Shown: in pieces, positions 1 through 64,000 of the stretch | How positions within the stretch are numbered: position 1 is the first letter of the stretch | Layout of the letters: each line of letters begins with the position of its first letter | Assembly: GCA_024637225.1 (NCBI GenBank) | Contig: JAGXFP010000037.1 | Span: 1-64,000 of the forward strand | DNA from: Desulfobacterales bacterium | Lineage (GTDB): Bacteria; Desulfobacterota; Desulfobulbia; Desulfobulbales; JAGXFP01 | Direction: 5' to 3' | DNA length: 64,000 nucleotides | Position numbers and translations under genes: made by a program | The notes under the pieces: model-generated | What the model was told of the DNA's origin: nothing | Seen by the model: only the letters and a program-made list of their open reading frames with translations | Databases searched by the model: none

Positions 1-106
1 ACAACACTTGACCAGAAAACTAAAACTGTTACTGAATAATAAAACACTCCTCGCGACCTCACAAATAATCGGTCGGCTTTGCACCGGAACACCGGTCGCC
101 ATCACG

Positions 107-673
107 TCAGTTCAACCGGTCGGCTTCATCGGAATACGCATTTGACAGAAAATTGAACAGGGCCGCGACGGCATCGGCGCAGGAGCGGCATTCGCGAAAG
201 CCATAGGAATGGCCATCGGCGAGGGTTTCCGCTATTGGTGCCAAGGCCTGTTTGTACAGCGCCTGCATTGCTCTGTCCATCATGGTGGGTATCGATAGGG
301 GGCGTTTCTTGCCGTTCTTCTTCGGGATATAGATCCGTCTGAGCGGTTGGGCGTGGTAGCCACGTCGACACAGGCTTTGAACAGCCTGCCATTTGGCTCG
401 GGCGCCTTGCCACAGGACACCGTCAATGCCGGGGGTTTTCTTTCCCTTGTTCGAGGTCACTCGTTTGACCGCCCAAAGCTTGGCGGCCAAAGAGCGGGTC
501 AGCAGGTATTGCAAGGCTTTCACCTTGTTCCACCTGTTTTCCTGCACAGCCTTTGCGATACGCATTTGCAGCCTTCTAACCTGCTTCTGAACGGCCTTCC
601 ATTCGATGGAATTCCATTCATGGGCTTCGTTGATGGGTGCACCAGCCTTAGAGGCCGTCGTTTGCTTTCCCAT
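107..673 (-). pseudogene. ltrA: Group II intron reverse transcriptase (LtrA type), C-terminally truncated
   Basis: This 188-residue frame is the N-terminal part of a group II intron-encoded reverse transcriptase/maturase. It has the usual start, with a W-x2-I-x-W-x4 region and the RT-0/RT-1 motifs: TPGIDG near residue 80, then RRIYIPKKNGKKRPLSIP and the MDRAMQALYKQALAPIAE block, ending in YGFRECRSCADAVAALF. A complete protein is normally 400-600 residues and continues into the YADD catalytic motif, the X (maturase) domain and often an HNH domain; here homology stops at about residue 172 and a short unrelated tail leads to the stop. It cannot be an active RT. The remnant faces the left window edge, and nothing in bases 1-106 restores the frame. 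Confidence 0.85.
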
Positions 674-1400
674 TCTTGAAGGTTCTCCAGATTATCTCAC
701 AATAAGACACCAGTTGGACGTCAGCACACGTTCTCATCGTGACGGGGTGTCATGATTTTCGTGATGGGCCATGTTGCAGGCCCTATCCGCCCGGCTTTCC
801 CGGGGGCATTCGCTTTTTCCAACATCTTTCTCCCGCCACACCAACAGCACGCCTTACGGTAATGCCTGCCCGGACTTGCTCCGGGCGGAAGGGCGGGGTT
901 ACCACGTTCCACGTTTTCATCCTTCATGAGACAACTTAGGCGGGACTTGGACGCCGGTGGCTTAATGGGTCCCGTGCAGGCACGTTAGCGACCTGCAACC
1001 TCTCCACACGTAGGAGCACATAAGAAGTACGTCATCGACCTGTTATTTCCGGTAGGTCTGTCGCCCAGCTGACGGCGCGTAAAGCCCTTTGTCTATTCTC
1101 GCCATATTGTCCCGATCCTAGCCCTTAACCGAGCGGAACTCTCGGAGGGGATTCCACCTCACGGTTTCTTCCCTATTCGGTACATTGTCGGATGGGCTTC
1201 ACACCCCGTCATCAGCCCAACGGTAGCATGCCATCCTAGGATACCGGCGGGGACACGCCGGGTGATCTTAGCTGTGTAACTAGCTGTAATCACATATAGA
1301 AACGCGACATCGTGTCGCGACGAACGGCCTGGGTGAGCTGCCGCGCCCGGTGGTTGCAGATTTTCACGCCGCAACCATTCTCGCGGTCAGCTCTACCCGT
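674..1400 (-). mobile_element. Group II intron RNA, 5' part (domain I-IV region) of the broken ltrA intron
   Basis: The 700 bases upstream of the truncated RT have no credible gene and many short GC-rich hairpins, as expected for the ribozyme part of a group II intron whose RT sits in domain IV. Read on the minus strand, the stretch just before the RT start (an ACGTGGAACGTGGTAACC-like run near 890-915) resembles the segment that precedes the RT in many bacterial introns. I could not place the intron 5' end (GUGYG) with confidence; it should lie near 1400, where a second intron remnant begins in the opposite direction. Confidence 0.45.
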
Positions 1401-1401
1401 T

Positions 1402-1730
1402 TGTGTACGCCCGGCATGGGCGTGATCTTATGGGGTGCAAGTCCCCTGTATATGAATCCCGTTACTGTCAAACGATAGTAGCGAAAATACTAGCCGAAGG
1501 CAAGGGCGATCTCGTGAGGGGTGGTCTGAAGGAAGCTGGAGTGCAAACTTATGAGCCGACGAACAGAAACGACATACAAGGCCCAGTCTCCGGGTGAGTC
1601 AGCACAACATGACGAAGGCCTGGATTCAGGAGATAGGGTAAATGTCGCGGTTGTGTAAGGAAAGATCACGTTCTTATCCGGGGAGGCCTGCCCGGCGTGC
1701 GGTTGCTGTTTTCAATGGAGTTCCGGTGAC
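1402..1730 (+). mobile_element. Second group II intron remnant (5' ribozyme end, plus strand)
   Basis: Starting at GTGTACGCCCGGCATGGGCG the sequence looks like the 5' end of a bacterial group II intron (compare the common start GTGCGCCCGGCATGGG), followed by a GGGGTGCAAGTCCCC stem and, around 1620-1700, the segment ending in GGAAAGATCACGTTCTTATC that normally precedes the intron RT. No RT follows: after about 1730 the sequence becomes AT-rich and unrelated. So this is a 5' fragment, oriented opposite to the fragment at 107-1400. The start carries an extra TA relative to the usual GTGCG, which may mark a junction with the other intron. Assignment is from remembered motifs, not a covariance search. 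Confidence 0.5.
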
Positions 1731-1889
1731 ACCATATTTATCTGTTATTTCTTCCCTTGTCTTCCAAGCATTGGTTTCAATAGTATCCATGCACCGTCCT
1801 CAAAAGAAATCGGACACTCCCCAGTTTCTTCTATGCCTGAAGATGTCTCCTCTTTTTTCCACAATATTTATGTGGGAAATCAATTGGCG

Positions 1890-2693
1890 TCAATAGCCAA
1901 ACGCGCTTAACACTGTATAATCAATCTCTGTCGATGTCGCGTGGTGTACGATGAAACGGCTGTTTTTATATCCATATTCCTTTTCAGGCACATAATCGAA
2001 CTCAAACTCTTGAGTAAAAGCAGGTCGGATGGTTGTGCCATCAAACTCCTTATATGCAAAACGGATTTGTTCCTGCGCAAGACCAATGTAAGTGATGGTT
2101 TGCGCAATTTCTGATCCGGTGAATTCTCTATAAAATCTATCATTTTCCTGTTGTAGAATTGTAACATCACCAGGTGAGGAAACCCGGACCCGGAGGCGAT
2201 CGCTTGGTTGCCAATATACACGTAATGGTGCGTTTTGATCACTGGGGATCACAATGCCACCAGTAACAGTCTTCAATCTTGAACGCCCATATTTGAATTT
2301 AACACCCGACTTTATTGCAAAATACTTATCTCCTCTTGTATCTTGCCCTTCTAAAACTGCTACTTTTTTAGGTGTTTCCACTTTAAATTCATAGCATTTT
2401 ATAGGAATGCTGTTGAAAAGCATTCTGCAATTTTCACCTAGCACGTTATATTCATCTTGAACCATGACAGTCTCTCTCTCAACAAAGGGCCAAGTTGTCA
2501 AAAAATAGTCTCCAGTTTGAGCTGTTTGTCTCAAGCCAGACATACTAATTAAAGTGTGTTTAGCAGGATTTATATTAACAGGATCATAATTACGCCAAGT
2601 TGTGCAGGCTGAAAGCACAACAAGCGCAAAACAAAATATTACCAGTTTAATAAATGTATTTCCTTCAAGAGAAAATCTGTTAATTGATAACAT
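1890..2693 (-). CDS. Putative outer-membrane or periplasmic lipoprotein, family unknown
   Basis: The protein has a hydrophobic segment followed by a lipobox (VVLSAC), so signal peptidase II should cleave before the Cys and attach lipid. I start it at the Met of MLSINRFSLEGN (base 2693), which has a GAGG-like ribosome site a few bases upstream; the open frame extends 23 codons further to 2762 but without an equal signal. The mature part (about 235 residues) is rich in beta-type sequence and has no motif I recognise. The gene is clearly more AT-rich than its neighbours and sits beside intron debris, which suggests acquisition by transfer. Function unknown. Confidence 0.7.
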   Translation of the reverse strand: MLSINRFSLEGNTFIKLVIFCFALVVLSACTTWRNYDPVNINPAKHTLISMSGLRQTAQTGDYFLTTWPFVERETVMVQDEYNVLGENCRMLFNSIPIKCYEFKVETPKKVAVLEGQDTRGDKYFAIKSGVKFKYGRSRLKTVTGGIVIPSDQNAPLRVYWQPSDRLRVRVSSPGDVTILQQENDRFYREFTGSEIAQTITYIGLAQEQIRFAYKEFDGTTIRPAFTQEFEFDYVPEKEYGYKNSRFIVHHATSTEIDYTVLSAFGY

Positions 2694-3131
2694 TGTTGCC
2701 TCACATGTATCGAAAATTCCAGAAAACCTGGCATCCCCATTGATTAGCTGGTGTTTGTCCATAAACCGTGAAAGTTGCAGAAGTTAGGATCATCTTCATA
2801 TTATAAGTTTTGTTGGGTCAATCCGGATTTTCCAGAGGGATAATCGAGAGCGACCAGGGTAGCTGAGAATCGATTCGACTAAACCTACTCAATGATCCGG
2901 TTAAATCCTAGCCCTTTTCTTTCTTTTCAATTTTCCATCAGGTCAGACATAGCCCCGAACGAATCGGTGGATCTTTTTGAGAGTTGTTCCTGCCTTTTTC
3001 CGAGCGACCGTGGAAGAAGGCCGCCTGCGTGGCCGCATCGGATAACTGAAATAGTTTTCTCGATATTCCGGATGGTCTGTTTTATGCTTATTTCAGCAAG
3101 GGGAAAACAAGGAAATATAAAAGGACAACAG
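2694..3131. other. Intergenic region between divergent genes
   Basis: This 438-base gap separates the starts of the lipoprotein (minus) and the DUF4112 gene (plus), so promoters for both should lie here. I see no convincing -35/-10 pair, no RNA gene and no copy of the repeat families. An open frame from 2892 runs into the DUF4112 gene but its N-terminal 80 codons look non-coding. Confidence 0.5.
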
Positions 3132-3620
3132 ATGATGGCATCTCAACGTACCGATCAACTCAAGCGCTTGAAAACATTCGGCCGGTTACTGGACAGTTCC
3201 ATTCCGCTGCCGGGAGGTTACCGGATCGGCCTGGACGGCATTTTCGGCCTGATTCCTGGCTTTGGCGATGTCGCCGGCGGAGTGGCTTCCAGTTATATCA
3301 TCCTCGAAGCCGCACGCCTCGGCGCTTCGACCACTACCCTGCTCCATATGGTATTCAATGTCCTTATCGATTCCCTGATCGGACTTATCCCCATTCTCGG
3401 GGACCTGTTTGACTTTGTCTGGAAAGCAAACAATAAGAACATCAAGCTGCTGATAAAACATCTCGATTCTCCCCGGCCGAAGAGCAGCCCGGAACATCGG
3501 CTGACCACCACGATGGTGATCATCCTGATTATCCTGGTGGCCGGCACCATAGGACTGGCCTACCTGGGATTCATGCTCCTCCTCCGCTTGATCGCCGCCT
3601 TACAGGCAAGCGGCGGCTGA
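3132..3620 (+). CDS. DUF4112 small membrane protein
   Basis: The start at 3132 (MMASQRTDQLKRL) has an AGGACA ribosome site just upstream; an in-frame extension to 2892 lacks one. The 162-residue protein shows the DUF4112 pattern: a soluble N-terminal helix, the conserved LDSSIPLPGGYRIGLDGI and LIPGFGDVAGG segments, a second LIGLIPILGDLFDFVWKAN repeat-like segment, then a C-terminal transmembrane helix at about residues 129-153. The two G-x-IP-x-(F/L)GD segments look like an internal duplication. The family is widespread in bacteria, and I know of no proven function. It stands alone, with an unrelated minus-strand gene downstream. Confidence 0.85.
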   Translation: MMASQRTDQLKRLKTFGRLLDSSIPLPGGYRIGLDGIFGLIPGFGDVAGGVASSYIILEAARLGASTTTLLHMVFNVLIDSLIGLIPILGDLFDFVWKANNKNIKLLIKHLDSPRPKSSPEHRLTTTMVIILIILVAGTIGLAYLGFMLLLRLIAALQASGG

Positions 3621-3821
3621 AAAGAAAAACGCGCGATTATCTAGCACCCTCGCCCAAGAGTGCTTTCTTCGGTCGGTTCATCAGCCAGAATAGGCTTGGG
3701 ATTTGCAACCGGGGCACGAGCTATGGCGACCCGGTGTTTTTTGACTACCGGCCCGAGCTTTAACCAGCGCCAGAGGAATCTCCACTTTGTATTTTACGAG
3801 ATATACCAGATGGATGAACCA

Positions 3822-3838
3822 AGTCTTAACTTAAGACT
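3822..3838. promoter_or_regulatory. Perfect 8-bp inverted repeat in the 3' gap
   Basis: AGTCTTAA-C-TTAAGACT forms a perfect palindrome between the convergent DUF4112 and reductase genes. It could be a protein-binding site or a small hairpin; there is no T-run to make it a clear terminator. The rest of 3621-3906 holds no gene I can support. Confidence 0.25.
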
Positions 3839-3906
3839 GCTCTCCCATGATGCCGCCGGGGCAGTTGCCGGCATCCGACCCGCTCCCGAAGGTTTACCGA
3901 TTCAGA

Positions 3907-4776
3907 TCATTGCTTGCCCGCCAACACCTTATAGACTGCCATGAAGTCCTCTTCCGCCAGGCCTTTGCGTTTTGCCAGCGCAAAAAGCTCCTTGGCCGCG
4001 TTCATTCCCGGCAAGGCCGCGCCGGCTTCATAGGCGGTTTCCGCGGCAAGATGGAGATCCTTGTGCATCCATTGCAGCGGGAACTCGACGGCATAGTCAT
4101 CCTCCTCGAACTTCCGGCGCTTGCTGTTCACGAAGGGAGCGGTAACCGGCGACGATGCCAGGGTATCGAAGATCGCATGCTTGGTCATGCCGAGCGCTTC
4201 GCCGAAGACCAGGGCCTCGGAGAAAGCAGTCATCGCCTGGCCGAGGATGATATTGTTGACCATCTTCATTGCCGAACCCGTGCCGTGACCGCCCATCGGG
4301 AAAATCGCCTTGCCCATGGCCTCAAAGAGAGGCCGGGCGGTCTCCACATCCTGATCGGATCCCCCGACAAAGAAGACGAGCTGACCGGCTTCGGCCGGAC
4401 CCTTCGAGCCGGCCACCGGTGCGTCGAGGAAACGGATCTTGCGCGCGGCCGCCTCCTCCGCCATGCGTCTTGAGAAAGAGGGATTCACGGTCGTGCAGTC
4501 GATCCAGAGCGCCTCGGCCGACATGGTGTCAAGGAAGGAATGCCTGCCGTGCAAGGCTGTCTCGCCAACCGCCTCGGGAGTTGAAAGCATCGTAATGACG
4601 ATCTTGACCCGCTGACCGAGATCCATGGGGCTATCGGCCCACGAGGCCCCCAGCTCCAGTAATGGTTCGGCCTTTTCGCGGGTGCGGTTATAGAGCACGA
4701 GTTCATAACCCTTGTTGAGCAGATTGGCGGCCATCCGGCTGCCCATGATGCCCAATCCGATAAATCCGATCTTCAT
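3907..4776 (-). CDS. NAD(P)-dependent beta-hydroxyacid dehydrogenase, glyoxylate/succinic-semialdehyde reductase type
   Basis: The protein (289 residues) begins at MKIGFIGLGIMGSRMA, placed by an AGAGGT ribosome site 9 bases before the ATG; the frame extends 30 codons further without one. It has the 3-hydroxyisobutyrate dehydrogenase layout: N-terminal Rossmann fold with GLGIMG (GxGxxG), the substrate motif FLDAPVAGSKGPAEAGQL near residue 120, the catalytic lysine region GSAMKMVNN near 170, and an all-helical C-terminal half. The GSKGPAE variant is the one typical of plant/bacterial GLYR-type reductases, which reduce glyoxylate and succinic semialdehyde with NADPH; the exact substrate cannot be read from sequence. 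Single gene, divergent from the ferredoxin region. Confidence 0.88.
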   Translation of the reverse strand: MKIGFIGLGIMGSRMAANLLNKGYELVLYNRTREKAEPLLELGASWADSPMDLGQRVKIVITMLSTPEAVGETALHGRHSFLDTMSAEALWIDCTTVNPSFSRRMAEEAAARKIRFLDAPVAGSKGPAEAGQLVFFVGGSDQDVETARPLFEAMGKAIFPMGGHGTGSAMKMVNNIILGQAMTAFSEALVFGEALGMTKHAIFDTLASSPVTAPFVNSKRRKFEEDDYAVEFPLQWMHKDLHLAAETAYEAGAALPGMNAAKELFALAKRKGLAEEDFMAVYKVLAGKQ

Positions 4777-5298
4777 GGCGATTACCTCTTTTGTTGTTAA
4801 AGCAAATTCCCGACTTCTCTCATGATTCGTTATAAAGAATACGGTCCAACTCCCCCGGCAAGTCAATCATTTTAAATCATTTTCCCCCTGGAAAACCAGG
4901 CCGTCTGCAAAAAAAGTTGTCGTGGTTGTTGCCGATATTATTGCTGTGGCCTCACACGCCGAACGTGCTCCCTCTAAATAGTTTTTCCTGTTTAAGTGGA
5001 CAAGGTGTCCTGACTGACAGGAGTTATGGCGCAGTATTTTCCGGATTGGGAAGTCCGGTATAATTTATTGATTCAGATTAATTACGCCGTCAACCAAATG
5101 CCACACCCGCCCAGGAACCGCGCGGCAAGAGCGCTTTTGTTGGACATAGCCGGTGAGCGGTTCGGAGGGGGGCGGTCACCTGTCGAAAGAATGCACTGGC
5201 CCGCAATTTGCAAATATCAAATTATGTTAGATACGGATTTCGACAGAGAAGAATGAAGAGGGAAACTGCTTTTAAAAGAAGATTCAGGAGGGAAAAAC
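4777..5298. other. Intergenic region, no supported gene
   Basis: About 520 bases between divergent genes. A 76-codon open frame at 5026-5256 has a Shine-Dalgarno-like GGAG only two bases from its ATG and no recognisable protein; I do not call it. A short palindrome GGACAAGGTGTCC lies near 5000 and might be an operator. No RNA gene seen. Confidence 0.4.
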
Positions 5299-5484
5299 AT
5301 GAAAGTAAGTGTCGATAAAGATCTGTGTATCGGTTCGGGTAATTGCGAAGCCACCTGTCCCGAGGTCTTCGAAGTGCGCGACGAAAAGGCTCATGTCAAG
5401 ACGGATCCGGTTCCCGAAGACCAGGAGGATAAGGCGCAGCAGGCAATTGACGGGTGTCCGTCCGGAGCCATCACCAAAAGCTGA
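5299..5484 (+). CDS. Small single-cluster ferredoxin with a missing second cysteine
   Basis: A 61-residue ferredoxin of the Fer4_13/Fer4_15 kind. The cluster loop reads CIGSGNCEATCP, and the distal ligand is the Cys of DGCPSGAIT near residue 52. In the usual C-x2-C-x2-C-x3-CP loop the second Cys is present; here it is Ser (C-x2-S-x2-C-x3-CP). That leaves three of the four canonical cysteines, as in [3Fe-4S] ferredoxins or in [4Fe-4S] forms with a labile site. A strong AGGAGGG ribosome site precedes the ATG. The stop codon TGA overlaps the end of an interspersed repeat (GATGGC). Electron-transfer partner unknown. Confidence 0.88.
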   Translation: MKVSVDKDLCIGSGNCEATCPEVFEVRDEKAHVKTDPVPEDQEDKAQQAIDGCPSGAITKS

Positions 5485-5608
5485 TGGCGTCGCAAAAATC
5501 GCCAGCTCCCGCGTTGCTGCAAGTTGTCTCGTCATTGCAGCGTACTGGAGTACGCTTCATTCCTCGAAATTCGCGCGCCTAGGATCTGGCGATTTTTGCT
5601 TAGCCATC
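5483..5608 (-). repeat. Interspersed palindromic element, family 1 (GATGGC), copy 1
   Basis: The 126-bp element runs from GATGGCGTCGCAAAAATCG to CGATTTTTGCTTAGCCATC, so the ends are near-perfect inverted repeats of about 20 bp. Its centre is a small palindrome, AGCGTACTCCAGTACGCT. I define the strand by the copy at 22933 as plus; this copy is reversed. Its left end supplies the last two bases of the ferredoxin TGA stop codon. It could fold into a long imperfect hairpin in the ferredoxin 3' UTR. Confidence 0.85.
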
Positions 5609-5611
5609 CCC

Positions 5612-5679
5612 ATTTATGTACCCACAGGGCATAAGTTTAGTACGAGTCCCGCCTTACCGGGGCTCAACTCAGCTTTAAC
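5612..5679 (-). repeat. Interspersed repeat, family 5 (AAAGCTGAGTTGAGC), copy 1
   Basis: Read on the minus strand the copy starts TTAAAGCTGAGTTGAGC and ends with AAACTTATGCCCTGTG followed by GGTACATAAAT. The same two blocks occur at 44047 and 47660 with a different small hairpin between them (here CCCCGGTAAGGCGGG). It begins 3 bases after the family 1 element, so two repeat families are stacked here. Confidence 0.8.
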
Positions 5680-5783
5680 TTTTTTAATATTCATCCAAAG
5701 CGGATGGCGTCGCAAAAAATCCCAAAAGAGGCACGGCAATCTGATCTACTGAGTGGTGTGTGCATGTAGAAAATGCAGGAGAC

Positions 5784-5822
5784 AAAAAAAGGGTTTCAAG
5801 CCGTAAGCCTGAAACCCTTTTG
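5784..5822 (-). terminator. Rho-independent terminator of the tRNA gene
   Basis: On the minus strand, the stem AAAGGGTTTCAGGCTTACGG pairs with GCTTGAAACCC and is followed by a run of T residues. It lies 9 bases past the CCA end of the tRNA. Confidence 0.85.
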
Positions 5823-5830
5823 CATTTAGA

Positions 5831-5907
<77 letters not shown>

Positions 5908-5921
5908 TCACTGAAGGCAAC

Positions 5922-5949
5922 ACTATAATAAACAGACCTGATTTGTCAA
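5922..5949 (-). promoter_or_regulatory. Sigma-70 type promoter of the initiator tRNA
   Basis: On the minus strand TTGACA is followed after 16 bases by TATAGT. The -10 box lies 15 bases before the tRNA 5' end, the expected distance for a start just upstream of the mature RNA. Confidence 0.8.
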
Positions 5950-6045
5950 TACACTTTATCAATAAAATTGCCTTGGATTCGATTAAGTTCACGGGCGGAA
6001 GTAGCTGAAATCGTTAAAAAACTCACAAGACCGGCACGATAGCCT

Positions 6046-6492
6046 TCAAGAACCGGCCCCGGCGATCAGGCTTAATTTATCCAGGAAATAATCGGGAAAA
6101 CGGGTGAGCTTGCCCTGAAGATCGACAACGGCGTGCAGAGTATATCCCTTGACCAACAGCTGCCCGTCGTCCGCCCTGCTGACCCGGTGGTTAAAACGGC
6201 AGGACATCTTTCTGACATCGTGAACCGAAGTCTCGACGACCAGCAGATCGTCATAACGGGCAGAGGCTTTGTAACGGGTATGGCATTCCACCACCGGCAG
6301 GATATAGCCTTTCTCCTCCAATTCGCGATACGAAGCGCCATTGGCCCGGAGAATCTCGGTCCGCCCCGCCTCGAAAAAATGGAGATAATTGCCGTAATAG
6401 ACCACCCCGCCGGAATCCGTGTCCGCGTATAAAACCCGGCGCTCGGTGCGATGGATATAGTCGCCCATGGCCTCGTCGACATTTTTTGCCAT
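6046..6492 (-). CDS. ybgC: Acyl-CoA thioesterase, YbgC/4-hydroxybenzoyl-CoA thioesterase family
   Basis: A hotdog-fold thioesterase of 148 residues. The signature YADTDSGGVVYYGNYLHFFE near residues 22-41 carries the catalytic Asp (D in the D-x-D-x-x-G-V-V-Y-Y-x-N-Y motif). The family hydrolyses acyl-CoA, and in enterobacteria ybgC is the first gene of the tol-pal operon. Here it is the last gene of hom-apgM-ybgC, with its ATG overlapping the TAA stop of the gene before it (TAATG), so translation is probably coupled. The tol genes are about 3 kb away and divergent, so an old link to tol is plausible but not shown. Confidence 0.9.
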   Translation of the reverse strand: MAKNVDEAMGDYIHRTERRVLYADTDSGGVVYYGNYLHFFEAGRTEILRANGASYRELEEKGYILPVVECHTRYKASARYDDLLVVETSVHDVRKMSCRFNHRVSRADDGQLLVKGYTLHAVVDLQGKLTRFPDYFLDKLSLIAGAGS

Positions 6493-7709
6493 TACTCTTC
6501 CACCTGCATCAACCGGTTGAAAAAAGCCCGGCCGTCGCTATAAGATACTCCGCTCTTAAGCCCGTTTGATTCGGTATAGGCCAAACCGGAAGCCAGCCCG
6601 GGCTGTTTTGAATCGTAGATCGCCACCGGCACCGGCTGTGAATCGTGGGTCATGGTACTGAGCGGGGTGAAATGATCCATCGCCACCACCAGCCGGAACG
6701 GCGGCCCGCCTTGCAACCCCTCCAGAATCGGCTTGACGATCCGGGTATCGAAATCGGCAATGGCCTTCAGTTTGTCGACCCGGGAACCCTGGTGAGCGGC
6801 CTCATCAGGCGCCTCCACATGGACCACGACTAAATCGCACTTCTTGATACTTTGCAGGGCGGCTTCGACCTTGCCCGCGTAATTGGTGTCGAGATAACCG
6901 GTGGCCCCCTCGACATTCACAATCCCCAAACCCGCATAGACTCCGATCCCCTTGAGCAGGTCGACGGCGGAGATCAGGCTGCCTTCGATGCCATATCTCT
7001 CCGGCAGGGTTACCATTACCGGCGCCCTGCCCTGCCCCCATAGCCAGATGGCGTTGGCGGGGTTTTCGCCGTTGGCCAGACGGCGTCGGTTAACCTCGTG
7101 GGCCACCAGAATGCCGCAGGCCTTCCGAATGGTTTTGCCGAGCACCGGGGTTTTCAGCATCTGGTTCCACTGCTCGGAAACATCTTGACCGGTATGGTCG
7201 TGGGGCGGCTCCGCTTCGTAATTCTCCGGACTGTCCTTGACGACCAGCAGATGACGGTAACTCACGCCGGGATGGAATTGGAGGTTGTCGTCGTTCAACT
7301 CCGCCGCCAGCGCCTCGATCAGCTCCCGGGCTTCCGGGGTGGAAATGTGGCCGCCGCTGTAATCGACCATGATCACCCGACCGTCTCCGTCGCGGTCCAG
7401 AGTAACCAGATTGCAGCGGAAGGCGGTCTCCCGCGGCGCCAGTTCTACTCCCATGCTGGCCGCTTCCAGGGGAGAACGGCCGGTGTAGAACTCCTCGGGG
7501 CGATAGCCGAGCAGGGAAAGATTGGCCACATCGCTGCCGGGCGGGTAGCCGTCCGGGATCGTTTTAAGCAGGGCCAGCTCGCCGTTTTTCGAGACGAAAT
7601 CCATGGCCGGGGTGTCGACATACTCCAGGGGAGTAAGGCCGCCCAGCTCGGCAATGGGCAGGTCGCCCATGCCGTCGCCGATCAGGATTACCGTTTTAGC
7701 CTTGGCCAT
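6492..7709 (-). CDS. ApgM-like phosphoglycerate mutase family protein, probable alternative homoserine kinase
   Basis: The 405-residue protein belongs to the archaeal-type cofactor-independent phosphoglycerate mutase family (alkaline phosphatase superfamily): LIGDGMGDLP at the N-terminus with the metal-binding Asp, LKTIPDGYPPGSDVANLSLLGY with the catalytic Ser, and a C-terminal VVAMDHFTPLSTMTH-type metal site. I start it at MAKAKTVIL (7709), which overlaps the end of hom by 14 bases. A subgroup of this family always found beside threonine genes has been proposed to be the missing homoserine kinase. The tight hom-apgM overlap here fits that role better than glycolysis. The substrate is inference. 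Confidence 0.85.
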   Translation of the reverse strand: MAKAKTVILIGDGMGDLPIAELGGLTPLEYVDTPAMDFVSKNGELALLKTIPDGYPPGSDVANLSLLGYRPEEFYTGRSPLEAASMGVELAPRETAFRCNLVTLDRDGDGRVIMVDYSGGHISTPEARELIEALAAELNDDNLQFHPGVSYRHLLVVKDSPENYEAEPPHDHTGQDVSEQWNQMLKTPVLGKTIRKACGILVAHEVNRRRLANGENPANAIWLWGQGRAPVMVTLPERYGIEGSLISAVDLLKGIGVYAGLGIVNVEGATGYLDTNYAGKVEAALQSIKKCDLVVVHVEAPDEAAHQGSRVDKLKAIADFDTRIVKPILEGLQGGPPFRLVVAMDHFTPLSTMTHDSQPVPVAIYDSKQPGLASGLAYTESNGLKSGVSYSDGRAFFNRLMQVEE

Positions 7710-9015
7710 TATCCCGGTCCTGAAGGATTCTGATCTTGACGGTCTTGACCGGACAGATGTCGAGACTGTCGATTTCGGCAAGGGCCTTTCTGACCGACGA
7801 TTCACTGGCCTCGTAGGCAAGGATCACCACCGGCACCGTTCCGCCCTCTTCCCGGCTCTTCTGGATCACCGACTCGATGCTGATATCGTTCTTGCCGAGA
7901 ATGCCGGCCAGGGTGGAAAGCACCCCCGGTTCATCGGCGGCCGAAATCCTGAAATAGTAGGGGCAGCGCAGCTCTTCCATCGGGGTGATCGAACCCGCCG
8001 TGATATTCTCGGGCCGGTAGGAAAGACTCGGCACCCGGTTTATCGAACCGTGCACGATGTTCCTGGCGATATCGACGACGTCGGCGGCAACAGCGCTGCC
8101 GGTGGGCATCTTGCCGGCGCCCAGTCCATAAAGGAGGACATTGCCGACCATATCGCCGTTGAAATGAATGCCGTTATAGGCGCCGCCGATATTGGCCAGC
8201 ATATGCCGTTCAGGCACCATGGTCGGGTGGACCCTGGCCTCGACATGATCGCCATGGTTGACGCTGATTGCCAACAGTTTAATCCGATAGCCGAACTCCC
8301 GGGCGAACTCGATGTCGATCGGTTCGATGGAGGAGATTCCCTCGGTGCTGATATCCTCCAGCTTGACATGCATGCCGAAGGCCATGGTCATCAGGATCAC
8401 CAGCTTGTGGGCGGTATCGATCCCCTCGATGTCATAGGTCGGGTCCGCCTCGGCGTAGCCGATCTCCTGGGCCTCGGCCAGTACCTCCTGGAAGGGCGCG
8501 CCTTCGTCGGTCATTTTATTCAAAATATAATTAGCGGTGCCGTTCATAATGCCCATGATCGACATGATATTGTTGGCGACCAGCCCCTCCTTGAGGGCCT
8601 TGATCACCGGAATGCCGCCGCCGACACTGGCCTCGAAACCGACTTCCACCCCCTGGGCGGCGGCGGCGTTGAAGATCTCCATGCCGTGCTGGGAGACCAG
8701 GGCCTTATTGGCGGTGACCACATGTTTGCCGCTGGCAATGGCCTTCAGGATAAAGGTCTTGGCGGGTTCGATGCCGCCGATCAGTTCGATGACAATATCG
8801 ATCTCCGGATCTCCGAAGATATCCTCGACATCCTTGGTGAGTTTGACGTCACCCAAATGGGCGGGAATCGACTCGACATTTAAGTCGGCAACGGTTTTAA
8901 GACGAATCAGATGACCGGTTCTTTTCTCAAGGCGCGCGGCCTGTTCGTGCAAAACCTCGGCAGTACCGCTGCCGACCGTCCCGAAGCCGATAAGTCCAAC
9001 GTTGATTGTTTTCAT
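7696..9015 (-). CDS. hom: Homoserine dehydrogenase
   Basis: The enzyme reduces aspartate semialdehyde to homoserine at the branch to threonine and methionine. The 439 residues show the three expected parts: NAD(P)-binding domain with GLIGFGTVGSGTAEVL, catalytic domain with the conserved NGTANYILNKM and GYAEADPTYDIEGIDTAHK segments, and a C-terminal ACT domain (from about residue 355, YFRISAADEPGVLSTLAGIL) for feedback control, usually by threonine. The start at MKTINVGLIGFG is preceded by a weak AAGG site; the open frame upstream is not protein-like. First gene of hom-apgM-ybgC. Confidence 0.95.
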   Translation of the reverse strand: MKTINVGLIGFGTVGSGTAEVLHEQAARLEKRTGHLIRLKTVADLNVESIPAHLGDVKLTKDVEDIFGDPEIDIVIELIGGIEPAKTFILKAIASGKHVVTANKALVSQHGMEIFNAAAAQGVEVGFEASVGGGIPVIKALKEGLVANNIMSIMGIMNGTANYILNKMTDEGAPFQEVLAEAQEIGYAEADPTYDIEGIDTAHKLVILMTMAFGMHVKLEDISTEGISSIEPIDIEFAREFGYRIKLLAISVNHGDHVEARVHPTMVPERHMLANIGGAYNGIHFNGDMVGNVLLYGLGAGKMPTGSAVAADVVDIARNIVHGSINRVPSLSYRPENITAGSITPMEELRCPYYFRISAADEPGVLSTLAGILGKNDISIESVIQKSREEGGTVPVVILAYEASESSVRKALAEIDSLDICPVKTVKIRILQDRDNGQG

Positions 9016-9430
9016 ATTAATGTTAACCTTTTGTCTTTGGCGCAAAAAAAGATCCCCTTTTCCGAAACAAAACTTTCGAAAAGGATTACCTTCCAAAATA
9101 AACGGAAAAAACTACCTTTTTTACGTAAGGATGTCAAAATAATAACATCGTAATCGATGGCTTCGCGAAAACCTCAAGCGGGACGGAAAATCAGGCTTTA
9201 CTTCATCCCATCCAAGGTGCTTCCTTTCGGGGCACTCACCGGGGTGCGGTCGCCGGAAGCCGGCCGTGCACAATGTTTTTCCCGGATGCGGCAAGCCGTC
9301 ATTCCCAAGTGATCTTATCGCACCTCTTTCGATGAGGCCGCATTGACATACCCGCCAAATATAATTAATCTTCAAGTTGCCTAAGGACCATTAAACCCAT
9401 ACTCAAACTCTCTTCCGAGGTAGAAATAGC
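9016..9430. other. Intergenic region between the divergent hom and tol operons
   Basis: About 415 bases. It holds a likely hom promoter (9109-9137) and presumably a tol promoter that I cannot place. The part 9150-9370 has several GC-rich short inverted repeats but no recognised RNA or element. Confidence 0.4.
9109..9137 (-). promoter_or_regulatory. Probable promoter of hom-apgM-ybgC
   Basis: On the minus strand a perfect TTGACA (9132-9137) is followed after 17 bases by TAGTTT (9109-9114), a weak -10. The start would lie about 95 bases before the hom ATG. Confidence 0.45.
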
Positions 9431-10126
9431 GTGGATAATCTCAGCCTTTTCGCCATGTTCTGGCATGCCGGACCAGTAGTTAAATTCGTCATGCTCCTCT
9501 TGCTCTTTTTTTCGCTGGGCTCATGGTACATCGTCTTCAACAGGTATATGCGTTTCAAAAAAAGCAGCCGGAATACCGCCAATTTCCTGAAGAGTTTCTG
9601 GAGCTGCAAAAGCCTGAGCGAGGCAAATCAGTCCATCGACACATCACTGACCTGCCCTGAGTATTCCATCTTTAAATCGGGCTACAAGGAACTCCAGAAG
9701 ATCACCAAAAGCAAGTCCCACGATCCCGAGGAAAAATCCCTGGCCATGCGCATGGCGGGGGTCGACAATCTCAAGCGCAGTCTGCAGAAGACCGAATCGG
9801 CAGCCGTTAACGACCTGAGCCGGAACCTCGCCTTTCTGGCCACCACCGGCAGCGCCACCCCCTTTATCGGCCTGTTCGGCACGGTCTGGGGAATCATGGC
9901 CTCATTCCATGAAATCGGCAAAAGCGGTTCCGCCTCGCTGGCCGTAGTGGCGCCGGGCATCTCCGAGGCCCTGGTGGCCACCGCCGCCGGCCTGGCCGTC
10001 GCCATTCCCGCCGTTATCTTCTACAACTACTTCTCCAATCGGGTCGCTGAAATGGAAAGCGAAATGCAATCCTTTTCCTCTGACTTCATGAACCTGATCG
10101 AGCGCGATCTTATCTCCAGGGCTTAA
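9431..10126 (+). CDS. tolQ: TolQ, proton-channel subunit of the Tol-Pal system
   Basis: This is a MotA/TolQ/ExbB-family inner-membrane protein of 231 residues. It starts with GTG after a GAGGT ribosome site. Three membrane helices are visible: about residues 14-36, 137-158 (the conserved FLATTGSATPFIGLFGTVWG) and 178-200 (EALVATAAGLAVAIPAVIFYN). With TolR it forms the proton-driven motor that energises TolA. First gene of tolQ-tolR-tolA-tolB-cpoB. Confidence 0.93.
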   Translation: MDNLSLFAMFWHAGPVVKFVMLLLLFFSLGSWYIVFNRYMRFKKSSRNTANFLKSFWSCKSLSEANQSIDTSLTCPEYSIFKSGYKELQKITKSKSHDPEEKSLAMRMAGVDNLKRSLQKTESAAVNDLSRNLAFLATTGSATPFIGLFGTVWGIMASFHEIGKSGSASLAVVAPGISEALVATAAGLAVAIPAVIFYNYFSNRVAEMESEMQSFSSDFMNLIERDLISRA

Positions 10127-10160
10127 CGATTTTAACCCCGTACTAAACTGGTAAACTTCT

Positions 10161-10589
10161 ATGGGATTTACTCCTCGAAACGGAAAAAACGGCCTGGTTT
10201 CCGATATCAACGTCACGCCTCTGGTCGACGTCATGCTGGTTCTGCTGATCATCTTCATGATCACGGCGCCGATGATGAGCCAGGGAGTCGATGTCGACCT
10301 GCCGGAAACCACTGCCAAGCCCCTGCCTCAAAAGGAAAAACCGATCACCATCTCTATTACCCGTGACGGGGTGATCACCATCAACCGGATCGAGGTAAAC
10401 CGACGTCTCCTCCGCCAGGAGCTTGAAAAGATGGCGATCAAGGGCAAGGAGCGGCCGGTCCTCCTCAATGCCGACAAAAACGTGGCCTACGGCACGGTGG
10501 TTGGCATCATGGCCGACGTCAAGGACTCGGGCTTCGACAAACTGGGAATGATCACCGAACCCCTCCCCTATAACAAAGCCGAAAAATGA
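10161..10589 (+). CDS. tolR: TolR, ExbD/TolR-family subunit
   Basis: A 142-residue protein with one N-terminal membrane helix (about 20-40) carrying the essential Asp in ISVTPLVDVMLVLLI-type context (here INVTPLVDVMLVLLI), then a periplasmic domain. The Asp is thought to carry protons through the TolQR channel. It lies 34 bases after tolQ and overlaps tolA by four bases (ATGA). Confidence 0.94.
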   Translation: MGFTPRNGKNGLVSDINVTPLVDVMLVLLIIFMITAPMMSQGVDVDLPETTAKPLPQKEKPITISITRDGVITINRIEVNRRLLRQELEKMAIKGKERPVLLNADKNVAYGTVVGIMADVKDSGFDKLGMITEPLPYNKAEK

Positions 10590-11635
10590 TAAAGGGGTTT
10601 CAAGAATTCTTCAGGGACCTGGCCACGTTTTTCAAAGAGCTGGCAAACCTTTGCTCCCCGCGGGCGATTTCCAAGGGTTTCACCGGCCTATGGAAGGATG
10701 TTCGGACCGACCAATATCGGAAAATCCCGCTGCTCCTTACCGTGGCCTTCCATCTCGGCGTCCTGGTGATCTCGATTATCGCCCCTTTTATCATGGATGT
10801 CGGGCCTCCAAAAATACCGGAAGTGTACACGGTTAATCTTTATAAGGCTCCGGAAGAAGCAGCTCCGCCGCCGCCGGCCCCCGAAGTGGTCAAGGTTGCC
10901 ACCCCGGCACCCAAGAAGAAGGTAGCCACCCCGGCCCGCAAGAAGGTTGTAGTAGCCACGAAACCCGTCGAAACAAAGCCCGCGCCACCACCTCCGGTTC
11001 CCAGGGAAAAAATTTCTCTTGCCCCGATCCGCCAACGCCTTGAAAAGGAGAGGAAAGAGAAAGAGGCCCGGGAGCGGGACGAGGAACAGCGCAGACGCGA
11101 ACTGGAACAACTTAGATTGGGTTACCTCGAAGAGCGCGCAGAAAAAGAAAAGGTCAAGGCTGAAAGCGTGGCGGAAGAGGCCGAGCAGGCCGCCCTTGAG
11201 GCGGAAAGGGCGGCCGTTGAAGCGAAAAAGGCGGCCGCGGCCAGGATTGCCGATATCTACCGCTCCTCTGATCAAAGCAGGCGAAACCGGCCCGAATCAA
11301 CCGGGACCGGGAGCGACAAGGGCGGTCCGAATCAACAAGAGCTTGAGGCTCTGGATCGATACCGGGCCAGGCTTTTCAGACATATATCCCCCCACTGGCA
11401 GCTGCCGGAACTTCAGGAATGGGATGAGGACCTGAGAGCGGTGATCGTCATGCAGGTTAACCGGGACGGGACCGTCACCGGCACCTACTTCGAAAAACGA
11501 TCCAGGGATTCGCGTTTTAACCGCTACGTCCAGAAGGCCGTTGACAATGCCCAACCCCTGCCGCCTTTTCCCATTGATTTCAATAAAAAAAGCGAGGAAA
11601 TTGGGGTGACATTTTCCCCAAGTGGTTTACTTTAA
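10586..11635 (+). CDS. tolA: TolA / TonB-type energy transducer
   Basis: The 349-residue protein has a cytoplasmic N-terminus of about 45 residues, a single membrane helix (about 50-70), a Pro/Lys-rich stretch (PPPPAPEVVKVATPAPKKK), a long charged Glu/Lys/Ala-rich coiled-coil arm (about 145-230) and a C-terminal TonB/TolA domain (about 255-349, with WQLPEL and a V-x-x-DGTV motif). TolA spans the periplasm and couples TolQR to outer-membrane partners. The unusually long N-terminal cytoplasmic tail is worth noting. Its ATG overlaps the tolR stop. A family 2 repeat begins two bases after its stop codon. Confidence 0.9.
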   Translation: MIKGFQEFFRDLATFFKELANLCSPRAISKGFTGLWKDVRTDQYRKIPLLLTVAFHLGVLVISIIAPFIMDVGPPKIPEVYTVNLYKAPEEAAPPPPAPEVVKVATPAPKKKVATPARKKVVVATKPVETKPAPPPPVPREKISLAPIRQRLEKERKEKEARERDEEQRRRELEQLRLGYLEERAEKEKVKAESVAEEAEQAALEAERAAVEAKKAAAARIADIYRSSDQSRRNRPESTGTGSDKGGPNQQELEALDRYRARLFRHISPHWQLPELQEWDEDLRAVIVMQVNRDGTVTGTYFEKRSRDSRFNRYVQKAVDNAQPLPPFPIDFNKKSEEIGVTFSPSGLL

Positions 11636-11636
11636 T

Positions 11637-11857
11637 CCTTAATCCGTGAGCGTTCGAGAACGGCGCAGATGCAAGGCGGCAACGATGTTGATAATACTGA
11701 TGGTATATTAACGAGTTGCCGCCGCGGCAGATGCGCCGTTATCGGACGCCCCATAGGGCGGCGGGGTGTATCGAGGCGACCCAGTGAAAAACCGATTATT
11801 CCACGTAATAACGATCGAATAAAACAAAATCACCTCCTAAGCCGTCACGGATTCAGG
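11637..11857 (+). repeat. Interspersed palindromic element, family 2 (CTGAATCCGTGA), long copy 1
   Basis: About 220 bp. The left end is TTAATCCGTGAGCGTTCGAG, the right end CCGTCACGGATTCAGG; the shared terminal repeat is CTGAATCCGTGA. Near the left is a nested palindrome GGCAACGATGTT...AACGAGTTGCC with an inner hairpin (AATACTGATGGTAT), flanked by GGCGCAGATGC and GCAGATGCGCC. The right third is AT-rich. Copies at 33111 and 42711 match over the full length. It separates tolA from tolB. Confidence 0.85.
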
Positions 11858-11913
11858 TTAAATACTTCTGCAATTCCAATCCCGGCAATCTCAAGAGACA
11901 ATTCTTTTACGAC

Positions 11914-13197
11914 ATGAAACACTTTTCCTTTTTTACCCTTGCAGCCCTGCTCTTCCCTCTGTTGATGGCCGGTCCGGTCACGGCCCGCATTGATATTGAC
12001 ATTTCCTCGGCCGAACTGCGAAAAATCCCCGTAGCCGTTCCCTCTTTCAGTAACGGCAAGGCGGGAGAGTCCGGCGAACTCGGCGGGGAAATGGCGGAGA
12101 CTATCGCAAAGGCCCTGGAATTTCACGGCTTTATTTCGGTAATTCCATCACAATCATACGGAGGCGGGCAGCAGAAAGATTGGCTTGAAGTGGGGGCCGA
12201 TTTCACCGTGATCGGCAAATATACCGAAGCTGACAACAAGGTCACCATGGAGATCAGGCTCCTGGACAACTCGACCAGCCGCATGGTTCTGGGCCGCCGC
12301 TATCGAGGTGATTCCGACAAGAACCGGATCATGCTTCTCAAGTTCAGTAATGAAATCATCAAGACCATGACCGGCGAACCGGGGGTCAGTCTGACTAAAA
12401 TATCTTTTGTCTCCGAAAAAAACGGAGTCAAGGAGATTTACCTGAGCGATATCTTCGGCGATGAACCGCGACAGATAACCAAACACAATCAAATTGCCGT
12501 CTCCCCGCGCTTCACCCCTGACAACCTTTTTCTTTCCTACACATCGTATCACAGCGGCAACCCCAACCTCTATCTGACCGAACTTGCCCAGGACAAGATA
12601 ACCACGCCGATCTCCCGCCGGGAGGGTTTGAACATGGCTCCGGCCTGGAGCCCTGATGGCGAGACCATGGTCTTAACCCTGAGCAGCACAGGCAATCCCG
12701 ATCTCTTTCTGATGAGCCGCGACGGTGAAATTATCCGGCAGCTGACCAAAAACGCGGGGATCAACGTTTCTCCCAGCTGGTCGCCGGACGGCAACGAACT
12801 GGCCTTCGTTTCCGATCGAAGCGGCACTCCACAGATCTATATAATGAATATGAGCAAAAGAACAGTCAGACGCTTGACTTACCTGGGCAATTACAATTCC
12901 ACTCCGGCCTGGTCGCCGGGGGGTGACCAGATCGCCTACTCGGGATATTACGAAAATCAATACCATATTTTTCTAATTCCGGTCGAGGGTGGCCGCCCGA
13001 CCAGGCTTACCCGTTTGTGGGGAGATCATGAAACCCCCACCTGGTCTCCGGACGGACGTCAACTGGCTTTTACAAGAAATCTGAACGGCGACAAGAAGAT
13101 CTGCGCCATTTACAATAACGGTTCCGGTTTCCGGGTGCTTTTCGACTGGGAAGGCAATGAATCGATGCCGCAATGGTCTCCCAGACCGAACTCCTAG
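11914..13197 (+). CDS. tolB: TolB, periplasmic beta-propeller of the Tol-Pal system
   Basis: The 427-residue protein begins with a signal peptide (hydrophobic 5-20, likely cleavage after TAR or nearby), then an N-terminal alpha/beta domain (to about 150) and a six-bladed propeller whose repeats carry the classic WSPDG signature (AWSPDGETMVLT, SWSPDGNELAFVSDRSG, TWSPDGRQLAFTRN and others). TolB binds Pal and outer-membrane porins. It is separated from tolA by a repeat element, so it may be expressed from its own start site. No pal gene follows. Confidence 0.95.
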   Translation: MKHFSFFTLAALLFPLLMAGPVTARIDIDISSAELRKIPVAVPSFSNGKAGESGELGGEMAETIAKALEFHGFISVIPSQSYGGGQQKDWLEVGADFTVIGKYTEADNKVTMEIRLLDNSTSRMVLGRRYRGDSDKNRIMLLKFSNEIIKTMTGEPGVSLTKISFVSEKNGVKEIYLSDIFGDEPRQITKHNQIAVSPRFTPDNLFLSYTSYHSGNPNLYLTELAQDKITTPISRREGLNMAPAWSPDGETMVLTLSSTGNPDLFLMSRDGEIIRQLTKNAGINVSPSWSPDGNELAFVSDRSGTPQIYIMNMSKRTVRRLTYLGNYNSTPAWSPGGDQIAYSGYYENQYHIFLIPVEGGRPTRLTRLWGDHETPTWSPDGRQLAFTRNLNGDKKICAIYNNGSGFRVLFDWEGNESMPQWSPRPNS

Positions 13198-13200
13198 GAG

Positions 13201-13358
13201 GTAAGCGATCACAGGGCGTCGAATCCGCTGTGTTATCGCCCTGCTCATGTACAGGTGTACACATCGCAGGCCGTTACATTGCATCTCCACCACCCTGTAA
13301 TCGCTTACCGGATGGGAAATTGGCCAATCATGGGCGGCTTATCCCGTGATTGGTTACC
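13201..13358 (+). repeat. Interspersed palindromic element, family 3 (GTAAGCGATCACAGGG), copy 1
   Basis: The core 13201-13309 is bounded by GTAAGCGATCACAGGG and CCCTGTAATCGCTTAC and has a central CATGTACAGGTGTACA-type hairpin. It is followed by a second hairpin GGCCAATCA...TGATTGGTTACC. The same two-part layout recurs at 29985. It starts 3 bases after the tolB stop codon. Confidence 0.85.
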
Positions 13359-13717
13359 TTGAATTTTAGCCAGCCGGGGTTCGCCCGCCGACCGCGGACT
13401 GGAATTGCAAAAGGAAAGTGGCGCGAGTACTTGCGAAGACGGTATGGATGCGGGCAGGAGATCCCGCCGAATCCTGTTCGATATAAGTTTTTGGTTGATC
13501 GGCTGATCCGCAACAATATCCTGATCAAAAATAAACTTGTATCTATTCGTTTTCTTCTGGCAAATTGTCCTTTTCAGGCTATATTTTGAATTGCTTAAAT
13601 ATGCTTAAACTCTCAAGTAGCCAAAACGAGATACAGGCATCCCCCCCCTTGCGGGTGAAATTATCCCCGTAACAACGGGTTTCTCGGCGAGACAAAATCA
13701 ATAAGGGAAGTATACGT
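13359..13717. other. Gap where pal would be expected; no gene found
   Basis: In the common order tolB-pal-cpoB the pal gene lies here. This 359-base stretch has no open frame with the OmpA-like NELSYGRA-type Pal motif on either strand, in any frame. It contains short GC hairpins near 13640-13690 (CCCTTGCGGG, CCCCGTAACAACGGGG-like) ahead of cpoB whose role I cannot name. Confidence 0.5.
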
Positions 13718-14830
13718 ATGAAATTCATTACCAGACACCGTTCACTGCTGTTCTGCCTGCTCCTCTCTCCTCTCCTCACACAGTGCATTGCCACCCAGCA
13801 GGATTTAAAATCCCTGGAACTGCGGCTCAGGACCGTCAACAACAAGATGCGCAGCCTCGACATGAATTATGAGGACCTTCATGAGGAAACCACCAATCGG
13901 GCCAACAAGAACACCGTGGAGGCTCTCCAGAAAAATCTGGCCACCACTGCAAACTCAATTGACCAATTACAGAACCAGTTGCTGCAAGTAAAAGGGCAGA
14001 TGGAAGAAAATTCCCATCACTACGGAAAGCTCCAGGAAGAGGCCCAGGATTACCGGGATAATCTCAGTATCAGGTTCCATGACCTCCATGATGGGATTGA
14101 AAATCTGCGAATGTCTCAGGATGATCTGACTGCCAGAATAAACCAGCTCGAACAACGAATTGAGAACAACGGTAAGTTGATTCGCGATGTTTCGGAAGAT
14201 CTGAACAAAGAAAAGGCGGCCAGGGCTGCCGAAATCGCTGAACTTGCCCGCAGGGAGGCCAACGCCGCGGCCAGGGCAGCAAAAGCCGCCGAAGAGGCCA
14301 AAGCCAAGGCAAGAGCAGCAGCGGCCAATGCGCGCCGAGCCGAGAAGGAGCAGGCGTCAAGCGGCAAACCCCGGATTATCGAGCCCGCCGCCAGCAAAAA
14401 AGAGATCGAACCAACCGCGACCGCAAAGGCAGGGACATCCGGTTCCGCCACTGAACAAGATCCGGCAAAAGAACTGTACGATTCCGGTATTGCAGCCTAT
14501 TCCGCCGAAAAATTCAAGGAAGCCTATGCCGCTTTCACCAATTACATTGAAAAGTATCCCACCGGCAATCTCAAGGCCAATGCCAGGTTCTGGTTGGGAG
14601 ACAGCCTCTATGCCCAAAAGGAGTATGAGCTTGCCATCCTGGAATACCAGAAAGTCATCGCCGACTACCCGAAACACGAAAAGGCCCCCGCCGCACTGCT
14701 CAAACAGGGATTGGCCTTCGAAAAGCTGAACGACAACGATACCGCCAAACTTGTTTATTACAAGCTGGTCGATGATTATCCCGACAGCAAGCAAGCCGCC
14801 CTGGGTCAAAAGAGGCTTGATTCCTTCTAG
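13718..14830 (+). CDS. cpoB: CpoB/YbgF-like lipoprotein with a long helical arm and TPR domain
   Basis: The 370-residue protein has a signal peptide with a lipobox ending in Cys 23 (LLTQC), an N-terminal coiled coil (about 28-170), an Ala/Lys/Glu-rich helix (about 165-215, EEAKAKARAAAANARRAEKE) and a C-terminal TPR domain (about 250-370, starting at KELYDSGIAAYSAEKFKEAY), the hallmark of YbgF/CpoB. E. coli CpoB is about 260 residues and not lipidated; here the extra arm looks like TolA domain II and the protein is a predicted lipoprotein. CpoB tunes peptidoglycan synthesis and Tol activity during division. An AAGGGAAG site precedes the ATG. Confidence 0.88.
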   Translation: MKFITRHRSLLFCLLLSPLLTQCIATQQDLKSLELRLRTVNNKMRSLDMNYEDLHEETTNRANKNTVEALQKNLATTANSIDQLQNQLLQVKGQMEENSHHYGKLQEEAQDYRDNLSIRFHDLHDGIENLRMSQDDLTARINQLEQRIENNGKLIRDVSEDLNKEKAARAAEIAELARREANAAARAAKAAEEAKAKARAAAANARRAEKEQASSGKPRIIEPAASKKEIEPTATAKAGTSGSATEQDPAKELYDSGIAAYSAEKFKEAYAAFTNYIEKYPTGNLKANARFWLGDSLYAQKEYELAILEYQKVIADYPKHEKAPAALLKQGLAFEKLNDNDTAKLVYYKLVDDYPDSKQAALGQKRLDSF

Positions 14831-14853
14831 GCAGCAGCAGGCGCGGCAAACCT

Positions 14854-14968
14854 GATGGCGTCCGCAAAAACTCCGTTCTCCTGTGGCGCGGCGCAATTTT
14901 GCACCTTCGGCATACCATATTTAGCTGTAAAGACGAGACCATCTGCAGCAACAGAAGTTGGCGATTGA
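14854..14968 (-). repeat. Degenerate family 1 element downstream of cpoB
   Basis: The left end GATGGCGTCCGCAAAAACTCC matches family 1; the interior has diverged, although GACGAGACCATCTGCAGCAAC near 14928 still resembles the GACGAGACAATTTGCAGCAAC block of good copies. The right end is eroded. Confidence 0.5.
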
Positions 14969-15030
14969 CCCCATCTCATTTGCCAGACTCCGGGGCACGG
15001 CCCTATACACCCTTTATATAAATCTGATGA

Positions 15031-16881
15031 GTGTTCCCCTTGCCCGCCAACAACTCGACACCCCTTGACAGCCTGCGCACCATCTTCGGGTACAGCGACT
15101 TCCGCCTGCACCAAGAGGAGATAATTACCGGGCTGATCCGGGGCGAGGACGCCTTTGTGCTGATGCCCACCGGCGGCGGCAAATCCCTCTGCTACCAGAT
15201 TCCGGCCCTGCACCGGCCCGGAGTCGGCATCGTGATCAGTCCTCTGATCTCGCTGATGAAGGACCAGGTGGACGCCTTAAAGGAAAATGGAGTCCGAGCC
15301 GCCTTTTACAACTCTTCGCTCAAGGCCGCCAAGGCCCGCGAGGTACTGGCCCGGCTCCACGGCGGCGAACTCGATCTGCTCTACATTGCCCCGGAGCGCT
15401 TGATGAGCGGCGATTTTCTCGAGCGCCTGAATGATATCCCCGTAGCCCTCTTTGCCATTGACGAGGCCCACTGCGTTTCGCAATGGGGCCATGATTTCCG
15501 TCCCGAATACAGGGAACTCGGCCGTCTGCGCACTATTTTCCCGAAAACCCCGCTGATCGCCCTTACCGCCACGGCCGAGTCCCAGACCAAAACCGATATC
15601 ATCGAACGCCTGAACCTGCAAAAGTCCCGTTGCTTCATCGCCGGCTTTGACCGCCCCAATATCCGCTACATTGTGATGGACAAGCAAAAACCAAAGGAGC
15701 AGCTCCTCACCTTCCTGAAAGGACGGCACGAGGAAGCGGGCATTGTCTACTGCCTGAGCCGCAAACGGGTGGAACAGGTAACCGCCCAGCTTGCCCAGGC
15801 GGGCATCTCCGCCGCCGCATACCATGCCGGGCTTTCCGGCGATGAACGCCGCCAGGTCCAGGAGGACTTTCTCCATGACAACCTGCGAGTGGTGGTGGCC
15901 ACCGTGGCCTTCGGCATGGGGATCGATAAGCCCGATGTCCGTTTTGTAGTGCACCACGATCTGCCCAAAACCATTGAAAGCTACTATCAGGAGACCGGCC
16001 GGGCCGGCCGCGACGGCCTGCCCGCCGAGGCTGTGCTGCTTTTCGGTTATGGCGATATCGCCGTGGTTCGCGGCCTCATCGAAAAGGGCCGCAACCCCGA
16101 CCAGAAGAGGATCGAGAGTCACAAGCTTAACGCCATGGTCGCCTTTGCCGAGTCGCAAAGCTGTCGGCGCCGGGCCCTGCTCGGCTACTTCGGCGAACCC
16201 CTGGCCGAGCCCTGCGGCAACTGCGACATCTGTCTGAACCCGCCCGAACTCCACGATGTAACCGTCGAGGCCCGCAAGGCCCTTTCCTGCGTATATCGGG
16301 TCGGAGAGCGCTTCGGCATCGGCCATGTCATTGATGTGCTGCGCGGCTCCCGGAACGAAAGGCTCCTAAAGCTGGGTCACGACCGCCTCTCCACTTACGG
16401 AATCGGCAGGGAGCAGCCCAAGGAGTTCTGGGCGGCCGTGCTCCACCACCTGATCCAGCACGGCTATCTGCTTCAGGACGTGGCCAACTATTCGGTGCTG
16501 CAACTCACCGGCACCGCCCGCCCCGTGTTGCGCGGCGAAAAGCGGCTCAGCATGGCCAGACCCCGGGTCAGAACGGCCAGCGCCAAAAAGAAAGGAGCGA
16601 AAGTCACCGCCGATCTGTCCTACGACCAGGAGCTCTTTGAAAAGCTCCGCCTCCTGCGCAAGGAGTTGGCCGATGCCGCGGATGTGCCGCCCTTCGTGGT
16701 ATTCGGCGACAAAACCCTGGTCGAGATGGCCGCCCTTCTACCCAAGGATGATACCGAACTCCTCAATATCAACGGGGTGGGGGCAAACAAGCTTGAAAAG
16801 TACGGCGCGGAATTTTTGAAGGCGATCAGAGAGTTTCAAAAAGGACCGGAGCAAACCCTGTCGGTGACTGCCTCCTCCTGA
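15031..16881 (+). CDS. recQ: ATP-dependent DNA helicase RecQ
   Basis: The 616-residue protein has the complete RecQ layout. The helicase core carries PTGGGKSLCYQIPAL (Walker A, about 47), DEAHCVSQWGHDFRPEY (DEAH box and aromatic loop, about 145) and a C-terminal lobe with GRAGRDG. The RQC zinc module has Cys at about 377 and the CGNCDIC group at about 394-400, followed by a winged helix. A C-terminal HRDC domain covers about 535-605. RecQ unwinds DNA in RecF-pathway repair and fork restart. The start is uncertain: GTG at 15031 gives a standard length but has no good ribosome site. Confidence 0.95.
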   Translation: MFPLPANNSTPLDSLRTIFGYSDFRLHQEEIITGLIRGEDAFVLMPTGGGKSLCYQIPALHRPGVGIVISPLISLMKDQVDALKENGVRAAFYNSSLKAAKAREVLARLHGGELDLLYIAPERLMSGDFLERLNDIPVALFAIDEAHCVSQWGHDFRPEYRELGRLRTIFPKTPLIALTATAESQTKTDIIERLNLQKSRCFIAGFDRPNIRYIVMDKQKPKEQLLTFLKGRHEEAGIVYCLSRKRVEQVTAQLAQAGISAAAYHAGLSGDERRQVQEDFLHDNLRVVVATVAFGMGIDKPDVRFVVHHDLPKTIESYYQETGRAGRDGLPAEAVLLFGYGDIAVVRGLIEKGRNPDQKRIESHKLNAMVAFAESQSCRRRALLGYFGEPLAEPCGNCDICLNPPELHDVTVEARKALSCVYRVGERFGIGHVIDVLRGSRNERLLKLGHDRLSTYGIGREQPKEFWAAVLHHLIQHGYLLQDVANYSVLQLTGTARPVLRGEKRLSMARPRVRTASAKKKGAKVTADLSYDQELFEKLRLLRKELADAADVPPFVVFGDKTLVEMAALLPKDDTELLNINGVGANKLEKYGAEFLKAIREFQKGPEQTLSVTASS

Positions 16882-16975
16882 ATCCGTTGACGGCCTTGGG
16901 GCAGGCTGCCTTTATCCGAGAAATCGGAACGCCACCTTTCAGGTTGTTTGATACAGGATTCAGGCAACTACGGGA

Positions 16976-17398
16976 TCAGTACAGGACTGAATCTAAAGGC
17001 GAAGGTTGAAAAGGAATTTCCTGGTCACGCCGGTCTGGTCTCTTTAGACGCAACCTGCCGTAATTTAACTGACGGTAAGTTGTATATGGCAGAGCCGCGG
17101 TGTCAACCATAAAGCTCAGCACTATATCGGCCATATGGCCATAAAAGACATCTATATCGTGTTTATCGTATTCTACCTGCATTGACGCGGGCGGGCCGAG
17201 AAAGGCCAGGCAGATATCCAAACTCACACCGCTGTAAATTCTAGGAATTGAATCGCAATATGTATTCTCGTACTGTTCATTATGCCTCAAATTGTAGTCG
17301 CTCCCCGGCGGCAAGGTCCGTAACGATCCACATCCCGAGCAGATAAGCGCGAAACAAATTACGACCGACTTGAGTTTTCTGGTCAGCTTAAACATCAA
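16976..17398 (-). CDS. YceK/YidQ-type lipoprotein (DUF1375)
   Basis: A 140-residue predicted lipoprotein with lipobox LICSGC near residue 22. The mature part carries the DUF1375 pattern YSGVSLDICL and the downstream LSFMVDTAALPYTTYRQL (compare YceK: Y.G.R.D, hydrophobic segment, D..LP.T). In enterobacteria these are small outer-membrane-associated lipoproteins of unknown role. The gene is downstream of ppsA on the same strand, but a strong terminator separates them. Confidence 0.75.
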   Translation of the reverse strand: MMFKLTRKLKSVVICFALICSGCGSLRTLPPGSDYNLRHNEQYENTYCDSIPRIYSGVSLDICLAFLGPPASMQVEYDKHDIDVFYGHMADIVLSFMVDTAALPYTTYRQLNYGRLRLKRPDRRDQEIPFQPSPLDSVLY

Positions 17399-17630
17399 TT
17401 ATCCCTTCCCGCCATCTACCCGCCTTAGTTCGTATCCTTTGGAAGTCAGATCTACCGCGTCCCGGCGCATTTTTGCTTGCCTCGGCATACCATTAATAGC
17501 CCCAGTCGCAAAACACCCCACCCCTGGCACCAATGGTTTCTGTTCAATCCCCAACTTTTCGACTTGAGTTATCCTCCTGAACTTTTCTTCCAGGGACGGG
17601 CCTAAGTTAACATAGGAGATTGAAATTTGA

Positions 17631-17668
17631 CAAAAAAAAGAGCGGACCTTCCGGCCCGCTCTTTTTTT
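17631..17668. terminator. Strong bidirectional terminator after ppsA
   Basis: The stem AAAAGAGCGG ... CCGCTCTTTT with loop ACCTTCCGGC has A-runs before and T-runs after it, so it can stop transcription in both directions. It lies 22 bases past the ppsA stop. Confidence 0.92.
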
Positions 17669-17689
17669 ACTTTATACGTCTTTTGCCAA

Positions 17690-20131
17690 TCAAGGATTGA
17701 CGCCCATCTCCTTCTCCTTCTCGGCCACCGCCAAGCGGGTCTTGATGGCCGTATCGGGGATAAGGCTCATGGAGTCGATCCCCAGCTCGACCAGGAAGGT
17801 GGCGAACTCGGGGAAATCAGAGGGGCCCTGGCCGCAGATCCCGATCTTTTTACCACGGCGCTTGGCGGTTTCAATAACCATGCGGATCATATCCTTGACC
17901 GCCGGGTCACGCTCGTCGGCGATCCCGGCAATAATGCCTGAATCCCGATCAAGGCCGTAAGTCAGCTGGGTGAGATCATTGGAACCGATGGAGAAACCGT
18001 CGAAGATATCGGCAAAGGCGTCGGCAGAAATCACGTTACTCGGAATCTCGCACATAACGTAAAGTTCCAGGCCGTTTTCGCCCTGGACCAGGCCGCAATC
18101 CCTCAGAACTTCGATCACCTTCTTGCCCTCTTCGGGAGTCCGGCAGAAAGGCACCATCAGCTTAATATTGGTGAGGCCCATATCGTTTCTGGCCTTCAAC
18201 AATCCCTGACATTCGAGCTCGAAGGCCGGCCGGTATTTAGGATCGTAGTAGCGGGAAGCGCCACGCCAGCCGATCATCGGATTTTCCTCATCAGGCTCGT
18301 AATAGGTCCCGCCGATCAGATTGGCATATTCGTTACTCTTGAAATCGGAGAGCCGCACTATCACGTCTTTCGGATAGAAGCCGGCGGCGATCCGCCCGAC
18401 TCCCTCGGCGACCTTGTCAATGAAGAACTGTTTTTTATCGGTATAGGCTCCGGTCTTTGCGTCGATCTTCCTGACTACTTCCCGCTTATCGGGATCATCG
18501 GAGTTCTTCAGTTCTTCATAGTTATAGAGGGCCAGGGGATGGATACCGATATGGGAATTGATGATAAATTCCTCGCGGGCCAGCCCCACCCCGTCATTGG
18601 GAATCTGGCATTCGGTAAAGGCCTTCTCCGGAATGGCCAGATTCATCATGATCTTGGTCTTGGTTTTCGGCATGTCACCGAGATCCACCTTATCGATTAC
18701 AAAATCAAGGAGACCTTCATAGACGTAACCGGTCTCGCCCTCGGCGGAAGATACGGTGATCTCCTGGCCCTTCTGGATGTCCTTGGAACCGGTGCCGGTC
18801 CCGATCACGCAGGGGATCCCGAGTTCACGGGAGATAATCGCCGCATGACAGGTCCTGCCGCCCCGGTTGGTAACAATGGCCGAGGCGATCTTCATGATCG
18901 GCTCCCAGTCGGGATCGGTCATGTCGGTAACCAGCACTTCTCCGGATTTGAAATCATGGATCTCGGAGACATTGTCAATTACCCGGGCGGTACCCTGGCC
19001 GATCTTGGCGCCGACGGCCAGCCCTTCGACAATTATCTTGTCGCTTTTTTCTTTGAGCCTGTAGGTTTCCATACTGCCGGCAACGACCTGCGAGTGAACC
19101 GTCTCCGGACGGGCCTGGACGATGAACAGCTCGCCGGTGCCGACCTTATCGCCGTCCCCGTCCTTTGCCCACTCTATATCCATGGCCTTGCCGTAATGGT
19201 CTTCGATGATGCAGGCCCATTCTGAAAGTTTCAGGATCTCGTCATCGCTCAAGACATAAGCCGCCTGCTCTTCCGGCGTAGTCGGGATGTTCTTGACCGG
19301 CTCTTTTGTATTGGGATCATCATCGTAGATCATCTTGATCTCTTTGGACCCGGTCTTCTTGGAGACTATCGGCCTTTTGCCCTCCTTCAGGGTCGGCTTG
19401 AAGACGTAATACTCATCGGGATTGACCGCGCCCTGAACCACATTCTCGCCGAGGCCCCAGGCTCCGGTCAGAAAAACCGCGTCCTTGAAACCCGATTCGG
19501 TATCGATGGAGAATATAACCCCGGAAGAGGCCGAGTCGCTTCTGGCCATTTTCTGAACGGTGATCGACAGGTAGACGTCAAACTGGCCGAAACCCTTGTC
19601 GTGGCGGTAGGAAATGGCACGATTGGTGAAAAGGGAGGCAAAGCATTTTTTACAGTTTTCGATCAGGGCATCATGGCCGCGGATGTTGAGAAAGGTTTCC
19701 TGCTGGCCGGCAAAGGAAGCATCGGGCAGATCCTCGGCAGTGGCAGACGACCTGACCGCCACACTATGGTTCTCACCGTACTCTTCCTCCATCTTCTGGT
19801 ATGCTTCGATGATGGCATGGCGCAGATCATCGGGAAACTCGGCGTTCCGGATGATATCCCGGGCCTTTTCGCCGCGGGCCTGCAAGTTTCGTAGATCATG
19901 GGTATCGAGGCCGTCGAGGGCCTCCCTGATCTTGTCGGCGATCCCGGCATCCTTTAAAAGATGCTTATAGGCATAAGCGGTAATGGCAAAGCCATGGGGC
20001 ACGGCTACACCCTTGGAAGTGAGATTGCGATACATTTCGCCAAGAGATGCGTTCTTGCCGCCAACCAGGTGGACATCGTCTATGCCGATGTCATCAAACC
20101 AGAGGATCAACTCTTCGTCATGCTTTACCAT
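17690..20131 (-). CDS. ppsA: Phosphoenolpyruvate synthase
   Basis: This 813-residue enzyme makes PEP from pyruvate and ATP (giving AMP and phosphate), the entry to gluconeogenesis. It has the ATP-grasp domain (VGGKNASLGEM, then SVAVRSSATAEDLPDASFAGQQETFLN), the swivelling phosphohistidine domain with catalytic His in GGRTCHAAIISRELGIP near residue 423, and the PEP-binding barrel ending with SIGSNDLTQLTYGLDRDS and a C-terminal GICGQGPSDFPEFA with the catalytic Cys. These variants match PEP synthase rather than pyruvate phosphate dikinase. I chose the ATG at 20131 because GCAGGAG lies 7 bases upstream; an earlier in-frame start at 20149 has none. Confidence 0.95.
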   Translation of the reverse strand: MVKHDEELILWFDDIGIDDVHLVGGKNASLGEMYRNLTSKGVAVPHGFAITAYAYKHLLKDAGIADKIREALDGLDTHDLRNLQARGEKARDIIRNAEFPDDLRHAIIEAYQKMEEEYGENHSVAVRSSATAEDLPDASFAGQQETFLNIRGHDALIENCKKCFASLFTNRAISYRHDKGFGQFDVYLSITVQKMARSDSASSGVIFSIDTESGFKDAVFLTGAWGLGENVVQGAVNPDEYYVFKPTLKEGKRPIVSKKTGSKEIKMIYDDDPNTKEPVKNIPTTPEEQAAYVLSDDEILKLSEWACIIEDHYGKAMDIEWAKDGDGDKVGTGELFIVQARPETVHSQVVAGSMETYRLKEKSDKIIVEGLAVGAKIGQGTARVIDNVSEIHDFKSGEVLVTDMTDPDWEPIMKIASAIVTNRGGRTCHAAIISRELGIPCVIGTGTGSKDIQKGQEITVSSAEGETGYVYEGLLDFVIDKVDLGDMPKTKTKIMMNLAIPEKAFTECQIPNDGVGLAREEFIINSHIGIHPLALYNYEELKNSDDPDKREVVRKIDAKTGAYTDKKQFFIDKVAEGVGRIAAGFYPKDVIVRLSDFKSNEYANLIGGTYYEPDEENPMIGWRGASRYYDPKYRPAFELECQGLLKARNDMGLTNIKLMVPFCRTPEEGKKVIEVLRDCGLVQGENGLELYVMCEIPSNVISADAFADIFDGFSIGSNDLTQLTYGLDRDSGIIAGIADERDPAVKDMIRMVIETAKRRGKKIGICGQGPSDFPEFATFLVELGIDSMSLIPDTAIKTRLAVAEKEKEMGVNP

Positions 20132-20223
20132 TTTTTTACTCCTGCTCAAATTGTGTATGATATTTTGATTTTATAAAAATGATTATTTAACTGAATGAAT
20201 ATTCAATCCTTTGACTGCAACCT

Positions 20224-20252
20224 TTTATAGCTAATCTTACGAACAGGGTCAA
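20224..20252 (-). promoter_or_regulatory. Sigma-70 type promoter of ppsA
   Basis: On the minus strand TTGACC and TATAAA are separated by exactly 17 bases, five of six matches in each box. Transcription would begin about 85 bases upstream of the ppsA ATG. Confidence 0.75.
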
Positions 20253-20286
20253 CCGAAACTTGACAAACTCGCAAAAAGTCAAAATG

Positions 20287-20456
20287 GATGGTTAGGCGTA
20301 CGCTACCACTTACGGGTGGAAATTGTCCAATTTAAGACGCGCGAATTCCGAGGGATAAAACATACTTTTGTACGCTGCAAAGAAGTGACAATTTGCGGAA
20401 AACCAGGAGCAAAAACAGGCCACAACTCATTATATCGAAGTTTTTCCGTCGCCATC
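20287..20456 (+). repeat. Divergent family 1 element upstream of ppsA
   Basis: The ends GATGGTTAGGC and GTCGCCATC are recognisable, and so are GACGCGCGAATTCCGAGG, GTACGCTGCAA and GACAATTTGCGG inside. The leader GACAAACTCGCAAAAAGTC just before it also precedes the copy at 22933, so the mobile unit may be larger than the terminal repeats imply. The element lies between the divergent ppsA and phosphohexomutase genes and is longer than usual because of an insertion or drift in the right half. Confidence 0.65.
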
Positions 20457-20602
20457 AAGCTTTTACGAGTCTTTCTGAAGATATCGTCCAAAAAAAATAA
20501 TTTAAATTAACCGCAACCTGTTATATGATTTGCAGATTGAAGGCATATCCAGGCACTTCTTTACGAAAAGTTTCCCGAACAGGTTAACCGGAGAATATCC
20601 GT

Positions 20603-22333
20603 ATGTCCGAACCAAAAAATTCAATAGAAGCCCTTTTTTCAGAGTTCGTCATTGCCGATAATCACCGGGACAGCGACTACTTCAGCCTGCTCAGGAAGCT
20701 GGTCCTGGGTCGCAACAGCAGCTCCACCGACGACGATTACCAGCTCTGGCAGGAAGCCATCGATAAAGCATACAGCCTGCTCGACGATGAGATCCGCACC
20801 AATGAAGACAAACCCATTACCGCGGTCAAGTTCGGCACTTCCGGCTGGCGGGGTTTGCTCGGCAAGGATCTTTTCGTCAAGTCGGTGGTCCAGGTGACCA
20901 TGGCAATCTGCGAACTTTACGACGACAGCGCCCCAACCGAATTGCGGCACGCTCTCGGAGTTAAATCCAGGCAGGATGCGCTGCAAAGAGGCGGCATAAT
21001 CGGCTTCGACAACCGTTTCGGAGGAGAACTGCTGGGCGGCTGCGTGGCCGAAGTCCTCTCCGGTGCCGGATTCCACGTCCATTACGCCGGAGAATCGTCA
21101 ACCGGGGTACTCTCCGCCGCCTTACTTGAACTCAACGCGGCATTTTCAATCAACCTCACCCCGAGTCACAACCCCCTGGAATACGGCGGTTTTAAATTCA
21201 ATGCCGCCGATGGGGGTCCCGCCGCCAAAGTGATCACCGACCGGATCACCGCCAATGCCGGACGAATCATCGAAGATGACCGGATGCCGAGCGGTGCACC
21301 ACGCCCCGAATTGGTCCAGGAGGTGGATGCCCTGGCCAGCTGGCAGAATTTCGTCCGCAAAGGCGCAAGCCGCCACAAGCTGGATTACGACCGGATCATT
21401 GATGATTTTTTCAAGAATGATTCCGTGGCTATCGCCATAGATTCGGTCCACGGCGCCAGCCGGATTCACATCGCCCCGCTTTTTAAGCATCAGGAAAGTG
21501 AGCGGCTCATCACGATTCGCGACAACATCGACCAGACCTTCGGCGGCATCGCACCCGAGCCTTCTCCCGCCAACATGAATCTAGTCCGCCAGGCACTGGC
21601 CGAAAGGAGTGAGCCTCTAAAACTGGGGATGGTGATCGATCCGGACGCCGACAGGATCAGGTTCACCGACGGACTTGAAGATATCGAAATGAACAAGTTC
21701 GGAGCGGCCGCCTATCACTATCTCCACGAACATAAAAAACTTGCCGGCATGGTGGCGAAAAGTGTCGCGACCAGCAATTTCGCCAACGCCATCGCCCGGG
21801 GGCTCGGCGAGGAGATATTTGAAAGTCGGGTGGGCTTCAAGGAGTTCAAACCGGTCATTGATCGCGCCCTCGTTTTTTTCGAGGAATCGGACGGTATCTC
21901 GATCATCGGCCACACCCCGGAAAAGGACGCTTATATCGGGCTGTTGCTGGCTCTGGATATGACCATTTCCCTGAACACCCCCTTAAGCGTCTACATCAAA
22001 AAGCTCGAGGAAAAATTCGGGGCTTTTTATCCCGAACGGGCCGCCATCGAGGTAGACATCCAGGGCGCGGAGTTGCAAAATGCCTTGGCCAGGCTTGAAA
22101 AATACCAAAAAGGCTCGAGTATCCTGGTGGGCGACCGGGAACTTACGGTCAGCGAAGTTATCGATATCGACGGCTACAAAATGATCATGGAAGACGGAAG
22201 CTGGCTGATGATCAGACCATCGGGTACCGAACCTAAAGTGCGCTTTTATGTCGAAGCCAGAACGCCGGAGGCCAAAGAGGAGCTCTTCAATACCGCCCGC
22301 CGCCTTCTGGTTGAAGTCGGGATAACCGCATGA
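20603..22333 (+). CDS. Phosphoglucomutase/phosphomannomutase (alpha-D-phosphohexomutase)
   Basis: The 576-residue enzyme interconverts hexose 1- and 6-phosphates. All four active-site loops are visible: phosphoserine loop NLTPSHNPLEYGGFK (Ser near 187), metal loop DPDADRIRF near 346, sugar-ring loop FFEESDGIS near 430 and C-terminal phosphate loop RPSGTEPKVRFYVE near 540. Long N-terminal region (over 180 residues before the serine loop) fits the larger PGM-type members. Together with ppsA next door and glgB 3 kb away it suggests a glucose-1-phosphate/glycogen role, which is inference. A GGAG site precedes the ATG. Confidence 0.9.
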   Translation: MSEPKNSIEALFSEFVIADNHRDSDYFSLLRKLVLGRNSSSTDDDYQLWQEAIDKAYSLLDDEIRTNEDKPITAVKFGTSGWRGLLGKDLFVKSVVQVTMAICELYDDSAPTELRHALGVKSRQDALQRGGIIGFDNRFGGELLGGCVAEVLSGAGFHVHYAGESSTGVLSAALLELNAAFSINLTPSHNPLEYGGFKFNAADGGPAAKVITDRITANAGRIIEDDRMPSGAPRPELVQEVDALASWQNFVRKGASRHKLDYDRIIDDFFKNDSVAIAIDSVHGASRIHIAPLFKHQESERLITIRDNIDQTFGGIAPEPSPANMNLVRQALAERSEPLKLGMVIDPDADRIRFTDGLEDIEMNKFGAAAYHYLHEHKKLAGMVAKSVATSNFANAIARGLGEEIFESRVGFKEFKPVIDRALVFFEESDGISIIGHTPEKDAYIGLLLALDMTISLNTPLSVYIKKLEEKFGAFYPERAAIEVDIQGAELQNALARLEKYQKGSSILVGDRELTVSEVIDIDGYKMIMEDGSWLMIRPSGTEPKVRFYVEARTPEAKEELFNTARRLLVEVGITA

Positions 22334-22511
22334 TCTCCTTAAATGCAGCCCATCGCCGAGATCTAATTCAGCAATCTCAAGGCAAACCAGCAGTGGAACA
22401 CGCGGGTTGATAAACAAGTTGCCCCGCACGCAAATTTGACGAATCAGCCGGGCGTGGCTGTAAAAAGCCGGCCGGATAAGGGGCTGTGTTGATCATGGAG
22501 AAATCTTGATT

Positions 22512-22730
22512 ATGCGAGATAAGGTTGAAGAAGCCCTGAGCAGAATCAGGCCGACTCTACAGAAAGACGGCGGAGACGTGGTTTTGATAGATGTGACCGA
22601 GAATGGGGTGGTAAAGGTGCAATTAACCGGGGCCTGTCGAGACTGCCGGATGTCCGATGCCACAACGAGGAGTATCGAGAATTTTTTAAAAAGCGAAGTT
22701 CCGGAAGTCTCCGCGGTAGAACCGGTGTGA
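22512..22730 (+). CDS. NFU-type Fe-S scaffold domain protein
   Basis: A stand-alone NifU C-terminal domain of 72-74 residues. The cluster motif is GACRDC (C-x-x-C near residue 44), preceded by the typical IRPTLQKDGGDVVLIDV. Such proteins bridge two subunits around one [4Fe-4S] cluster and hand it to target enzymes. The usual CPxS continuation is CRMS here, so the Pro is replaced. Start could be TTG at 22506 (GGAG spacing 5) or ATG at 22512 (spacing 11). A family 1 element begins 21 bases after the stop. Confidence 0.88.
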   Translation: MRDKVEEALSRIRPTLQKDGGDVVLIDVTENGVVKVQLTGACRDCRMSDATTRSIENFLKSEVPEVSAVEPV

Positions 22731-22751
22731 CACTCTGAAGCCTTTATTCAT

Positions 22752-22900
22752 GATGGCGTCGCATGCAATGCCTCTTGCGGGATGAAAATGTCAGATCCAG
22801 GGGCGCGAAGTTCGAAGAAAGGAAGCGCACTCCGGTACGCGGCAATAATGAGACAACTTCCAGCAAGAAAGGAATTGACGTTTTTTTTTGCGACGCCATC
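22752..22900 (+). repeat. Family 1 element, copy with GCGTC ends
   Basis: Bounded by GATGGCGTCGCA and TGCGACGCCATC, with the internal TCAGATCCAGGGGCGCGAAG, CGCACTCCGGTACGCGGCAA and GAGACAACTTCCAGCAAG blocks of the family. It is followed after 32 bases by another copy in the same direction. Confidence 0.8.
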
Positions 22901-22932
22901 TTATGTGACAAACTCTCAAAAAGTCAAAATGG

Positions 22933-23058
22933 GATGGCTAGGCAAAAATCGTCAGATCCAAGGTGCGCGAATTTCGAGGAATGCAGCGTACTTCAGTACG
23001 CTGCAATGACGAGACAATTTGCAGCAACGCGGGAGCTGGCGATTTTTGCCTAGCCATC
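22933..23058 (+). repeat. Family 1 element, best-preserved copy
   Basis: The 126-bp copy runs from GATGGCTAGGCAAAAATCG to CGATTTTTGCCTAGCCATC, a perfect 19-bp terminal inverted repeat. The centre is CAGCGTACTTCAGTACGCTG. The leader GACAAACTCTCAAAAAGTC precedes it. Its right end provides the last two bases of the rlmH stop codon (TGA on the minus strand). Confidence 0.92.
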
Positions 23059-23524
23059 ATTTGTGATAGCCTGTGCCAGTCAAGATATTAAAAGCCCGAT
23101 AGAGCTGCTCGACAATGAGCAGGCGGGCCATCTCATGGGTAAATGTCATCTTCGACAGCGAAAGAACCAGATCGGCTCGGGCCAGAACCTGATTCCCAAG
23201 CCCCAATGCTCCCCCCACCACAACGGTTAGATGATTGACGCCGCGATCGCGCCACTGCCCAAGACAGGCCGCCAGCTTTTCGGAACTGTAGTCGCGGCCG
23301 CCCGGATCAAGGACGATCAGGAAAGTTTTCGGTTGGAGACGAGCGAGCAGCAACGCCCCCTCTTCCCGTTTAATCATTGAATCGGGCTTAGCGGCGGGCT
23401 TAACGTCTTTTAGGATCCGCACCTCAATCTCGGCATGACGTTTGAGTCTTCCACAAAAGTCTTCTATGCCGGCGGCCAGATAATCATTTTTGGTCTTGCC
23501 CGGAAACAGGAACTCGATCCGCAT
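23057..23524 (-). CDS. rlmH: 23S rRNA pseudouridine-1915 N3-methyltransferase RlmH
   Basis: The 155-residue SPOUT methyltransferase has the trefoil-knot signatures LDPGGRDYSSEKLA, the SAM-binding VVVGGALGLGNQVL and the C-terminal LSLSKMTFTHEMARLLIVEQLYRAFNILTGTGYHK-type block (YRA...G.YHK). The family consensus is GGxxG; here GGALG. It modifies helix 69 of 23S rRNA in assembled ribosomes. The stop codon overlaps the end of a family 1 repeat. Confidence 0.96.
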   Translation of the reverse strand: MRIEFLFPGKTKNDYLAAGIEDFCGRLKRHAEIEVRILKDVKPAAKPDSMIKREEGALLLARLQPKTFLIVLDPGGRDYSSEKLAACLGQWRDRGVNHLTVVVGGALGLGNQVLARADLVLSLSKMTFTHEMARLLIVEQLYRAFNILTGTGYHK

Positions 23525-23542
23525 TCTACCGTCCGGAGATGT

Positions 23543-23965
23543 TTACTTTTTTTCGGCAGCGAGCCGCGGGGCCAGGTTCCGGCAAAAATCATCGTAAGCC
23601 AGGCTCTGGTCGATCCCGGGACAGGAGTCGCGGATGGCGGCAAGATTACTCTCGTCCCCCATAATACTTGGATGGAGAGGCCACTGCCCGCAGCGCCAAG
23701 GCCTGCCGGGATGGATCAGGCAGCCATCCCGATAGAATATGCAATGTCCGTCGACGACCTTCATCTGGACGACTTTGCCGGTCACCCGCAGATATTTTTC
23801 GACAACCTCGGCGGTCGGCAGCCCCAGATATTCGACCATTCTTGCCAAATCGTCTTCATTAAGGGATACCGTGGTTTCCCCATGACAACAATGGCCGCAC
23901 ATCCTGCAACTGAATATTTCTTTTTCCAACTTCTTGCTCCTCGAAAATATCGGAAAACCGTTCAT
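23543..23965 (-). CDS. YkgJ-type cysteine-cluster protein
   Basis: A 140-residue protein of the YkgJ (CxxCxxCC) family, thought to bind zinc or iron. The N-terminal motif is CRMCGHCC near residues 20-27; further conserved Cys occur in GHCIFYRDGC, RPWRCGQWP and at SCPG and FC near the end. Members are common in sulfate reducers; biochemical role not established. It lies 18 bases upstream of rlmH on the same strand and is probably cotranscribed with it. Confidence 0.85.
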   Translation of the reverse strand: MNGFPIFSRSKKLEKEIFSCRMCGHCCHGETTVSLNEDDLARMVEYLGLPTAEVVEKYLRVTGKVVQMKVVDGHCIFYRDGCLIHPGRPWRCGQWPLHPSIMGDESNLAAIRDSCPGIDQSLAYDDFCRNLAPRLAAEKK

Positions 23966-24172
23966 TCGGGAAACGGCTCAAGTCCGGCTCAAAAAAAATC
24001 ATCCCGATTAACTTAATTTTTATGCTAATCAGTCAACTTATATAAATGATTATGCGACCTTCCACAAACCTTTTTCCAGCAAAGTCGTCCCGCTCCGCCA
24101 CCCACAAAAACAAGAGCGAGGGCGCGACTCAGCTTTTCATGACATGGCCGGGCGATCGGCGGTAAAACCAGC

Positions 24173-24724
24173 TCACGCCGAGCCGACCACGTTGCCGAAT
24201 GTGGCGATATCGATCCCGAGCCGCCGGGCCGCCTCTTCCCACTTCCTGTGATCAGGAGTATTGAAGATCACATCCTCGTCGCCCGGCAAGGCCAGCCAGC
24301 CGTCATCCGCCAACTCATTTTCGAGCTGGCCCGGCCCCCAGCCTGCATAGCCGAGGGTAAAGATATAGCGCTCCGGCTGACGCCCTCCGGAGATTGCCTT
24401 GAGAATTTCAACGTCGCTTGTCAATCTCAGATTTTCAGTGACTTCCAGGTAATTGCAACATTCAAAATCGCTGCTGAACAGGAAGAAGCCCGCTTCCATT
24501 TCCATGGGTCCGCCCAAATAAACAGATGGCAGAGTCCTCTCCGGCACCTCAATCCCAAGCCCTTCCATGACTTCGGCCAGGGTATGTGAAGTGGGATGAT
24601 TGATCATCAACCCCATGGCCCCTTCATCATCACTATGGCCGCAAAGATAAACCACCTTCTTGAAAAACCTGGGATCAGGCATATGAGGAGTGGCGATCAA
24701 AAAATTTCCCTGAAGTGACTTCAT
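24173..24724 (-). CDS. yqgE: YqgE/AlgH family protein (DUF179)
   Basis: The 183-residue protein starts with the standard LQGNFLIATPHMPDPRFFKKVVYLCGH and contains GAMGLMINHPT and the GYAGWGPGQLENELADDGWL block of the family. A very good ribosome site (AAAGGAG, spacing 5) fixes the ATG. The function of the family is not known; AlgH was once linked to alginate gene expression. Confidence 0.95.
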   Translation of the reverse strand: MKSLQGNFLIATPHMPDPRFFKKVVYLCGHSDDEGAMGLMINHPTSHTLAEVMEGLGIEVPERTLPSVYLGGPMEMEAGFFLFSSDFECCNYLEVTENLRLTSDVEILKAISGGRQPERYIFTLGYAGWGPGQLENELADDGWLALPGDEDVIFNTPDHRKWEEAARRLGIDIATFGNVVGSA

Positions 24725-25463
24725 TTAATCTCCTTTGGCGAGAAAGTAAAAAAACAGCATTTGAGCTCCAGTTAGAGATTTACAAGGTATATATTTAGAT
24801 GTTAATCATCGAATTTTTCTAAAAAAACCTTGAGACAAACTAATTTTAAAAGAATTAACGTGATCCGGGTTCGGCTTTTGGGCAATCAGTTTGCCCCGAA
24901 CAGATCTATAGTTACTTGTTTATCTGACCGTTTTCTCGGTGAAGGAAATTACAACCCGCCGTCTTTCAGACCGACAGATAAGGTCAGGAATTCTGGGTAA
25001 AATCCAGGACCACCAACCGATAATTCACGATAACAGATATTTTAATGTGAAAAAACTTAAACCGTTTATCTCCATGTGATATGCTCTAAAAAATTCGTAA
25101 GTACCCAATCCACTTGGAAACCGGCAAAAGCACCGAAAAAACCACCTAAACGTAACTCTGCAAGACCTCTGCGGCTGCGCCCCCTGAAGGGCATAAACTT
25201 CGGAGGCTACATCCTCCGGCGAAGCCGGATAAGAAGGCCAGATACCTTGTTTCCCGACAGGGAGACCAGATATCGGTATGGGGGCTAACCAGGAACGGAG
25301 ACAAGTTGGAAAAATTGAGAGTGCTGCCGGGCAGTTACAAAAGATTCACTAGTAAATGGTCCTTAATCTTGACAAACAAAATACTTATATTACACAAAGC
25401 AGATTGATCTTACGTTCTGTGACGTGATAGCTGACCAATAATAATTCCGGAGAAAGGGAAAAA
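24725..25463. other. Long intergenic region between yqgE and glgB with possible structured RNA
   Basis: These 739 bases separate divergent genes. The left 300 bases are AT-rich and probably hold promoters. The part 25165-25300 is GC-rich and folds into several short perfect hairpins, for example CGGAGG-CTACAT-CCTCCG at 25201-25218. A TTGACA at 25369-25374 has no -10 at a proper distance. A 70-codon frame at 25076-25288 is not protein-like. This could be an untranslated leader or small RNA, but I recognise no family. Confidence 0.35.
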
Positions 25464-27659
25464 ATGCGAAATGAAGTAGAAATTATTCTGGACAATATTA
25501 TAAATTCAGATTGTCACGACCCATTTCAGGTCCTGGGTTTTCATGTCATATCTACTAAACCGCCCGAATCGATCATCAGAACCTTTCAGCCCCATGCCAA
25601 GGCCCTGCAGCTGATTGTCGATGGTGAAGCCATCGACATGTACAAGATGAGAGATGAAGGTCTTTTCGAAATCTCGGTGCCCAGGGTCGAACCTTTCGAC
25701 TACTGGCTGGAGGCCACCTTCGATAACGATACCACCCACAAGTTCAAGGATCCATACAGCTTCCTTCCCCAGCTCAACGCTAACGATCGCTATCTATTCA
25801 ACCACGGCACCCATTACAAAATCTACGATCAACTGGGCGCCCACCCCATCGTAATCGACGGAGTATCCGGTGTTATGTTCAGGGTTTGGGCACCAAATGC
25901 CCGCCGGGTCAGTATTATCGGCGACTTTAATATCTGGGACGGCCGGGTCCACCAGATGAGGGTTCTCGACCAGTCGGGAATCTGGGAATTGTTTATTCCC
26001 GGACTGAGCCACGGAGAAATTTACAAGTACGAAATCAAAACCAGAGACATGGCCATTCTGGAAAAATCCGATCCTTACCAGCTCTTCGGGGAGATTCGGC
26101 CCAAATCGGCTTCGGTAGTCTGGGATCTTGACGATTACCACTGGCGGGATGGGGAATGGCTTGAAAAAAGTCAACAGAGCTCGCCCTACGACGGTCCGAT
26201 GTCTATTTACGAAGTACACCTGGGTTCATGGCAACGTGATCCGGGCGATCCGAACCGATTTCTCACATACCGGGAACTTGCCGAATACCTGGTCCCCTAT
26301 GTGAAGAAGATGGGCTTTACCCATATCGAGATGATGCCGGTCATGGAGCATCCACTTGATGAATCCTGGGGATATCAAACTACCGGCTACTACTCGACAA
26401 CCAGCCGTTTCGGCACTCCCCAGGAATTCATGCATCTGGTCGACACCTGCCACCGAAACGACATCGGGATTATTCTCGACTGGGTGCCGGCGCATTTTCC
26501 CATCGACGGTCACAGCCTAAACCATTTTGACGGTACCCCCCTCTACGAACATGAAGATATCCGACGGCGCTTCCAGCCGGAATGGGGAACCAACACCTTC
26601 AATTACAGCCGCAAGGAGGTAACCAACTTCCTGCTCGCCAGCGCCCTTTTCTGGCTGGAAAAATTCCATATCGACGGCCTCCGGGTCGACGCGGTCGCCT
26701 CCATGCTCTATCTGGATTACGGCCGCAAAGAAGGAGAATGGCTGCCTAATCAACACGGTGAAAAAGAAGACCTGGAGGCAATTGAATTCATCCGCCACCT
26801 TAACAGCGTCATAAAGCAGGAATTTCCAAGGACTCTGATGGTAGCCGAGGAATCAACCAGTTTTTACGGAGTAACCAGGCCCCTAGACAACGGCGGCCTG
26901 GGCTTCGATTTCAAGTGGAACATGGGCTGGATGAACGATATCCTCCAATATTTCAGCCGCGATCCGCTCTTCCGCAAGTACCATCACAACAACCTGACCT
27001 TCTCCCTGCTCTACGCTTTTACCGAGAACTTCATCCTGCCCCTCTCCCACGATGAGGTGGTACACGGCAAGAAGTCCTTGTTGCAAAAAATGCCGGGTGA
27101 TACATGGCAGCAGTTTGCCAACCTGCGCCTTCTCTTCTTCTTCCTCTGGACTCATCCCGGCAAAAAACTTTTATTCATGGGCAATGAATTCGGCCAGATA
27201 TCCGAGTGGTACTCGCAGACCAGTCTGGACTGGCACTTGCTCGAAGGGGACGACCACCACCGGAAACTCCAGGATTTTGTGAAAAACATAAACCATTTTT
27301 ACCGCGAAACCAAAGCCTTATGGGAAGTAGATTTTCACAACGACGGCTTCAGCTGGATGGACTTCAACGACGTTGACAACAGCATTATTGTTTTTGCCAG
27401 GTACAGTAAAGACCGGACCGATCATGTCGTCTGCGTTCTGAACTTCACCCCGAACGTAATCCATGACTACAAAATTGGCGTGCCGGAAAAAGTCAATTAT
27501 CTGGAGGCCCTCTCTACCGACCGCAAGGAGTTCGGCGGCAGCGGAGTTTACAATCCCGAAGAGAAATTTGTTTTCGACGAACCCCGGGGGCATGCGCCCT
27601 ATCACGTTATGGCCTCAATCCCGCCACTGAGCGGCATGATTCTGAAGCCAATCAAATAG
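25464..27659 (+). CDS. glgB: 1,4-alpha-glucan branching enzyme
   Basis: The 731-residue enzyme introduces alpha-1,6 branches into glycogen. Order: N-terminal domain typical of the longer GlgB type (about 1-110), CBM48 (about 125-215), GH13 catalytic barrel with DWVPAHFP, the nucleophile Asp in GLRVDAVASMLYLDYGR near 409, the acid Glu in VAEESTSF near 461 and the third Asp in LSHDEVVHGK near 529, then a C-terminal beta domain ending GMILKP. A GAGAAAGG site precedes the ATG. No glgA or glgC is in the window. Confidence 0.97.
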   Translation: MRNEVEIILDNIINSDCHDPFQVLGFHVISTKPPESIIRTFQPHAKALQLIVDGEAIDMYKMRDEGLFEISVPRVEPFDYWLEATFDNDTTHKFKDPYSFLPQLNANDRYLFNHGTHYKIYDQLGAHPIVIDGVSGVMFRVWAPNARRVSIIGDFNIWDGRVHQMRVLDQSGIWELFIPGLSHGEIYKYEIKTRDMAILEKSDPYQLFGEIRPKSASVVWDLDDYHWRDGEWLEKSQQSSPYDGPMSIYEVHLGSWQRDPGDPNRFLTYRELAEYLVPYVKKMGFTHIEMMPVMEHPLDESWGYQTTGYYSTTSRFGTPQEFMHLVDTCHRNDIGIILDWVPAHFPIDGHSLNHFDGTPLYEHEDIRRRFQPEWGTNTFNYSRKEVTNFLLASALFWLEKFHIDGLRVDAVASMLYLDYGRKEGEWLPNQHGEKEDLEAIEFIRHLNSVIKQEFPRTLMVAEESTSFYGVTRPLDNGGLGFDFKWNMGWMNDILQYFSRDPLFRKYHHNNLTFSLLYAFTENFILPLSHDEVVHGKKSLLQKMPGDTWQQFANLRLLFFFLWTHPGKKLLFMGNEFGQISEWYSQTSLDWHLLEGDDHHRKLQDFVKNINHFYRETKALWEVDFHNDGFSWMDFNDVDNSIIVFARYSKDRTDHVVCVLNFTPNVIHDYKIGVPEKVNYLEALSTDRKEFGGSGVYNPEEKFVFDEPRGHAPYHVMASIPPLSGMILKPIK

Positions 27660-27679
27660 TGCGCATTTTGGTGAACGCC

Positions 27680-27859
27680 ATGAATAAAAACGAGAGCATG
27701 CAACCGTCGGGCGACAAGGTAAAAAAGGCCTTGAAGTGGATAAGTGAGACCGTCAAGGAATGTCCCGGCAAGAAACGTCGGGATATCCTCAAAGAGGCGG
27801 AAGTTCGTTTCGATCTCTCCCCGGCCGAATGCGAATTTATCGACAGTAATTTCGCCTAG
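27680..27859 (+). CDS. Small conserved-looking protein of unknown function
   Basis: A 59-residue, highly charged, probably helical protein (KVKKALKWISETVKECPGKK, then LSPAECEFIDSNF). It begins 20 bases after the glgB stop; GTG starts at 27659 and 27671 are also possible and the first would overlap the glgB stop. Spacing suggests cotranscription with glgB. I recognise no family. Two Cys (in ECPG and AECEF) are present. Confidence 0.6.
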   Translation: MNKNESMQPSGDKVKKALKWISETVKECPGKKRRDILKEAEVRFDLSPAECEFIDSNFA

Positions 27860-27999
27860 TACCCATACCCCCTAAACTATCGTATCTTACTCGTTATTTT
27901 ATGTGCCAAGTGCGTTGTGACTTCCGTTTCAGAGCCCTGCTATGCGCCGGAAGTCGCGCCTTGTTGGCCCGCAAAATCTCTTTGCTATCTTGTGAAATT

Positions 28000-29130
28000 T
28001 TATGATTTACTGTGGGCAGTGAGGGGTGCACCGGCAAAAAGCCATTTCCGGTAATCATCATCAAGCCGGGACCAGGAATAAGGCTCGGTCAATTCCCGGG
28101 CGGTTTCAGCCGACAACCTCCCCCGACCGAGGGATTTGATCAGTTTCGGCACCAAATCCTGTTCGCGATAGAGAAATTCCTCCGGAAAAAGTTCCGGATA
28201 GGAAAGTCGGGCGGGCAGCAACGGCCGGCAGCCCGCCCTGACCGCTTCGATCACCGAAATCCCGAAAAACTCATGGCCGGCCGTGGATACCGTCACATCC
28301 CCCATTTTCAACCATTCGCCATATTCCTCTCTCGATTCGGCATAACCGAATTTTAAAATCCGAGGGGCAAGTTTTGCCCGTGCCTCGTCAAAAACGGCTG
28401 GCTTCTTGCTGAAACTTTCGCCCAATACGACCAGCTTAAAATCGATCCCCCTGTGATCCAGCTCGAAAAGGGCTTCGAAAAACCGTTCGGGATTTTTGTC
28501 ATGCTCCCAGCGGTGATTCCAGACAATTACCGGAACCTTATCCTGACGGGCGGGGGGCGCGGCTTGATCGATCAGGCTGAAATCCTGGCCCGGATGAAGG
28601 ATCACCGCCTTGCCCCGGATTTCCTCCTCAACTCCGACAAACGGCATATCGGAAGATTTCTTCAGCAGGCGGCAAGATCCGGCCAGAAAGGTATCGAGAT
28701 TGTAATGGGAGTTAAAGGCGAGCCGGTCCGAGGCCAGAGCCGTGGTGAGATTGGTCAGGGAAAAGTGGAGATCCCGCTCGTTTGCAAAGCGGACCGGATA
28801 GGCAAACTGGTTTTCATGAAAGTAGGTAAGAAGCGGCAGGCGCCCCGCCCACTCCGGTATCAGCCCCTTCAGAGTGGCCACGTCGACGAAGGTCGAGCAG
28901 AGCAGGCAGCTGTAATTATCCGGCTCGGCTATCCCGGCAAGTTTCGAGGCCAGCCAGGGTCCGGACATCCGCATCCGCCATTTCCATTTACGGGCCGGCA
29001 GGGTGATCAGTTCGAGGCCGCCGGGCAGCCGCCCGGAAAGGCCGTCGAGAAAGCTCCGATGCGACCCCCCGTAATAAGGCTCCAAGGCCAGAACTTTTGC
29101 GGCTTTATTCTTCACTTTGGCCGGCAACAA
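28000..29130 (-). CDS. GTDC1/DUF3524-type glycosyltransferase (tRNA-queuosine mannosyltransferase-like)
   Basis: The 376-residue protein has the DUF3524 N-terminus, VLALEPYYGGSHRSFLDGL followed by LPARKWKWRMRMSG, and then a GT-B fold with a glycosyltransferase-4-type C-terminal half (VIVWNHRWEHDKNPERFFEAL, the VSTAGHEFFGISVIEAVRAG donor site). This family includes animal GTDC1, reported to mannosylate queuosine in tRNA-Asp. Whether bacterial members modify tRNA or another acceptor is not known to me. The frame opens with TTG directly after the stop of the upstream TerB-J gene; a GTG at 29115 is an alternative. No good ribosome site supports either. Confidence 0.85.
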   Translation of the reverse strand: MLPAKVKNKAAKVLALEPYYGGSHRSFLDGLSGRLPGGLELITLPARKWKWRMRMSGPWLASKLAGIAEPDNYSCLLCSTFVDVATLKGLIPEWAGRLPLLTYFHENQFAYPVRFANERDLHFSLTNLTTALASDRLAFNSHYNLDTFLAGSCRLLKKSSDMPFVGVEEEIRGKAVILHPGQDFSLIDQAAPPARQDKVPVIVWNHRWEHDKNPERFFEALFELDHRGIDFKLVVLGESFSKKPAVFDEARAKLAPRILKFGYAESREEYGEWLKMGDVTVSTAGHEFFGISVIEAVRAGCRPLLPARLSYPELFPEEFLYREQDLVPKLIKSLGRGRLSAETARELTEPYSWSRLDDDYRKWLFAGAPLTAHSKS

Positions 29131-29952
29131 TCAATTGAATTTTTTCTTCAGATGATTGTAGGCCTCATTGATCTCCTTCATCTTTTCCTCGGCAACCCGC
29201 CTGAACTCCTCGCCCAGATGAGATACTTTATCGGGATGGTACTCCATGCTGAGCTTCCGATAGGCCTTCCTGATCTCGTCGAATCCGGCGTCCGGCTTAA
29301 GCCCCAGCACCCCGTAATAGCGTTCATCACCGGCGGCGTAACCCCGGGCCATTCCTCGGTACTTGTTGTGAATAGCCTGGTGCTGATAGGCGTTAAGACC
29401 CAGATAGACGGCGATTCTTTCGGCGGCGTTGAGTTCGGCACTGATTACGTCGGGCTTTGAATAAATCACCTGATAGATCAGTTCGACCAGGATCAGGCGC
29501 GGTTCATAGGCGAAATTCGTCTTGAAATCGGCCAGCAGCTCCTCCAGTCTGGCCGTGGAGGTCATCGCCTCCTTGGTCAGCTCCTTTACCCAGAACATCT
29601 GGCTCTGGTTGTAGTGAAGATGGGTCCGGAAGAAGTTATTGATAGCGTTTAACTCCGAGCGGCTCACCTCACCGTCTATGCCTGCGATATTGACCAGGAT
29701 GTTGACCAGCAGAAAGACGAAGCGGTTATGACTTTCGGTCTGGGATTTTTCGTAATTGGCAATCTGGCGCTTGACGAAATAGGAAAATCCCCAGAAGGCG
29801 GCCCCGATAAAAAACAGGGTGAAAAGGCCGATGTAGAACACCACCCCAAGGATATCGAACAACAGCGGAAGCCCCCCGGTGATCAGGATCAGCAGGACCA
29901 CCATGAACAGGCAGCCCCCGCAGCCAGGTTGGTTATGTTGCCGGTATTGCAT
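29131..29952 (-). CDS. Membrane-anchored TerB-J-domain protein (DjlA-like co-chaperone)
   Basis: The 273-residue protein has an N-terminal hydrophobic hairpin (about 14-60, two helices), a TerB-like helical domain (about 75-190, with [20 protein letters not shown]) and a C-terminal J domain (about 207-273) with the essential HPD in [17 protein letters not shown]. This is the DjlA layout: J-domain protein on the inner membrane stimulating DnaK. DjlA has a single N-terminal helix, here it seems to be a pair, and a Gly/Cys-rich GCGGC at the very N-terminus. The next gene starts at its stop codon. Confidence 0.85.
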
Positions 29953-29984
29953 AAAAAATATTCCCTAGGATTCGATTACTAATG

Positions 29985-30140
29985 GTAAGCGATCACAGGG
30001 TACCGAATCTGCTGTGTTATCGGCCTGCTCATGTACATCAGTACACATCGCAGGCCGATGCCTTGCATCTCCGGCACCCTGTAATCGCTTACGAGCTGGA
30101 AGATTGGCCAATCCTGAGTGGCTTATCCTTGATCGGTTAC
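29985..30140 (+). repeat. Family 3 element, copy 2
   Basis: The core 29985-30092 is bounded by GTAAGCGATCACAGGG and CCCTGTAATCGCTTAC, with the central hairpin CATGTACATCAGTACACA. It is followed by GGCCAATC...GATCGGTTAC as in the copy after tolB. Confidence 0.88.
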
Positions 30141-30169
30141 TAATAATGAGCTTAAATGTTTGAAATTAG

Positions 30170-30323
30170 GTAACCGTTCACCAGGCGGTCGCCAAAGTAC
30201 CACAACCGCCGGACTGAAACCGTTCAGCAGTGGTGCAGATTTGGACAAGCGGAACGGCGCTGCGTACCTCGTGTACGTAAGCCGGGCCGATCGTCCGAAG
30301 ATGTGGTGCTGCTGAACGGTTAC
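30170..30323 (+). repeat. Palindromic element related in layout to family 3 (GTAACCGTTCA ends)
   Basis: Ends GTAACCGTTCA and TGAACGGTTAC form an inverted repeat, with a central GTACCTCGTGTAC palindrome. The spacing and layout match families 1 and 3 although the sequence differs. It lies between the family 3 copy and the ftsY stop codon (3 bases away). CCGTTCAGCAG at 30217 repeats the right end, which hints at a composite. Confidence 0.7.
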
Positions 30324-30325
30324 CA

Positions 30326-31333
30326 TCAACTATTGCCGAAAAGGGCATCCACGAATTCCCGCGGCTCAAAATCGCGCAGATCGTCGAGCTGCTCCCCTAC
30401 TCCGATAAATCTGATCGGGATCTTTAACTCCCGGGCGATATTGACGACGATGCCGCCCTTGGAGGTGCCGTCAAGCTTGGTCAGCACCAGCCCGGTAATG
30501 TCAACTGCCTCATTGAAAAGCCGGGCTTGGGAGATGGCGTTCTGACCGGTGGTGGCGTCGATAACCAGCAGGATCTCGTGGGGCGCGCCGGGAATTTTTT
30601 TAGCCATCACCCTCTTGATCTTCTTAAGCTCCTCGACCAGATTGACCTGGGTATGCATGCGGCCGGCGGTATCGACGATTATCACATCGCTTTGCCTGCC
30701 GCTGACCGAATCCAGGGCATCATAGATCACCGAGGAAGGATCGGCCCCGGCCTCGCGGGCCACCACCTCGACCCCGATCCGCTCCCCCCAGATCCCCAGC
30801 TGTTCGGCCGCCGCGGCCCGGAAGGTATCGGCCGCCACCAGCACGACCTTCCGGCCGGCCTTGCGAAACTTGTTGGCAAGCTTGCCGATACTGGTGGTTT
30901 TCCCAACCCCGTTGACGCCCAGGACCATGATGACCAGAGGGCCGGAATCGGGCATCCGCAATTCCTGCTCCGCCCCTGAAGCCTCCAGATATTCGATGAT
31001 TTTTTCCTGAAGAATTTTCTTCAAAGCCGCCGGATCCGCCAGTTCATTGCGAGCCGCCATACTTCTCGCCGATTCCAGCAGTTCCTGGGCGGTGCCGACG
31101 CCGAGATCGGCGGTGATCAAGACCTCCTCCAAATCCTCGAGCAGATCGTTATCGACTTCTTTCCTGCCCAGAAAGAGAGACTCCACCCTCTCCATAAACG
31201 AAGATCTGGTCCGGGCCAGGCCGTCAAGAAGCGGTTTGCTGTCATTGTCGTCGGACTCCAGATCAAGGGACGCTTCGGAATCCTCCGGCGCGGCTTGATC
31301 TTCTTTCTTTTTATTTTTAAACCAACCGAACAT
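30326..31333 (-). CDS. ftsY: Signal recognition particle receptor FtsY
   Basis: The 335-residue protein has a short charged N-terminal A region, then the NG domain: helical N (from about 45, [18 protein letters not shown]) and GTPase G with [15 protein letters not shown] near 140, [29 protein letters not shown] and a closing [22 protein letters not shown]. It docks SRP-ribosome complexes at the membrane. The ATG at 31333 has a GGAG site; the frame runs 4 codons further. The gene follows ispH-ubiA by 18 bases. Confidence 0.97.
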
Positions 31334-31351
31334 TGTGATCTCCACGAAAAA

Positions 31352-33079
31352 TCAAAATAAATTCACCAGAAAGGTCAGACCGGCAAGAAGCGGAAAAACT
31401 GAATCAACCGCGAACTCCAGCTTCGGACTATGGGAAATTCTGCCTTTATCATACATCGAGGCCACCATAAAAAGATAAAAGGAGACCGGCAATAATCCCA
31501 GCCAGACCAGGGGCAATAATCCGGACAGCACCCCCCCCACCGGGAGGAGGGCCAGAACGACAATCATTCCGTACAGTAATCGCATGGTCTTGGCCTGGCC
31601 GATGCAGACCGGCAGGGTCTCCTTGCCGGCAATCCGATCACCCTGAACCTCAAAGACATCATACAGGGCGCTGCGCACATAAACCAGGAGAAGCACGAAC
31701 AGAAAAGCGTTGACCGTCCCCGCGGTAAGTCCCTTGCCGCTCCCGCCGTATGGCACGACAATTATCACAAAAACCCAGGCCATGGCGACAAAAAAAGTCT
31801 TTGAGCCGGGAATCTCTTTCAAGCGCCGCACCTTGATAAGAGACGATAACCCCTTGGGGATAAACCTGACGCTGTACAGAACTCCCAACACACTCATTAA
31901 GGCCAGGATCGGAAAAGAGAAATCTTCATCAGCATAGGCGATAAACAGGGAGATCAGCAGGGCCGCCCAGGACAGACCGAGAATCGGCCGCCGGAATTTA
32001 TGCCGGAATTTTTCCCGCACGGGATCGGAGAACCGGCCGGTTTCCGAACCGATAAAACGATTGAGATTATGCATGGAGAAGAGATAGGCGGCAACCAGCA
32101 TAAAAGTCGCAAAGCCAGCCGTTTCGCCAAGCAACAAGGCAACCGCGCAAGCCAGGAGACCGCCGCCGGCACTGACATAGAGGTTTGAAGCCATCAGATA
32201 AACAATCAACCGGCCGAGCATACTGCCGAAACGGCTTTCATCGCGACCGGGAACCGACTCCAGAAACTGAATGACCCTGTTGATCAGCCAGGAGGGGGTA
32301 GAGGCCCCGGCGGTCACTCCGACGCAGGCATATTTCTCGAATAACTCAGGGTCAAGTTCTTCCTCGGTCTCGACCAGATGGACCGGGCAGCCCTTTTTCG
32401 CGACGAGTTCGGCAAGCCTTCTGGTATTGGCGCTGTTGCGCCCGCCGACCACGACCATCGCCTCGACCCTTTCGCAAAGGTCAAGGACGGCGGCCTGCCT
32501 CTTATGGGTCGAATCGCAGATCGTATTAAAGACCTTCCCGCCCGGAAAACGTTCAAGGATAACCGCGCTCAACAAGGAAAACGATTTATCGTCCTGGGTG
32601 GTCTGGCTGACAATGATATAGGGGGAAGAAAGAGCGACGGAGCGGGCCTCGTCCTCGCTGCTGACCACCTGGCCGGTTGCCCCGGCAAAGCCCAGAAGAC
32701 CGTCGACCTCGGCATGGTTCCGGTCGCCTATTATCACGGTGGCGTATCCGTCCTTCTGATGTTTGCGGATAATAGCCTGGACCTTTAAAACCCGGGGACA
32801 GGTGGCATCATGGACCTTGGCCCCGGTACTTCGCAATTTCTCCTTGCTTTCCGGCGGTACGCCATGGGCCCGGATAATAATGGTACCGTCGCGGTGGTCG
32901 GGGATTTCCTGAAGAATCTCCACCCCCCTTTCTTCCAAGAGGCCGAGTACCTGGGGATTATGGATCAGCGGGCCGAAGGTGGCGATCTTCTCGTTCTTCC
33001 GGACCATGTCCAAGGTAGTTTCGACCGCACGCCTAACACCCATGCAGAATCCGGCATTTTCGGCAAGAATCACTTTCAT
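31352..33079 (-). CDS. ispH: IspH fused to a UbiA-like membrane prenyltransferase domain
   Basis: Residues 1-285 are 4-hydroxy-3-methylbut-2-enyl diphosphate reductase, last step of the MEP isoprenoid pathway: the [4Fe-4S] ligands Cys12, Cys94 and Cys190, His40, His72, His124 and Glu126 are all present. Residues about 290-575 form eight or so membrane helices ending in a UbiA-type region. Its second aspartate motif (YDVFEVQGDRIAGKETLP) matches UbiA well, but the first (normally N-D-x-x-D) reads HNLNRFIGSE, lacking both Asp. So the soluble half should be active, while the membrane half may bind a different substrate or be non-catalytic. No frameshift or internal stop is seen; the fusion is real in this sequence. 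ispH-ubiA and ftsY form an operon. Confidence 0.92.
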   Translation of the reverse strand: MKVILAENAGFCMGVRRAVETTLDMVRKNEKIATFGPLIHNPQVLGLLEERGVEILQEIPDHRDGTIIIRAHGVPPESKEKLRSTGAKVHDATCPRVLKVQAIIRKHQKDGYATVIIGDRNHAEVDGLLGFAGATGQVVSSEDEARSVALSSPYIIVSQTTQDDKSFSLLSAVILERFPGGKVFNTICDSTHKRQAAVLDLCERVEAMVVVGGRNSANTRRLAELVAKKGCPVHLVETEEELDPELFEKYACVGVTAGASTPSWLINRVIQFLESVPGRDESRFGSMLGRLIVYLMASNLYVSAGGGLLACAVALLLGETAGFATFMLVAAYLFSMHNLNRFIGSETGRFSDPVREKFRHKFRRPILGLSWAALLISLFIAYADEDFSFPILALMSVLGVLYSVRFIPKGLSSLIKVRRLKEIPGSKTFFVAMAWVFVIIVVPYGGSGKGLTAGTVNAFLFVLLLVYVRSALYDVFEVQGDRIAGKETLPVCIGQAKTMRLLYGMIVVLALLPVGGVLSGLLPLVWLGLLPVSFYLFMVASMYDKGRISHSPKLEFAVDSVFPLLAGLTFLVNLF

Positions 33080-33110
33080 ATCGCCAACTTTCGGAAAAAC
33101 TTAATAAAAA

Positions 33111-33328
33111 CCTGAATCCATGAGCGTTCGAGAACGGTGCAGATGTAAGGCGGCAACGATGTTGATAATACTGATGGTATGTCACCGAGTTGCCAACCCG
33201 CAGATGCGCCGTTATCGGGCGCCCCGCAGGGCGGCGGGTTGAACCATGGCAATCCAGAAAAAAAGATTATCTGATGCAATTGCACACTGAGAGAGTGAAA
33301 CTCCCCACGAAACCGTCACGGAATCAGG
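33111..33328 (+). repeat. Family 2 element, long copy 2
   Basis: Runs from CCTGAATCCATGAGCGTTCG to CCGTCACGGAATCAGG. The central block GGCGGCAACGATGTTGATAA is identical to the copies at 11637 and 42711, and the right third is diverged. It lies 31 bases upstream of the ispH start, so it probably sits in or before its promoter region. Confidence 0.85.
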
Positions 33329-33679
33329 AAAACAGAACTTTTCATATTAATCATTATCGTTTTTTATGCAAGGCAGGGGTGCTTCTTGAACGATGAACGC
33401 TGCTCACGGGAAAGCCGACAGGCGAGCTCTCCCGGCCGTGACAATTCACGAAACTGCCGGCATGAAATCGGCGGCAGAAGCTTGCCAGCCCCGCCGGCCA
33501 GGGGATCATCCCGAAATCCGGACTCCGAAAAAGTCTGGCTGCGTATCGGATCAGGGGATCATCCACTCGAAAAATTAGAGGCCGGGCAAAAGGGTTGCCG
33601 ATATGCTCGAAAGCCGGTTTCTAAGATAGAAAGCGGCGATTAAAAAGCGGAATCGGGATTCTTTATTTTGTGATTCTTT
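33329..33679. other. Intergenic region, no gene supported
   Basis: About 350 bases between leuB's 3' end and the repeat upstream of ispH. It has a direct repeat AGGGGATCATCC at 33500-33511 and 33553-33564. Open frames here (33386-33643 plus) have unnatural composition. An ispH promoter must lie near, but I cannot place it. Confidence 0.35.
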
Positions 33680-34774
33680 CTATTTACCGTGGATAATTTT
33701 AACCACCATATCACCGAAAGCGCTAGTTGAAAGGACCTTGTCGGCATCATAACCGCCACCCAGCTCACTGGTGGTATAACCCTTTTCGAAAACGGCAAAA
33801 AGAGCCGTCCAGATCTCCCCGGCCTCGACGGGTGAAGCGAGGCATTTATCGAACATCAGGGCGACGCTGCCGATCATCGAATAGGGGTTGGCGATGTTTT
33901 GGCCGGCAATATCGGGGGCCGAACCGTGGGCCGGTTCGACATAGCTCTTGTCGGGTCCGATACAGGCGGAAGGCATCAACCCCAACGATCCGATCACTCC
34001 GCCGGCCTGGTCGGTGAGGATATCGCCCATCATGTTCTCCAGCAGCACCACCCCGTTGAACATCGCCGGGTTGATCACCAGCTGGTAGGCGGCGTTGTCG
34101 ACCAGGACCGACTGGTATGGCACATCACTGTATTGTCTGGCGACATCTTCTACGACCACGTTCCAAAAACGGGAAGTTGCCAGAACATTGGCCTTGTGGA
34201 TATTCATCATTCGGGTGCCCAGCTTTCGTGCCTCTTCAAAGGCGATAACCGCGACCCTTCTGACCTGCTCATCCGTATAAACGCATTCATCTTCGGCATA
34301 TTCAAGGTCGGTGGCAGGCCCTTCGGTCTTTTTGCCGAAATAGATACCGCCCACCAGTTCCCTGATCATCAAAATATCGATGCCCTCGCCGATTATTTCA
34401 GCCTTGAGGGGGGAAAAGCCGGCCAGGGATTTGGGCAGCCGCACCGGCCGGAAATTGGCATAGGTGTCATAGCGCTTCCGGAGCGGCAGAATGGCGCCGA
34501 CTTCGGGACGGTGTTCCTGGGGGATGTCGTTCATCTTCTCGACCGCCAGCCCCACCGGACCCTTAATGATTACATCGGCCCGGTCGCAAACCTCTTTGGT
34601 TTTTTCGGGAAACGGCGAACCCTCGGAAAAATAGGCGCCCGCTCCGAACGGAGCATATTCAAGGGTAAACTGATGGCCATATTTGGTTTCGACAGCCCGC
34701 AAAACCTTGATCGCTTCGCGCATAATTTCCGGGCCGATGCCGTCACCTTCCAAAATTGCAATATTCTTCCGCAT
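33680..34774 (-). CDS. leuB: 3-isopropylmalate dehydrogenase
   Basis: The 364-residue enzyme oxidises and decarboxylates 3-isopropylmalate in leucine synthesis. It starts with the family pattern IAILEGDGIGPEIM, has the substrate arginines in LPLRKRYDTYANFRPVRL and DILMIRELVGGIYFG, the catalytic Lys in MNIHKANVL and Asp in VDNAAYQLV, and the metal/coenzyme region GDILTDQAGGVIGSLGLMPSA followed by EPAHGSAPDIAG. The KANVL spelling, EPAHGSAPDIAG and the REL..GIYFG loop favour IPMDH over isocitrate or tartrate dehydrogenases. No other leu genes are nearby. Confidence 0.95.
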   Translation of the reverse strand: MRKNIAILEGDGIGPEIMREAIKVLRAVETKYGHQFTLEYAPFGAGAYFSEGSPFPEKTKEVCDRADVIIKGPVGLAVEKMNDIPQEHRPEVGAILPLRKRYDTYANFRPVRLPKSLAGFSPLKAEIIGEGIDILMIRELVGGIYFGKKTEGPATDLEYAEDECVYTDEQVRRVAVIAFEEARKLGTRMMNIHKANVLATSRFWNVVVEDVARQYSDVPYQSVLVDNAAYQLVINPAMFNGVVLLENMMGDILTDQAGGVIGSLGLMPSACIGPDKSYVEPAHGSAPDIAGQNIANPYSMIGSVALMFDKCLASPVEAGEIWTALFAVFEKGYTTSELGGGYDADKVLSTSAFGDMVVKIIHGK

Positions 34775-34954
34775 CTTCTTCCTTTTCTTCTCAAATTTAT
34801 ATGAATTTATATACCGATTAATCTAGGCGTGTTGTTGGGCAATCCTTTTCTTATCAACCTCAAATTACTTGTTTCTCCGCCCCCTGTTATCGGCGGAGAA
34901 CTTGCCCCTTCCGCCGCCTTTCGGGCATCCGACAACTCCGACGGATTCAGGATA

Positions 34955-35716
34955 CTAGTTGTCCTTATTCCCGTCATGACGGCAGGCATGGGAGACCAGA
35001 ACGGATTGGGCCATGTCGGCGTCAAGGGCCAGCCTGGTGCCCTGGACGGCAACGATAAAAGGCCCGGTCGGGTTGTTGTTGATCACCTCGAGCAGGGCGC
35101 CGGGATTAAGCCCCATCGCGGTCATCCTGGCCTGGAATTGCCTGCTGCCGAGAACCTCGACAACCCGAACCTTCTCGCCGACCGCGGTCTGCATAAGGGG
35201 CGGGTTCTTTTCCCGCTTGGCCAGGCAATCATCGCACAACCCATAGATTTCCATCTTGTGCTGCAGAGGATGAAAATTATAACCGGAAGCGATCTCCAGT
35301 TGCAGACTTTCCAGACGGCTGTTGCGAAATTCCCGGATAAGGCCGCAGGAAATGCAGATAAAATGGTCGTGATGCTCGCCGAGATGGTGGTGTTCGTATG
35401 TCGCTTCCTGGGTTTCAAACTCGTTTTTCTGGGCAAATCCGCACTGGCAGAACATTTCCATGGTTTCACGCAGAAATTCGAGATCATAGTCGTGATTGCC
35501 GCCTGCCTTGATAAATTCAAGCATATCGACCAGAGTAATATGCAGTTCCATGCTCAGAAATTCATCCAGAATCTTGAGACGATCCGGGATCCGGGTGGCA
35601 TCGATCGATTCCAGCACCTCCCTGAATTGCTGGCGTTCGATATCATGCCGCTCAATTTCGGAAATCTCCGCCGAAGCGCCGCGCTTACGTTTTCTGAAGC
35701 CGGGAAATTTTATCAT
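34955..35716 (-). CDS. Fur-family regulator fused to a FeoA domain
   Basis: Residues about 20-165 form a Fur/Zur-type regulator: winged-helix part, then the hinge and metal-binding HHHLGEHHDHFICISCG with the CISC pair and a second CDDC pair near 160. Residues about 176-245 are a FeoA SH3-like domain (VGEKVRVVEVLGSRQFQARM, GLNPGALLEVI, TRLALDADMAQSVLV). FeoA is normally a partner of the FeoB ferrous-iron transporter, and SH3 FeoA domains also cap DtxR-type regulators. A Fur-FeoA chimera would parallel DtxR and may sense iron. No feoB is in the window. A half copy of a family 2 terminus (CCTGAATCC) begins 3 bases past its stop. Confidence 0.88.
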   Translation of the reverse strand: MIKFPGFRKRKRGASAEISEIERHDIERQQFREVLESIDATRIPDRLKILDEFLSMELHITLVDMLEFIKAGGNHDYDLEFLRETMEMFCQCGFAQKNEFETQEATYEHHHLGEHHDHFICISCGLIREFRNSRLESLQLEIASGYNFHPLQHKMEIYGLCDDCLAKREKNPPLMQTAVGEKVRVVEVLGSRQFQARMTAMGLNPGALLEVINNNPTGPFIVAVQGTRLALDADMAQSVLVSHACRHDGNKDN

Positions 35717-35785
35717 AGGTTTTGTTATTATTATTTATGGTTAAGGGAACTCTCTATTACATAGTTCAGCTACTTTTTTCAAGAG

Positions 35786-35910
35786 CCCGAATCCCTGGCA
35801 TTCAAAAAAAGGTCGAATACAGGGAGGTGAAGATGTCGCTCATCTTGATGGCATCTTAACGAGTTGCCGACCCCGCGGATCGCCCAGTTTCCGGTCGCCC
35901 GGGATTCAGG
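35786..35910 (+). repeat. Family 2 element, short copy
   Basis: Ends CCGAATCCC and GGGATTCAGG, with TTGATGGCATCTTAACGAG and TTGCCGACC inside, recalling the central block of the long copies. Its right end contains the stop codon of the NamZ-like gene (TGA inside CTGAATCC, read on the minus strand). Confidence 0.7.
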
Positions 35911-37075
35911 AGTAGAGGAAAAACTTACGCCTGAGCCGGTCGAACCCGGTCAATTCCTCCTGCCAGCTTTTTTCAAGTTCCCCAACTTTTTCACCCGCCT
36001 CCAGCGCCTCGCGAAGCGGCCTGCTGCCGATGATCATATCGAGAGGCAGCTTCTCGTATTCATACTCGTAGGGCGGCTCCTTATAGGCGAAATGTTCGGG
36101 ATAAAGATTCCGGAAGGTTTGGAGCAGGGAAAGGGAAGCGCGATAGGATCGAAAGGTCCGGCGCTCGGTAACCAGCAGCTGAAAACCGTTGCATAACCGG
36201 CCGCTATACTTGTTTGAGGTCGGTTCAAAGGCGACCGGCCGTAAGACCGCTCCGGCAAGATCGGAGCGGTCAACCTCGTTTAAAAAATCCTGGTGCGCCA
36301 GACAGGGAGCTCCGAACAGTTCGAAAGGCAGGCAGGTGCCGCGCCCCTCCGAGACGTTGGTCCCCTCCCAGATCACCTGGCCCGGATAGACCAGGGCAGT
36401 TGCCGGAGTGGGCATGTTCGGAGAAGGGAAAACCCACGGCAGGCCGGTATCTTCGAAGGACATGGTCCGGCGCCAACCGGCCATGGTGATGATTTCGAGA
36501 TCGGCATTGATCCCGAAATGTTCGTTGAAGAGCCGGGCCAGCTCTCCCATGGTCAAGCCGTGCCGCATGGGGATCGGATAAAGGCCGACGAAGGAGCGAC
36601 ACTCCTGCTCAACCAGATTGCCTTCGATCAGTTCACCGCCGATGGGGTTGGGCCGGTCAAGAATCACCACTTTTTTGCCGCAGGCGGCGGCCGCTTCCAG
36701 ACAATAGGCCATGGTTTGGATAAACGTGTAGACCCTGGTGCCGACATCCTGCAGATCGACGAGCAGCACGTCAAGCTGGTCGAGCATCGCCTCGTCCGGC
36801 TTCCGGGTTTCGCCATAAAGGCTATAAAGAGGCAGGCCGGTCGCCCGGTCCTTCATATGGCCGGACTCGATCATGTTGTCCTGTTTGTCGGCAAAAAAGC
36901 CGTGTTGGGGCGAAAACAGGCAGGTGAGCTGTCCCGGCAGGGCCGCGTTGACCAGATCCCGGCTATGGCGGAATTGCCGGTCGGTAGAGGCCTGATTGCA
37001 GAGCAGCCCGAGCCTCTTCCCCTTGATCCAGGGGGGAGGGGCGGTGGATAATTGTTCGATGCCGGTTTTAATCAT
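35906..37075 (-). CDS. DUF1343 / NamZ-type exo-beta-N-acetylmuramidase family protein
   Basis: The 389-residue protein matches the DUF1343 (GH171) family: KGKRLGLLCNQAST, CLFSPQHGFFADKQDNM, LPLYSLYGETRKP, LLVDLQDVGTRVYTFIQTM, ILDRPNPIGGELIEGN, and WVFPSPNMPTPATALVYPGQ. NamZ of Bacillus releases terminal MurNAc from peptidoglycan fragments, so this enzyme may recycle or degrade cell-wall pieces. No signal peptide is visible, unlike secreted members, so a cytoplasmic recycling role is possible. The stop codon lies inside a repeat element. Confidence 0.9.
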   Translation of the reverse strand: MIKTGIEQLSTAPPPWIKGKRLGLLCNQASTDRQFRHSRDLVNAALPGQLTCLFSPQHGFFADKQDNMIESGHMKDRATGLPLYSLYGETRKPDEAMLDQLDVLLVDLQDVGTRVYTFIQTMAYCLEAAAACGKKVVILDRPNPIGGELIEGNLVEQECRSFVGLYPIPMRHGLTMGELARLFNEHFGINADLEIITMAGWRRTMSFEDTGLPWVFPSPNMPTPATALVYPGQVIWEGTNVSEGRGTCLPFELFGAPCLAHQDFLNEVDRSDLAGAVLRPVAFEPTSNKYSGRLCNGFQLLVTERRTFRSYRASLSLLQTFRNLYPEHFAYKEPPYEYEYEKLPLDMIIGSRPLREALEAGEKVGELEKSWQEELTGFDRLRRKFFLYS

Positions 37076-37127
37076 ATCTCTCCTCCGATTACCTGAACTG
37101 TGCCTTGGACACTTCCATAATTATAAT

Positions 37128-37231
37128 CCTGAATCCGCGACGGCTTGGTTAGAAAAACCAACCTTACCTGTTTGTTGTTACGTGAAGTAATTGTTTTTTC
37201 TGTGGGGCGCTCGAACGCTCACGGATTCAGG
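37128..37231 (-). repeat. Family 2 element, short form
   Basis: About 104 bp between CCTGAATCCGCGACGGCTTG and CGCTCACGGATTCAGG; the latter, read in reverse, is CCTGAATCCGTGAGCGTTCGAGC, the left end of the long copies. It keeps the AT-rich right part (TTGTTACGTGAAGTAATTG) but lacks the central 120-bp hairpin module, so it looks like an internal deletion derivative in reversed orientation. Confidence 0.75.
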
Positions 37232-37552
37232 ATAATGTTTAATTAAGGGGCGGAAATGAACAGAAGATGCCATTGCCATTACGAACCCATGGACATCTGG
37301 TTCCAGCTGCTGAACGCATGTGCAGCCGGGCAATCAATTAAGATTAAACATCTTAACAGTTAAAAAGTAAACCGGACCTTTTTTAATGAATCTCGCCTGC
37401 AACTTCGTTATTGTATAATGCAGAGTTTTAATAAGGTAATCGTGACGGCGCCACAAAAAATCAAATCGGCCAATTCCGATAAAAATCGATGCCTGGCCCA
37501 TTCGTCTCGCCGTTTTTTCTTACCGAGAAAGGCCCATCATAAAGGAAATATC
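37232..37552. other. Leader region of cooC
   Basis: About 320 bases. A perfect TATAAT at 37414-37419 could be a -10 box for cooC, but no good -35 lies 16-18 bases before it. In-frame codons from 37418 to 37552 precede the cooC start and are not protein-like. No repeat or RNA gene was recognised. Confidence 0.35.
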
Positions 37553-38305
37553 ATGAAAATCGCGATAAGCGGAAAAGGCGGAGTCGGCAAGACCACCATC
37601 ATAGCCCTGGTCGCCGAACAACTGAAACGGGAGGGCAATGAGGTGCTGATCATCGACGCCGATCCCAGCCCTCACATGGCCCAGACCATCGGCATCGAGG
37701 ATCCGGGCTCCATCGTGCCGATCTCCGAGATGAAAACCCTCTTGCAGGAAAGGTCCGGCAAAACCGAGGGCTCGCCTTTCTACAACATCAACCCCGAGGT
37801 CGATGACCTGCTCAGCCGCTACATGGTCGAAGGCAACGGCCTTAAGCTCATGGTTCTGGGCGCCATTGAAAGCGGCAATAAGGGCTGCGCCTGCGCCGAA
37901 AGCACGGTTTTAAAAAGAATGCTGACCAAGCTGCTCCTCTCTCCATCCCAGTACGCCCTGCTGGACATGGAAGCCGGAGTCGAACATCTGGGCCGCGGCA
38001 CCGTTGCCGGAGTCGACCATCTCCTCACCGTGGTAATCCCGTCTAAATCGAGCATCAGGACGGCGCTTAAGGTGAAGAGGCTGGCCGAAGAGGTCGGGAT
38101 CAAATCGATTCATTTTGTCGGCAACAAGGTAGCCGATAAAGAAGATGAGGATTTCCTGACCGAGGGTCTCGGAGTAAGCCCCATCGCCTTTTTTCCCGAA
38201 AACCTCGATATCAGCCGGGCGGAAAGAAAAGGCCGTCCGGTAACCGAACATCTCGACGAAGTCGAGGACCAGGTCAAACAGCTTCTGGCGGCGCTCCGGC
38301 AATGA
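37553..38305 (+). CDS. cooC: CooC-type nickel-insertion ATPase (CO dehydrogenase maturation)
   Basis: The 250-residue MinD/NifH-class ATPase has the deviant P-loop GKGGVGKTT at residues 7-15, switch I DADPSPHMAQTIG, and the CooC signature C-x-C in GNKGCACAEST near 112-114, which binds metal at the dimer interface. Switch II is LLDMEAGVEHLGRGT. CooC uses ATP to help insert nickel into the C-cluster of carbon monoxide dehydrogenase. An AAAGGAAA site precedes the ATG. No CODH gene (cooS/acsA) lies in the window. Confidence 0.93.
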   Translation: MKIAISGKGGVGKTTIIALVAEQLKREGNEVLIIDADPSPHMAQTIGIEDPGSIVPISEMKTLLQERSGKTEGSPFYNINPEVDDLLSRYMVEGNGLKLMVLGAIESGNKGCACAESTVLKRMLTKLLLSPSQYALLDMEAGVEHLGRGTVAGVDHLLTVVIPSKSSIRTALKVKRLAEEVGIKSIHFVGNKVADKEDEDFLTEGLGVSPIAFFPENLDISRAERKGRPVTEHLDEVEDQVKQLLAALRQ

Positions 38306-38338
38306 CGAATGCACAAAAAGCGCTTTGCCAAGTCCATC

Positions 38339-38421
38339 GCGGGGAGTGAAGCGACGAAGCAATCCGTTATTTCCAACCACTTACATGTTCTTTCTGGATT
38401 GCTTCCCGCTGCTCGCAACGA
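38339..38421. repeat. GCAATCC-type dispersed palindrome (family 4)
   Basis: GCGGGGAGTGAAGCGACGAAGCAATCC...GGATTGCTTCCCGCTGCTCGCAACGAC is an inverted repeat of the GTCATTGCGAGC-GAAGCAATCC kind that is scattered through many unrelated bacterial genomes. It follows the cooC stop. Just after it (38425-38449) is the reverse of the GACAAACTCGCAAAAAGTC leader seen before family 1 copies, so a family 1 remnant may abut it. Confidence 0.7.
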
Positions 38422-38540
38422 CTTAATTTTGACTTTTTGCGAACTTGTTATTAACGAAGAACTCGCTAAAAGCTATGGGATAGTCAGGCAAAAACCGAAG
38501 TTCCGGGCCGATTTCAACCGCCACTAAAGGAATCAAAACC

Positions 38541-39704
38541 TTGCAAAACTTCGTCCTCCATCTTCCGACCAAAATAATCTTCGGCAGGGATACCATTAAA
38601 AATATCGGCCCGGAAACCGCGGCTTTCGGCGGCAGGATCCTGCTGGTCTACGGTTCGGGCAGCATAAAACAAAACGGTATTTACGATCGGGTTACCGTCT
38701 CCCTTGCCCAGGCGGGACTGACGGTGATCGAACACCCCGGCGTAAAATCGAACCCGGTTCTGAGCCATGTCCGGGAAGGGATCAGGCTGGCCAAGGAGCA
38801 CAAGGTCGAGGCGGTGGTCGCCGTCGGCGGCGGCAGCGTGATCGACAGCGCCAAGGCGATCTGCGCCGGAGCTGAAGTCAATCACGATGTCTGGTTGTTC
38901 TTCAAAGGGAAAAAGGGGGTGAAATCCAAACTTCCCCTGACTTGCGTACTGACTCTCGCCGCCGCCGGTTCTGAAATGAACGGCGGTATGGTAATAACCA
39001 ACGAGGAGACCAGTCAGAAATTCGGCACCGGCAACCAGCTGCTGAAACCGGAAGTTTCGATCCTCGATCCGACCGCAACCTTTACGGTGCCCCCTTCTTA
39101 CACAGCCTACGGGGCGGTGGATGCAATCGCCCACCTCCTGGAGTTCTACTTCACCACCAGCGATCCCGCCACGCCGGTTCAAGACCGCTTTATGGAAGGC
39201 TTGACCATAAATATCATGGAAAGCTGCCGGAAAGTCCTGACCCGACCCGATGATTACCAGGCCAGGGCCGACCTGATGTGGTGCGCCACCCTGGCCCTGA
39301 ACGGGCTGACCGCGGCAGGCTTAGGGATGGTCGGCTTCCCGATGCATATGATTGAACATTCCCTGAGCGCGCTCTATGACGTACCCCACGGCGCCGGACT
39401 CTCGGTAGTAATGCCGGCATGGATGAAATGGCGGGCCGCCGAAGCTCCCGCCAAATTCGCCCAACTGGCCCGACGGGTCTTCGCTGTGGAAGAAAAGGAT
39501 CAATACCTGGCGGCGCTTGAGGGAATCGAACGCTTAAAGAGCTGGTTCAGAGAGTCAGGCAGTCCGGTCTCTTTACGAGATCTCGATATTCCCGAATCAG
39601 CCATCCCGGCCCTCGCCGACAACAGTATGGCCCTCGCCGCGATATGGCGCCTGAAAGAGTACGACAGCGCGGTAGTTTCATCAATTCTCAGCAATTGCCG
39701 ATAA
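38541..39704 (+). CDS. Iron-containing alcohol dehydrogenase
   Basis: The 387-residue group III alcohol dehydrogenase is like BDH/YqhD-type NADPH-dependent aldehyde reductases. It has the nucleotide-binding AVVAVGGGSVIDSAKAI and the metal ligands: Asp and His in GAVDAIAHLLE (near 190-194), His in HMIEHSLSALYD and His in VPHGAGLSVVMPAW. It starts at TTG behind AAAGGAATC (spacing about 9). Likely role: reducing aldehydes to alcohols in fermentation; exact substrate unknown. Confidence 0.92.
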   Translation: MQNFVLHLPTKIIFGRDTIKNIGPETAAFGGRILLVYGSGSIKQNGIYDRVTVSLAQAGLTVIEHPGVKSNPVLSHVREGIRLAKEHKVEAVVAVGGGSVIDSAKAICAGAEVNHDVWLFFKGKKGVKSKLPLTCVLTLAAAGSEMNGGMVITNEETSQKFGTGNQLLKPEVSILDPTATFTVPPSYTAYGAVDAIAHLLEFYFTTSDPATPVQDRFMEGLTINIMESCRKVLTRPDDYQARADLMWCATLALNGLTAAGLGMVGFPMHMIEHSLSALYDVPHGAGLSVVMPAWMKWRAAEAPAKFAQLARRVFAVEEKDQYLAALEGIERLKSWFRESGSPVSLRDLDIPESAIPALADNSMALAAIWRLKEYDSAVVSSILSNCR

Positions 39705-39736
39705 ACAGGGGGCCAGGTCAGCTTGCACCCTCATAC

Positions 39737-39800
39737 CGAAATTCCGTGAACGTTCAAGAAGGGGTTCCACAGAACCGATAGCCGTCATCACGAATTCAGG
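39737..39800 (+). repeat. Eroded family 2 remnant
   Basis: AATTCCGTGAACGTTCAAGA at the left and CGTCATCACGAATTCAGG at the right match the two ends of family 2, and almost nothing of the interior is left (64 bp). It lies between the alcohol dehydrogenase and the next gene. Confidence 0.55.
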
Positions 39801-40012
39801 ATCATTTAAATATTCAAGAAATCATTTACAAAATTAATCGCAATTGCTAAGTATTTCATTCTCGATTATTCAGTAATGATAAAACAGTAAAAATATTAAA
39901 CTAAATAATTGCGCTAACGATAAATCAACATGTTACGTGACACTGTTCGTCTATCTCGCGGTTTTTTGCGAGACCGGCAATAATAATTATTATGCAATTA
40001 TCCGAGGTAAAA

Positions 40013-40381
40013 ATGGCTTCTAAAACCGACGGGAATGATAGCGATATATATTCCAGCACAATCATAGATGAACAGGTGTTCTACGAACAGACCATCCAGC
40101 GGATGCGTGCCGAAATAAACCGGGGTAAGACCTTCGAACAGGCCTGCAAGTCCCTGTCGAGCGACGAGAAATATCTGCAAAAGGAAATCGGCGATGATTT
40201 CCTGAAAATTATTATTGCCGAGCAGCATTTCGCCGGCGGCTTCGGCATTGACGATGTAGCCCTGCTGTTGGATGTGCCCTACGAGAAGGTGGAAGAGATT
40301 CGCGATTATATGCTGAGTGACTTAAGCGGGACGCTTGACGATCAGGAAAAACGCTGGCCGGGCAAGGATCTCTGCAACTGA
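40013..40381 (+). CDS. Small acidic protein of unknown function
   Basis: A 122-residue protein with no signal peptide or membrane helix. I start it at MASKTDGND because GAGGT lies 5 bases upstream; an ATG at 39992 is less likely. The middle is a charged helix (QTIQRMRAEINRGKTFEQAC) and the end (GIDDVALLLDVPYEKVEEIRDYML) has the shape of a helix-turn-helix, which might bind DNA or be a structural repeat. Not recognised. Confidence 0.65.
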   Translation: MASKTDGNDSDIYSSTIIDEQVFYEQTIQRMRAEINRGKTFEQACKSLSSDEKYLQKEIGDDFLKIIIAEQHFAGGFGIDDVALLLDVPYEKVEEIRDYMLSDLSGTLDDQEKRWPGKDLCN

Positions 40382-40474
40382 GAAGCCAAGGCGCCCCGGC
40401 AAAAATGGTGGCGCCACCAATATCTCTGCTCAACAATCAAGGGATAAGGCACTTTGGCTCACGCCCTGCGCTAC

Positions 40475-41737
40475 CTACTCCTCAATCCTTCGAATAACCG
40501 CCCCTACCCTGTTAAGCTTTCCGGCCAGGTCATCATATCCCCGATCCAGATGATAAACCCTTGAAATATGGGTTTCGCCCGCGGCAGCAAGCCCGGCTAT
40601 CACCAAAGAGGCACTGGCCCGCAAATCGGTGGCCATGACCTGGGCTCCGGACAATTCGGCCTCGCCCTTGACGATGGCGCTTTTGGCGTCAATTTTTATA
40701 TCGGCGCCCATCCGTTTCAATTCGGCCACATGCATGAAGCGATTTTCAAAAATCGTCTCGGTGATCACACTGAGCCCCCGACTTATGCACATCAGAGCCA
40801 TGATCTGGGCCTGAAGATCGGTGGGAAAACCTGGATAGGGCATGGTTTTGATATCGACACTCTTCAAGCCCCCGTTGCGGGCAACCTTGATCTGATCGTC
40901 ACCCTTCTCAATTTCCAGACCGATAGCGCGGAGTTTATCGAGGGGCGAGGCCAGATGATCGGGGTTGCAATGGGTAAGGGTCAACTCGCCGCCGACCGCG
41001 GCAACCGCAATCAGATAAGTCCCGGTTTCGATCCGATCGGGGATGACCCGGGCCTCGGTCGCATGCAATTCATCGACTCCCCTGATCACCAGACGATCAC
41101 TGCCCCGGCCTTCGATTTTCGCGCCCATGCCATTTAACATGTCAACCAGATTACCGATCTCGGGCTCCCTGGCCGCATTCTTGATGACGGTGACCCCCCT
41201 GGCCAGAGTTGCCGCCATCAGAATATTTTCGGTGCCGGTAACCGAAGGGATATCAAAAACAACATCACCGCCCTGAAGCCCGCCCTCGGCCCTGCCTTCC
41301 ACATAACCCTGATCAAGATTCAATTCAACGCCCAGGCGGCCGAGACCCTGCATATGGAAGTCGATGGGCCTGGCGCCGATCGCACAGCCTCCCGGCAAGG
41401 AGACCCGGGCCGCCCCCATCCTGGCCAACAACGGCCCGAGAACCAGGACCGACGCCCGCATGGTTTTAACCAGATCATAGGACGCCTCGAAATTGTCCAG
41501 ATTGGTGGCGTCGATCAACAGGGCGTTGTCTTTTTTGCGGCGTTGCCAGGTAATGCCGAACGACTCCAGAAGAAGCAGCATCGTTCTGGTGTCGCGCAGA
41601 TCGGGAACGTTATGGAGAACGTGTTGACCGGGCGCCAGAATAGTTGCGGCCATCAATGGCAAGGCGGCATTCTTGGCGCCGCTGATCCTGATCGACCCGT
41701 TAAGGGGATGTCCGCCTTCTATAATCAATTTATCCAT
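40475..41737 (-). CDS. murA: UDP-N-acetylglucosamine 1-carboxyvinyltransferase
   Basis: The 420-residue enzyme takes the first committed step of peptidoglycan synthesis, adding enolpyruvate from PEP. It has the EPSP-synthase-like double domain, N-terminal [20 protein letters not shown] with the catalytic Lys, and the PEP-attacking Cys in [16 protein letters not shown] near 116, the residue bound by fosfomycin. It closes with [20 protein letters not shown]. It is the last gene of rho-rpmE-prfA-prmC-murA. Confidence 0.97.
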
Positions 41738-41803
41738 CGAAAAGACCTGTCGAAAAATTTAAGATACATATCGGGGCTAAACCGCTTGGTAAAGAAAGCT
41801 ACC

Positions 41804-42676
41804 TTACCGGCGGACCCTGGTTTCGTCAACCGTCCGGGCTAAAGCGACCCTGGGATGACCATTGAAATCTTTTTTAATCGCGATCAATTCCAGCTCCGCA
41901 ATATCTGAAAACAAACGCCGAATCATTTTCTCCTGATCGTAGCCGATCTCCAAGAGAAGAGAGCCGCCATCATTAAGGTGGGGCCGGGATGAGGGAATAA
42001 TCCGCCGATATGCCTCCATACCGTCATCACCTGCATAAAGAGCGGACTTCGGTTCGAACTCCAACTCCGGCTGTAAACTTAAGCGAATCCGCTCTGAAAC
42101 GTAGGGGGGATTGGAGACGATAAAATCAAATTTCGCTCGCGGCTGCAAGGGAAGGAACCAATCACCTTGCACCAGGCAGACCCGGCCGGCCACCCCGTGC
42201 CGTTTCAGATTCCGGGCCGCCACCGCCAGGGCTCGCTCCGAGCGGTCAACCGCCACTACTTGCGCCTGGGGTAATTCAAGGGCCAGAACAACCGCGATGA
42301 TACCGCTGCCGGTACCCAGATCGAGGATTGTTCCGTTAAAATCGGAGGGAGTTTTGATAAGCTCAAGAAGACTTTCGATCAGCAGCGCGGTTTCGGGACG
42401 CGGAATCAAAACATCGGGGGCAACCTCGAAAGCAAGAGACCAGAACTCGTGCTCACCGATAATATACGAAAGCGGTTCACGGGCCAGACGGCGGCTCACC
42501 AATTCCTCGAACTTTTCGAGTTCGGTATCGTTCAATTCCCGTTCATCCAGAAAAAGTCCTGTCCGGTCGAGGTCAAGAAAGAACCTGAGAAGAAGCTCGG
42601 ACTCGAAATCGGCATCGGGAATCCCGACCCGGTTAAAGCGGCGGACCGTCAGGTTGTAAAGTTCTCTGGTCTTCAT
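41804..42676 (-). CDS. prmC: Release factor glutamine methyltransferase PrmC
   Basis: The 290-residue class I methyltransferase modifies the Gln of the GGQ motif in RF1 and RF2. It has a helical N-terminal domain (LLLRFFLDLDRTGLFL), the substrate-side YIIGEHEFWSLAFEVAPDVLIPRPET segment, SAM motif DLGTGSGIIAV and the catalytic NPPY in FIVSNPPYVSERIRL near 190. It follows prfA, its substrate gene, with a repeat element of 217 bp between them. Confidence 0.95.
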   Translation of the reverse strand: MKTRELYNLTVRRFNRVGIPDADFESELLLRFFLDLDRTGLFLDERELNDTELEKFEELVSRRLAREPLSYIIGEHEFWSLAFEVAPDVLIPRPETALLIESLLELIKTPSDFNGTILDLGTGSGIIAVVLALELPQAQVVAVDRSERALAVAARNLKRHGVAGRVCLVQGDWFLPLQPRAKFDFIVSNPPYVSERIRLSLQPELEFEPKSALYAGDDGMEAYRRIIPSSRPHLNDGGSLLLEIGYDQEKMIRRLFSDIAELELIAIKKDFNGHPRVALARTVDETRVRR

Positions 42677-42710
42677 CGCCTGCGATACCGCGAATCATTC
42701 AAAGCTGTTA

Positions 42711-42927
42711 CCGAATCCGTGAGCGTTCGAGAGCGGTGCAGATGCAAGGCGGCAACGATGTTGATAATACTCTGGTATATCAACGAGTTGCCAACGCCGC
42801 AGATGCGCCGTTATCGGGCGCCCCGCAGGGCGGCGGGTACATTCCAGCCGCACGGATCACTGTCTACATTTGACGTAAAAACAATCATATATCGTGAATC
42901 AATGCACTAAGCCGTCACGGATTCAGG
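42711..42927 (+). repeat. Family 2 element, long copy 3
   Basis: Runs from CCGAATCCGTGAGCGTTCGA to GCCGTCACGGATTCAGG. The central palindrome GGCGGCAACGATGTTGATAA...AACGAGTTGCC is conserved. It fills the gap between prfA (stop 2 bases away) and prmC, so any prfA-prmC transcript would carry it. Confidence 0.88.
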
Positions 42928-42929
42928 TG

Positions 42930-43997
42930 TTACTGAAGGGTTTTAAGGGCTTCTGCCTGGTAATGGGCAATCAACGGCATGATAACATCATCAAGTTTAC
43001 CGAGCATTATATCGTCAAGCTTATAGAGGGTCAGGTTGATCCGATGATCGGTCATCCTGCCCTGGGGGAAATTATAGGTGCGAATCCGTTCGCTGCGATC
43101 GCCCGAGCCGATCTGACTTTTCCGATCGGCGGATATCCTGTCGTGCTGCTCGCGCTCCATGGCATCGAGGAGGCGGGCCTTCAGCACTTTAAGGGCGGCC
43201 GCCTTGTTCTTATGCTGGGATTTTTCATCCTGACAGGTCGCGACAATGCCGGTCGGCAAATGGGTGACCCTTACCCCTGAGTCGGTGGTATTAACGCTCT
43301 GGCCGCCCGGTCCGGAAGAGCGGAACACGTCGTAACGCAGTTCATTGGGGGCGATATTCAACTCGACATCCTCGGCCTCTGGAATCACCGCAACAGTAAC
43401 CGCCGAGGTATGGATCCTTCCCTGGGTCTCGGTGGCGGGAACCCTCTGGACCCGGTGCACGCCCGATTCATATTTAAGCTGGCTGTAAACCTGATCGCCC
43501 TTGACCAAGGCGATGATTTCCTTGAAGCCGCCGATACCGATGGGATTGCTGCTCATGACCTCGACCTTCCAGTTCTTGGCTTCGGCATAGCGGCAATACA
43601 TCCTGTAAAGATCGCTGACAAAAAGAGCGGCCTCATCGCCGCCGGTGCCCGCCCTGATTTCAAGGAGGATATTCTTGTCGTCCTTGGGGTCTTTGGGCAG
43701 CAGCATAATCTGAAGATCGTGCTCAAGGGCGGTCAGCCGGTCATTGAGCTCGTCGACCTCGGCCCGGATCATCTCCTGCATCTCTTCGTCTTCTTCCTTC
43801 TTGAGAAGAGCTTTGTTGTCCTGGAGTTCCTGCTCCAACCGCTTATACAAACCATACAGTTCATGCAGTTTGGAAACATGGGAATGCTCCTTGGCCAGCA
43901 ACCTGAAATCCCCCTGATTGGTAATCCGGGAGGGATCGGCAAGTTTTTGCTCCAATTCGAGAAGCTTTTCCTCAAGATTTTCAAAACGTGAAAACAT
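42930..43997 (-). CDS. prfA: Peptide chain release factor 1
   Basis: The 355-residue RF1 recognises UAA and UAG. It contains the tripeptide anticodon region (near residue 185, [24 protein letters not shown]; the PAT triplet that marks RF1 is visible) and the GGQ motif in [20 protein letters not shown] near 230, target of PrmC. The final part [20 protein letters not shown] is typical. Confidence 0.97.
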
Positions 43998-44046
43998 GAT
44001 AGTCAGATAATTAAGTTGGCTTTATTGGGAAAAAATGGTTGCTGGC

Positions 44047-44104
44047 TTAAAGCTGAGTTGAGCAGCTTGTCTGCTCGTACGAAACTTATGCCCTGTGAGT
44101 GTAA
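44047..44104 (+). repeat. Family 5 repeat, copy 2
   Basis: TTAAAGCTGAGTTGAGC, then a small hairpin (GAGCAG-CTTGT-CTGCTC), then AAACTTATGCCCTGTG. It lies between rpmE and prfA, 50 bases upstream of the prfA start. The rest of 43998-44294 shows no gene. Confidence 0.8.
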
Positions 44105-44294
44105 GCTGGAATGTGCCGCGGGACCAAGGGTCGCTGGCCCTGCACCTTCCAATGGCAAAAAATAAAGGGACAGGCGAACCGTGTCATGCTCGCAACTGCC
44201 CCTCTTATCTTCCAACAGCTTATCCGGTAAAGAAAAATTCGGTAAGCGAACAGGCCGATAACCAGGCAGGTTCGAGGCCCCAGGAACGCTTAGC

Positions 44295-44516
44295 TTATTT
44301 CTCTTCCTTTTTCTGGAAATGCTTGGCGTATTTTTTATTGAACTTATCAATCCGGCCGGCGGTATCGATAAGCTTCTGCTTACCCGTAAAAAAAGGATGG
44401 CAGGCGGAACAGATCTCGGTCCTGATTTCCGATTCAACCGAACCGATCTCAATCACATTACCGCATCCGCATTGAGCTTTAACCTTATGGTATTCGGGGT
44501 GTATACCTTCTTTCAT
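44295..44516 (-). CDS. rpmE: 50S ribosomal protein L31, zinc-binding form
   Basis: The 73-residue protein has [10 protein letters not shown] at the start and the four-Cys zinc site formed by CGCG near 16-18 and CSAC near 36-39, followed by [20 protein letters not shown]. The C+ form means zinc is needed; a zinc-independent paralogue would lie elsewhere. A promoter lies about 110 bases upstream. Confidence 0.97.
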
Positions 44517-44625
44517 TATCTACGATCTCCAATTATTCAAGTTAGAAAATCAAGACCCGGGGTATTATCTGCCGAGCCGGAATCAGTAAAAAAAACAGAT
44601 CATCCCTGTCCCTGATAAACAGTTA

Positions 44626-44653
44626 ATTATACCTTGATTTCTCAGTTTAGCAA
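44626..44653 (-). promoter_or_regulatory. Sigma-70 type promoter of rpmE
   Basis: On the minus strand TTGCTA and a perfect TATAAT are 16 bases apart. It suggests rpmE-prfA-prmC-murA can be transcribed apart from rho. Confidence 0.7.
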
Positions 44654-44890
44654 GGGAAGTTTACCGCTCTCCCAAAAAGGCGCGAGAGGCACGGGGGCCG
44701 GCCAAATTGTCGATTTTTTATTCAGGTTATTCAGGGGCTTTGAGCAACCTCGTAAAACTCGGCAAATTCGCTAAAAAGCCCGAAGTCGTCCGGATATTGA
44801 CTATTTGCTTAAAAGTTGCGCCGTGGAGTTGCATGCCCGACGACTTTTTGCGACAGCCATCAATCTTGGACAAACTCACAAAAAAGACAG

Positions 44891-45018
44891 GATGGCTAAG
44901 CAAAAACTTCGATATAGCAGGATTTGTGTGTTTTTTGAGACTGAGGCCATACATGCGGTATGCCGCAGGAGCAAAAATGCGCTACGACGCAGTAGGTCGG
45001 AGTTTTTGCGACGCCATC
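44891..45018 (+). repeat. Family 1 element downstream of rho
   Basis: Bounded by GATGGCTAAGCAAAAAC and GTTTTTGCGACGCCATC, with a diverged centre (TACATGCGGTATGCCGCAGG). The leader GACAAACTCACAAAAAAGAC precedes it. The stretch 44836-44860 (CGACTTTTTGCGACAGCCATC) is the end of a second, older copy reaching back to about 44700. The element ends 16 bases from the rho stop. Confidence 0.75.
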
Positions 45019-45034
45019 AATCTTAGTCGACAAG

Positions 45035-46294
45035 CTAGCCGTTCATCGAGTCAAAAAACTCCTGATTGCTCTTGGTGCGCTTCATCTTGTCCTTTAAAAA
45101 ATCCATCGAGTCAAGAGGATTCATACTGGACAGCAATTTCCGCAGGATCCACATGCGATTCAAAACTTCGGGGGAAAGCAGCAACTCTTCTTTCCGGGTC
45201 CCGGATTTATTCAGATCGATGGCCGGAAAAACTCTCTTGTCGGCCAGCTTGCGATCCAGGACAATTTCCATATTACCGGTGCCTTTGAACTCCTCGAAAA
45301 TCACCTCGTCCATTCGACTGCCGGTTTCAACCAGGGCTGAAGCGATAATGGTCAAGCTGCCGCCTTCCTCGATATTACGTGCTGCACCAAAGAACCGTTT
45401 GGGTCGATGTAACGCGTTTGAATCTACCCCGCCGGACAGAATCTTGCCGCTGGGCGGAACCACCGTGTTATAGGCCCTGGCAAGACGGGTAATGCTGTCC
45501 AGGAGAATGACCACGTCCTTCTTGTGTTCTACAAGCCGCCTCGCCTTATTCATAACCATTTCGGCCACCTGAATATGACGCTGGGGCGGCTCGTCGAAGG
45601 TTGAACTGACCACTTCGGCGTCCACCCCCCTGGCCATGTCGGTTACCTCTTCAGGCCGTTCATCAATCAAGAGAACGATCAGGATAACCTCTTTGTGATT
45701 CTCGACTATGCTGTTGGCAATATCTTTAATAAGCACCGTCTTGCCGGTTCGAGGAGGTGCAACAATCAACCCGCGCTGGCCTTTGCCGATCGGCGAGACC
45801 ACATCCATAATCCGCATGGACAGATTTTTATCGGCTTTTCTTTCAAGCCTTATCGGCTCGTCGGGATGCAAGGGAGTAAGGTTTGTAAAAAGCGTCTTAT
45901 CCTTTGCCTTGTCGGGCGACTCAAAGTTAATCTGCTCCACTTTGAGCAGGGCAAAGTATCTTTCACCATCCTTTGGGGCACGGATTTGACCTTCGATTGT
46001 ATCGCCGGTCATCAGATTAAGGCGTCTGATCTGGGAAGGGGAAACATAGATATCGTCAGGACCGGGGAGATAATTATAGGTCGGCGAGCGGAGAAAGCCG
46101 AATCCGTCCGGCAGAACTTCAAGAACCCCGTTACCCCGGTTCATGCCGTTTTTTTCTTCCACGGCCGCCTGAGCTTTGACAATGGCAAAGATCAGCTCCT
46201 GCTTACGCATGGCGCTGTACCCTTCAATCTGGTATTTTTTGGCCATTTCGGTAAGTTCGTTGATCTTAAGCAACTTCAATTCGGACAGATTCAT
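45035..46294 (-). CDS. rho: Transcription termination factor Rho
   Basis: The 419-residue hexameric RNA helicase has the N-terminal Rho helix bundle ([20 protein letters not shown]), the RNA-binding CSD ([29 protein letters not shown]), the Walker [20 protein letters not shown] near 183, Walker [16 protein letters not shown], the Q and R loops ([25 protein letters not shown]) and the C-terminal part ending in FLDSM-like sequence. First gene of rho-rpmE-prfA-prmC-murA. Confidence 0.98.
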
Positions 46295-46724
46295 TATAAA
46301 AATATCTCCTGCTGTTGGGTATTATGCTGCATTGATTTTTTGCTCTATAGAAAAGTCAGGTAGGCAATGGTGTTCACTTCTGAATTTTGTTGGTTTGCAA
46401 CAAAAGTTTTACATAAAGACCGGCTGACAGCTATGGGAAAAGAGGGAACCTTGATTTGTGATGGGATTTTGAATCAGCAGGTATGCTATCTGAATAACAA
46501 TTGTCCCATGTTTTTTAAAACGATATTTTGTTTGGGATTGTTGGACTGGGATAAATACTAATTACACTATCACGATATTAATTAAAATTTTAGCTGTCAA
46601 GGTTTTTGATGATTAATTAATTTCTTGGCCCTGCCGAAACACTGAATCCGGGGTGATTGCGGGCAAATGAACAATGTGTTATTAAAGAAGTTGCCTTAAC
46701 CTTCATTAAACAGGTACACAAATT
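46295..46724. other. AT-rich intergenic region between divergent genes
   Basis: 430 bases between the starts of rho and the FGE-like gene. It must hold their promoters but I find no clear pair. No repeat, no RNA gene and no supportable small gene. Confidence 0.4.
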
Positions 46725-47663
46725 ATGAAGCAAACATTTTTTTTAACTTTTCTGATCACAATCACTCTGGGACTCGGTGGCGAGCGGATTTCAGCCGATG
46801 AACTTTCCGCGGAAACCGATATAGGCGAAAGGGAAAACGGGGAAATCTGGACGGAACCGTTAACCGGGATGGAGTTCGTCCGGATTGAAGGCGGCTGTTT
46901 TCAGATGGGCCAACTCCCCCTGGAAACCCGGCTGCTCATCAGGGAAGTGGGCAAATATGAATACGACAAATACTACGGTGATGAAATCCCTCTGCATAAG
47001 GTCTGCCTGGACGGCTTCTGGATGGGCTCCACCGAGGTATCACAAAAAGAATGGGTAAAGGTGATGGGATTCAACCCTTCCCATTTCAACACCGATGAGA
47101 ACTTCCCGGTCGACTCGGTTTCCTGGCAGGACGCCAGCAATTTTATCGAGAAACTCAATAAGGAAAACGATACAACGGAATTCAGATTGCCGACTGAAGC
47201 GCAATGGGAGTTTGCCGCCCGCGGCAAGACCGAAGCGGCCATGTACCACACCGGCAACACCATAACCTCTGAACAAGCCAACTTTAACGGCAGTATCGCA
47301 TTCGGAATGAACTTGCGGGATAAATACAGAAAAAGCCCCGTTCAGGCGGGCAACTTTTCCCCTAATGCATATGGCCTCTACGATATGCACGGAAACGTCT
47401 GGGAATGGTGTAATGATTGGTACGGAGAAAATTACTACGAAGACAGTCCTTTAAAAAACCCCTCCGGTCCCGACACCGGGGAGATGCGAGTGCTCAGAGG
47501 CGGTTCTTGGTTCCGCTATTCAGGCCATATCCGCTCGGCAACCCGTTATAAAAACAAACCTACCGGACAATATGCCGATACCGGCTTCAGAATCGTAAAA
47601 TCCCAGCAAGCCGCACCGGGGCAATTACTGCCCGACAAGTTTATTTTCAGCCCGGATTTTTAA
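46725..47663 (+). CDS. Secreted formylglycine-generating-enzyme-fold protein (SUMF1 family), probably non-catalytic
   Basis: The 312-residue protein has a signal peptide (about 1-20) and one SUMF1/FGE-sulfatase domain: EFVRIEGGCFQMG, CLDGFWMGSTEVSQKEW, NFPVDSVSWQDASNFIEKLN, FRLPTEAQWEFAARG, NAYGLYDMHGNVWEWCNDWYG and VLRGGSWFRYSGHIRSATR. Real FGE enzymes have a copper-binding Cys pair in the last segment; here the positions after RGGSW are FR and no Cys is present. So it is likely a binding protein of the periplasm or outer membrane, not a sulfatase activator. The stop TAA lies inside a family 5 repeat. Confidence 0.9.
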   Translation: MKQTFFLTFLITITLGLGGERISADELSAETDIGERENGEIWTEPLTGMEFVRIEGGCFQMGQLPLETRLLIREVGKYEYDKYYGDEIPLHKVCLDGFWMGSTEVSQKEWVKVMGFNPSHFNTDENFPVDSVSWQDASNFIEKLNKENDTTEFRLPTEAQWEFAARGKTEAAMYHTGNTITSEQANFNGSIAFGMNLRDKYRKSPVQAGNFSPNAYGLYDMHGNVWEWCNDWYGENYYEDSPLKNPSGPDTGEMRVLRGGSWFRYSGHIRSATRYKNKPTGQYADTGFRIVKSQQAAPGQLLPDKFIFSPDF

Positions 47664-47719
47664 AGCTGAGTTGAGCAGCTTGCCTGCTCAAACGAAACTT
47701 ATGCCCTGTGGGTATAAAT
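47660..47719 (+). repeat. Family 5 repeat, copy 3
   Basis: TTAAAGCTGAGTTGAGC, small hairpin GAGCAGCTTGCCTGCTC, then AAACTTATGCCCTGTG and GGTATAAAT. Its first bases are the TAA stop of the FGE-like gene. It lies 200 bases upstream of the Mrp-type operon. Confidence 0.82.
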
Positions 47720-47917
47720 CATACGGCAAGTGCAAAAGCAAAAGGAACTTACTGACAACTGCATCAGCTTGAAAGCCACAAATCTTCTTCGTCACCTTCA
47801 TCCCATGTGATACCATAACGAATGTAGTAAAGTCGCAAGGTCAAACACGCGAATGTCTCTCGCTTGCCGGCCCTTGTGCCGGTGATTCCCTGTCAGCCAT
47901 GGGTGTTGATGATTGTC

Positions 47918-48448
47918 ATGCATTCCGAATCCAGGCCATACAGATCCTGTTGCCCCGCCGCGATTGTCTGGCGGTTCGTGCTCTTCGGCGTCCTCTGGCT
48001 TTTCCTCAGCGGCGCGGATATCCGGGGCTGGCCCTTCGGTGTGGCCGCCACCCTCGCGGCCGTCTGGCTCCACCTGCGCCTGGCCGGAGCCGATCAGAGA
48101 AGGCTGCGCCCATTGGCCGTTGTCCGGTTCATTCCCTATTTCGTCGGGCTCTCGATTTTAAGCGGCATCGATGTCATGAAAAGGGTCCTCCATCCCGCCC
48201 TGCCCATCGACCCCGCCCTGATCGACTTCCCCCTGCATATCGACCATGAAGGCGGGCGCGTCCTGCTGGCCGACTGCGTCTCCCTGCTGCCCGGCACCAT
48301 CTCGGCCCGGCTTGATCCTGAGGTTCTCCTGATCCACACTCTGGACAAGGGCTTACCGGTACTCTCTACCGTCAGGGATCTGGAGAGACGCATAGAAGAA
48401 CTGTATCACCGGGCGGCGCGGCCGGAGCCGGCGGAGGAGCGGCGATGA
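47918..48448 (+). CDS. mrpE: Mrp-type antiporter subunit E (MnhE/MrpE)
   Basis: About 176 residues with two N-terminal membrane helices and the MnhE soluble part (LLADCVSLLPGTISARLDPEVLLIHTLD). MrpE is a small subunit of the multi-subunit Na+/H+ antiporter. Start uncertain: ATG at 47918 or 47909, or an upstream start near 47864; none has a clear ribosome site. It opens a GC-rich nine-gene operon in which every gene overlaps or touches the next. Confidence 0.85.
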   Translation: MHSESRPYRSCCPAAIVWRFVLFGVLWLFLSGADIRGWPFGVAATLAAVWLHLRLAGADQRRLRPLAVVRFIPYFVGLSILSGIDVMKRVLHPALPIDPALIDFPLHIDHEGGRVLLADCVSLLPGTISARLDPEVLLIHTLDKGLPVLSTVRDLERRIEELYHRAARPEPAEERR

Positions 48449-48735
48449 GCGCCTTCTATATCAGCCTGGCCCTGGTTCTCCTGCTCTCCGTGGCGGCGGG
48501 TCTGATCAGGATCCTCCAGGGCCCGACCGCGGCGGATCGGATGATGGCCGCCCAGCTTTTCGGGACCTGCGGGGTGGCCATTCTCCTCCTCCTGGCACGG
48601 GGGCTGGAGGCCCTGATCGTTGAAGACGTGGCCCTGGTTTTCGCCCTGCTCGCCGTCCTGTCCAGTGTGGCCTTTGTGCGCCGGGCCTGGACCGGAAAAG
48701 CCGACGACTGGGGAGAAGAGCATGACGATACCTGA
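48445..48735 (+). CDS. mrpF: Mrp-type antiporter subunit F
   Basis: A 96-residue protein with three membrane helices and the MrpF pattern LIRILQGPTAADRMMAAQLFG. Overlaps mrpE by four bases (ATGA) and mrpG by 14. Confidence 0.9.
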   Translation: MSAFYISLALVLLLSVAAGLIRILQGPTAADRMMAAQLFGTCGVAILLLLARGLEALIVEDVALVFALLAVLSSVAFVRRAWTGKADDWGEEHDDT

Positions 48736-49027
48736 GCTGATCGGGGCCGGCCTGGTCTTGACCGGCATCCCCTTCTTTCTCACCGGCACCATCGGTATCC
48801 TGCGTCTGCCGGACATCTATACCCGCCTCCATGCCCTGACCAAGGCGGACAATGTCGGTCTTGGTTTTATCATCCTCGGCCTGGCCGTCCAGGCCGCCAG
48901 CTGGCTTGAAGTTGTCAAGCTCTTCCTGATCTGGTTTCTGGTGCTGATGGCCAGCGCCACCGCCTGTCATCTTGTCGCCAACGCGGCTCTTGATAAAAAC
49001 ATCGAACCCTGGACCCGTAAAAAATGA
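48722..49027 (+). CDS. mrpG: Mrp-type antiporter subunit G
   Basis: The 101-residue protein has three helices and the PhaG/MnhG pattern FFLTGTIGILRLPDIYTRLHALTKADNVGLG. I start it at MTIPELIG, inside the end of mrpF; the frame opens 34 codons earlier without support. Confidence 0.92.
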   Translation: MTIPELIGAGLVLTGIPFFLTGTIGILRLPDIYTRLHALTKADNVGLGFIILGLAVQAASWLEVVKLFLIWFLVLMASATACHLVANAALDKNIEPWTRKK

Positions 49028-49308
49028 CGGCGGTCGGCGCCTTCGACATCCTCCTCTGTCTCACCCTGATCTGGCTTGCCTGGCAGGTTCTGGCCAGCCG
49101 GGATCCGTTCCGGGCCGTGGTCCTCTTTATCTCCTTCGGCATGCTTATGGCCCTGGGCTGGGTGCGTCTGCAGGCGCCGGATCTGGCCCTGGCGGAAGCG
49201 GCCATCGGCTCGGGCCTGACCGGCGCCCTGTTCCTCTCGGCCTTGCGGAAAGTGATCGGCGGCAAAAAAGATGAAAGGAGGCTGGATCGTGACGAGGAGG
49301 CGCAATGA
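49024..49308 (+). CDS. MbhD-type subunit (DUF4040)
   Basis: A 94-residue protein with three helices matching MbhD/DUF4040: FRAVVLFISFGMLMALGWV, LQAPDLALAEAAIGSGLTGALFL. In standard Mrp complexes this segment is part of the C-terminal end of MrpA; here it is a separate gene as in membrane-bound hydrogenase (Mbh) operons. Overlaps both neighbours by four bases. Confidence 0.88.
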   Translation: MTAVGAFDILLCLTLIWLAWQVLASRDPFRAVVLFISFGMLMALGWVRLQAPDLALAEAAIGSGLTGALFLSALRKVIGGKKDERRLDRDEEAQ

Positions 49309-50048
49309 CGAAAGTCGGCAAGGAGCGGACGCCACATAATCGGGGCTGGCAGCGGCTGCCGATCATGGCCCTGCTGCTTCTCTTCCTGGCCGCCCTGGCC
49401 CGGGCCTATCTTTTCCCCGGCGCCTCAGCGGCGGGGTTGGCGGCCCGGGTCGACGCCTCGCTCGCAGCCGGCGGCGTCGGCAGCCGGGTAACCGCGGTGC
49501 TCTTAAACTTCCGGGCCTACGACACCCTTCTGGAATGCTTTGTCCTGCTATTGGGGGTGATGGTGGTCTGGTCGCTGTGGCGGCCGGATGGAGCGGAGAG
49601 CCGCGAACCGGCGGCGGGGGCTATCCTGGCCTCCCTGGAGCGCCTTCTCGTTCCCCTGATGATCATGGTGGGAAGCTATCTGCTCTGGGCCGGCAGCGAC
49701 CGGGCCGGCGGCGCCTTCCAGGCCGGCGCCATTCTAGGTGGGGCCGGGGTCCTGCTGCTCCTCGATTCCTCGCCGCTGCTGAAGGTTTTCCCGAAAAGGG
49801 GTTTGGTCCCGGGCCTTTGCCTGGGTCCTCTCTTCTTCCTATCGGCTAGCATCGCCGCCATGGCATGGGGGGGCAATTTTCTCGAATATCGATCCCCTGA
49901 GGCCGCCCTGATCATCATTGCCCTGGAAGGAGCGGCCGCCTTTTCCATCGGCCTCTGCCTGGCCGCGCTTTTCGGAGGACGACCGCCGGAGCGAGAGGCG
50001 GGAGACGGGCGAGATCGACCCTCCCGGGACAGGGGAGAGTTCCGATGA
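49305..50048 (+). CDS. MbhE-MnhB fusion subunit
   Basis: The 247-residue protein joins an MbhE-like part (about 20-95, NFRAYDTLLECFVLLLGVMVVWSLW) and an MnhB/MrpB-like part (about 110-235, PLMIMVGSYLLWAGSDRAGGAFQAGAI, the equivalent of the N-x-PGGGFQ motif). Usual B proteins read GHNAPGGGFQGG; the Asn and one Gly are changed to SDRAGGAFQAG. About six membrane helices. Overlaps both neighbours by four bases. Confidence 0.82.
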   Translation: MTKVGKERTPHNRGWQRLPIMALLLLFLAALARAYLFPGASAAGLAARVDASLAAGGVGSRVTAVLLNFRAYDTLLECFVLLLGVMVVWSLWRPDGAESREPAAGAILASLERLLVPLMIMVGSYLLWAGSDRAGGAFQAGAILGGAGVLLLLDSSPLLKVFPKRGLVPGLCLGPLFFLSASIAAMAWGGNFLEYRSPEAALIIIALEGAAAFSIGLCLAALFGGRPPEREAGDGRDRPSRDRGEFR

Positions 50049-50359
50049 CCATTTCCCCGGCCCTGATTTACGGACTGACCGGCCTAGCGCTGTTCGTCAT
50101 CGGCCTGGCCGGCCTTCTCCTCTGCCAGCAGCTGTTAAGGAAGATCCTCGCCGTGAACGTCATGGCCAGCGGAGTTTTCCTTTTCCTGGTCACCATTGCC
50201 CATGGCAGCGGCGCCCTGACCGATCCGGTCCCCCAGGCCATGGTCCTTACCGGCATTGTCGTCTCGGTGAGCAGTACGGCGGCGGCCCTGGCCCTGCTCT
50301 GCCGGATCCGGGAAAGCGCCGATCACCGTGATCTTTCGCAGAAGAAGGGTGAAAGATGA
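50045..50359 (+). CDS. mrpC: Mrp-type antiporter subunit C (NuoK-like)
   Basis: The 104-residue protein has three helices and the NuoK/MnhC layout: GLLLCQQLLRKILAVNVMASGVFLFLV, then PVPQAMVLTGIVVSVSSTAAALAL. MrpC helps form the cation path next to the A/D subunits. Confidence 0.92.
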   Translation: MTISPALIYGLTGLALFVIGLAGLLLCQQLLRKILAVNVMASGVFLFLVTIAHGSGALTDPVPQAMVLTGIVVSVSSTAAALALLCRIRESADHRDLSQKKGER

Positions 50360-51813
50360 TCAGTCCCTCCTCGTCATGGCTGATCTGGCCGATAATCGCG
50401 CCGCTTATGGGGGCGGTGCTTTGTTTCCTGTCCGGAAAACCGCCCCGGCGGACAGGCCTTTTTTTTGCCGTTCTGACCAGCGGGGCAAGCCTCGTCCTGG
50501 GCTGGCAGGTGCTGGCCCGGGGCATCGAGTCCTATGCCATGGGGGCCTGGCGCCCGCCCCTGGGAATCTCGCTGCGGGCCGACGGAGCGGCCGCCCTCAT
50601 GGTGACGATGACGGCGGTAACCGGCCTTGCCGTAAGCATTTACAGCGGCGGCTATTTTCAAAGCCGTCTGACCGGGGATGACCGGGACCGCTGCCGCCTC
50701 GCCCAGGAACAATCCTTCTGGCCCTTATGGCTTCTCCTGTGGGGTGCCCTGAACGGCCTCTTTTTAAGCGGCGACGTCTTCAATATCTATATCTGCCTGG
50801 AACTCGTCGCCTTGAGCAGCGTCGGGCTCACCGCCCTGTCCGGCAAGCCGCCCTCCCTGGTCGCAGCCATGCGCTACCTGCTGGTCAGCCTGCTCGGCTC
50901 GCTCAGTTTCCTGCTCGGCGTCGGTTTTTTTTACAAGACCTGCGGCACCCTTGAGCTCGCCGCGATCATCAGTGCCCTTACCCCGACCCCGCCGGTGATC
51001 ATGGCCCTCGCCCTGGTCAGCGCCGGATTGCTCCTGAAGACCGCCCTCTTCCCCTTTCATTTCTGGCTGCCGCCTGCCCATGCCAATGCCCTCTCCCCGG
51101 TGAGCGCCATCCTTTCCGGCCTGGTTATCAAAGGGACCTGGTATCTCTTCTACCGATTCTGGCAGGAGGAGATCCTCCTGGCCGCCGTCGGGGCGGTGCC
51201 GGCGATCCTCGGCGGCGGTGCCATCGCCTGGGGAGCCTTTCAGGCCTTTTCCCAGCAGCGCCTGAAGATGCTGGTGGCCTACTCCACCGTGGCCCAGATC
51301 GGTTATCTTTTTGTCGCTTTTCCCTTGCTGGCCGATCCGGCCGGGATGGGCGGCGGCGCCTTTTTCTATTTTGCGATCTCCCACAGCTTCGCCAAGGGGG
51401 CCATGTTCCTGGCCGCCGGCACTTTTCTCCTGCAGATGGGCCATGACCGCATCGATGACCTGGCCGGGGTGCGGCAGCTCATGCCGGTCTCCTCCTTTGC
51501 CTTTGCCCTGGGCGGCCTAAGCCTGATGGGGTTGCCGCCCTCCGGGGGCTTTATTGCCAAGTACCTCTATGTCACCACGGCCATCGGCCAGGGCAGGTGG
51601 TGGCTGGCGCTGATTGTCGTGCTGGGCAGCGGTCTGACCGCGGCTTATGTATTCCGGGCCGTCGCCGCAATCCTCAGTCCGCGCCTTCTGGCGGAGCGCC
51701 CGCAACTCATGGTCGCCGCCTCCATGCAGTGGAGTGCCCTGGCCCTGGCCCTGATGGCCATGCTGCTCGGGATCATCGCCCCGCTGCCCCTGGCCCTGAT
51801 GGGGGTGAAATGA
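50356..51813 (+). CDS. mrpD: Proton-conducting NuoN/MrpD-like subunit 1
   Basis: The 485-residue membrane protein has about 14 helices and the antiporter-like motifs: Glu in helix 5 (IYICLELVALSSVGL), Lys in helix 7 (GLLLKTALFPFHFWLPPAHA) and Lys in helix 8 (LSPVSAILSGLVIKG). These charged residues carry protons in complex I and Mrp. Overlaps its neighbours by four bases on each side. Confidence 0.92.
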   Translation: MISPSSSWLIWPIIAPLMGAVLCFLSGKPPRRTGLFFAVLTSGASLVLGWQVLARGIESYAMGAWRPPLGISLRADGAAALMVTMTAVTGLAVSIYSGGYFQSRLTGDDRDRCRLAQEQSFWPLWLLLWGALNGLFLSGDVFNIYICLELVALSSVGLTALSGKPPSLVAAMRYLLVSLLGSLSFLLGVGFFYKTCGTLELAAIISALTPTPPVIMALALVSAGLLLKTALFPFHFWLPPAHANALSPVSAILSGLVIKGTWYLFYRFWQEEILLAAVGAVPAILGGGAIAWGAFQAFSQQRLKMLVAYSTVAQIGYLFVAFPLLADPAGMGGGAFFYFAISHSFAKGAMFLAAGTFLLQMGHDRIDDLAGVRQLMPVSSFAFALGGLSLMGLPPSGGFIAKYLYVTTAIGQGRWWLALIVVLGSGLTAAYVFRAVAAILSPRLLAERPQLMVAASMQWSALALALMAMLLGIIAPLPLALMGVK

Positions 51814-53312
51814 TGGTCTGGCAGAACTGGCTGCTGGTCGCCATCCTGTTAAGCTCGATGGTGCCCGGCCTGATCATCTTCAGCCTTGCCGAGTCGAACC
51901 GCAGCTGGCGGACCGCCCTCAACATCCTGGGCGCCACGGTCAAGATGATTCTGGTGCTGGTGATGATCGTCGGGATCTATCAGGGCCAGCGTTTCGCGGT
52001 TCACCTGCGCCTGTTGCCCGATATCGAGCTGGTCCTGCGAGCCGATCCTCTCTCGGCCCTGTTTGTCGCCCTCTCCAGCCTGTTGTGGCTTTTAACCACC
52101 ATCTATGCCATTGCCTATCTGGAAGACTCTCCCAACCGGAGTCATTTTTTCGGCTATTTCAGCCTCTGCGTCACGGTTACCATCGGGATCGCCCTGGCCG
52201 GCAACCTGCTCACCTTCCTGTTCTTTTTCGAAATGCTCACCCTGACCACCTACCCCCTGGTGATTCATCGCGGTACGCCCGAGGCCATGGCCGCCGGCCG
52301 GGTCTATCTGCTCTATACCCTGTCCGGCGGCCTCCTCCTTTTTTTCGGGGTGGCCTGGCTGCACGCCCTGGTGGGCCAGATCGATTTCAGCCGCCAGGGT
52401 TTGCTGATCCCCCTGCTGGCTGAACACCGGCTGTCGCTTATCCTCATCTTCGCTGTGCTCATCGCAGGCGTGGGGGTAAAGGGCGCCCTGGTTCCCCTGC
52501 ATGGCTGGCTGCCCCGGGCCATGGTGGCGCCGGCCCCGGTCAGCGCCCTTCTTCATGCCGTGGCCGTGGTCAAGGCCGGCGCCTTCGGCATCATGCGGAT
52601 CGTCCTCGACGTCTACGGCCTGCCGCTGACCGGAGAGCTCGGCCTGCTCATGCCGCTGCTGCTGCTGGCGGCAATAACCATTATTTACGGCTCCCTGCTC
52701 GCCCTGTGCCAGGACAATCTCAAGCGGCGCCTGGCCTATTCGACGGTGAGCCAGGTATCCTACATCGCCCTGGGCATCAGCATCGGCAATCCCCTGGCCA
52801 TCATGGGGGGGATGGTCCACCTGGTTCATCAGGGCATCATGAAGATCACCCTGTTCTTCTGCGCCGGCAATATCGCCGAGACCCTCAAAATCCATGATAT
52901 CAGCGGGATGAACGGGGTGGGCCGGAGAATGCCCCTGACCATGGGGGCCTTCACCCTGGCCGCCATGGGTATGATCGGCCTGCCGCCCATGGCCGGTTTT
53001 GTCAGCAAGTGGTATCTGGGCCTGGGCGCCATCGACCAGGGCATGGAATGGCTCATTGCCGTCCTGGTCCTCTCCACCCTCCTTAACGCCGCCTATTTCC
53101 TGCCGATCATCCACCGGGCCTGGTTCAAGGAACCGGCGCAGCCGTGGCCCGCGGCTTCGGGGCCGACGGGCTTCAGGGATTGCCACTGGATGCTTGTCGC
53201 GCCACCGGTCTTTACCGCCCTTCTCTCTCTTCTGGTGGGACTCCTTGCCAACAGCGGCCTCAGCCCCCTGGCCTGGGTGCGCTTTATCGTCGCCACGAGG
53301 TATGGGCCATGA
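51810..53312 (+). CDS. Proton-conducting NuoL/MrpA-like subunit 2
   Basis: The 500-residue membrane protein has Glu in helix 5 (FFFEMLTLTTYPLVIH) and both lysines (GVGVKGALVPLHGWLPRAMV, VSALLHAVAVVKAGAFGIMR). It lacks the C-terminal MrpA extension, which here is carried by the separate MbhD and MbhE parts. Start chosen at MMVWQNW, overlapping mrpD by four bases. Confidence 0.9.
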   Translation: MMVWQNWLLVAILLSSMVPGLIIFSLAESNRSWRTALNILGATVKMILVLVMIVGIYQGQRFAVHLRLLPDIELVLRADPLSALFVALSSLLWLLTTIYAIAYLEDSPNRSHFFGYFSLCVTVTIGIALAGNLLTFLFFFEMLTLTTYPLVIHRGTPEAMAAGRVYLLYTLSGGLLLFFGVAWLHALVGQIDFSRQGLLIPLLAEHRLSLILIFAVLIAGVGVKGALVPLHGWLPRAMVAPAPVSALLHAVAVVKAGAFGIMRIVLDVYGLPLTGELGLLMPLLLLAAITIIYGSLLALCQDNLKRRLAYSTVSQVSYIALGISIGNPLAIMGGMVHLVHQGIMKITLFFCAGNIAETLKIHDISGMNGVGRRMPLTMGAFTLAAMGMIGLPPMAGFVSKWYLGLGAIDQGMEWLIAVLVLSTLLNAAYFLPIIHRAWFKEPAQPWPAASGPTGFRDCHWMLVAPPVFTALLSLLVGLLANSGLSPLAWVRFIVATRYGP

Positions 53313-55048
53313 TGAGCCAGTTCCTCAATAATGGCCAACCAGGAGTCCTGCTCCTCTCCACGGTGCCGGGCTTACCACTGCTTGCGGCCTTTACCCTGCT
53401 TTTCCGGGCCACCCGCCAAAGCGGCCTGCGGCTCGCGCCCTGGACGGCCCTCCCGGCCCTGGCCGCCGCCCTGCTGCTCCAGCCGGGGATCGACCTTGAG
53501 GTGGCCTGGTTCTTCATGGGCGGCCGGATGGGAATTGATCAGGTGGGGCGTTACTTTCTCCTGCTTGCCGCCCTGGTCTGGGGGCTGTCCGCCTGGTTCG
53601 GCCGCGGCTATCTGCGCGACGATCCCGAACAGCACCGCTTTTTCTTTTTCTACCTGCTGACCATGGCCTTTAATTTCGGGCTGATCCTGGCCCGGGACAT
53701 GCTGGGTTTCTATCTTTTTTTCGGCATGATGAGTATCGTCGCCTACGGCCTGATCGTCCACAAGCGCAGCCCCGAAGCCTTACAGGCCGGGCGGGTTTAT
53801 ATTACCCTGGTCATGGCGGGCGAGGTCCTGCTCTTTGCCGGGATGGTCCTGATGGCATCCAGCCTGCCCGACCTGGAACTCTCCACCATCGCCGCCAGCC
53901 GGGCCGGGAACCTGAGCCTGATCCTGATCTTTGCCGGCTTCGGCATCAAGGCGGGCCTCCTGCCCCTGCACGTCTGGCTGCCCCTGGCCCATCCGGTGGC
54001 GCCGGTCCCGGCCAGCGCCGTGCTCAGCGGGGTGATGATCAAGGCGGGCCTCCTGGGCTGGCTGCGTTTTCTGCCCATGGGCGAAGAGATCATCCTGCCC
54101 GGCTGGGGAGGAACCCTGATCGGCCTGGGGTTGCTGGCCGCCTTTTACGGGGTCGTAATCGGCCTGGCCCAACGGGAGACCAAGACCATCCTGGCCTATT
54201 CAAGTATCAGCCAGATGGGTTTGATGACCGTGCTTGTCGGCTGCGGCCTCCTGGCCCCGAATCATTGGCCCCAGGTAATCATGGCGGTCAGCATCTACGC
54301 CCTCCATCATGGTCTGGCCAAGGGTTCGCTGTTTCTGGCCAGCGGGCTGGGGATGGCAAGAAGAAGTCCCGGAGGCGCGCCGCCCCGCCTCCTGCTCCTC
54401 CTTTTTTTACCGGCCCTGGCCCTGGCCGGGCTGCCCTTTACCAGCGGCGCCATCGCCAAATATGCCATGAAGGAGATTGTCCACACCCTGCCCGGTCCCT
54501 GGCCGGGGATTCTCGAATTCAGCCTGCCCCTGACCGCCCTGGCAACCACCCTGATCGTCTGCCACTTCTTGAAGACCATGGCGACAGCGCTGCCCCGCCG
54601 ATCAATCAACACCAGGGGGATGACCACCTCCTGGCTTACGCTCTGGGCCGGGGTCGCGCTCCTCCCGTGGTTCTGGCCGGAACCGCCGCCCTACGCCGCC
54701 CATCTCGCGGACATGCAACTGCTCCGGCAGGGCTTGTGGCCGGTACTGGCCGGGGTAATAATGATGGCGGCATATTGGCGATGGTGGCCGGCCGCGAAAC
54801 GTCCAACCATACCGGCCGGTGATCTTCTTTGGCTGGTCTGGCCGCGCCCCGCTCCAGCGGAAAAAGCAACCCCCCAGGCAAAGGGGATGATTTCAGCCGG
54901 GCCGGAAAGCGGCCGCGAAACCCTCCAACTGCTCGCCTCTTTCTCCCGGCGCGGCCAACAACTGGAGAAGAGACTGATGCGGTGGTCAGTGGCGGGCGCG
55001 GCCTACCTGCTGATCTGCTTGATTTTTTTGGTGATGCTGCATGCTTAA
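53309..55048 (+). CDS. NuoL/NuoM-like subunit 3, lacking the helix-5 glutamate
   Basis: The 579-residue protein has about 14-15 helices and keeps the lysines of helices 7 and 8 (FGIKAGLLPLHVWLPLAHPV, ASAVLSGVMIKAGLLGW), but the helix-5 position that is Glu in the other two copies is Gly (LFFGMMSIVAYGLIVH against FFFEMLTLTTYPLVIH). The C-terminal 100 residues form an extra soluble/helical extension. The third unit may therefore pump poorly or act as a connector. Start at MMSQFLNN overlaps the previous stop by four bases. Confidence 0.9.
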   Translation: MMSQFLNNGQPGVLLLSTVPGLPLLAAFTLLFRATRQSGLRLAPWTALPALAAALLLQPGIDLEVAWFFMGGRMGIDQVGRYFLLLAALVWGLSAWFGRGYLRDDPEQHRFFFFYLLTMAFNFGLILARDMLGFYLFFGMMSIVAYGLIVHKRSPEALQAGRVYITLVMAGEVLLFAGMVLMASSLPDLELSTIAASRAGNLSLILIFAGFGIKAGLLPLHVWLPLAHPVAPVPASAVLSGVMIKAGLLGWLRFLPMGEEIILPGWGGTLIGLGLLAAFYGVVIGLAQRETKTILAYSSISQMGLMTVLVGCGLLAPNHWPQVIMAVSIYALHHGLAKGSLFLASGLGMARRSPGGAPPRLLLLLFLPALALAGLPFTSGAIAKYAMKEIVHTLPGPWPGILEFSLPLTALATTLIVCHFLKTMATALPRRSINTRGMTTSWLTLWAGVALLPWFWPEPPPYAAHLADMQLLRQGLWPVLAGVIMMAAYWRWWPAAKRPTIPAGDLLWLVWPRPAPAEKATPQAKGMISAGPESGRETLQLLASFSRRGQQLEKRLMRWSVAGAAYLLICLIFLVMLHA

Positions 55049-55124
55049 ATCTGATTATTATCCCTACCGGTGTGGGAGGAACAAAATCAAACCGGACGGG
55101 AAAAGGCTGGAGATTATGCCCTCT

Positions 55125-55171
55125 AAAAGAAAAGGGACGAACAGATTTTCACCTGTTGTCCCTGTTTTTTT

Positions 55172-55172
<1 letters not shown>
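55125..55172. terminator. Bidirectional terminator between the Mrp-type operon and tRNA-Thr
   Basis: The stem GGGACGAACAG ... CTGTTGTCCC is followed by eight T on the plus strand and by TTTTCTTTT on the minus strand. It ends the GC-rich operon and the convergent tRNA transcript. Confidence 0.85.
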
Positions 55173-55247
<75 letters not shown>

Positions 55248-55295
55248 GAATCTCTCTCCGGCCTCTATTATCGGCCGTTGGAAATTGAATCTCCT

Positions 55296-55322
55296 AGTAT
55301 CAGTTTTCTATATAACTGTCAA
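55296..55322 (-). promoter_or_regulatory. Probable promoter of tRNA-Thr
   Basis: On the minus strand TTGACA is followed after 15 bases by GATACT (or, with 17, by TACTAG). The distance to the tRNA (about 50 bases) allows a short 5' leader. Confidence 0.5.
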
Positions 55323-55436
55323 GCTCGCTCACGGTTCCGAATAAATCAAACATAGCTCATAATTCAAGCGGAGAGGCCTTGACCTTGCCACCATCACACA
55401 GTTAGTATAAGATGATTCCAAGGCAAGTGATATCTT

Positions 55437-55559
55437 CCTGAATCTGTGACAGGTTCTTTGGGGATTTCGCTTTACTCGTTTATTGTTAGGTGAAATAATC
55501 GTTTTCCACTGAGTCGCCGATTCTTTCCCGCCCTGCGGGACGCCAGATACGGATTCAGG
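55437..55559 (-). repeat. Family 2 element, short form
   Basis: About 123 bp between CCTGAATCTGTGACAGG and ATACGGATTCAGG. It keeps the AT-rich part found in the right third of the long copies, reversed (TTTATTGTTAGGTGAAATAA, then TCGTTTTCCACTGAGTCG). The 120-bp central module is missing. It ends 25 bases before the GGDEF-EAL start. Confidence 0.75.
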
Positions 55560-55584
55560 AACAGGGATAACAGAAGGAAATTAT

Positions 55585-57201
55585 TTGAAACTTTTATCTT
55601 TGCTTCTCACATATCTGGGCGCTATACTGCTTATCTTCTCACTGATCCCAACCAAAACACTGTGTGGCCAGAAACATCATGCTACCATGGCCTGGCGATT
55701 TCTCGGCATCTTCATCATGCTGTTCATAGCCGGTTACGGGATGTTCTCCGTTTTTCTTATCAACAACGAAATAAGCCCTATATTTCTGTTTATCTCTTTT
55801 ATACTGTTCGGGGGCGGAATCTTCGTCTATGCCGTGGTCAAACTGGCCCAGATTTCGATCGACAAACTTTTCCTGATGGCAGAAGTAGAACGGCACCGCT
55901 CCATGCATGATGAATTGACCGGTCTGCCGAATCAGAATTATTTTAACGACATAGTCGACGCGGCAATCAAGCGGGCCAACAACATCAAGCAGACCTTTGT
56001 GATCTTTCTTATCGATCTAAATCGCTTCAGGGAGATCAACACTGCGATCGGTCATTTTTATGCCGATTTTCTTTTACAGGAAGTCGCCGACCGCATAGGC
56101 CAATCCACCAGGAACTCCGACATACTGGCCCGTTGGGGGGGAGACAAATTCGCCTTGCTGCTCCCGGACACCGATCTAAAAAGGGCAATAGCGGTCGCTA
56201 ACAAGATCACCGAAAATCTGGCCAGACCATTTAATGTTGAAGGCAACAATATCTCCGTGGAAATAAGCAACGGCATCGTTATTTATCCCGAACATGGCGA
56301 ATCAACCGAGAAGTTAATGCAAAACGCTCAGATTGCCATGTACGAAGCTCAACGCAACCACGTAAATTATTCCTTGTTTGACCCTGATCAACATTACTCG
56401 CCCTTTAAAAAGCTGATCATGGCCAGCGAATTGCGCGACGCCATCCATAAAGATGAACTGGATCTCTATTTTCAACCGCAAATCTCGGTAATCAACGGTA
56501 AAATGAGCGGAGTCGAAGCGCTGATCAGATGGCATCATCCAGAAAAAGGTACCATTACCCCTAATAGTTTCATGGATGTAATCGAACATACCGATCTCGG
56601 CAAGGCCCTGGCAATCTGGGTGCTTAATACCGCCCTGAAACACCATAAAGAATTGTCGCGAACTGGTTTTGACATCAATATTTCGGTTAATCTGTCAATA
56701 AATAATCTCCACGACTATGAATTCCCGGCTGAACTGAAAAAAATCATGGAGAAATGGCAAATAGCCCCTAACCGACTCACTCTTGAAATAACCGAAAGCG
56801 GATTGATGGTCGATCCCGCCCGGGTAAACAAGGTTGTCATGGAACTGAAAAGAACCGGAGTCAACATGTCTATTGACGACTTCGGCACGGGCTATTCATC
56901 ACTGGCTTATCTGCGCAAATTTCCGGCCCGGGAGATCAAGATCGACAAATCCTTCGTCCTTGATATGCTGGTCAATGAAGATAGTGCCATTATTGTAAAA
57001 TCGACAATCGATCTGGCCCACAATATTGGCCGGCTGGTAGTGGCTGAAGGAGTAGAAAACCGCGACACCTACGTTTTACTGAAAAGACTTGGTTGTGATT
57101 TCCTGCAGGGTTTTTACTTCAGCAAGGCCTTGCCATACGACGAGCTGATCGAATGGCACGAGGGCTACCAAAGGAGCCTTGAGCAAAGCAAGAAAAGATG
57201 A
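55585..57201 (+). CDS. Membrane GGDEF-EAL protein, probable c-di-GMP phosphodiesterase
   Basis: The 538-residue protein has three hydrophobic helices (about 1-22, 30-52, 55-80), a GGDEF domain (about 105-265) and an EAL domain (about 280-530). The cyclase signature is degenerate, WGGDKFALLLP, with Lys at the fourth position, so synthesis is unlikely. The EAL domain looks intact: GVEALIRWHHP, NISVNLSINNL, LTLEITESGLM, IDDFGTGYSSL, IKIDKSFV, VAEGVEN and LQGFYFSKALP. It starts with TTG behind AAGGAAA. It probably hydrolyses c-di-GMP, with the GGDEF domain as a sensor. Confidence 0.9.
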   Translation: MKLLSLLLTYLGAILLIFSLIPTKTLCGQKHHATMAWRFLGIFIMLFIAGYGMFSVFLINNEISPIFLFISFILFGGGIFVYAVVKLAQISIDKLFLMAEVERHRSMHDELTGLPNQNYFNDIVDAAIKRANNIKQTFVIFLIDLNRFREINTAIGHFYADFLLQEVADRIGQSTRNSDILARWGGDKFALLLPDTDLKRAIAVANKITENLARPFNVEGNNISVEISNGIVIYPEHGESTEKLMQNAQIAMYEAQRNHVNYSLFDPDQHYSPFKKLIMASELRDAIHKDELDLYFQPQISVINGKMSGVEALIRWHHPEKGTITPNSFMDVIEHTDLGKALAIWVLNTALKHHKELSRTGFDINISVNLSINNLHDYEFPAELKKIMEKWQIAPNRLTLEITESGLMVDPARVNKVVMELKRTGVNMSIDDFGTGYSSLAYLRKFPAREIKIDKSFVLDMLVNEDSAIIVKSTIDLAHNIGRLVVAEGVENRDTYVLLKRLGCDFLQGFYFSKALPYDELIEWHEGYQRSLEQSKKR

Positions 57202-57384
57202 TAATTTTTGCCGAAAAATCTCTTCAGGACATGCAAGATTGCAATTGTTTCATCCACCGGATAGATAGCGATAAATTAACAGGTTAAAATGGCGGGATTT
57301 CCATCACCCGTGGACAAACCCGGCTGATCGCTGAACAAAAGCCACTGAGATTTACATAGGCCAAGACATACCAGGAGTTCGCGG

Positions 57385-57777
57385 ATGACCGCCCTGAACA
57401 GAAAAACCGTAATGGTAGTTGATGACGACCGTCACACCCTCGAATTCGTGACGGAATGCCTCCGAAAGATGGGTCAGGAGGTCTATTCGGCCGCCAACGG
57501 CGAAGAAGCGATGGAGCTTTTCCATAACCTGAAAGTCAAAATAGACCTGCTTCTTTCCGACGTGGTTATGCCGGGCATTAACGGAATCGAACTTGCCCGA
57601 AGATTGGTGGAGGCCGTCCCCGCCATAAAAATAATTTTCATGTCCGGATATATGAAACCGGCATTACCCGCGCAGAATGCCACCAATGATGAAAACGGCT
57701 TTCTCCAGAAGCCTTTTTCAGGAAGAACCCTGATGAATCACGTTAAACAGGCGCTGGCCGAGTTGCCCCCCGACTAA
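57385..57777 (+). CDS. Single-domain response regulator
   Basis: A 130-residue CheY-like receiver with the acidic pair VVDDDRHTL near 12-15, phosphoacceptor Asp in LLLSDVVMPG near 59, Ser in FMSGYM and Lys in FLQKPF. There is no output domain, so it must act by protein contact. It follows the GGDEF-EAL gene by about 180 bases and has its own CAGGAG site. The VVMPGINGIELARRL and SGYM style resembles receivers of hybrid kinases. Confidence 0.9.
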   Translation: MTALNRKTVMVVDDDRHTLEFVTECLRKMGQEVYSAANGEEAMELFHNLKVKIDLLLSDVVMPGINGIELARRLVEAVPAIKIIFMSGYMKPALPAQNATNDENGFLQKPFSGRTLMNHVKQALAELPPD

Positions 57778-57819
57778 CCCCGCCTTAAGATTGATGAATT
57801 CGCAAAAGTTTATAAATGG

Positions 57820-57945
57820 GATGCTAAGCTAAAATCGTCAGATCCAAGGCGCGCCAATTTCGAGGAATGAAGCGTACTTCAGTACACTGCAATGACGAGA
57901 CAATTTGCAGCAACGCAGAAGCTGGCGACTTTTTGCGACGCTAAT
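57820..57945 (+). repeat. Family 1 element, tandem copy A
   Basis: GATGCTAAGCTAAAATCG to GACTTTTTGCGACGC, with TACTTCAGTACACTGCAATG in the centre and a degenerate leader (GATGAATTCGCAAAAGTTT). It is followed 12 bases later by copy B in the same direction. Confidence 0.85.
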
Positions 57946-57957
57946 TAGTCTCGATGG

Positions 57958-58083
57958 GAATGGCTAAGCAAAAATCGTCTAATCCAAGGCGCGCGAATTT
58001 CGAGGAATAAGCGTACTCCAGTACGCTGCAATGACGAGACAATTTGCAGCAACGCCGGAGCTGGCGATTTTTGCTTAGCCATC
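57958..58083 (+). repeat. Family 1 element, tandem copy B
   Basis: AATGGCTAAGCAAAAATCG to CGATTTTTGCTTAGCCATC, close to the copy at 22933. Its right end contributes two bases of the TGA stop of the PP-loop gene. Confidence 0.9.
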
Positions 58084-59107
58084 AGAATTGCCAATTCTGA
58101 AAATCCTGATCCGCCAAAGGCTCCACTTGAAGCTCCGCCTGTTTTTCATCTCCGACCTTTTGCCAACAAACAAGGGCCCGCTTCCTGCCTTCGCCTTTTT
58201 TACTGTATCTTTTTATCAATCCGGCCGCGGCTTCAAGATCGCGCTGCCCCTCCGATCGTCTTAAAACAGCCGAGGGGCCGGGCCAACTTTCCTCGCACCA
58301 CAGAAAGATGTCTCCGCGCCGCAAGAGGCCGGTCAGGGATTTATTCTCATTTTCATCCCTGCCGAGTACCAGCCAACCGCCGTCCGGCAAACCAAACTGC
58401 CGGCCGATCATCAACAAAAGGAGATCGGCCGGTGCGACTGTCTCATTTTCCTCATAAAACCTTCTCACCCTGGCAGCCCGGTTCGGATCGGTCAACATGC
58501 AGCCGCCGGCCGGTGTGGGAAAGTCGTCAATTTGGAAGGAAGCGGTCAAGGCTATCTGCGGCTGGCGGGTCCGGCCGCTGAAGGCCAAAAGCCGTCCTCG
58601 ATCGACCACCCCCTCTTGTTCGGGAATGGTTTCCGGAAGATTCAAGGCGGACAAGGGCCGCAAGAGGATGCCCTCGCAGCCGCTTGCTTTTTCGATTACC
58701 CGAAGGGTGTCTCGCCGCTGGGACATGGGCCGTTGGCCGAGAACTTCCCCGGAAATCATAAAAGAGGCGCCAAGCTCCTCCATCATCAACCGAGCCTCCG
58801 AGACTATCAGAATTTTACAGTCAACGCAGGGGTTGAAGTTCTTCCCATATCCATGGGCCGGATCCCGGAGCATCGGCAGGTATTTTCCGCTTAGATCCCG
58901 AAGCTGGACATCAATCCCGAATTCAGCGGCAACCTCGCGCCGATAATCTTCTTCCTGGGCCAGCAGATCATATCCGAAAAAAGGGGTGACAAACCTGACT
59001 GCCTTTACTGTGATACCCTGAGCCATCATCAACCGGCAGGCCAGGATACTGTCGAGTCCGCCGGAAAAAAGCGCGATCGCCGTCCTGGATCGATCAGCCG
59101 TATCCAT
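58082..59107 (-). CDS. PP-loop tRNA-thiolation-like enzyme (ThiI/MnmA relative)
   Basis: The 341-residue protein has the N-type PP-loop ALFSGGLDSILACRLM, an adenylating enzyme signature, then CVDCKILIVSEARLMMEELGASFMISGEVLGQRPMSQ with a C-x-x-C and the G-E-x-x-G-Q motif typical of ThiI/MnmA-like sulfur transferases. A second Cys occurs in AGGCMLTDPNRAAR. The C-terminal third (about 220-341) is an appended domain of unknown kind. Probable role: tRNA thiolation, substrate unknown. The ATG overlaps the recN stop (TGATG; a GTG at 59110 is also possible). The stop codon overlaps a repeat end. Confidence 0.82.
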   Translation of the reverse strand: MDTADRSRTAIALFSGGLDSILACRLMMAQGITVKAVRFVTPFFGYDLLAQEEDYRREVAAEFGIDVQLRDLSGKYLPMLRDPAHGYGKNFNPCVDCKILIVSEARLMMEELGASFMISGEVLGQRPMSQRRDTLRVIEKASGCEGILLRPLSALNLPETIPEQEGVVDRGRLLAFSGRTRQPQIALTASFQIDDFPTPAGGCMLTDPNRAARVRRFYEENETVAPADLLLLMIGRQFGLPDGGWLVLGRDENENKSLTGLLRRGDIFLWCEESWPGPSAVLRRSEGQRDLEAAAGLIKRYSKKGEGRKRALVCWQKVGDEKQAELQVEPLADQDFQNWQF

Positions 59108-60780
59108 CACCGTTTGTTCCTCGCCAGCAGTTCCTTCACGTATTCCAGGGTGCCGGCGGTTACGGATTCTCCATCGAGCATTCCGGCAAGTTCATCAATC
59201 CGTTTCTCATCGGACAAGCGCTCCATCGTGGTGTGAGTCCTCTCCGCCGCGACCTTTTTGGCCACCGTGAAATGTTCCTTGGCGCAGGAGGCGATTTGCG
59301 GAAGATGGGTTATACAGAGGACCTGGTGGTGTTCGGATAATTCCCTAATCTTGCGAGCCACCGCCTCCGCCGCCTTGCCGCTGATCCCCGCATCGATTTC
59401 ATCGAAAACTACCGTATCGACCAGATCGTGCCGGGCGAGAATACATTTCAGGGCCAGCATCAGCCTGGAAAGCTCGCCGCCGGAGGCCACCTTGGCCATG
59501 GGTTTCAATGGTTCGCCCGGGTTGGCCGAAAAAGTAAACTCGGGCCGGTCCCATCCCTTGCGGGACATAGCCTCGACGGAGAGTTCCGCCCGAGCGCCGA
59601 AGTCGATATCGAATCCGGCATTCTCCAGACATAAAAGACTCAGTTCGTCATCGATCGCGGCCGAGAGTTTTTTGGCGACCGCACGCCGTTCAACCGATAA
59701 TTGCCCGCCTTTCTTCTCCAGTTCACCGGTGAGATTTTCCAATTCGCCAGCCAGGGAGGCCAGGGCCTGATCCATTTCCTCAAGCCCCCGAAGTTCCGCG
59801 GCGGCATCTTCACCGAAGGCCAATACATCTTCCAAGCCGGGACCATATTTACGCTTCAACTGCTGCAGAAGATCTATCCTGGCGGTAATCTCGTCAAGCC
59901 GCTCGGGATCTTCGGAGATGTTATCCAGATAATCCCGGAGGCGGCCTGCCGCGTCCTCAAGCTGATAACCGAAACCGGCAACTTCCTCGGCCAGTTTCTC
60001 AAGGCCCTTGTCCAGTTCCGCCATCCGGGCCAGATCGCCGCGAACTTCGGCCAGGGCATCCGTCACCTGACTATTCAAGGTTCCGTAACTGTTGGCGCCA
60101 AGACGCCGCAGATCCTCCACACCACGCAGCCGGGACTTCTCCTGATCCAGCTCATTATCCTCACCGGGTTCGATGGCGGCCGCCTCGATCTCCCGGCATT
60201 GAAAGGCGAGAAAATCCCGGCGCTGGTCCTTATCCTTTTCCTGCTGCTTAAGCTCACGATATTGATCGCGTTTGACCCGCCAGCTGTCGTACATCCGGCC
60301 AAGCTCCAGGCGCTTCGGCATCAAACCGCCGTAGGCGTCGAGGAAATCGAGGTGAAACCGGGAATCGAGTAATTGCTGGTGATCGTGCTGGCTGGCCACA
60401 GAAATCAGGTTCTCGGTAACCTCGCCTACCAGCCGCCCGGTGGCCAGGCCGCCGTTCAGATAATAGCGGCTGCTTCCCTTGGCAGAGATGATCCGCTTGA
60501 CGATAAGCATGTTATCTTCACAGTCGAACCCATGTTCCCGCAAGAGCTCCAGGACAGGCGCATGGTCACCGCACTCAAAAAGAGCCTCTACGACCGCCTT
60601 GTCGGAACCGCTCCTGACCCAAGAAGCAGCGGCCTTTGCCCCGTAAAGCAGATTTATCGATTGGAGAATAATCGATTTCCCGGCGCCGGTTTCCCCGGTC
60701 AACACCGACAATCCCCCGCCCAACTCAATCCGCAAGGAGGAGATCAAGGCAAGATTGGTTATTTTCAGTTCCCTAAGCAT
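59107..60780 (-). CDS. recN: DNA repair protein RecN
   Basis: The 557-residue SMC-like ATPase has the N-terminal Walker A region SVLTGETGAGKSIILQSINLLYG, a long central coiled coil (about 150-370) and the C-terminal half with signature VASGGELSRLMLALKCIL and Walker B VVFDEIDAGISGKAAEAVA. RecN holds broken DNA ends together for repair and is often SOS-controlled, but I see no clear LexA box upstream. It is coupled to the downstream PP-loop gene. Confidence 0.96.
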   Translation of the reverse strand: MLRELKITNLALISSLRIELGGGLSVLTGETGAGKSIILQSINLLYGAKAAASWVRSGSDKAVVEALFECGDHAPVLELLREHGFDCEDNMLIVKRIISAKGSSRYYLNGGLATGRLVGEVTENLISVASQHDHQQLLDSRFHLDFLDAYGGLMPKRLELGRMYDSWRVKRDQYRELKQQEKDKDQRRDFLAFQCREIEAAAIEPGEDNELDQEKSRLRGVEDLRRLGANSYGTLNSQVTDALAEVRGDLARMAELDKGLEKLAEEVAGFGYQLEDAAGRLRDYLDNISEDPERLDEITARIDLLQQLKRKYGPGLEDVLAFGEDAAAELRGLEEMDQALASLAGELENLTGELEKKGGQLSVERRAVAKKLSAAIDDELSLLCLENAGFDIDFGARAELSVEAMSRKGWDRPEFTFSANPGEPLKPMAKVASGGELSRLMLALKCILARHDLVDTVVFDEIDAGISGKAAEAVARKIRELSEHHQVLCITHLPQIASCAKEHFTVAKKVAAERTHTTMERLSDEKRIDELAGMLDGESVTAGTLEYVKELLARNKR

Positions 60781-60793
60781 GTTCTTTCTATAA

Positions 60794-60912
60794 TCTGAAA
60801 TCCGTGATGGTTGTTGGATCTTTTGCCCTTAACAACCCGTAATTACCTGCTTATCTTATCTGCAAAAAGAATGGGTCAGATGCAAGGAGGCGACTAAAGC
60901 TAACGGTTCAGG
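60794..60912 (+). repeat. Degenerate family 2 element upstream of recN
   Basis: CTGAAATCCGTGATGG at the left and GGTTCAGG at the right, with TTAACAACCCGTAATTACCTG inside. Only the ends and part of the AT-rich block are recognisable. It is 14 bases from the recN start. Confidence 0.45.
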
Positions 60913-61272
60913 TTATAACCTCTTCCCAGTCAATATTGCAAGACACCAACAAAATTCATGAAATAGCAGAATGGCCCGGAAGGTTAATGGCGCAGACTTC
61001 GACAAGCCAGGCAAAGACGCTAAATCAATACGTTACCCGGCGCCCAACCTAATCATTTAAAAGGTTTATCGATTCCGAACTCATCGAAATTGACTGGGCG
61101 ATCCTTTACAGATATCCTTTTAATGGTAAGTTTATGCAAAACAGGAACAGCTGACAAACCACCATTTTCGAACAATAACCTTGCTCTTGTTTTGCTCAGT
61201 GAAATTTTTCCCACATTGGCACACCTCAGCGGAAAAAATATTTGATTCCCGCCAACCAGGGCTCCAAATAAA
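60913..61272. other. Intergenic region between divergent recN and the M48 protease
   Basis: 360 bases without a gene I can support. A 76-codon minus-strand frame at 61053-61283 overlaps the start of the protease gene and has no ribosome site at a usual distance. No RNA gene or clear promoter. Confidence 0.35.
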
Positions 61273-62706
61273 ATGTTAAGCATACTTAAAAAGAAAATCC
61301 TCCGGATTCACGTCATTATCTTGAGCCTGGCGATTATCCTCGGACCGCTTATCTCTTCCGGACCGCTCCAGGCCCGAGCTTTCTCAATTGATACCGAGAA
61401 GGAGGTCGGCGATAAAATGCATTCAGCGATCCGGAAAGAATTTAAACTGATTAATGCTCCCGATGTCGCCCAGTATATTAATGATTTGGGCCGCCGGGTT
61501 CTTAATGTGGCAGGTGCGCAATACTTCGATTATCGTTTTTTCGTGATCGCCAACAAGGATTTCAACGCCTTCGCCGCGCCTTCCGGTTTGATCTTCTTCC
61601 ACTCCGGGCTTATAACCGCCATGGACAATGAAGAAGAGTTGCTAGGCGTCATGGCCCACGAGATCGCCCACGTATCCAATCGTCATCTTGCCGACCGGAT
61701 CGACAAAGCGGGCAAAGTCAATATCGCCACCATCGCCCTCGTTCTGGCCGGCATAGCTCTGGGATCATCCGGCGAGGGGGAACTTTCGGAAGCCGTGGTT
61801 ACCGGGGCCATGGCTACCGGCGCTTCGATGAACCTGAAATTCAGCAGGGAAAATGAAGAAGAAGCCGATCGGCTGGCTTTCAGCTGGATGCTCAAGATGA
61901 AACGCAATCCGGAATCGATGCTGGACATGCTTGGCAAGATGCGCCGTATCTCTATCCTGAAAATCGGCAACACTCCCCCCTATCTGATGACCCACCCGAA
62001 TCCGACCCAGCGCCTGGGCTATGTCCGGGATCTCCTCAACATTTACGATGGAGAATTGCCCGAAGGTGCAAAAAACGATTTTGAATTCCAGCGAATCCGC
62101 TATCGGATCATCGCCGCCACCAATGACGATCGGTTGCTCATTCCCCGTCTGACCAAGAAAATCAAAGACGGCGAGGATCCGGATTATTTTCTGCGACTGG
62201 GATTGGCCCAGATTCATATCGGCGAAGGCAACTACGATCAGGGCAGGAAATATCTTCTGGAGGTGATGGGAAAATATCCTGACCGGGCTATTCTTAAAGC
62301 GGATCTCGGTTCTACCTACCTCAGCGAAGGGTTGCATGAAAAAGCGCTGGCGCTTTTCAGGAAAGCGCTTCAGAACGCCCCAAACGATGCCTTTACAATT
62401 TTCAATCTGGCCCGAACCCTCGACCAGAAGGGCCAGACGGAAGAAGCTATCGGATATTATGAAGACTTATTGACCATTACTCCGACCTACGCCAAAACCC
62501 ATTACTATCTGGGCCTGGCACATCCCAAGCAGGGGCGGACCGGTATGGGGCATTATCACACCGGGCTCTACAACTGGTTTGAAGGGGATGTCGCCAACGC
62601 CAAGTACCATCTGGACAAGGCCATGGAAAAATTACCGGAGGAGAATATTTATAGAAAGAAAAGCAAAGAGATGCTGGATAAAATCGACAGACTTGAAAAA
62701 TTATAG
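61273..62706 (+). CDS. bepA: M48-family periplasmic metalloprotease with TPR domain (BepA/YfgC type)
   Basis: The 477-residue protein has a signal peptide (about 8-36, cleaved near QARA), the M48 domain with zinc motif HEIAHVSNRH (His near 130 and 134) and third ligand Glu in ENEEEADRLAFSWM near 198, and a C-terminal TPR array (about 300-475). BepA in E. coli helps assemble or degrade outer-membrane LptD and BamA. The gene is probably expressed with the PP2C gene 75 bases downstream. Confidence 0.9.
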   Translation: MLSILKKKILRIHVIILSLAIILGPLISSGPLQARAFSIDTEKEVGDKMHSAIRKEFKLINAPDVAQYINDLGRRVLNVAGAQYFDYRFFVIANKDFNAFAAPSGLIFFHSGLITAMDNEEELLGVMAHEIAHVSNRHLADRIDKAGKVNIATIALVLAGIALGSSGEGELSEAVVTGAMATGASMNLKFSRENEEEADRLAFSWMLKMKRNPESMLDMLGKMRRISILKIGNTPPYLMTHPNPTQRLGYVRDLLNIYDGELPEGAKNDFEFQRIRYRIIAATNDDRLLIPRLTKKIKDGEDPDYFLRLGLAQIHIGEGNYDQGRKYLLEVMGKYPDRAILKADLGSTYLSEGLHEKALALFRKALQNAPNDAFTIFNLARTLDQKGQTEEAIGYYEDLLTITPTYAKTHYYLGLAHPKQGRTGMGHYHTGLYNWFEGDVANAKYHLDKAMEKLPEENIYRKKSKEMLDKIDRLEKL

Positions 62707-62781
62707 ATCAAGTTCTATTACAAGTAATAACAATTTACATACACATACACCAAGCAGCGCGATTCAAAGAATCCCCGGAGC

Positions 62782-63582
62782 TTGAAGCCAGAGCAAACTG
62801 AAACCAAACCGGCCCCTAATTTAATTACCCTGCCCGATATGCTTAATCTTTTCAAAAAAATACTTCCGCAACCATCTCTCAAGCTGAGCTATGCTGCTCT
62901 AAGCGATATCGGCCTGGTCCGGGAAAACAATGAAGACTGTTTCACCATTCTCGAAGGGAAAAACATCTTCCTCATCGCCGACGGCATGGGTGGTCATAAC
63001 GGTGGGGAGGTGGCCAGCAGATCCACAATCGAGACCCTGCGCCGTTACTTCTCACCAAAAATCGTCAAAGCAATGCGGAGCAACTCCCAGGAAATCAGAC
63101 ACGCCATGCTTACCGGCTTTGAGAAGGCGAACAGCATGGTCATGGACCTGGCAGAAGAAAACCGGAATTTACTCGGCATGGGATGCACTCTGGTTATGGC
63201 CTTTATTCGCGGAACCACCCTTTACACCTGTCATGTAGGCGATACCCGCTGCTACGTAGTCTCGGAGAACCGAATTAGAAAAGTTACCAGTGACCATACG
63301 ATGACCGAGGATGCTCCCGATAATACATCCAGCCGCCATGTTGTAACAAGAGTGATCGGCTATCCCTTTCCGGAACCACCAGAATACAACACAATCGCTC
63401 TGAGCAAGGGGGATCGAGTCCTGCTCTGCTCCGACGGCTTATGGTCGATGATCGACGAGCCGACCATCCAACAGACAATCATCAAAGCGAAATCACCGGC
63501 CAAAGCCTCGGCAAGGTTAGTAGCCCTTGCCAATAAAGGGGGAGGAGACGATAACATTACCGTCATGAATATTTTCTGTTGA
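62782..63582 (+). CDS. PP2C-type serine/threonine protein phosphatase
   Basis: A single catalytic domain (266 residues or fewer) with the PP2C motifs: SDIGLVRENNEDCF, FLIADGMGGHNGGEVAS, CHVGDTRCYV, VLLCSDGLWSMID and GGGDDNITVMNIF; the metal-binding Asp residues are intact. The family removes phosphate from Ser/Thr in regulated proteins. A TTG at 62782 gives the longest form but its GGAG is too close; ATG at 62839 (MLNLFKKI) is an alternative. No kinase partner is in the window. Confidence 0.88.
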   Translation: MKPEQTETKPAPNLITLPDMLNLFKKILPQPSLKLSYAALSDIGLVRENNEDCFTILEGKNIFLIADGMGGHNGGEVASRSTIETLRRYFSPKIVKAMRSNSQEIRHAMLTGFEKANSMVMDLAEENRNLLGMGCTLVMAFIRGTTLYTCHVGDTRCYVVSENRIRKVTSDHTMTEDAPDNTSSRHVVTRVIGYPFPEPPEYNTIALSKGDRVLLCSDGLWSMIDEPTIQQTIIKAKSPAKASARLVALANKGGGDDNITVMNIFC

Positions 63583-63684
63583 TATAGGTTTCCATTTGCA
63601 CTTTATTCCCTGCCCAAAAGCCCTGACAAAGCTGACTCCAACTCATGAAAAAGGACGATTTTCCGGCCGCTGAACCAATCGGGT

Positions 63685-63713
63685 TTGACAATTTGTAATT
63701 CTAATGGTTTAAT
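63685..63713 (+). promoter_or_regulatory. Sigma-70 type promoter of the last gene
   Basis: TTGACA at 63685-63690 and TTTAAT at 63708-63713, spaced by 17 bases, about 60 bases before the ATG at 63775. Confidence 0.65.
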
Positions 63714-63774
63714 TGTGCCTGGTTTTTTTTAGGGGTGCTTTTTAAAACAAATCAGGTGTCGGGAGTGTCTCAAT

Positions 63775-64000
63775 ATGGATCCCAGATTACATATCATTGT
63801 CACCTCCGAGAACGGCAAGACCAAGACCTTTGCCATTGCCAAGCCGGTTCTCAGAAGAATTATGACCACGATCAGCGTTGTATTCGTAGTTTCGACCATT
63901 GCCGGCATAACCTATTCAATCCAAAACTTCAGTCTGAAAGGCAAAATCCATCACCTGGAAAGTGATGTCTCCGTTCTTTCCACCGAAAAGGAAGGGCTCA
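63775..64000 (+). CDS. Membrane-anchored coiled-coil protein, start only (possible M23 peptidase)
   Basis: The first 75 codons of a gene that runs off the window. It starts MDPRLHIIVTSENGKTKTF, with one membrane helix at about residues 31-49 and then a heptad-like charged helix (KGKIHHLESDVSVLSTEKEG). This layout, short N-terminal tail, one helix, coiled coil, is common in M23 (LytM) envelope peptidases, but the catalytic part is outside the window. A GGGAG site and a promoter lie upstream. Confidence 0.65.
   Translation, partial: MDPRLHIIVTSENGKTKTFAIAKPVLRRIMTTISVVFVVSTIAGITYSIQNFSLKGKIHHLESDVSVLSTEKEGL

Follow-up and report, generated by a model that had tools for sequence, protein, structure and literature searches.

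The locus described here raises the question of why an essential enzyme that forms isoprenoid precursors should be joined to a UbiA-like membrane domain without the first aspartate motif, and what such a domain might do. We show that the fusion itself is genuine. Within the 64,000-nucleotide stretch of Desulfobacterales DNA that was analyzed (the window), the ispH-ubiA fusion gene lies at 31352..33079 on the minus strand and encodes 575 amino acids, from an ATG to a TGA stop at 31354-31352, with no internal stop across the 575 codons of the minus-strand ORF 33079..31352; the first-pass annotation had the coordinates right, and the strand is minus. The protein consists of an IspH (LytB) domain (residues 1-275; 32255..33079, minus), a short linker (residues 276-282; 32234..32254, minus), whose P277 is present in 43 of 44 order-level fusions, and a UbiA-fold membrane half (residues 283-575; 31355..32233, minus). 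Pfam LYTB matches residues 3-273 (6.4e-89) and Pfam UbiA residues 323-549 (46.5 bits, cut-off 34.2), the latter establishing homology to the UbiA family, and the presence of both in one ORF bears out the annotation's claim that a complete IspH is fused to a UbiA-like membrane domain. With 44 of 96 genomes carrying the fusion intact in one frame, and 77 of 80 named loci carrying it in frame, the fusion is not explained by chance or by a faulty join.

Fusions of this kind were published in 2015. Rao et al. (2015; PMC4746011), in the accessible text, described 47 IspH-UbiA hybrids, primarily from Desulfobacterales, which are sulfate reducers, placed them in the domain class PT_UbiA_5, stated that they carry two DXXXD repeats, and modeled the Desulfobacula toluolica protein. 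The same text proposes prenyl transfer, on the strength of these repeats, and membrane localization for the hybrids, and reports a modest, mostly truncated protein yield. The window's protein, with IspH followed by a UbiA-like domain in one frame, belongs with these hybrids, sharing the N-terminal IspH, the UbiA-like C-terminal part, nine predicted helices and occurrence in sulfate reducers and their kin. It differs from them as described, since two DXXXD sites were reported whereas the window has a motif I without Asp and ExxxD in motif II, and the accessible text makes no mention of motif erosion, loss or degenerate members. The IspH-RPS1 fusions (Rao et al. 2015; NF000907) likewise join IspH to a C-terminal partner, but according to the same text that partner is ribosomal protein S1 and not a membrane domain; NF000907 is the best hit of the window's IspH part, at 307 bits against a cut-off of 624. 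Our literature search, with most subscription journals outside its coverage, returned no later study of the IspH-UbiA fusion, no paper from 2016 onward joining IspH, UbiA and sulfate-reducing, and PT_UbiA_5 only in the 2015 paper. A 2025 article (PMC12605070) lists Rao et al. 2015 among its references, and PMC11218510, considered as a later fusion study, was rejected because, in the text available, 'IspH fused' refers to two-hybrid constructs.

The soluble half has the features of a working IspH. It scores 267 bits with TIGR00216 (ispH), over the curated cut-off of 187.85, and C12, C94, C188, H40, H72, H122 and E124, which we take to be the three cluster cysteines and the active-site histidines and glutamate of IspH, are invariant across 75 aligned fusions. 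Exactly one IspH match was found in each of the 47 genomes tested, fused and unfused, and the fusion is the sole IspH found in the window's genome, which is 88% complete. A second, free IspH in fused genomes is thereby ruled out, none having been found among the 47, and the fusion must supply the IspH step in fused genomes. Judging from the intact residues and from this sole-IspH status, the soluble half would make IPP and DMAPP from HMBPP.

Structure prediction, which the first-pass annotation had proposed as a check, returned a UbiA fold for the membrane half. AlphaFold2 modeled the half alone with a pLDDT of 87.7 and a pTM of 0.87, and the full protein with a pLDDT of 86.3 and a pTM of 0.75, the placement of the domains being only moderately defined. 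The best structural match of the half (VIA-align) is ApUbiA 4od4 (Z 18.8, rmsd 3.1, 254 aligned), followed by 4tq4 (Z 17.9) and UBIAD1 8djk (Z 15.4), while soluble polyprenyl synthases score no higher than Z 14.1 and the membrane PRTase 8j8j has Z 13.9. The helix list of the model and nine hydropathy peaks suggest about nine transmembrane helices, and the full model leaves about seven residues between the IspH domain and the first of them. The likeness to ApUbiA (4od4/4od5) and AfUbiA (4tq3-4tq6) extends over the whole predicted half (Z 15.4-18.8), but identity is only 12-14%, the window's half lacks both motif I Asp, and H337 and a conserved LKEIPGSKT loop (residues 420-428; 31796..31822, minus) are family marks of the fusion that set it apart from these structures. 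A profile of 44 membrane halves (A1) matched no solved chain by sequence up to E 10. The best NCBIfam match of the half, the prenyltransferase NF010117 / PRK13591, reaches 49.3 bits, well short of the 238 set as its curated cut-off; the half therefore does not belong to that family.

The canonical UbiA motif I, N-x3-D-x3-D, is altered in the window. At HNLNRFIGSETG (residues 337-348; 32036..32071, minus), N340 is kept and the canonical D344 and D348 are both Gly. The motif II region, RSALYDVFEVQGDRIAGKETLP (residues 469-490; 31610..31675, minus), contains R469, D474, E477, D481, G485, E487, T488 and P490, with E477...D481, a conservative change, where DxxxD is expected; the window thus carries GxxxG and ExxxD at the canonical places. 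The register of motif I was set by alignment with three other UbiA genes of the window's genome, all of which have N-x3-D-x3-D, and also leans on rows of family f31, of L079/L080 and of L180, which keep N-x3-D-x3-D; it follows this pattern and not an inspected superposition, and a profile of the fusion halves against the three canonical UbiAs (A4) aligned only in the motif II stretch. All five genomes of the window's family (G000-G004) lack Asp at 344. The altered first motif noted in the first-pass annotation is therefore real, while its 'clear second motif' holds for D481 and not for the first Asp, which is E477. The idea that HxxN replaces the Asp motif throughout was rejected, since the realigned register shows Asp 344 kept in most relatives.

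We next place the window within the wider family, whose rows were classed by motif only where they had an anchor H..[N, Y or H]. In the named set (76 rows: 75 loci and the window), motif I reads N,D,D in 2 rows, keeps N and the first Asp only in 47, neither Asp in 25 and N with the second Asp only in 1, and is without N in 1; the corresponding counts among 31 phylum rows are 6, 15, 3, 4 and 3. Two of these 107 rows repeat named ones, leaving 105 distinct fusions (the counts are the same for 107), of which 8 have a complete motif I and 28, the window's family included, have lost both Asp. All four canonical Asp occur in only 5 of the 105, all in family f31, and L180 (G416, f76) combines a full motif I with Ser at 481; the five f31 rows are near-identical among themselves, as are L079/L080. 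Asp 344 is kept in 53 of 79 named-set rows and in 24 of the 30 phylum rows that have a letter at this position. Hence most members surveyed here do not fit the published 'two DXXXD', although, given L180, that description may hold for Rao et al.'s own example. The named set comprises 81 rows with the window, five being unclassed (L104, L123 and L141 are cut; L114 and L115 are N-terminally shortened, and the IspH frame of L115 appears to be broken). Outside the 107 are also 11 degenerate fusions (L158-L168), repeats or broken rows (L146-L150), and rows without IspH (L145, L169-L171, L175, L176).

Other positions of the half are nearly fixed in the fused family, namely H337, N340, Y402, R469, D481 and E487. 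Counted by alignment column, separately from the motif classing, H337 is His in 80/80 named rows, window included, and in 31/31 phylum rows with a letter, one row of the 44 in the order set (L048) having Tyr. On the same two bases, N340 is Asn in 79/80 and 28/31, R469 is present in 80/80 and 31/31, D481 in 80/80 and 29/31, and E487 in 80/80 and 27/31. N340 has been lost from eleven fused loci (L158-L168), which belong to families f46, f51 and f94; H337 is missing from these as well, except in L160 and L161, and the seven f46 loci, still fused, retain no motif I at all. Pfam UbiA scores four of these degenerate halves at only 18-21 bits, under the cut-off, but f46 and main-family halves align by hhalign at 95.8% (7.5e-9, 245 columns) and are homologous along their length. 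The seven f46 halves closely resemble one another (mean column identity 78%), and two further f94 loci, L172 and L173, are less degenerate. Erosion of motif I runs through the fused family and is further advanced in some families that are still fused, which makes an altered or lost reaction the better-supported part of what the first-pass annotation suggested.

A search for the fusion in relatives, likewise proposed in that annotation, shows that the fusion is shared, as is the altered motif within the window's family. With the whole protein as query, 93 of 96 genomes, the window's own included, gave a match: 44 carry an intact one-frame fusion, one (G005) a fusion with a broken frame, two (G070 and G045) contig-edge pieces of the membrane half; in 19 only a close IspH was matched, at 55-66% identity, and in 27 only a distant one, at 32-42%. 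When 27 genomes were searched with the membrane-half profile (A1, 44 halves), only G005 and G070 matched, and none of the 19 close unfused genomes did; in 13 of these 19 the loci were read, and the other six are judged from match ranges and the empty profile search. At the level of the phylum, 143 of 345 genomes gave a match. Fifty phylum loci (L148-L197) were read, comprising the 10 best matches and 40 chosen loci, 20 of these weak or odd, so the sample is not random; 45 have both parts in a single frame, a contig end truncates one, another is split into two ORFs (G116), and L169-L171 are free-standing weak relatives. A named collection contains 92 loci encoding a relative of the half, of which 80 were kept; IspH lies in the same frame at 77, and the remaining three are cut by a contig end. 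Titles of the named loci include Desulfobulbaceae, Desulfobulbales, Desulfobacca, Syntrophus, Thermodesulfatator and one Planctomycetota bin. The first-pass annotation would have counted a split of the two parts in other strains against the fusion; separate ORFs do occur in G116 and a broken frame in G005, though among the loci read such cases are exceptional. At the G116 locus (L175), IspH and a partial UbiA half occupy separate ORFs with stops between them, either a natural split or decay or an assembly error. In G014 (L047:3995-6349), the open frame of the fusion extends upstream past the IspH start by about 214 residues, which is either an extra N-terminal part or a mere open frame.

The surroundings of the gene also bear on its history. 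The SRP receptor gene ftsY (30326..31333, minus) begins 18 bases past the fusion stop. It is directly downstream in 41/41 fused order loci with at least 1.3 kb of downstream DNA (the frames overlapping by 54 bases in 2) and in 13/13 native unfused loci, a recount that admits overlapping open frames (4 of 54 loci, 39 to 61 bases). When IspH domains of the order were placed in a tree together with six fused outgroups, 4 changes were needed to account for the 13 unfused rows, the starred branches alone forcing 2, and a single clade of unfused rows is rejected (p-AU 0.0017); an earlier, larger IspH tree needs 5 changes, one being a foreign IspH. The outgroup rows of both trees were picked for being fused, which favors a fused ancestor; the nesting within the order is independent of that choice, and the direction of change partly depends on it. 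On the simplest account, the membrane half was apparently lost in place more than once in the window's order, upstream of ftsY. Since 19 order genomes have a close IspH and no half, the half is dispensable in some lineages. Where it is kept, it evolves under constraint. Comparisons of the window with G001, G002 and G004 gave dN/dS values (Nei-Gojobori) of 0.22, 0.15 and 0.19 for the membrane half and of 0.12, 0.08 and 0.14 for IspH, with synonymous sites near saturation in the G002 and G004 comparisons; these low values indicate that the half is constrained even without the motif.

Of nine window neighbors tested, ftsY and a TerB-DnaJ gene are those often kept beside the fusion. The latter (29131-29952, minus) lies behind ftsY, has a weak DjlA match (62.9 bits), follows in many order loci, and has a homolog within 1.5 kb of the fusion in 35/80 named loci. 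On the other side, a single ORF at 34955-35716 (minus) contains a Fur domain (Pfam FUR, residues 44-158) and a FeoA domain (173-242), and is possibly a ferrous-iron regulator fusion; 7/80 named loci have a homolog no more than 1.5 kb from the ispH fusion, and a literature search for Fur fused to a FeoA domain surfaced only a FeoA-FeoB paper. The ORF at 35906-37075 (minus) encodes a NamZ-type exo-N-acetylmuramidase with both Pfam domains; in 5/80 named loci a homolog is found upstream of the fusion at a distance of up to 1.5 kb.

The genomes also encode other UbiA enzymes. Three are present in the window's genome, all with N-x3-D-x3-D in motif I: a heme O synthase (TIGR01473, 292 bits, cut-off 210), a UbiA-like polyprenyltransferase (TIGR01475, 313 bits, cut-off 180.8), and a third to which no family was assigned. 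Since the heme O synthase lacks the motif II DxxxD in the alignment, loss of an Asp pair is not in itself proof against transfer. Canonical UbiA genes with high scores were found in 34 of 35 relatives (15 or more each fused and unfused), the exception being G010; quinone prenylation should therefore not need the fused half, and is probably carried out by a separate canonical UbiA-type gene. Compensation by another UbiA in unfused genomes was rejected, as more than one UbiA gene besides the fusion was present in 6/16 unfused and 8/19 fused genomes; ten of the 16 have a single UbiA match and six have 2 to 4.

Collectively, these observations point to an IspH tethered to the membrane by a UbiA domain that has been re-purposed and is probably not a transferase, a reading to which we give a probability of about 0.55. 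In the predicted structure, a linker of some seven residues joins IspH to a UbiA-fold domain of about nine helices, and this domain would hold IspH at the cytoplasmic face of the membrane, the sidedness following that of UbiA structures. Because both motif I Asp are lost, the UbiA domain of the window's lineage is unlikely to be an ordinary Mg-dependent prenyltransferase, and it may have been retained to anchor or scaffold IspH; anchoring, also envisaged in the first-pass annotation, is plausible. A ligand, either a prenyl phosphate or a lipid, could be held by the set H337, N340, Y402, K427, R469, D481 and E487. Consistent with a tethered IspH and a re-purposed domain, f46, f51 and f94 stay fused without N340, the half is constrained, a canonical UbiA is encoded elsewhere, and the half was apparently lost in place. 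The conserved polar set, however, resembles a binding or active site beyond what an anchor needs, and with Asp 344 in most relatives, many members may still bind Mg-diphosphate.

The published proposal (Rao et al. 2015; PMC4746011, in its accessible text) follows a Rosetta-stone argument, in which the UbiA half is a real prenyltransferase using prenyl diphosphates made from the IPP and DMAPP released alongside it. D481 and N340 are near-fixed, Asp 344 is present in most members, five f31 loci have all four Asp, and L180 has a full motif I (with Ser 481), all of which fit that proposal. Nevertheless, a complete motif I in 8/105, four Asp in 5/105 and neither in the window's family, together with the absence of the half from 19 relatives, 16 of which were examined for other UbiA genes and showed no surplus of them, make it unlikely. 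UbiA enzymes take longer prenyl diphosphates and are not known to use IPP, so direct channeling, the other possibility raised in the first-pass annotation, would need a further enzyme.

It is equally improbable, in our estimate, that the half uses the UbiA fold for another kind of chemistry, acting for instance on a prenyl monophosphate or in another lipid reaction, with H337 and E487 as new catalytic residues. The near-invariance of H337 (80/80 and 31/31) and E487 (80/80 and 27/31), the presence of R469 in all rows, and purifying selection on the half fit such an enzyme, and the UbiA-fold PRTase 8j8j, a structural match at Z 13.9, belongs to a type of membrane enzyme that acts on prenyl monophosphate. 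No partner gene points in this direction, ftsY and the TerB-DnaJ gene being those often found beside the fusion among the nine neighbors tested, and the residue set is lost in f46, which stays fused. That the half is a fusion artefact or a decaying passenger without function, as its absence from 19 near relatives and the split in G116 might suggest, is very improbable, given its intact state in 44/96 order genomes and 45/50 further phylum loci, its low dN/dS and its near-fixed residues.

Returning to the tethered IspH with a re-purposed UbiA domain, it is tempting to go further and speculate, tentatively, that these proteins represent a UbiA-fold lineage, nearly always fused to IspH, in which the metal-dependent site has eroded and a fixed H337-N340-Y402-R469-D481-E487 site has taken on a new membrane role; such a domain might be a pseudo-prenyltransferase, or might carry out a new lipid reaction controlling or receiving the last product of the MEP pathway. 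What differs from the 2015 description is that the catalytic Asp of the membrane half are lost here and in many relatives while selection on the half is retained. The only account of the fusion that we found assumed a prenyltransferase fed by its own IspH, and our motif survey indicates that this cannot be assumed for most members. Sister genomes that naturally lack the half offer ready-made comparisons, fused versus unfused, on the use of having IspH at the membrane.
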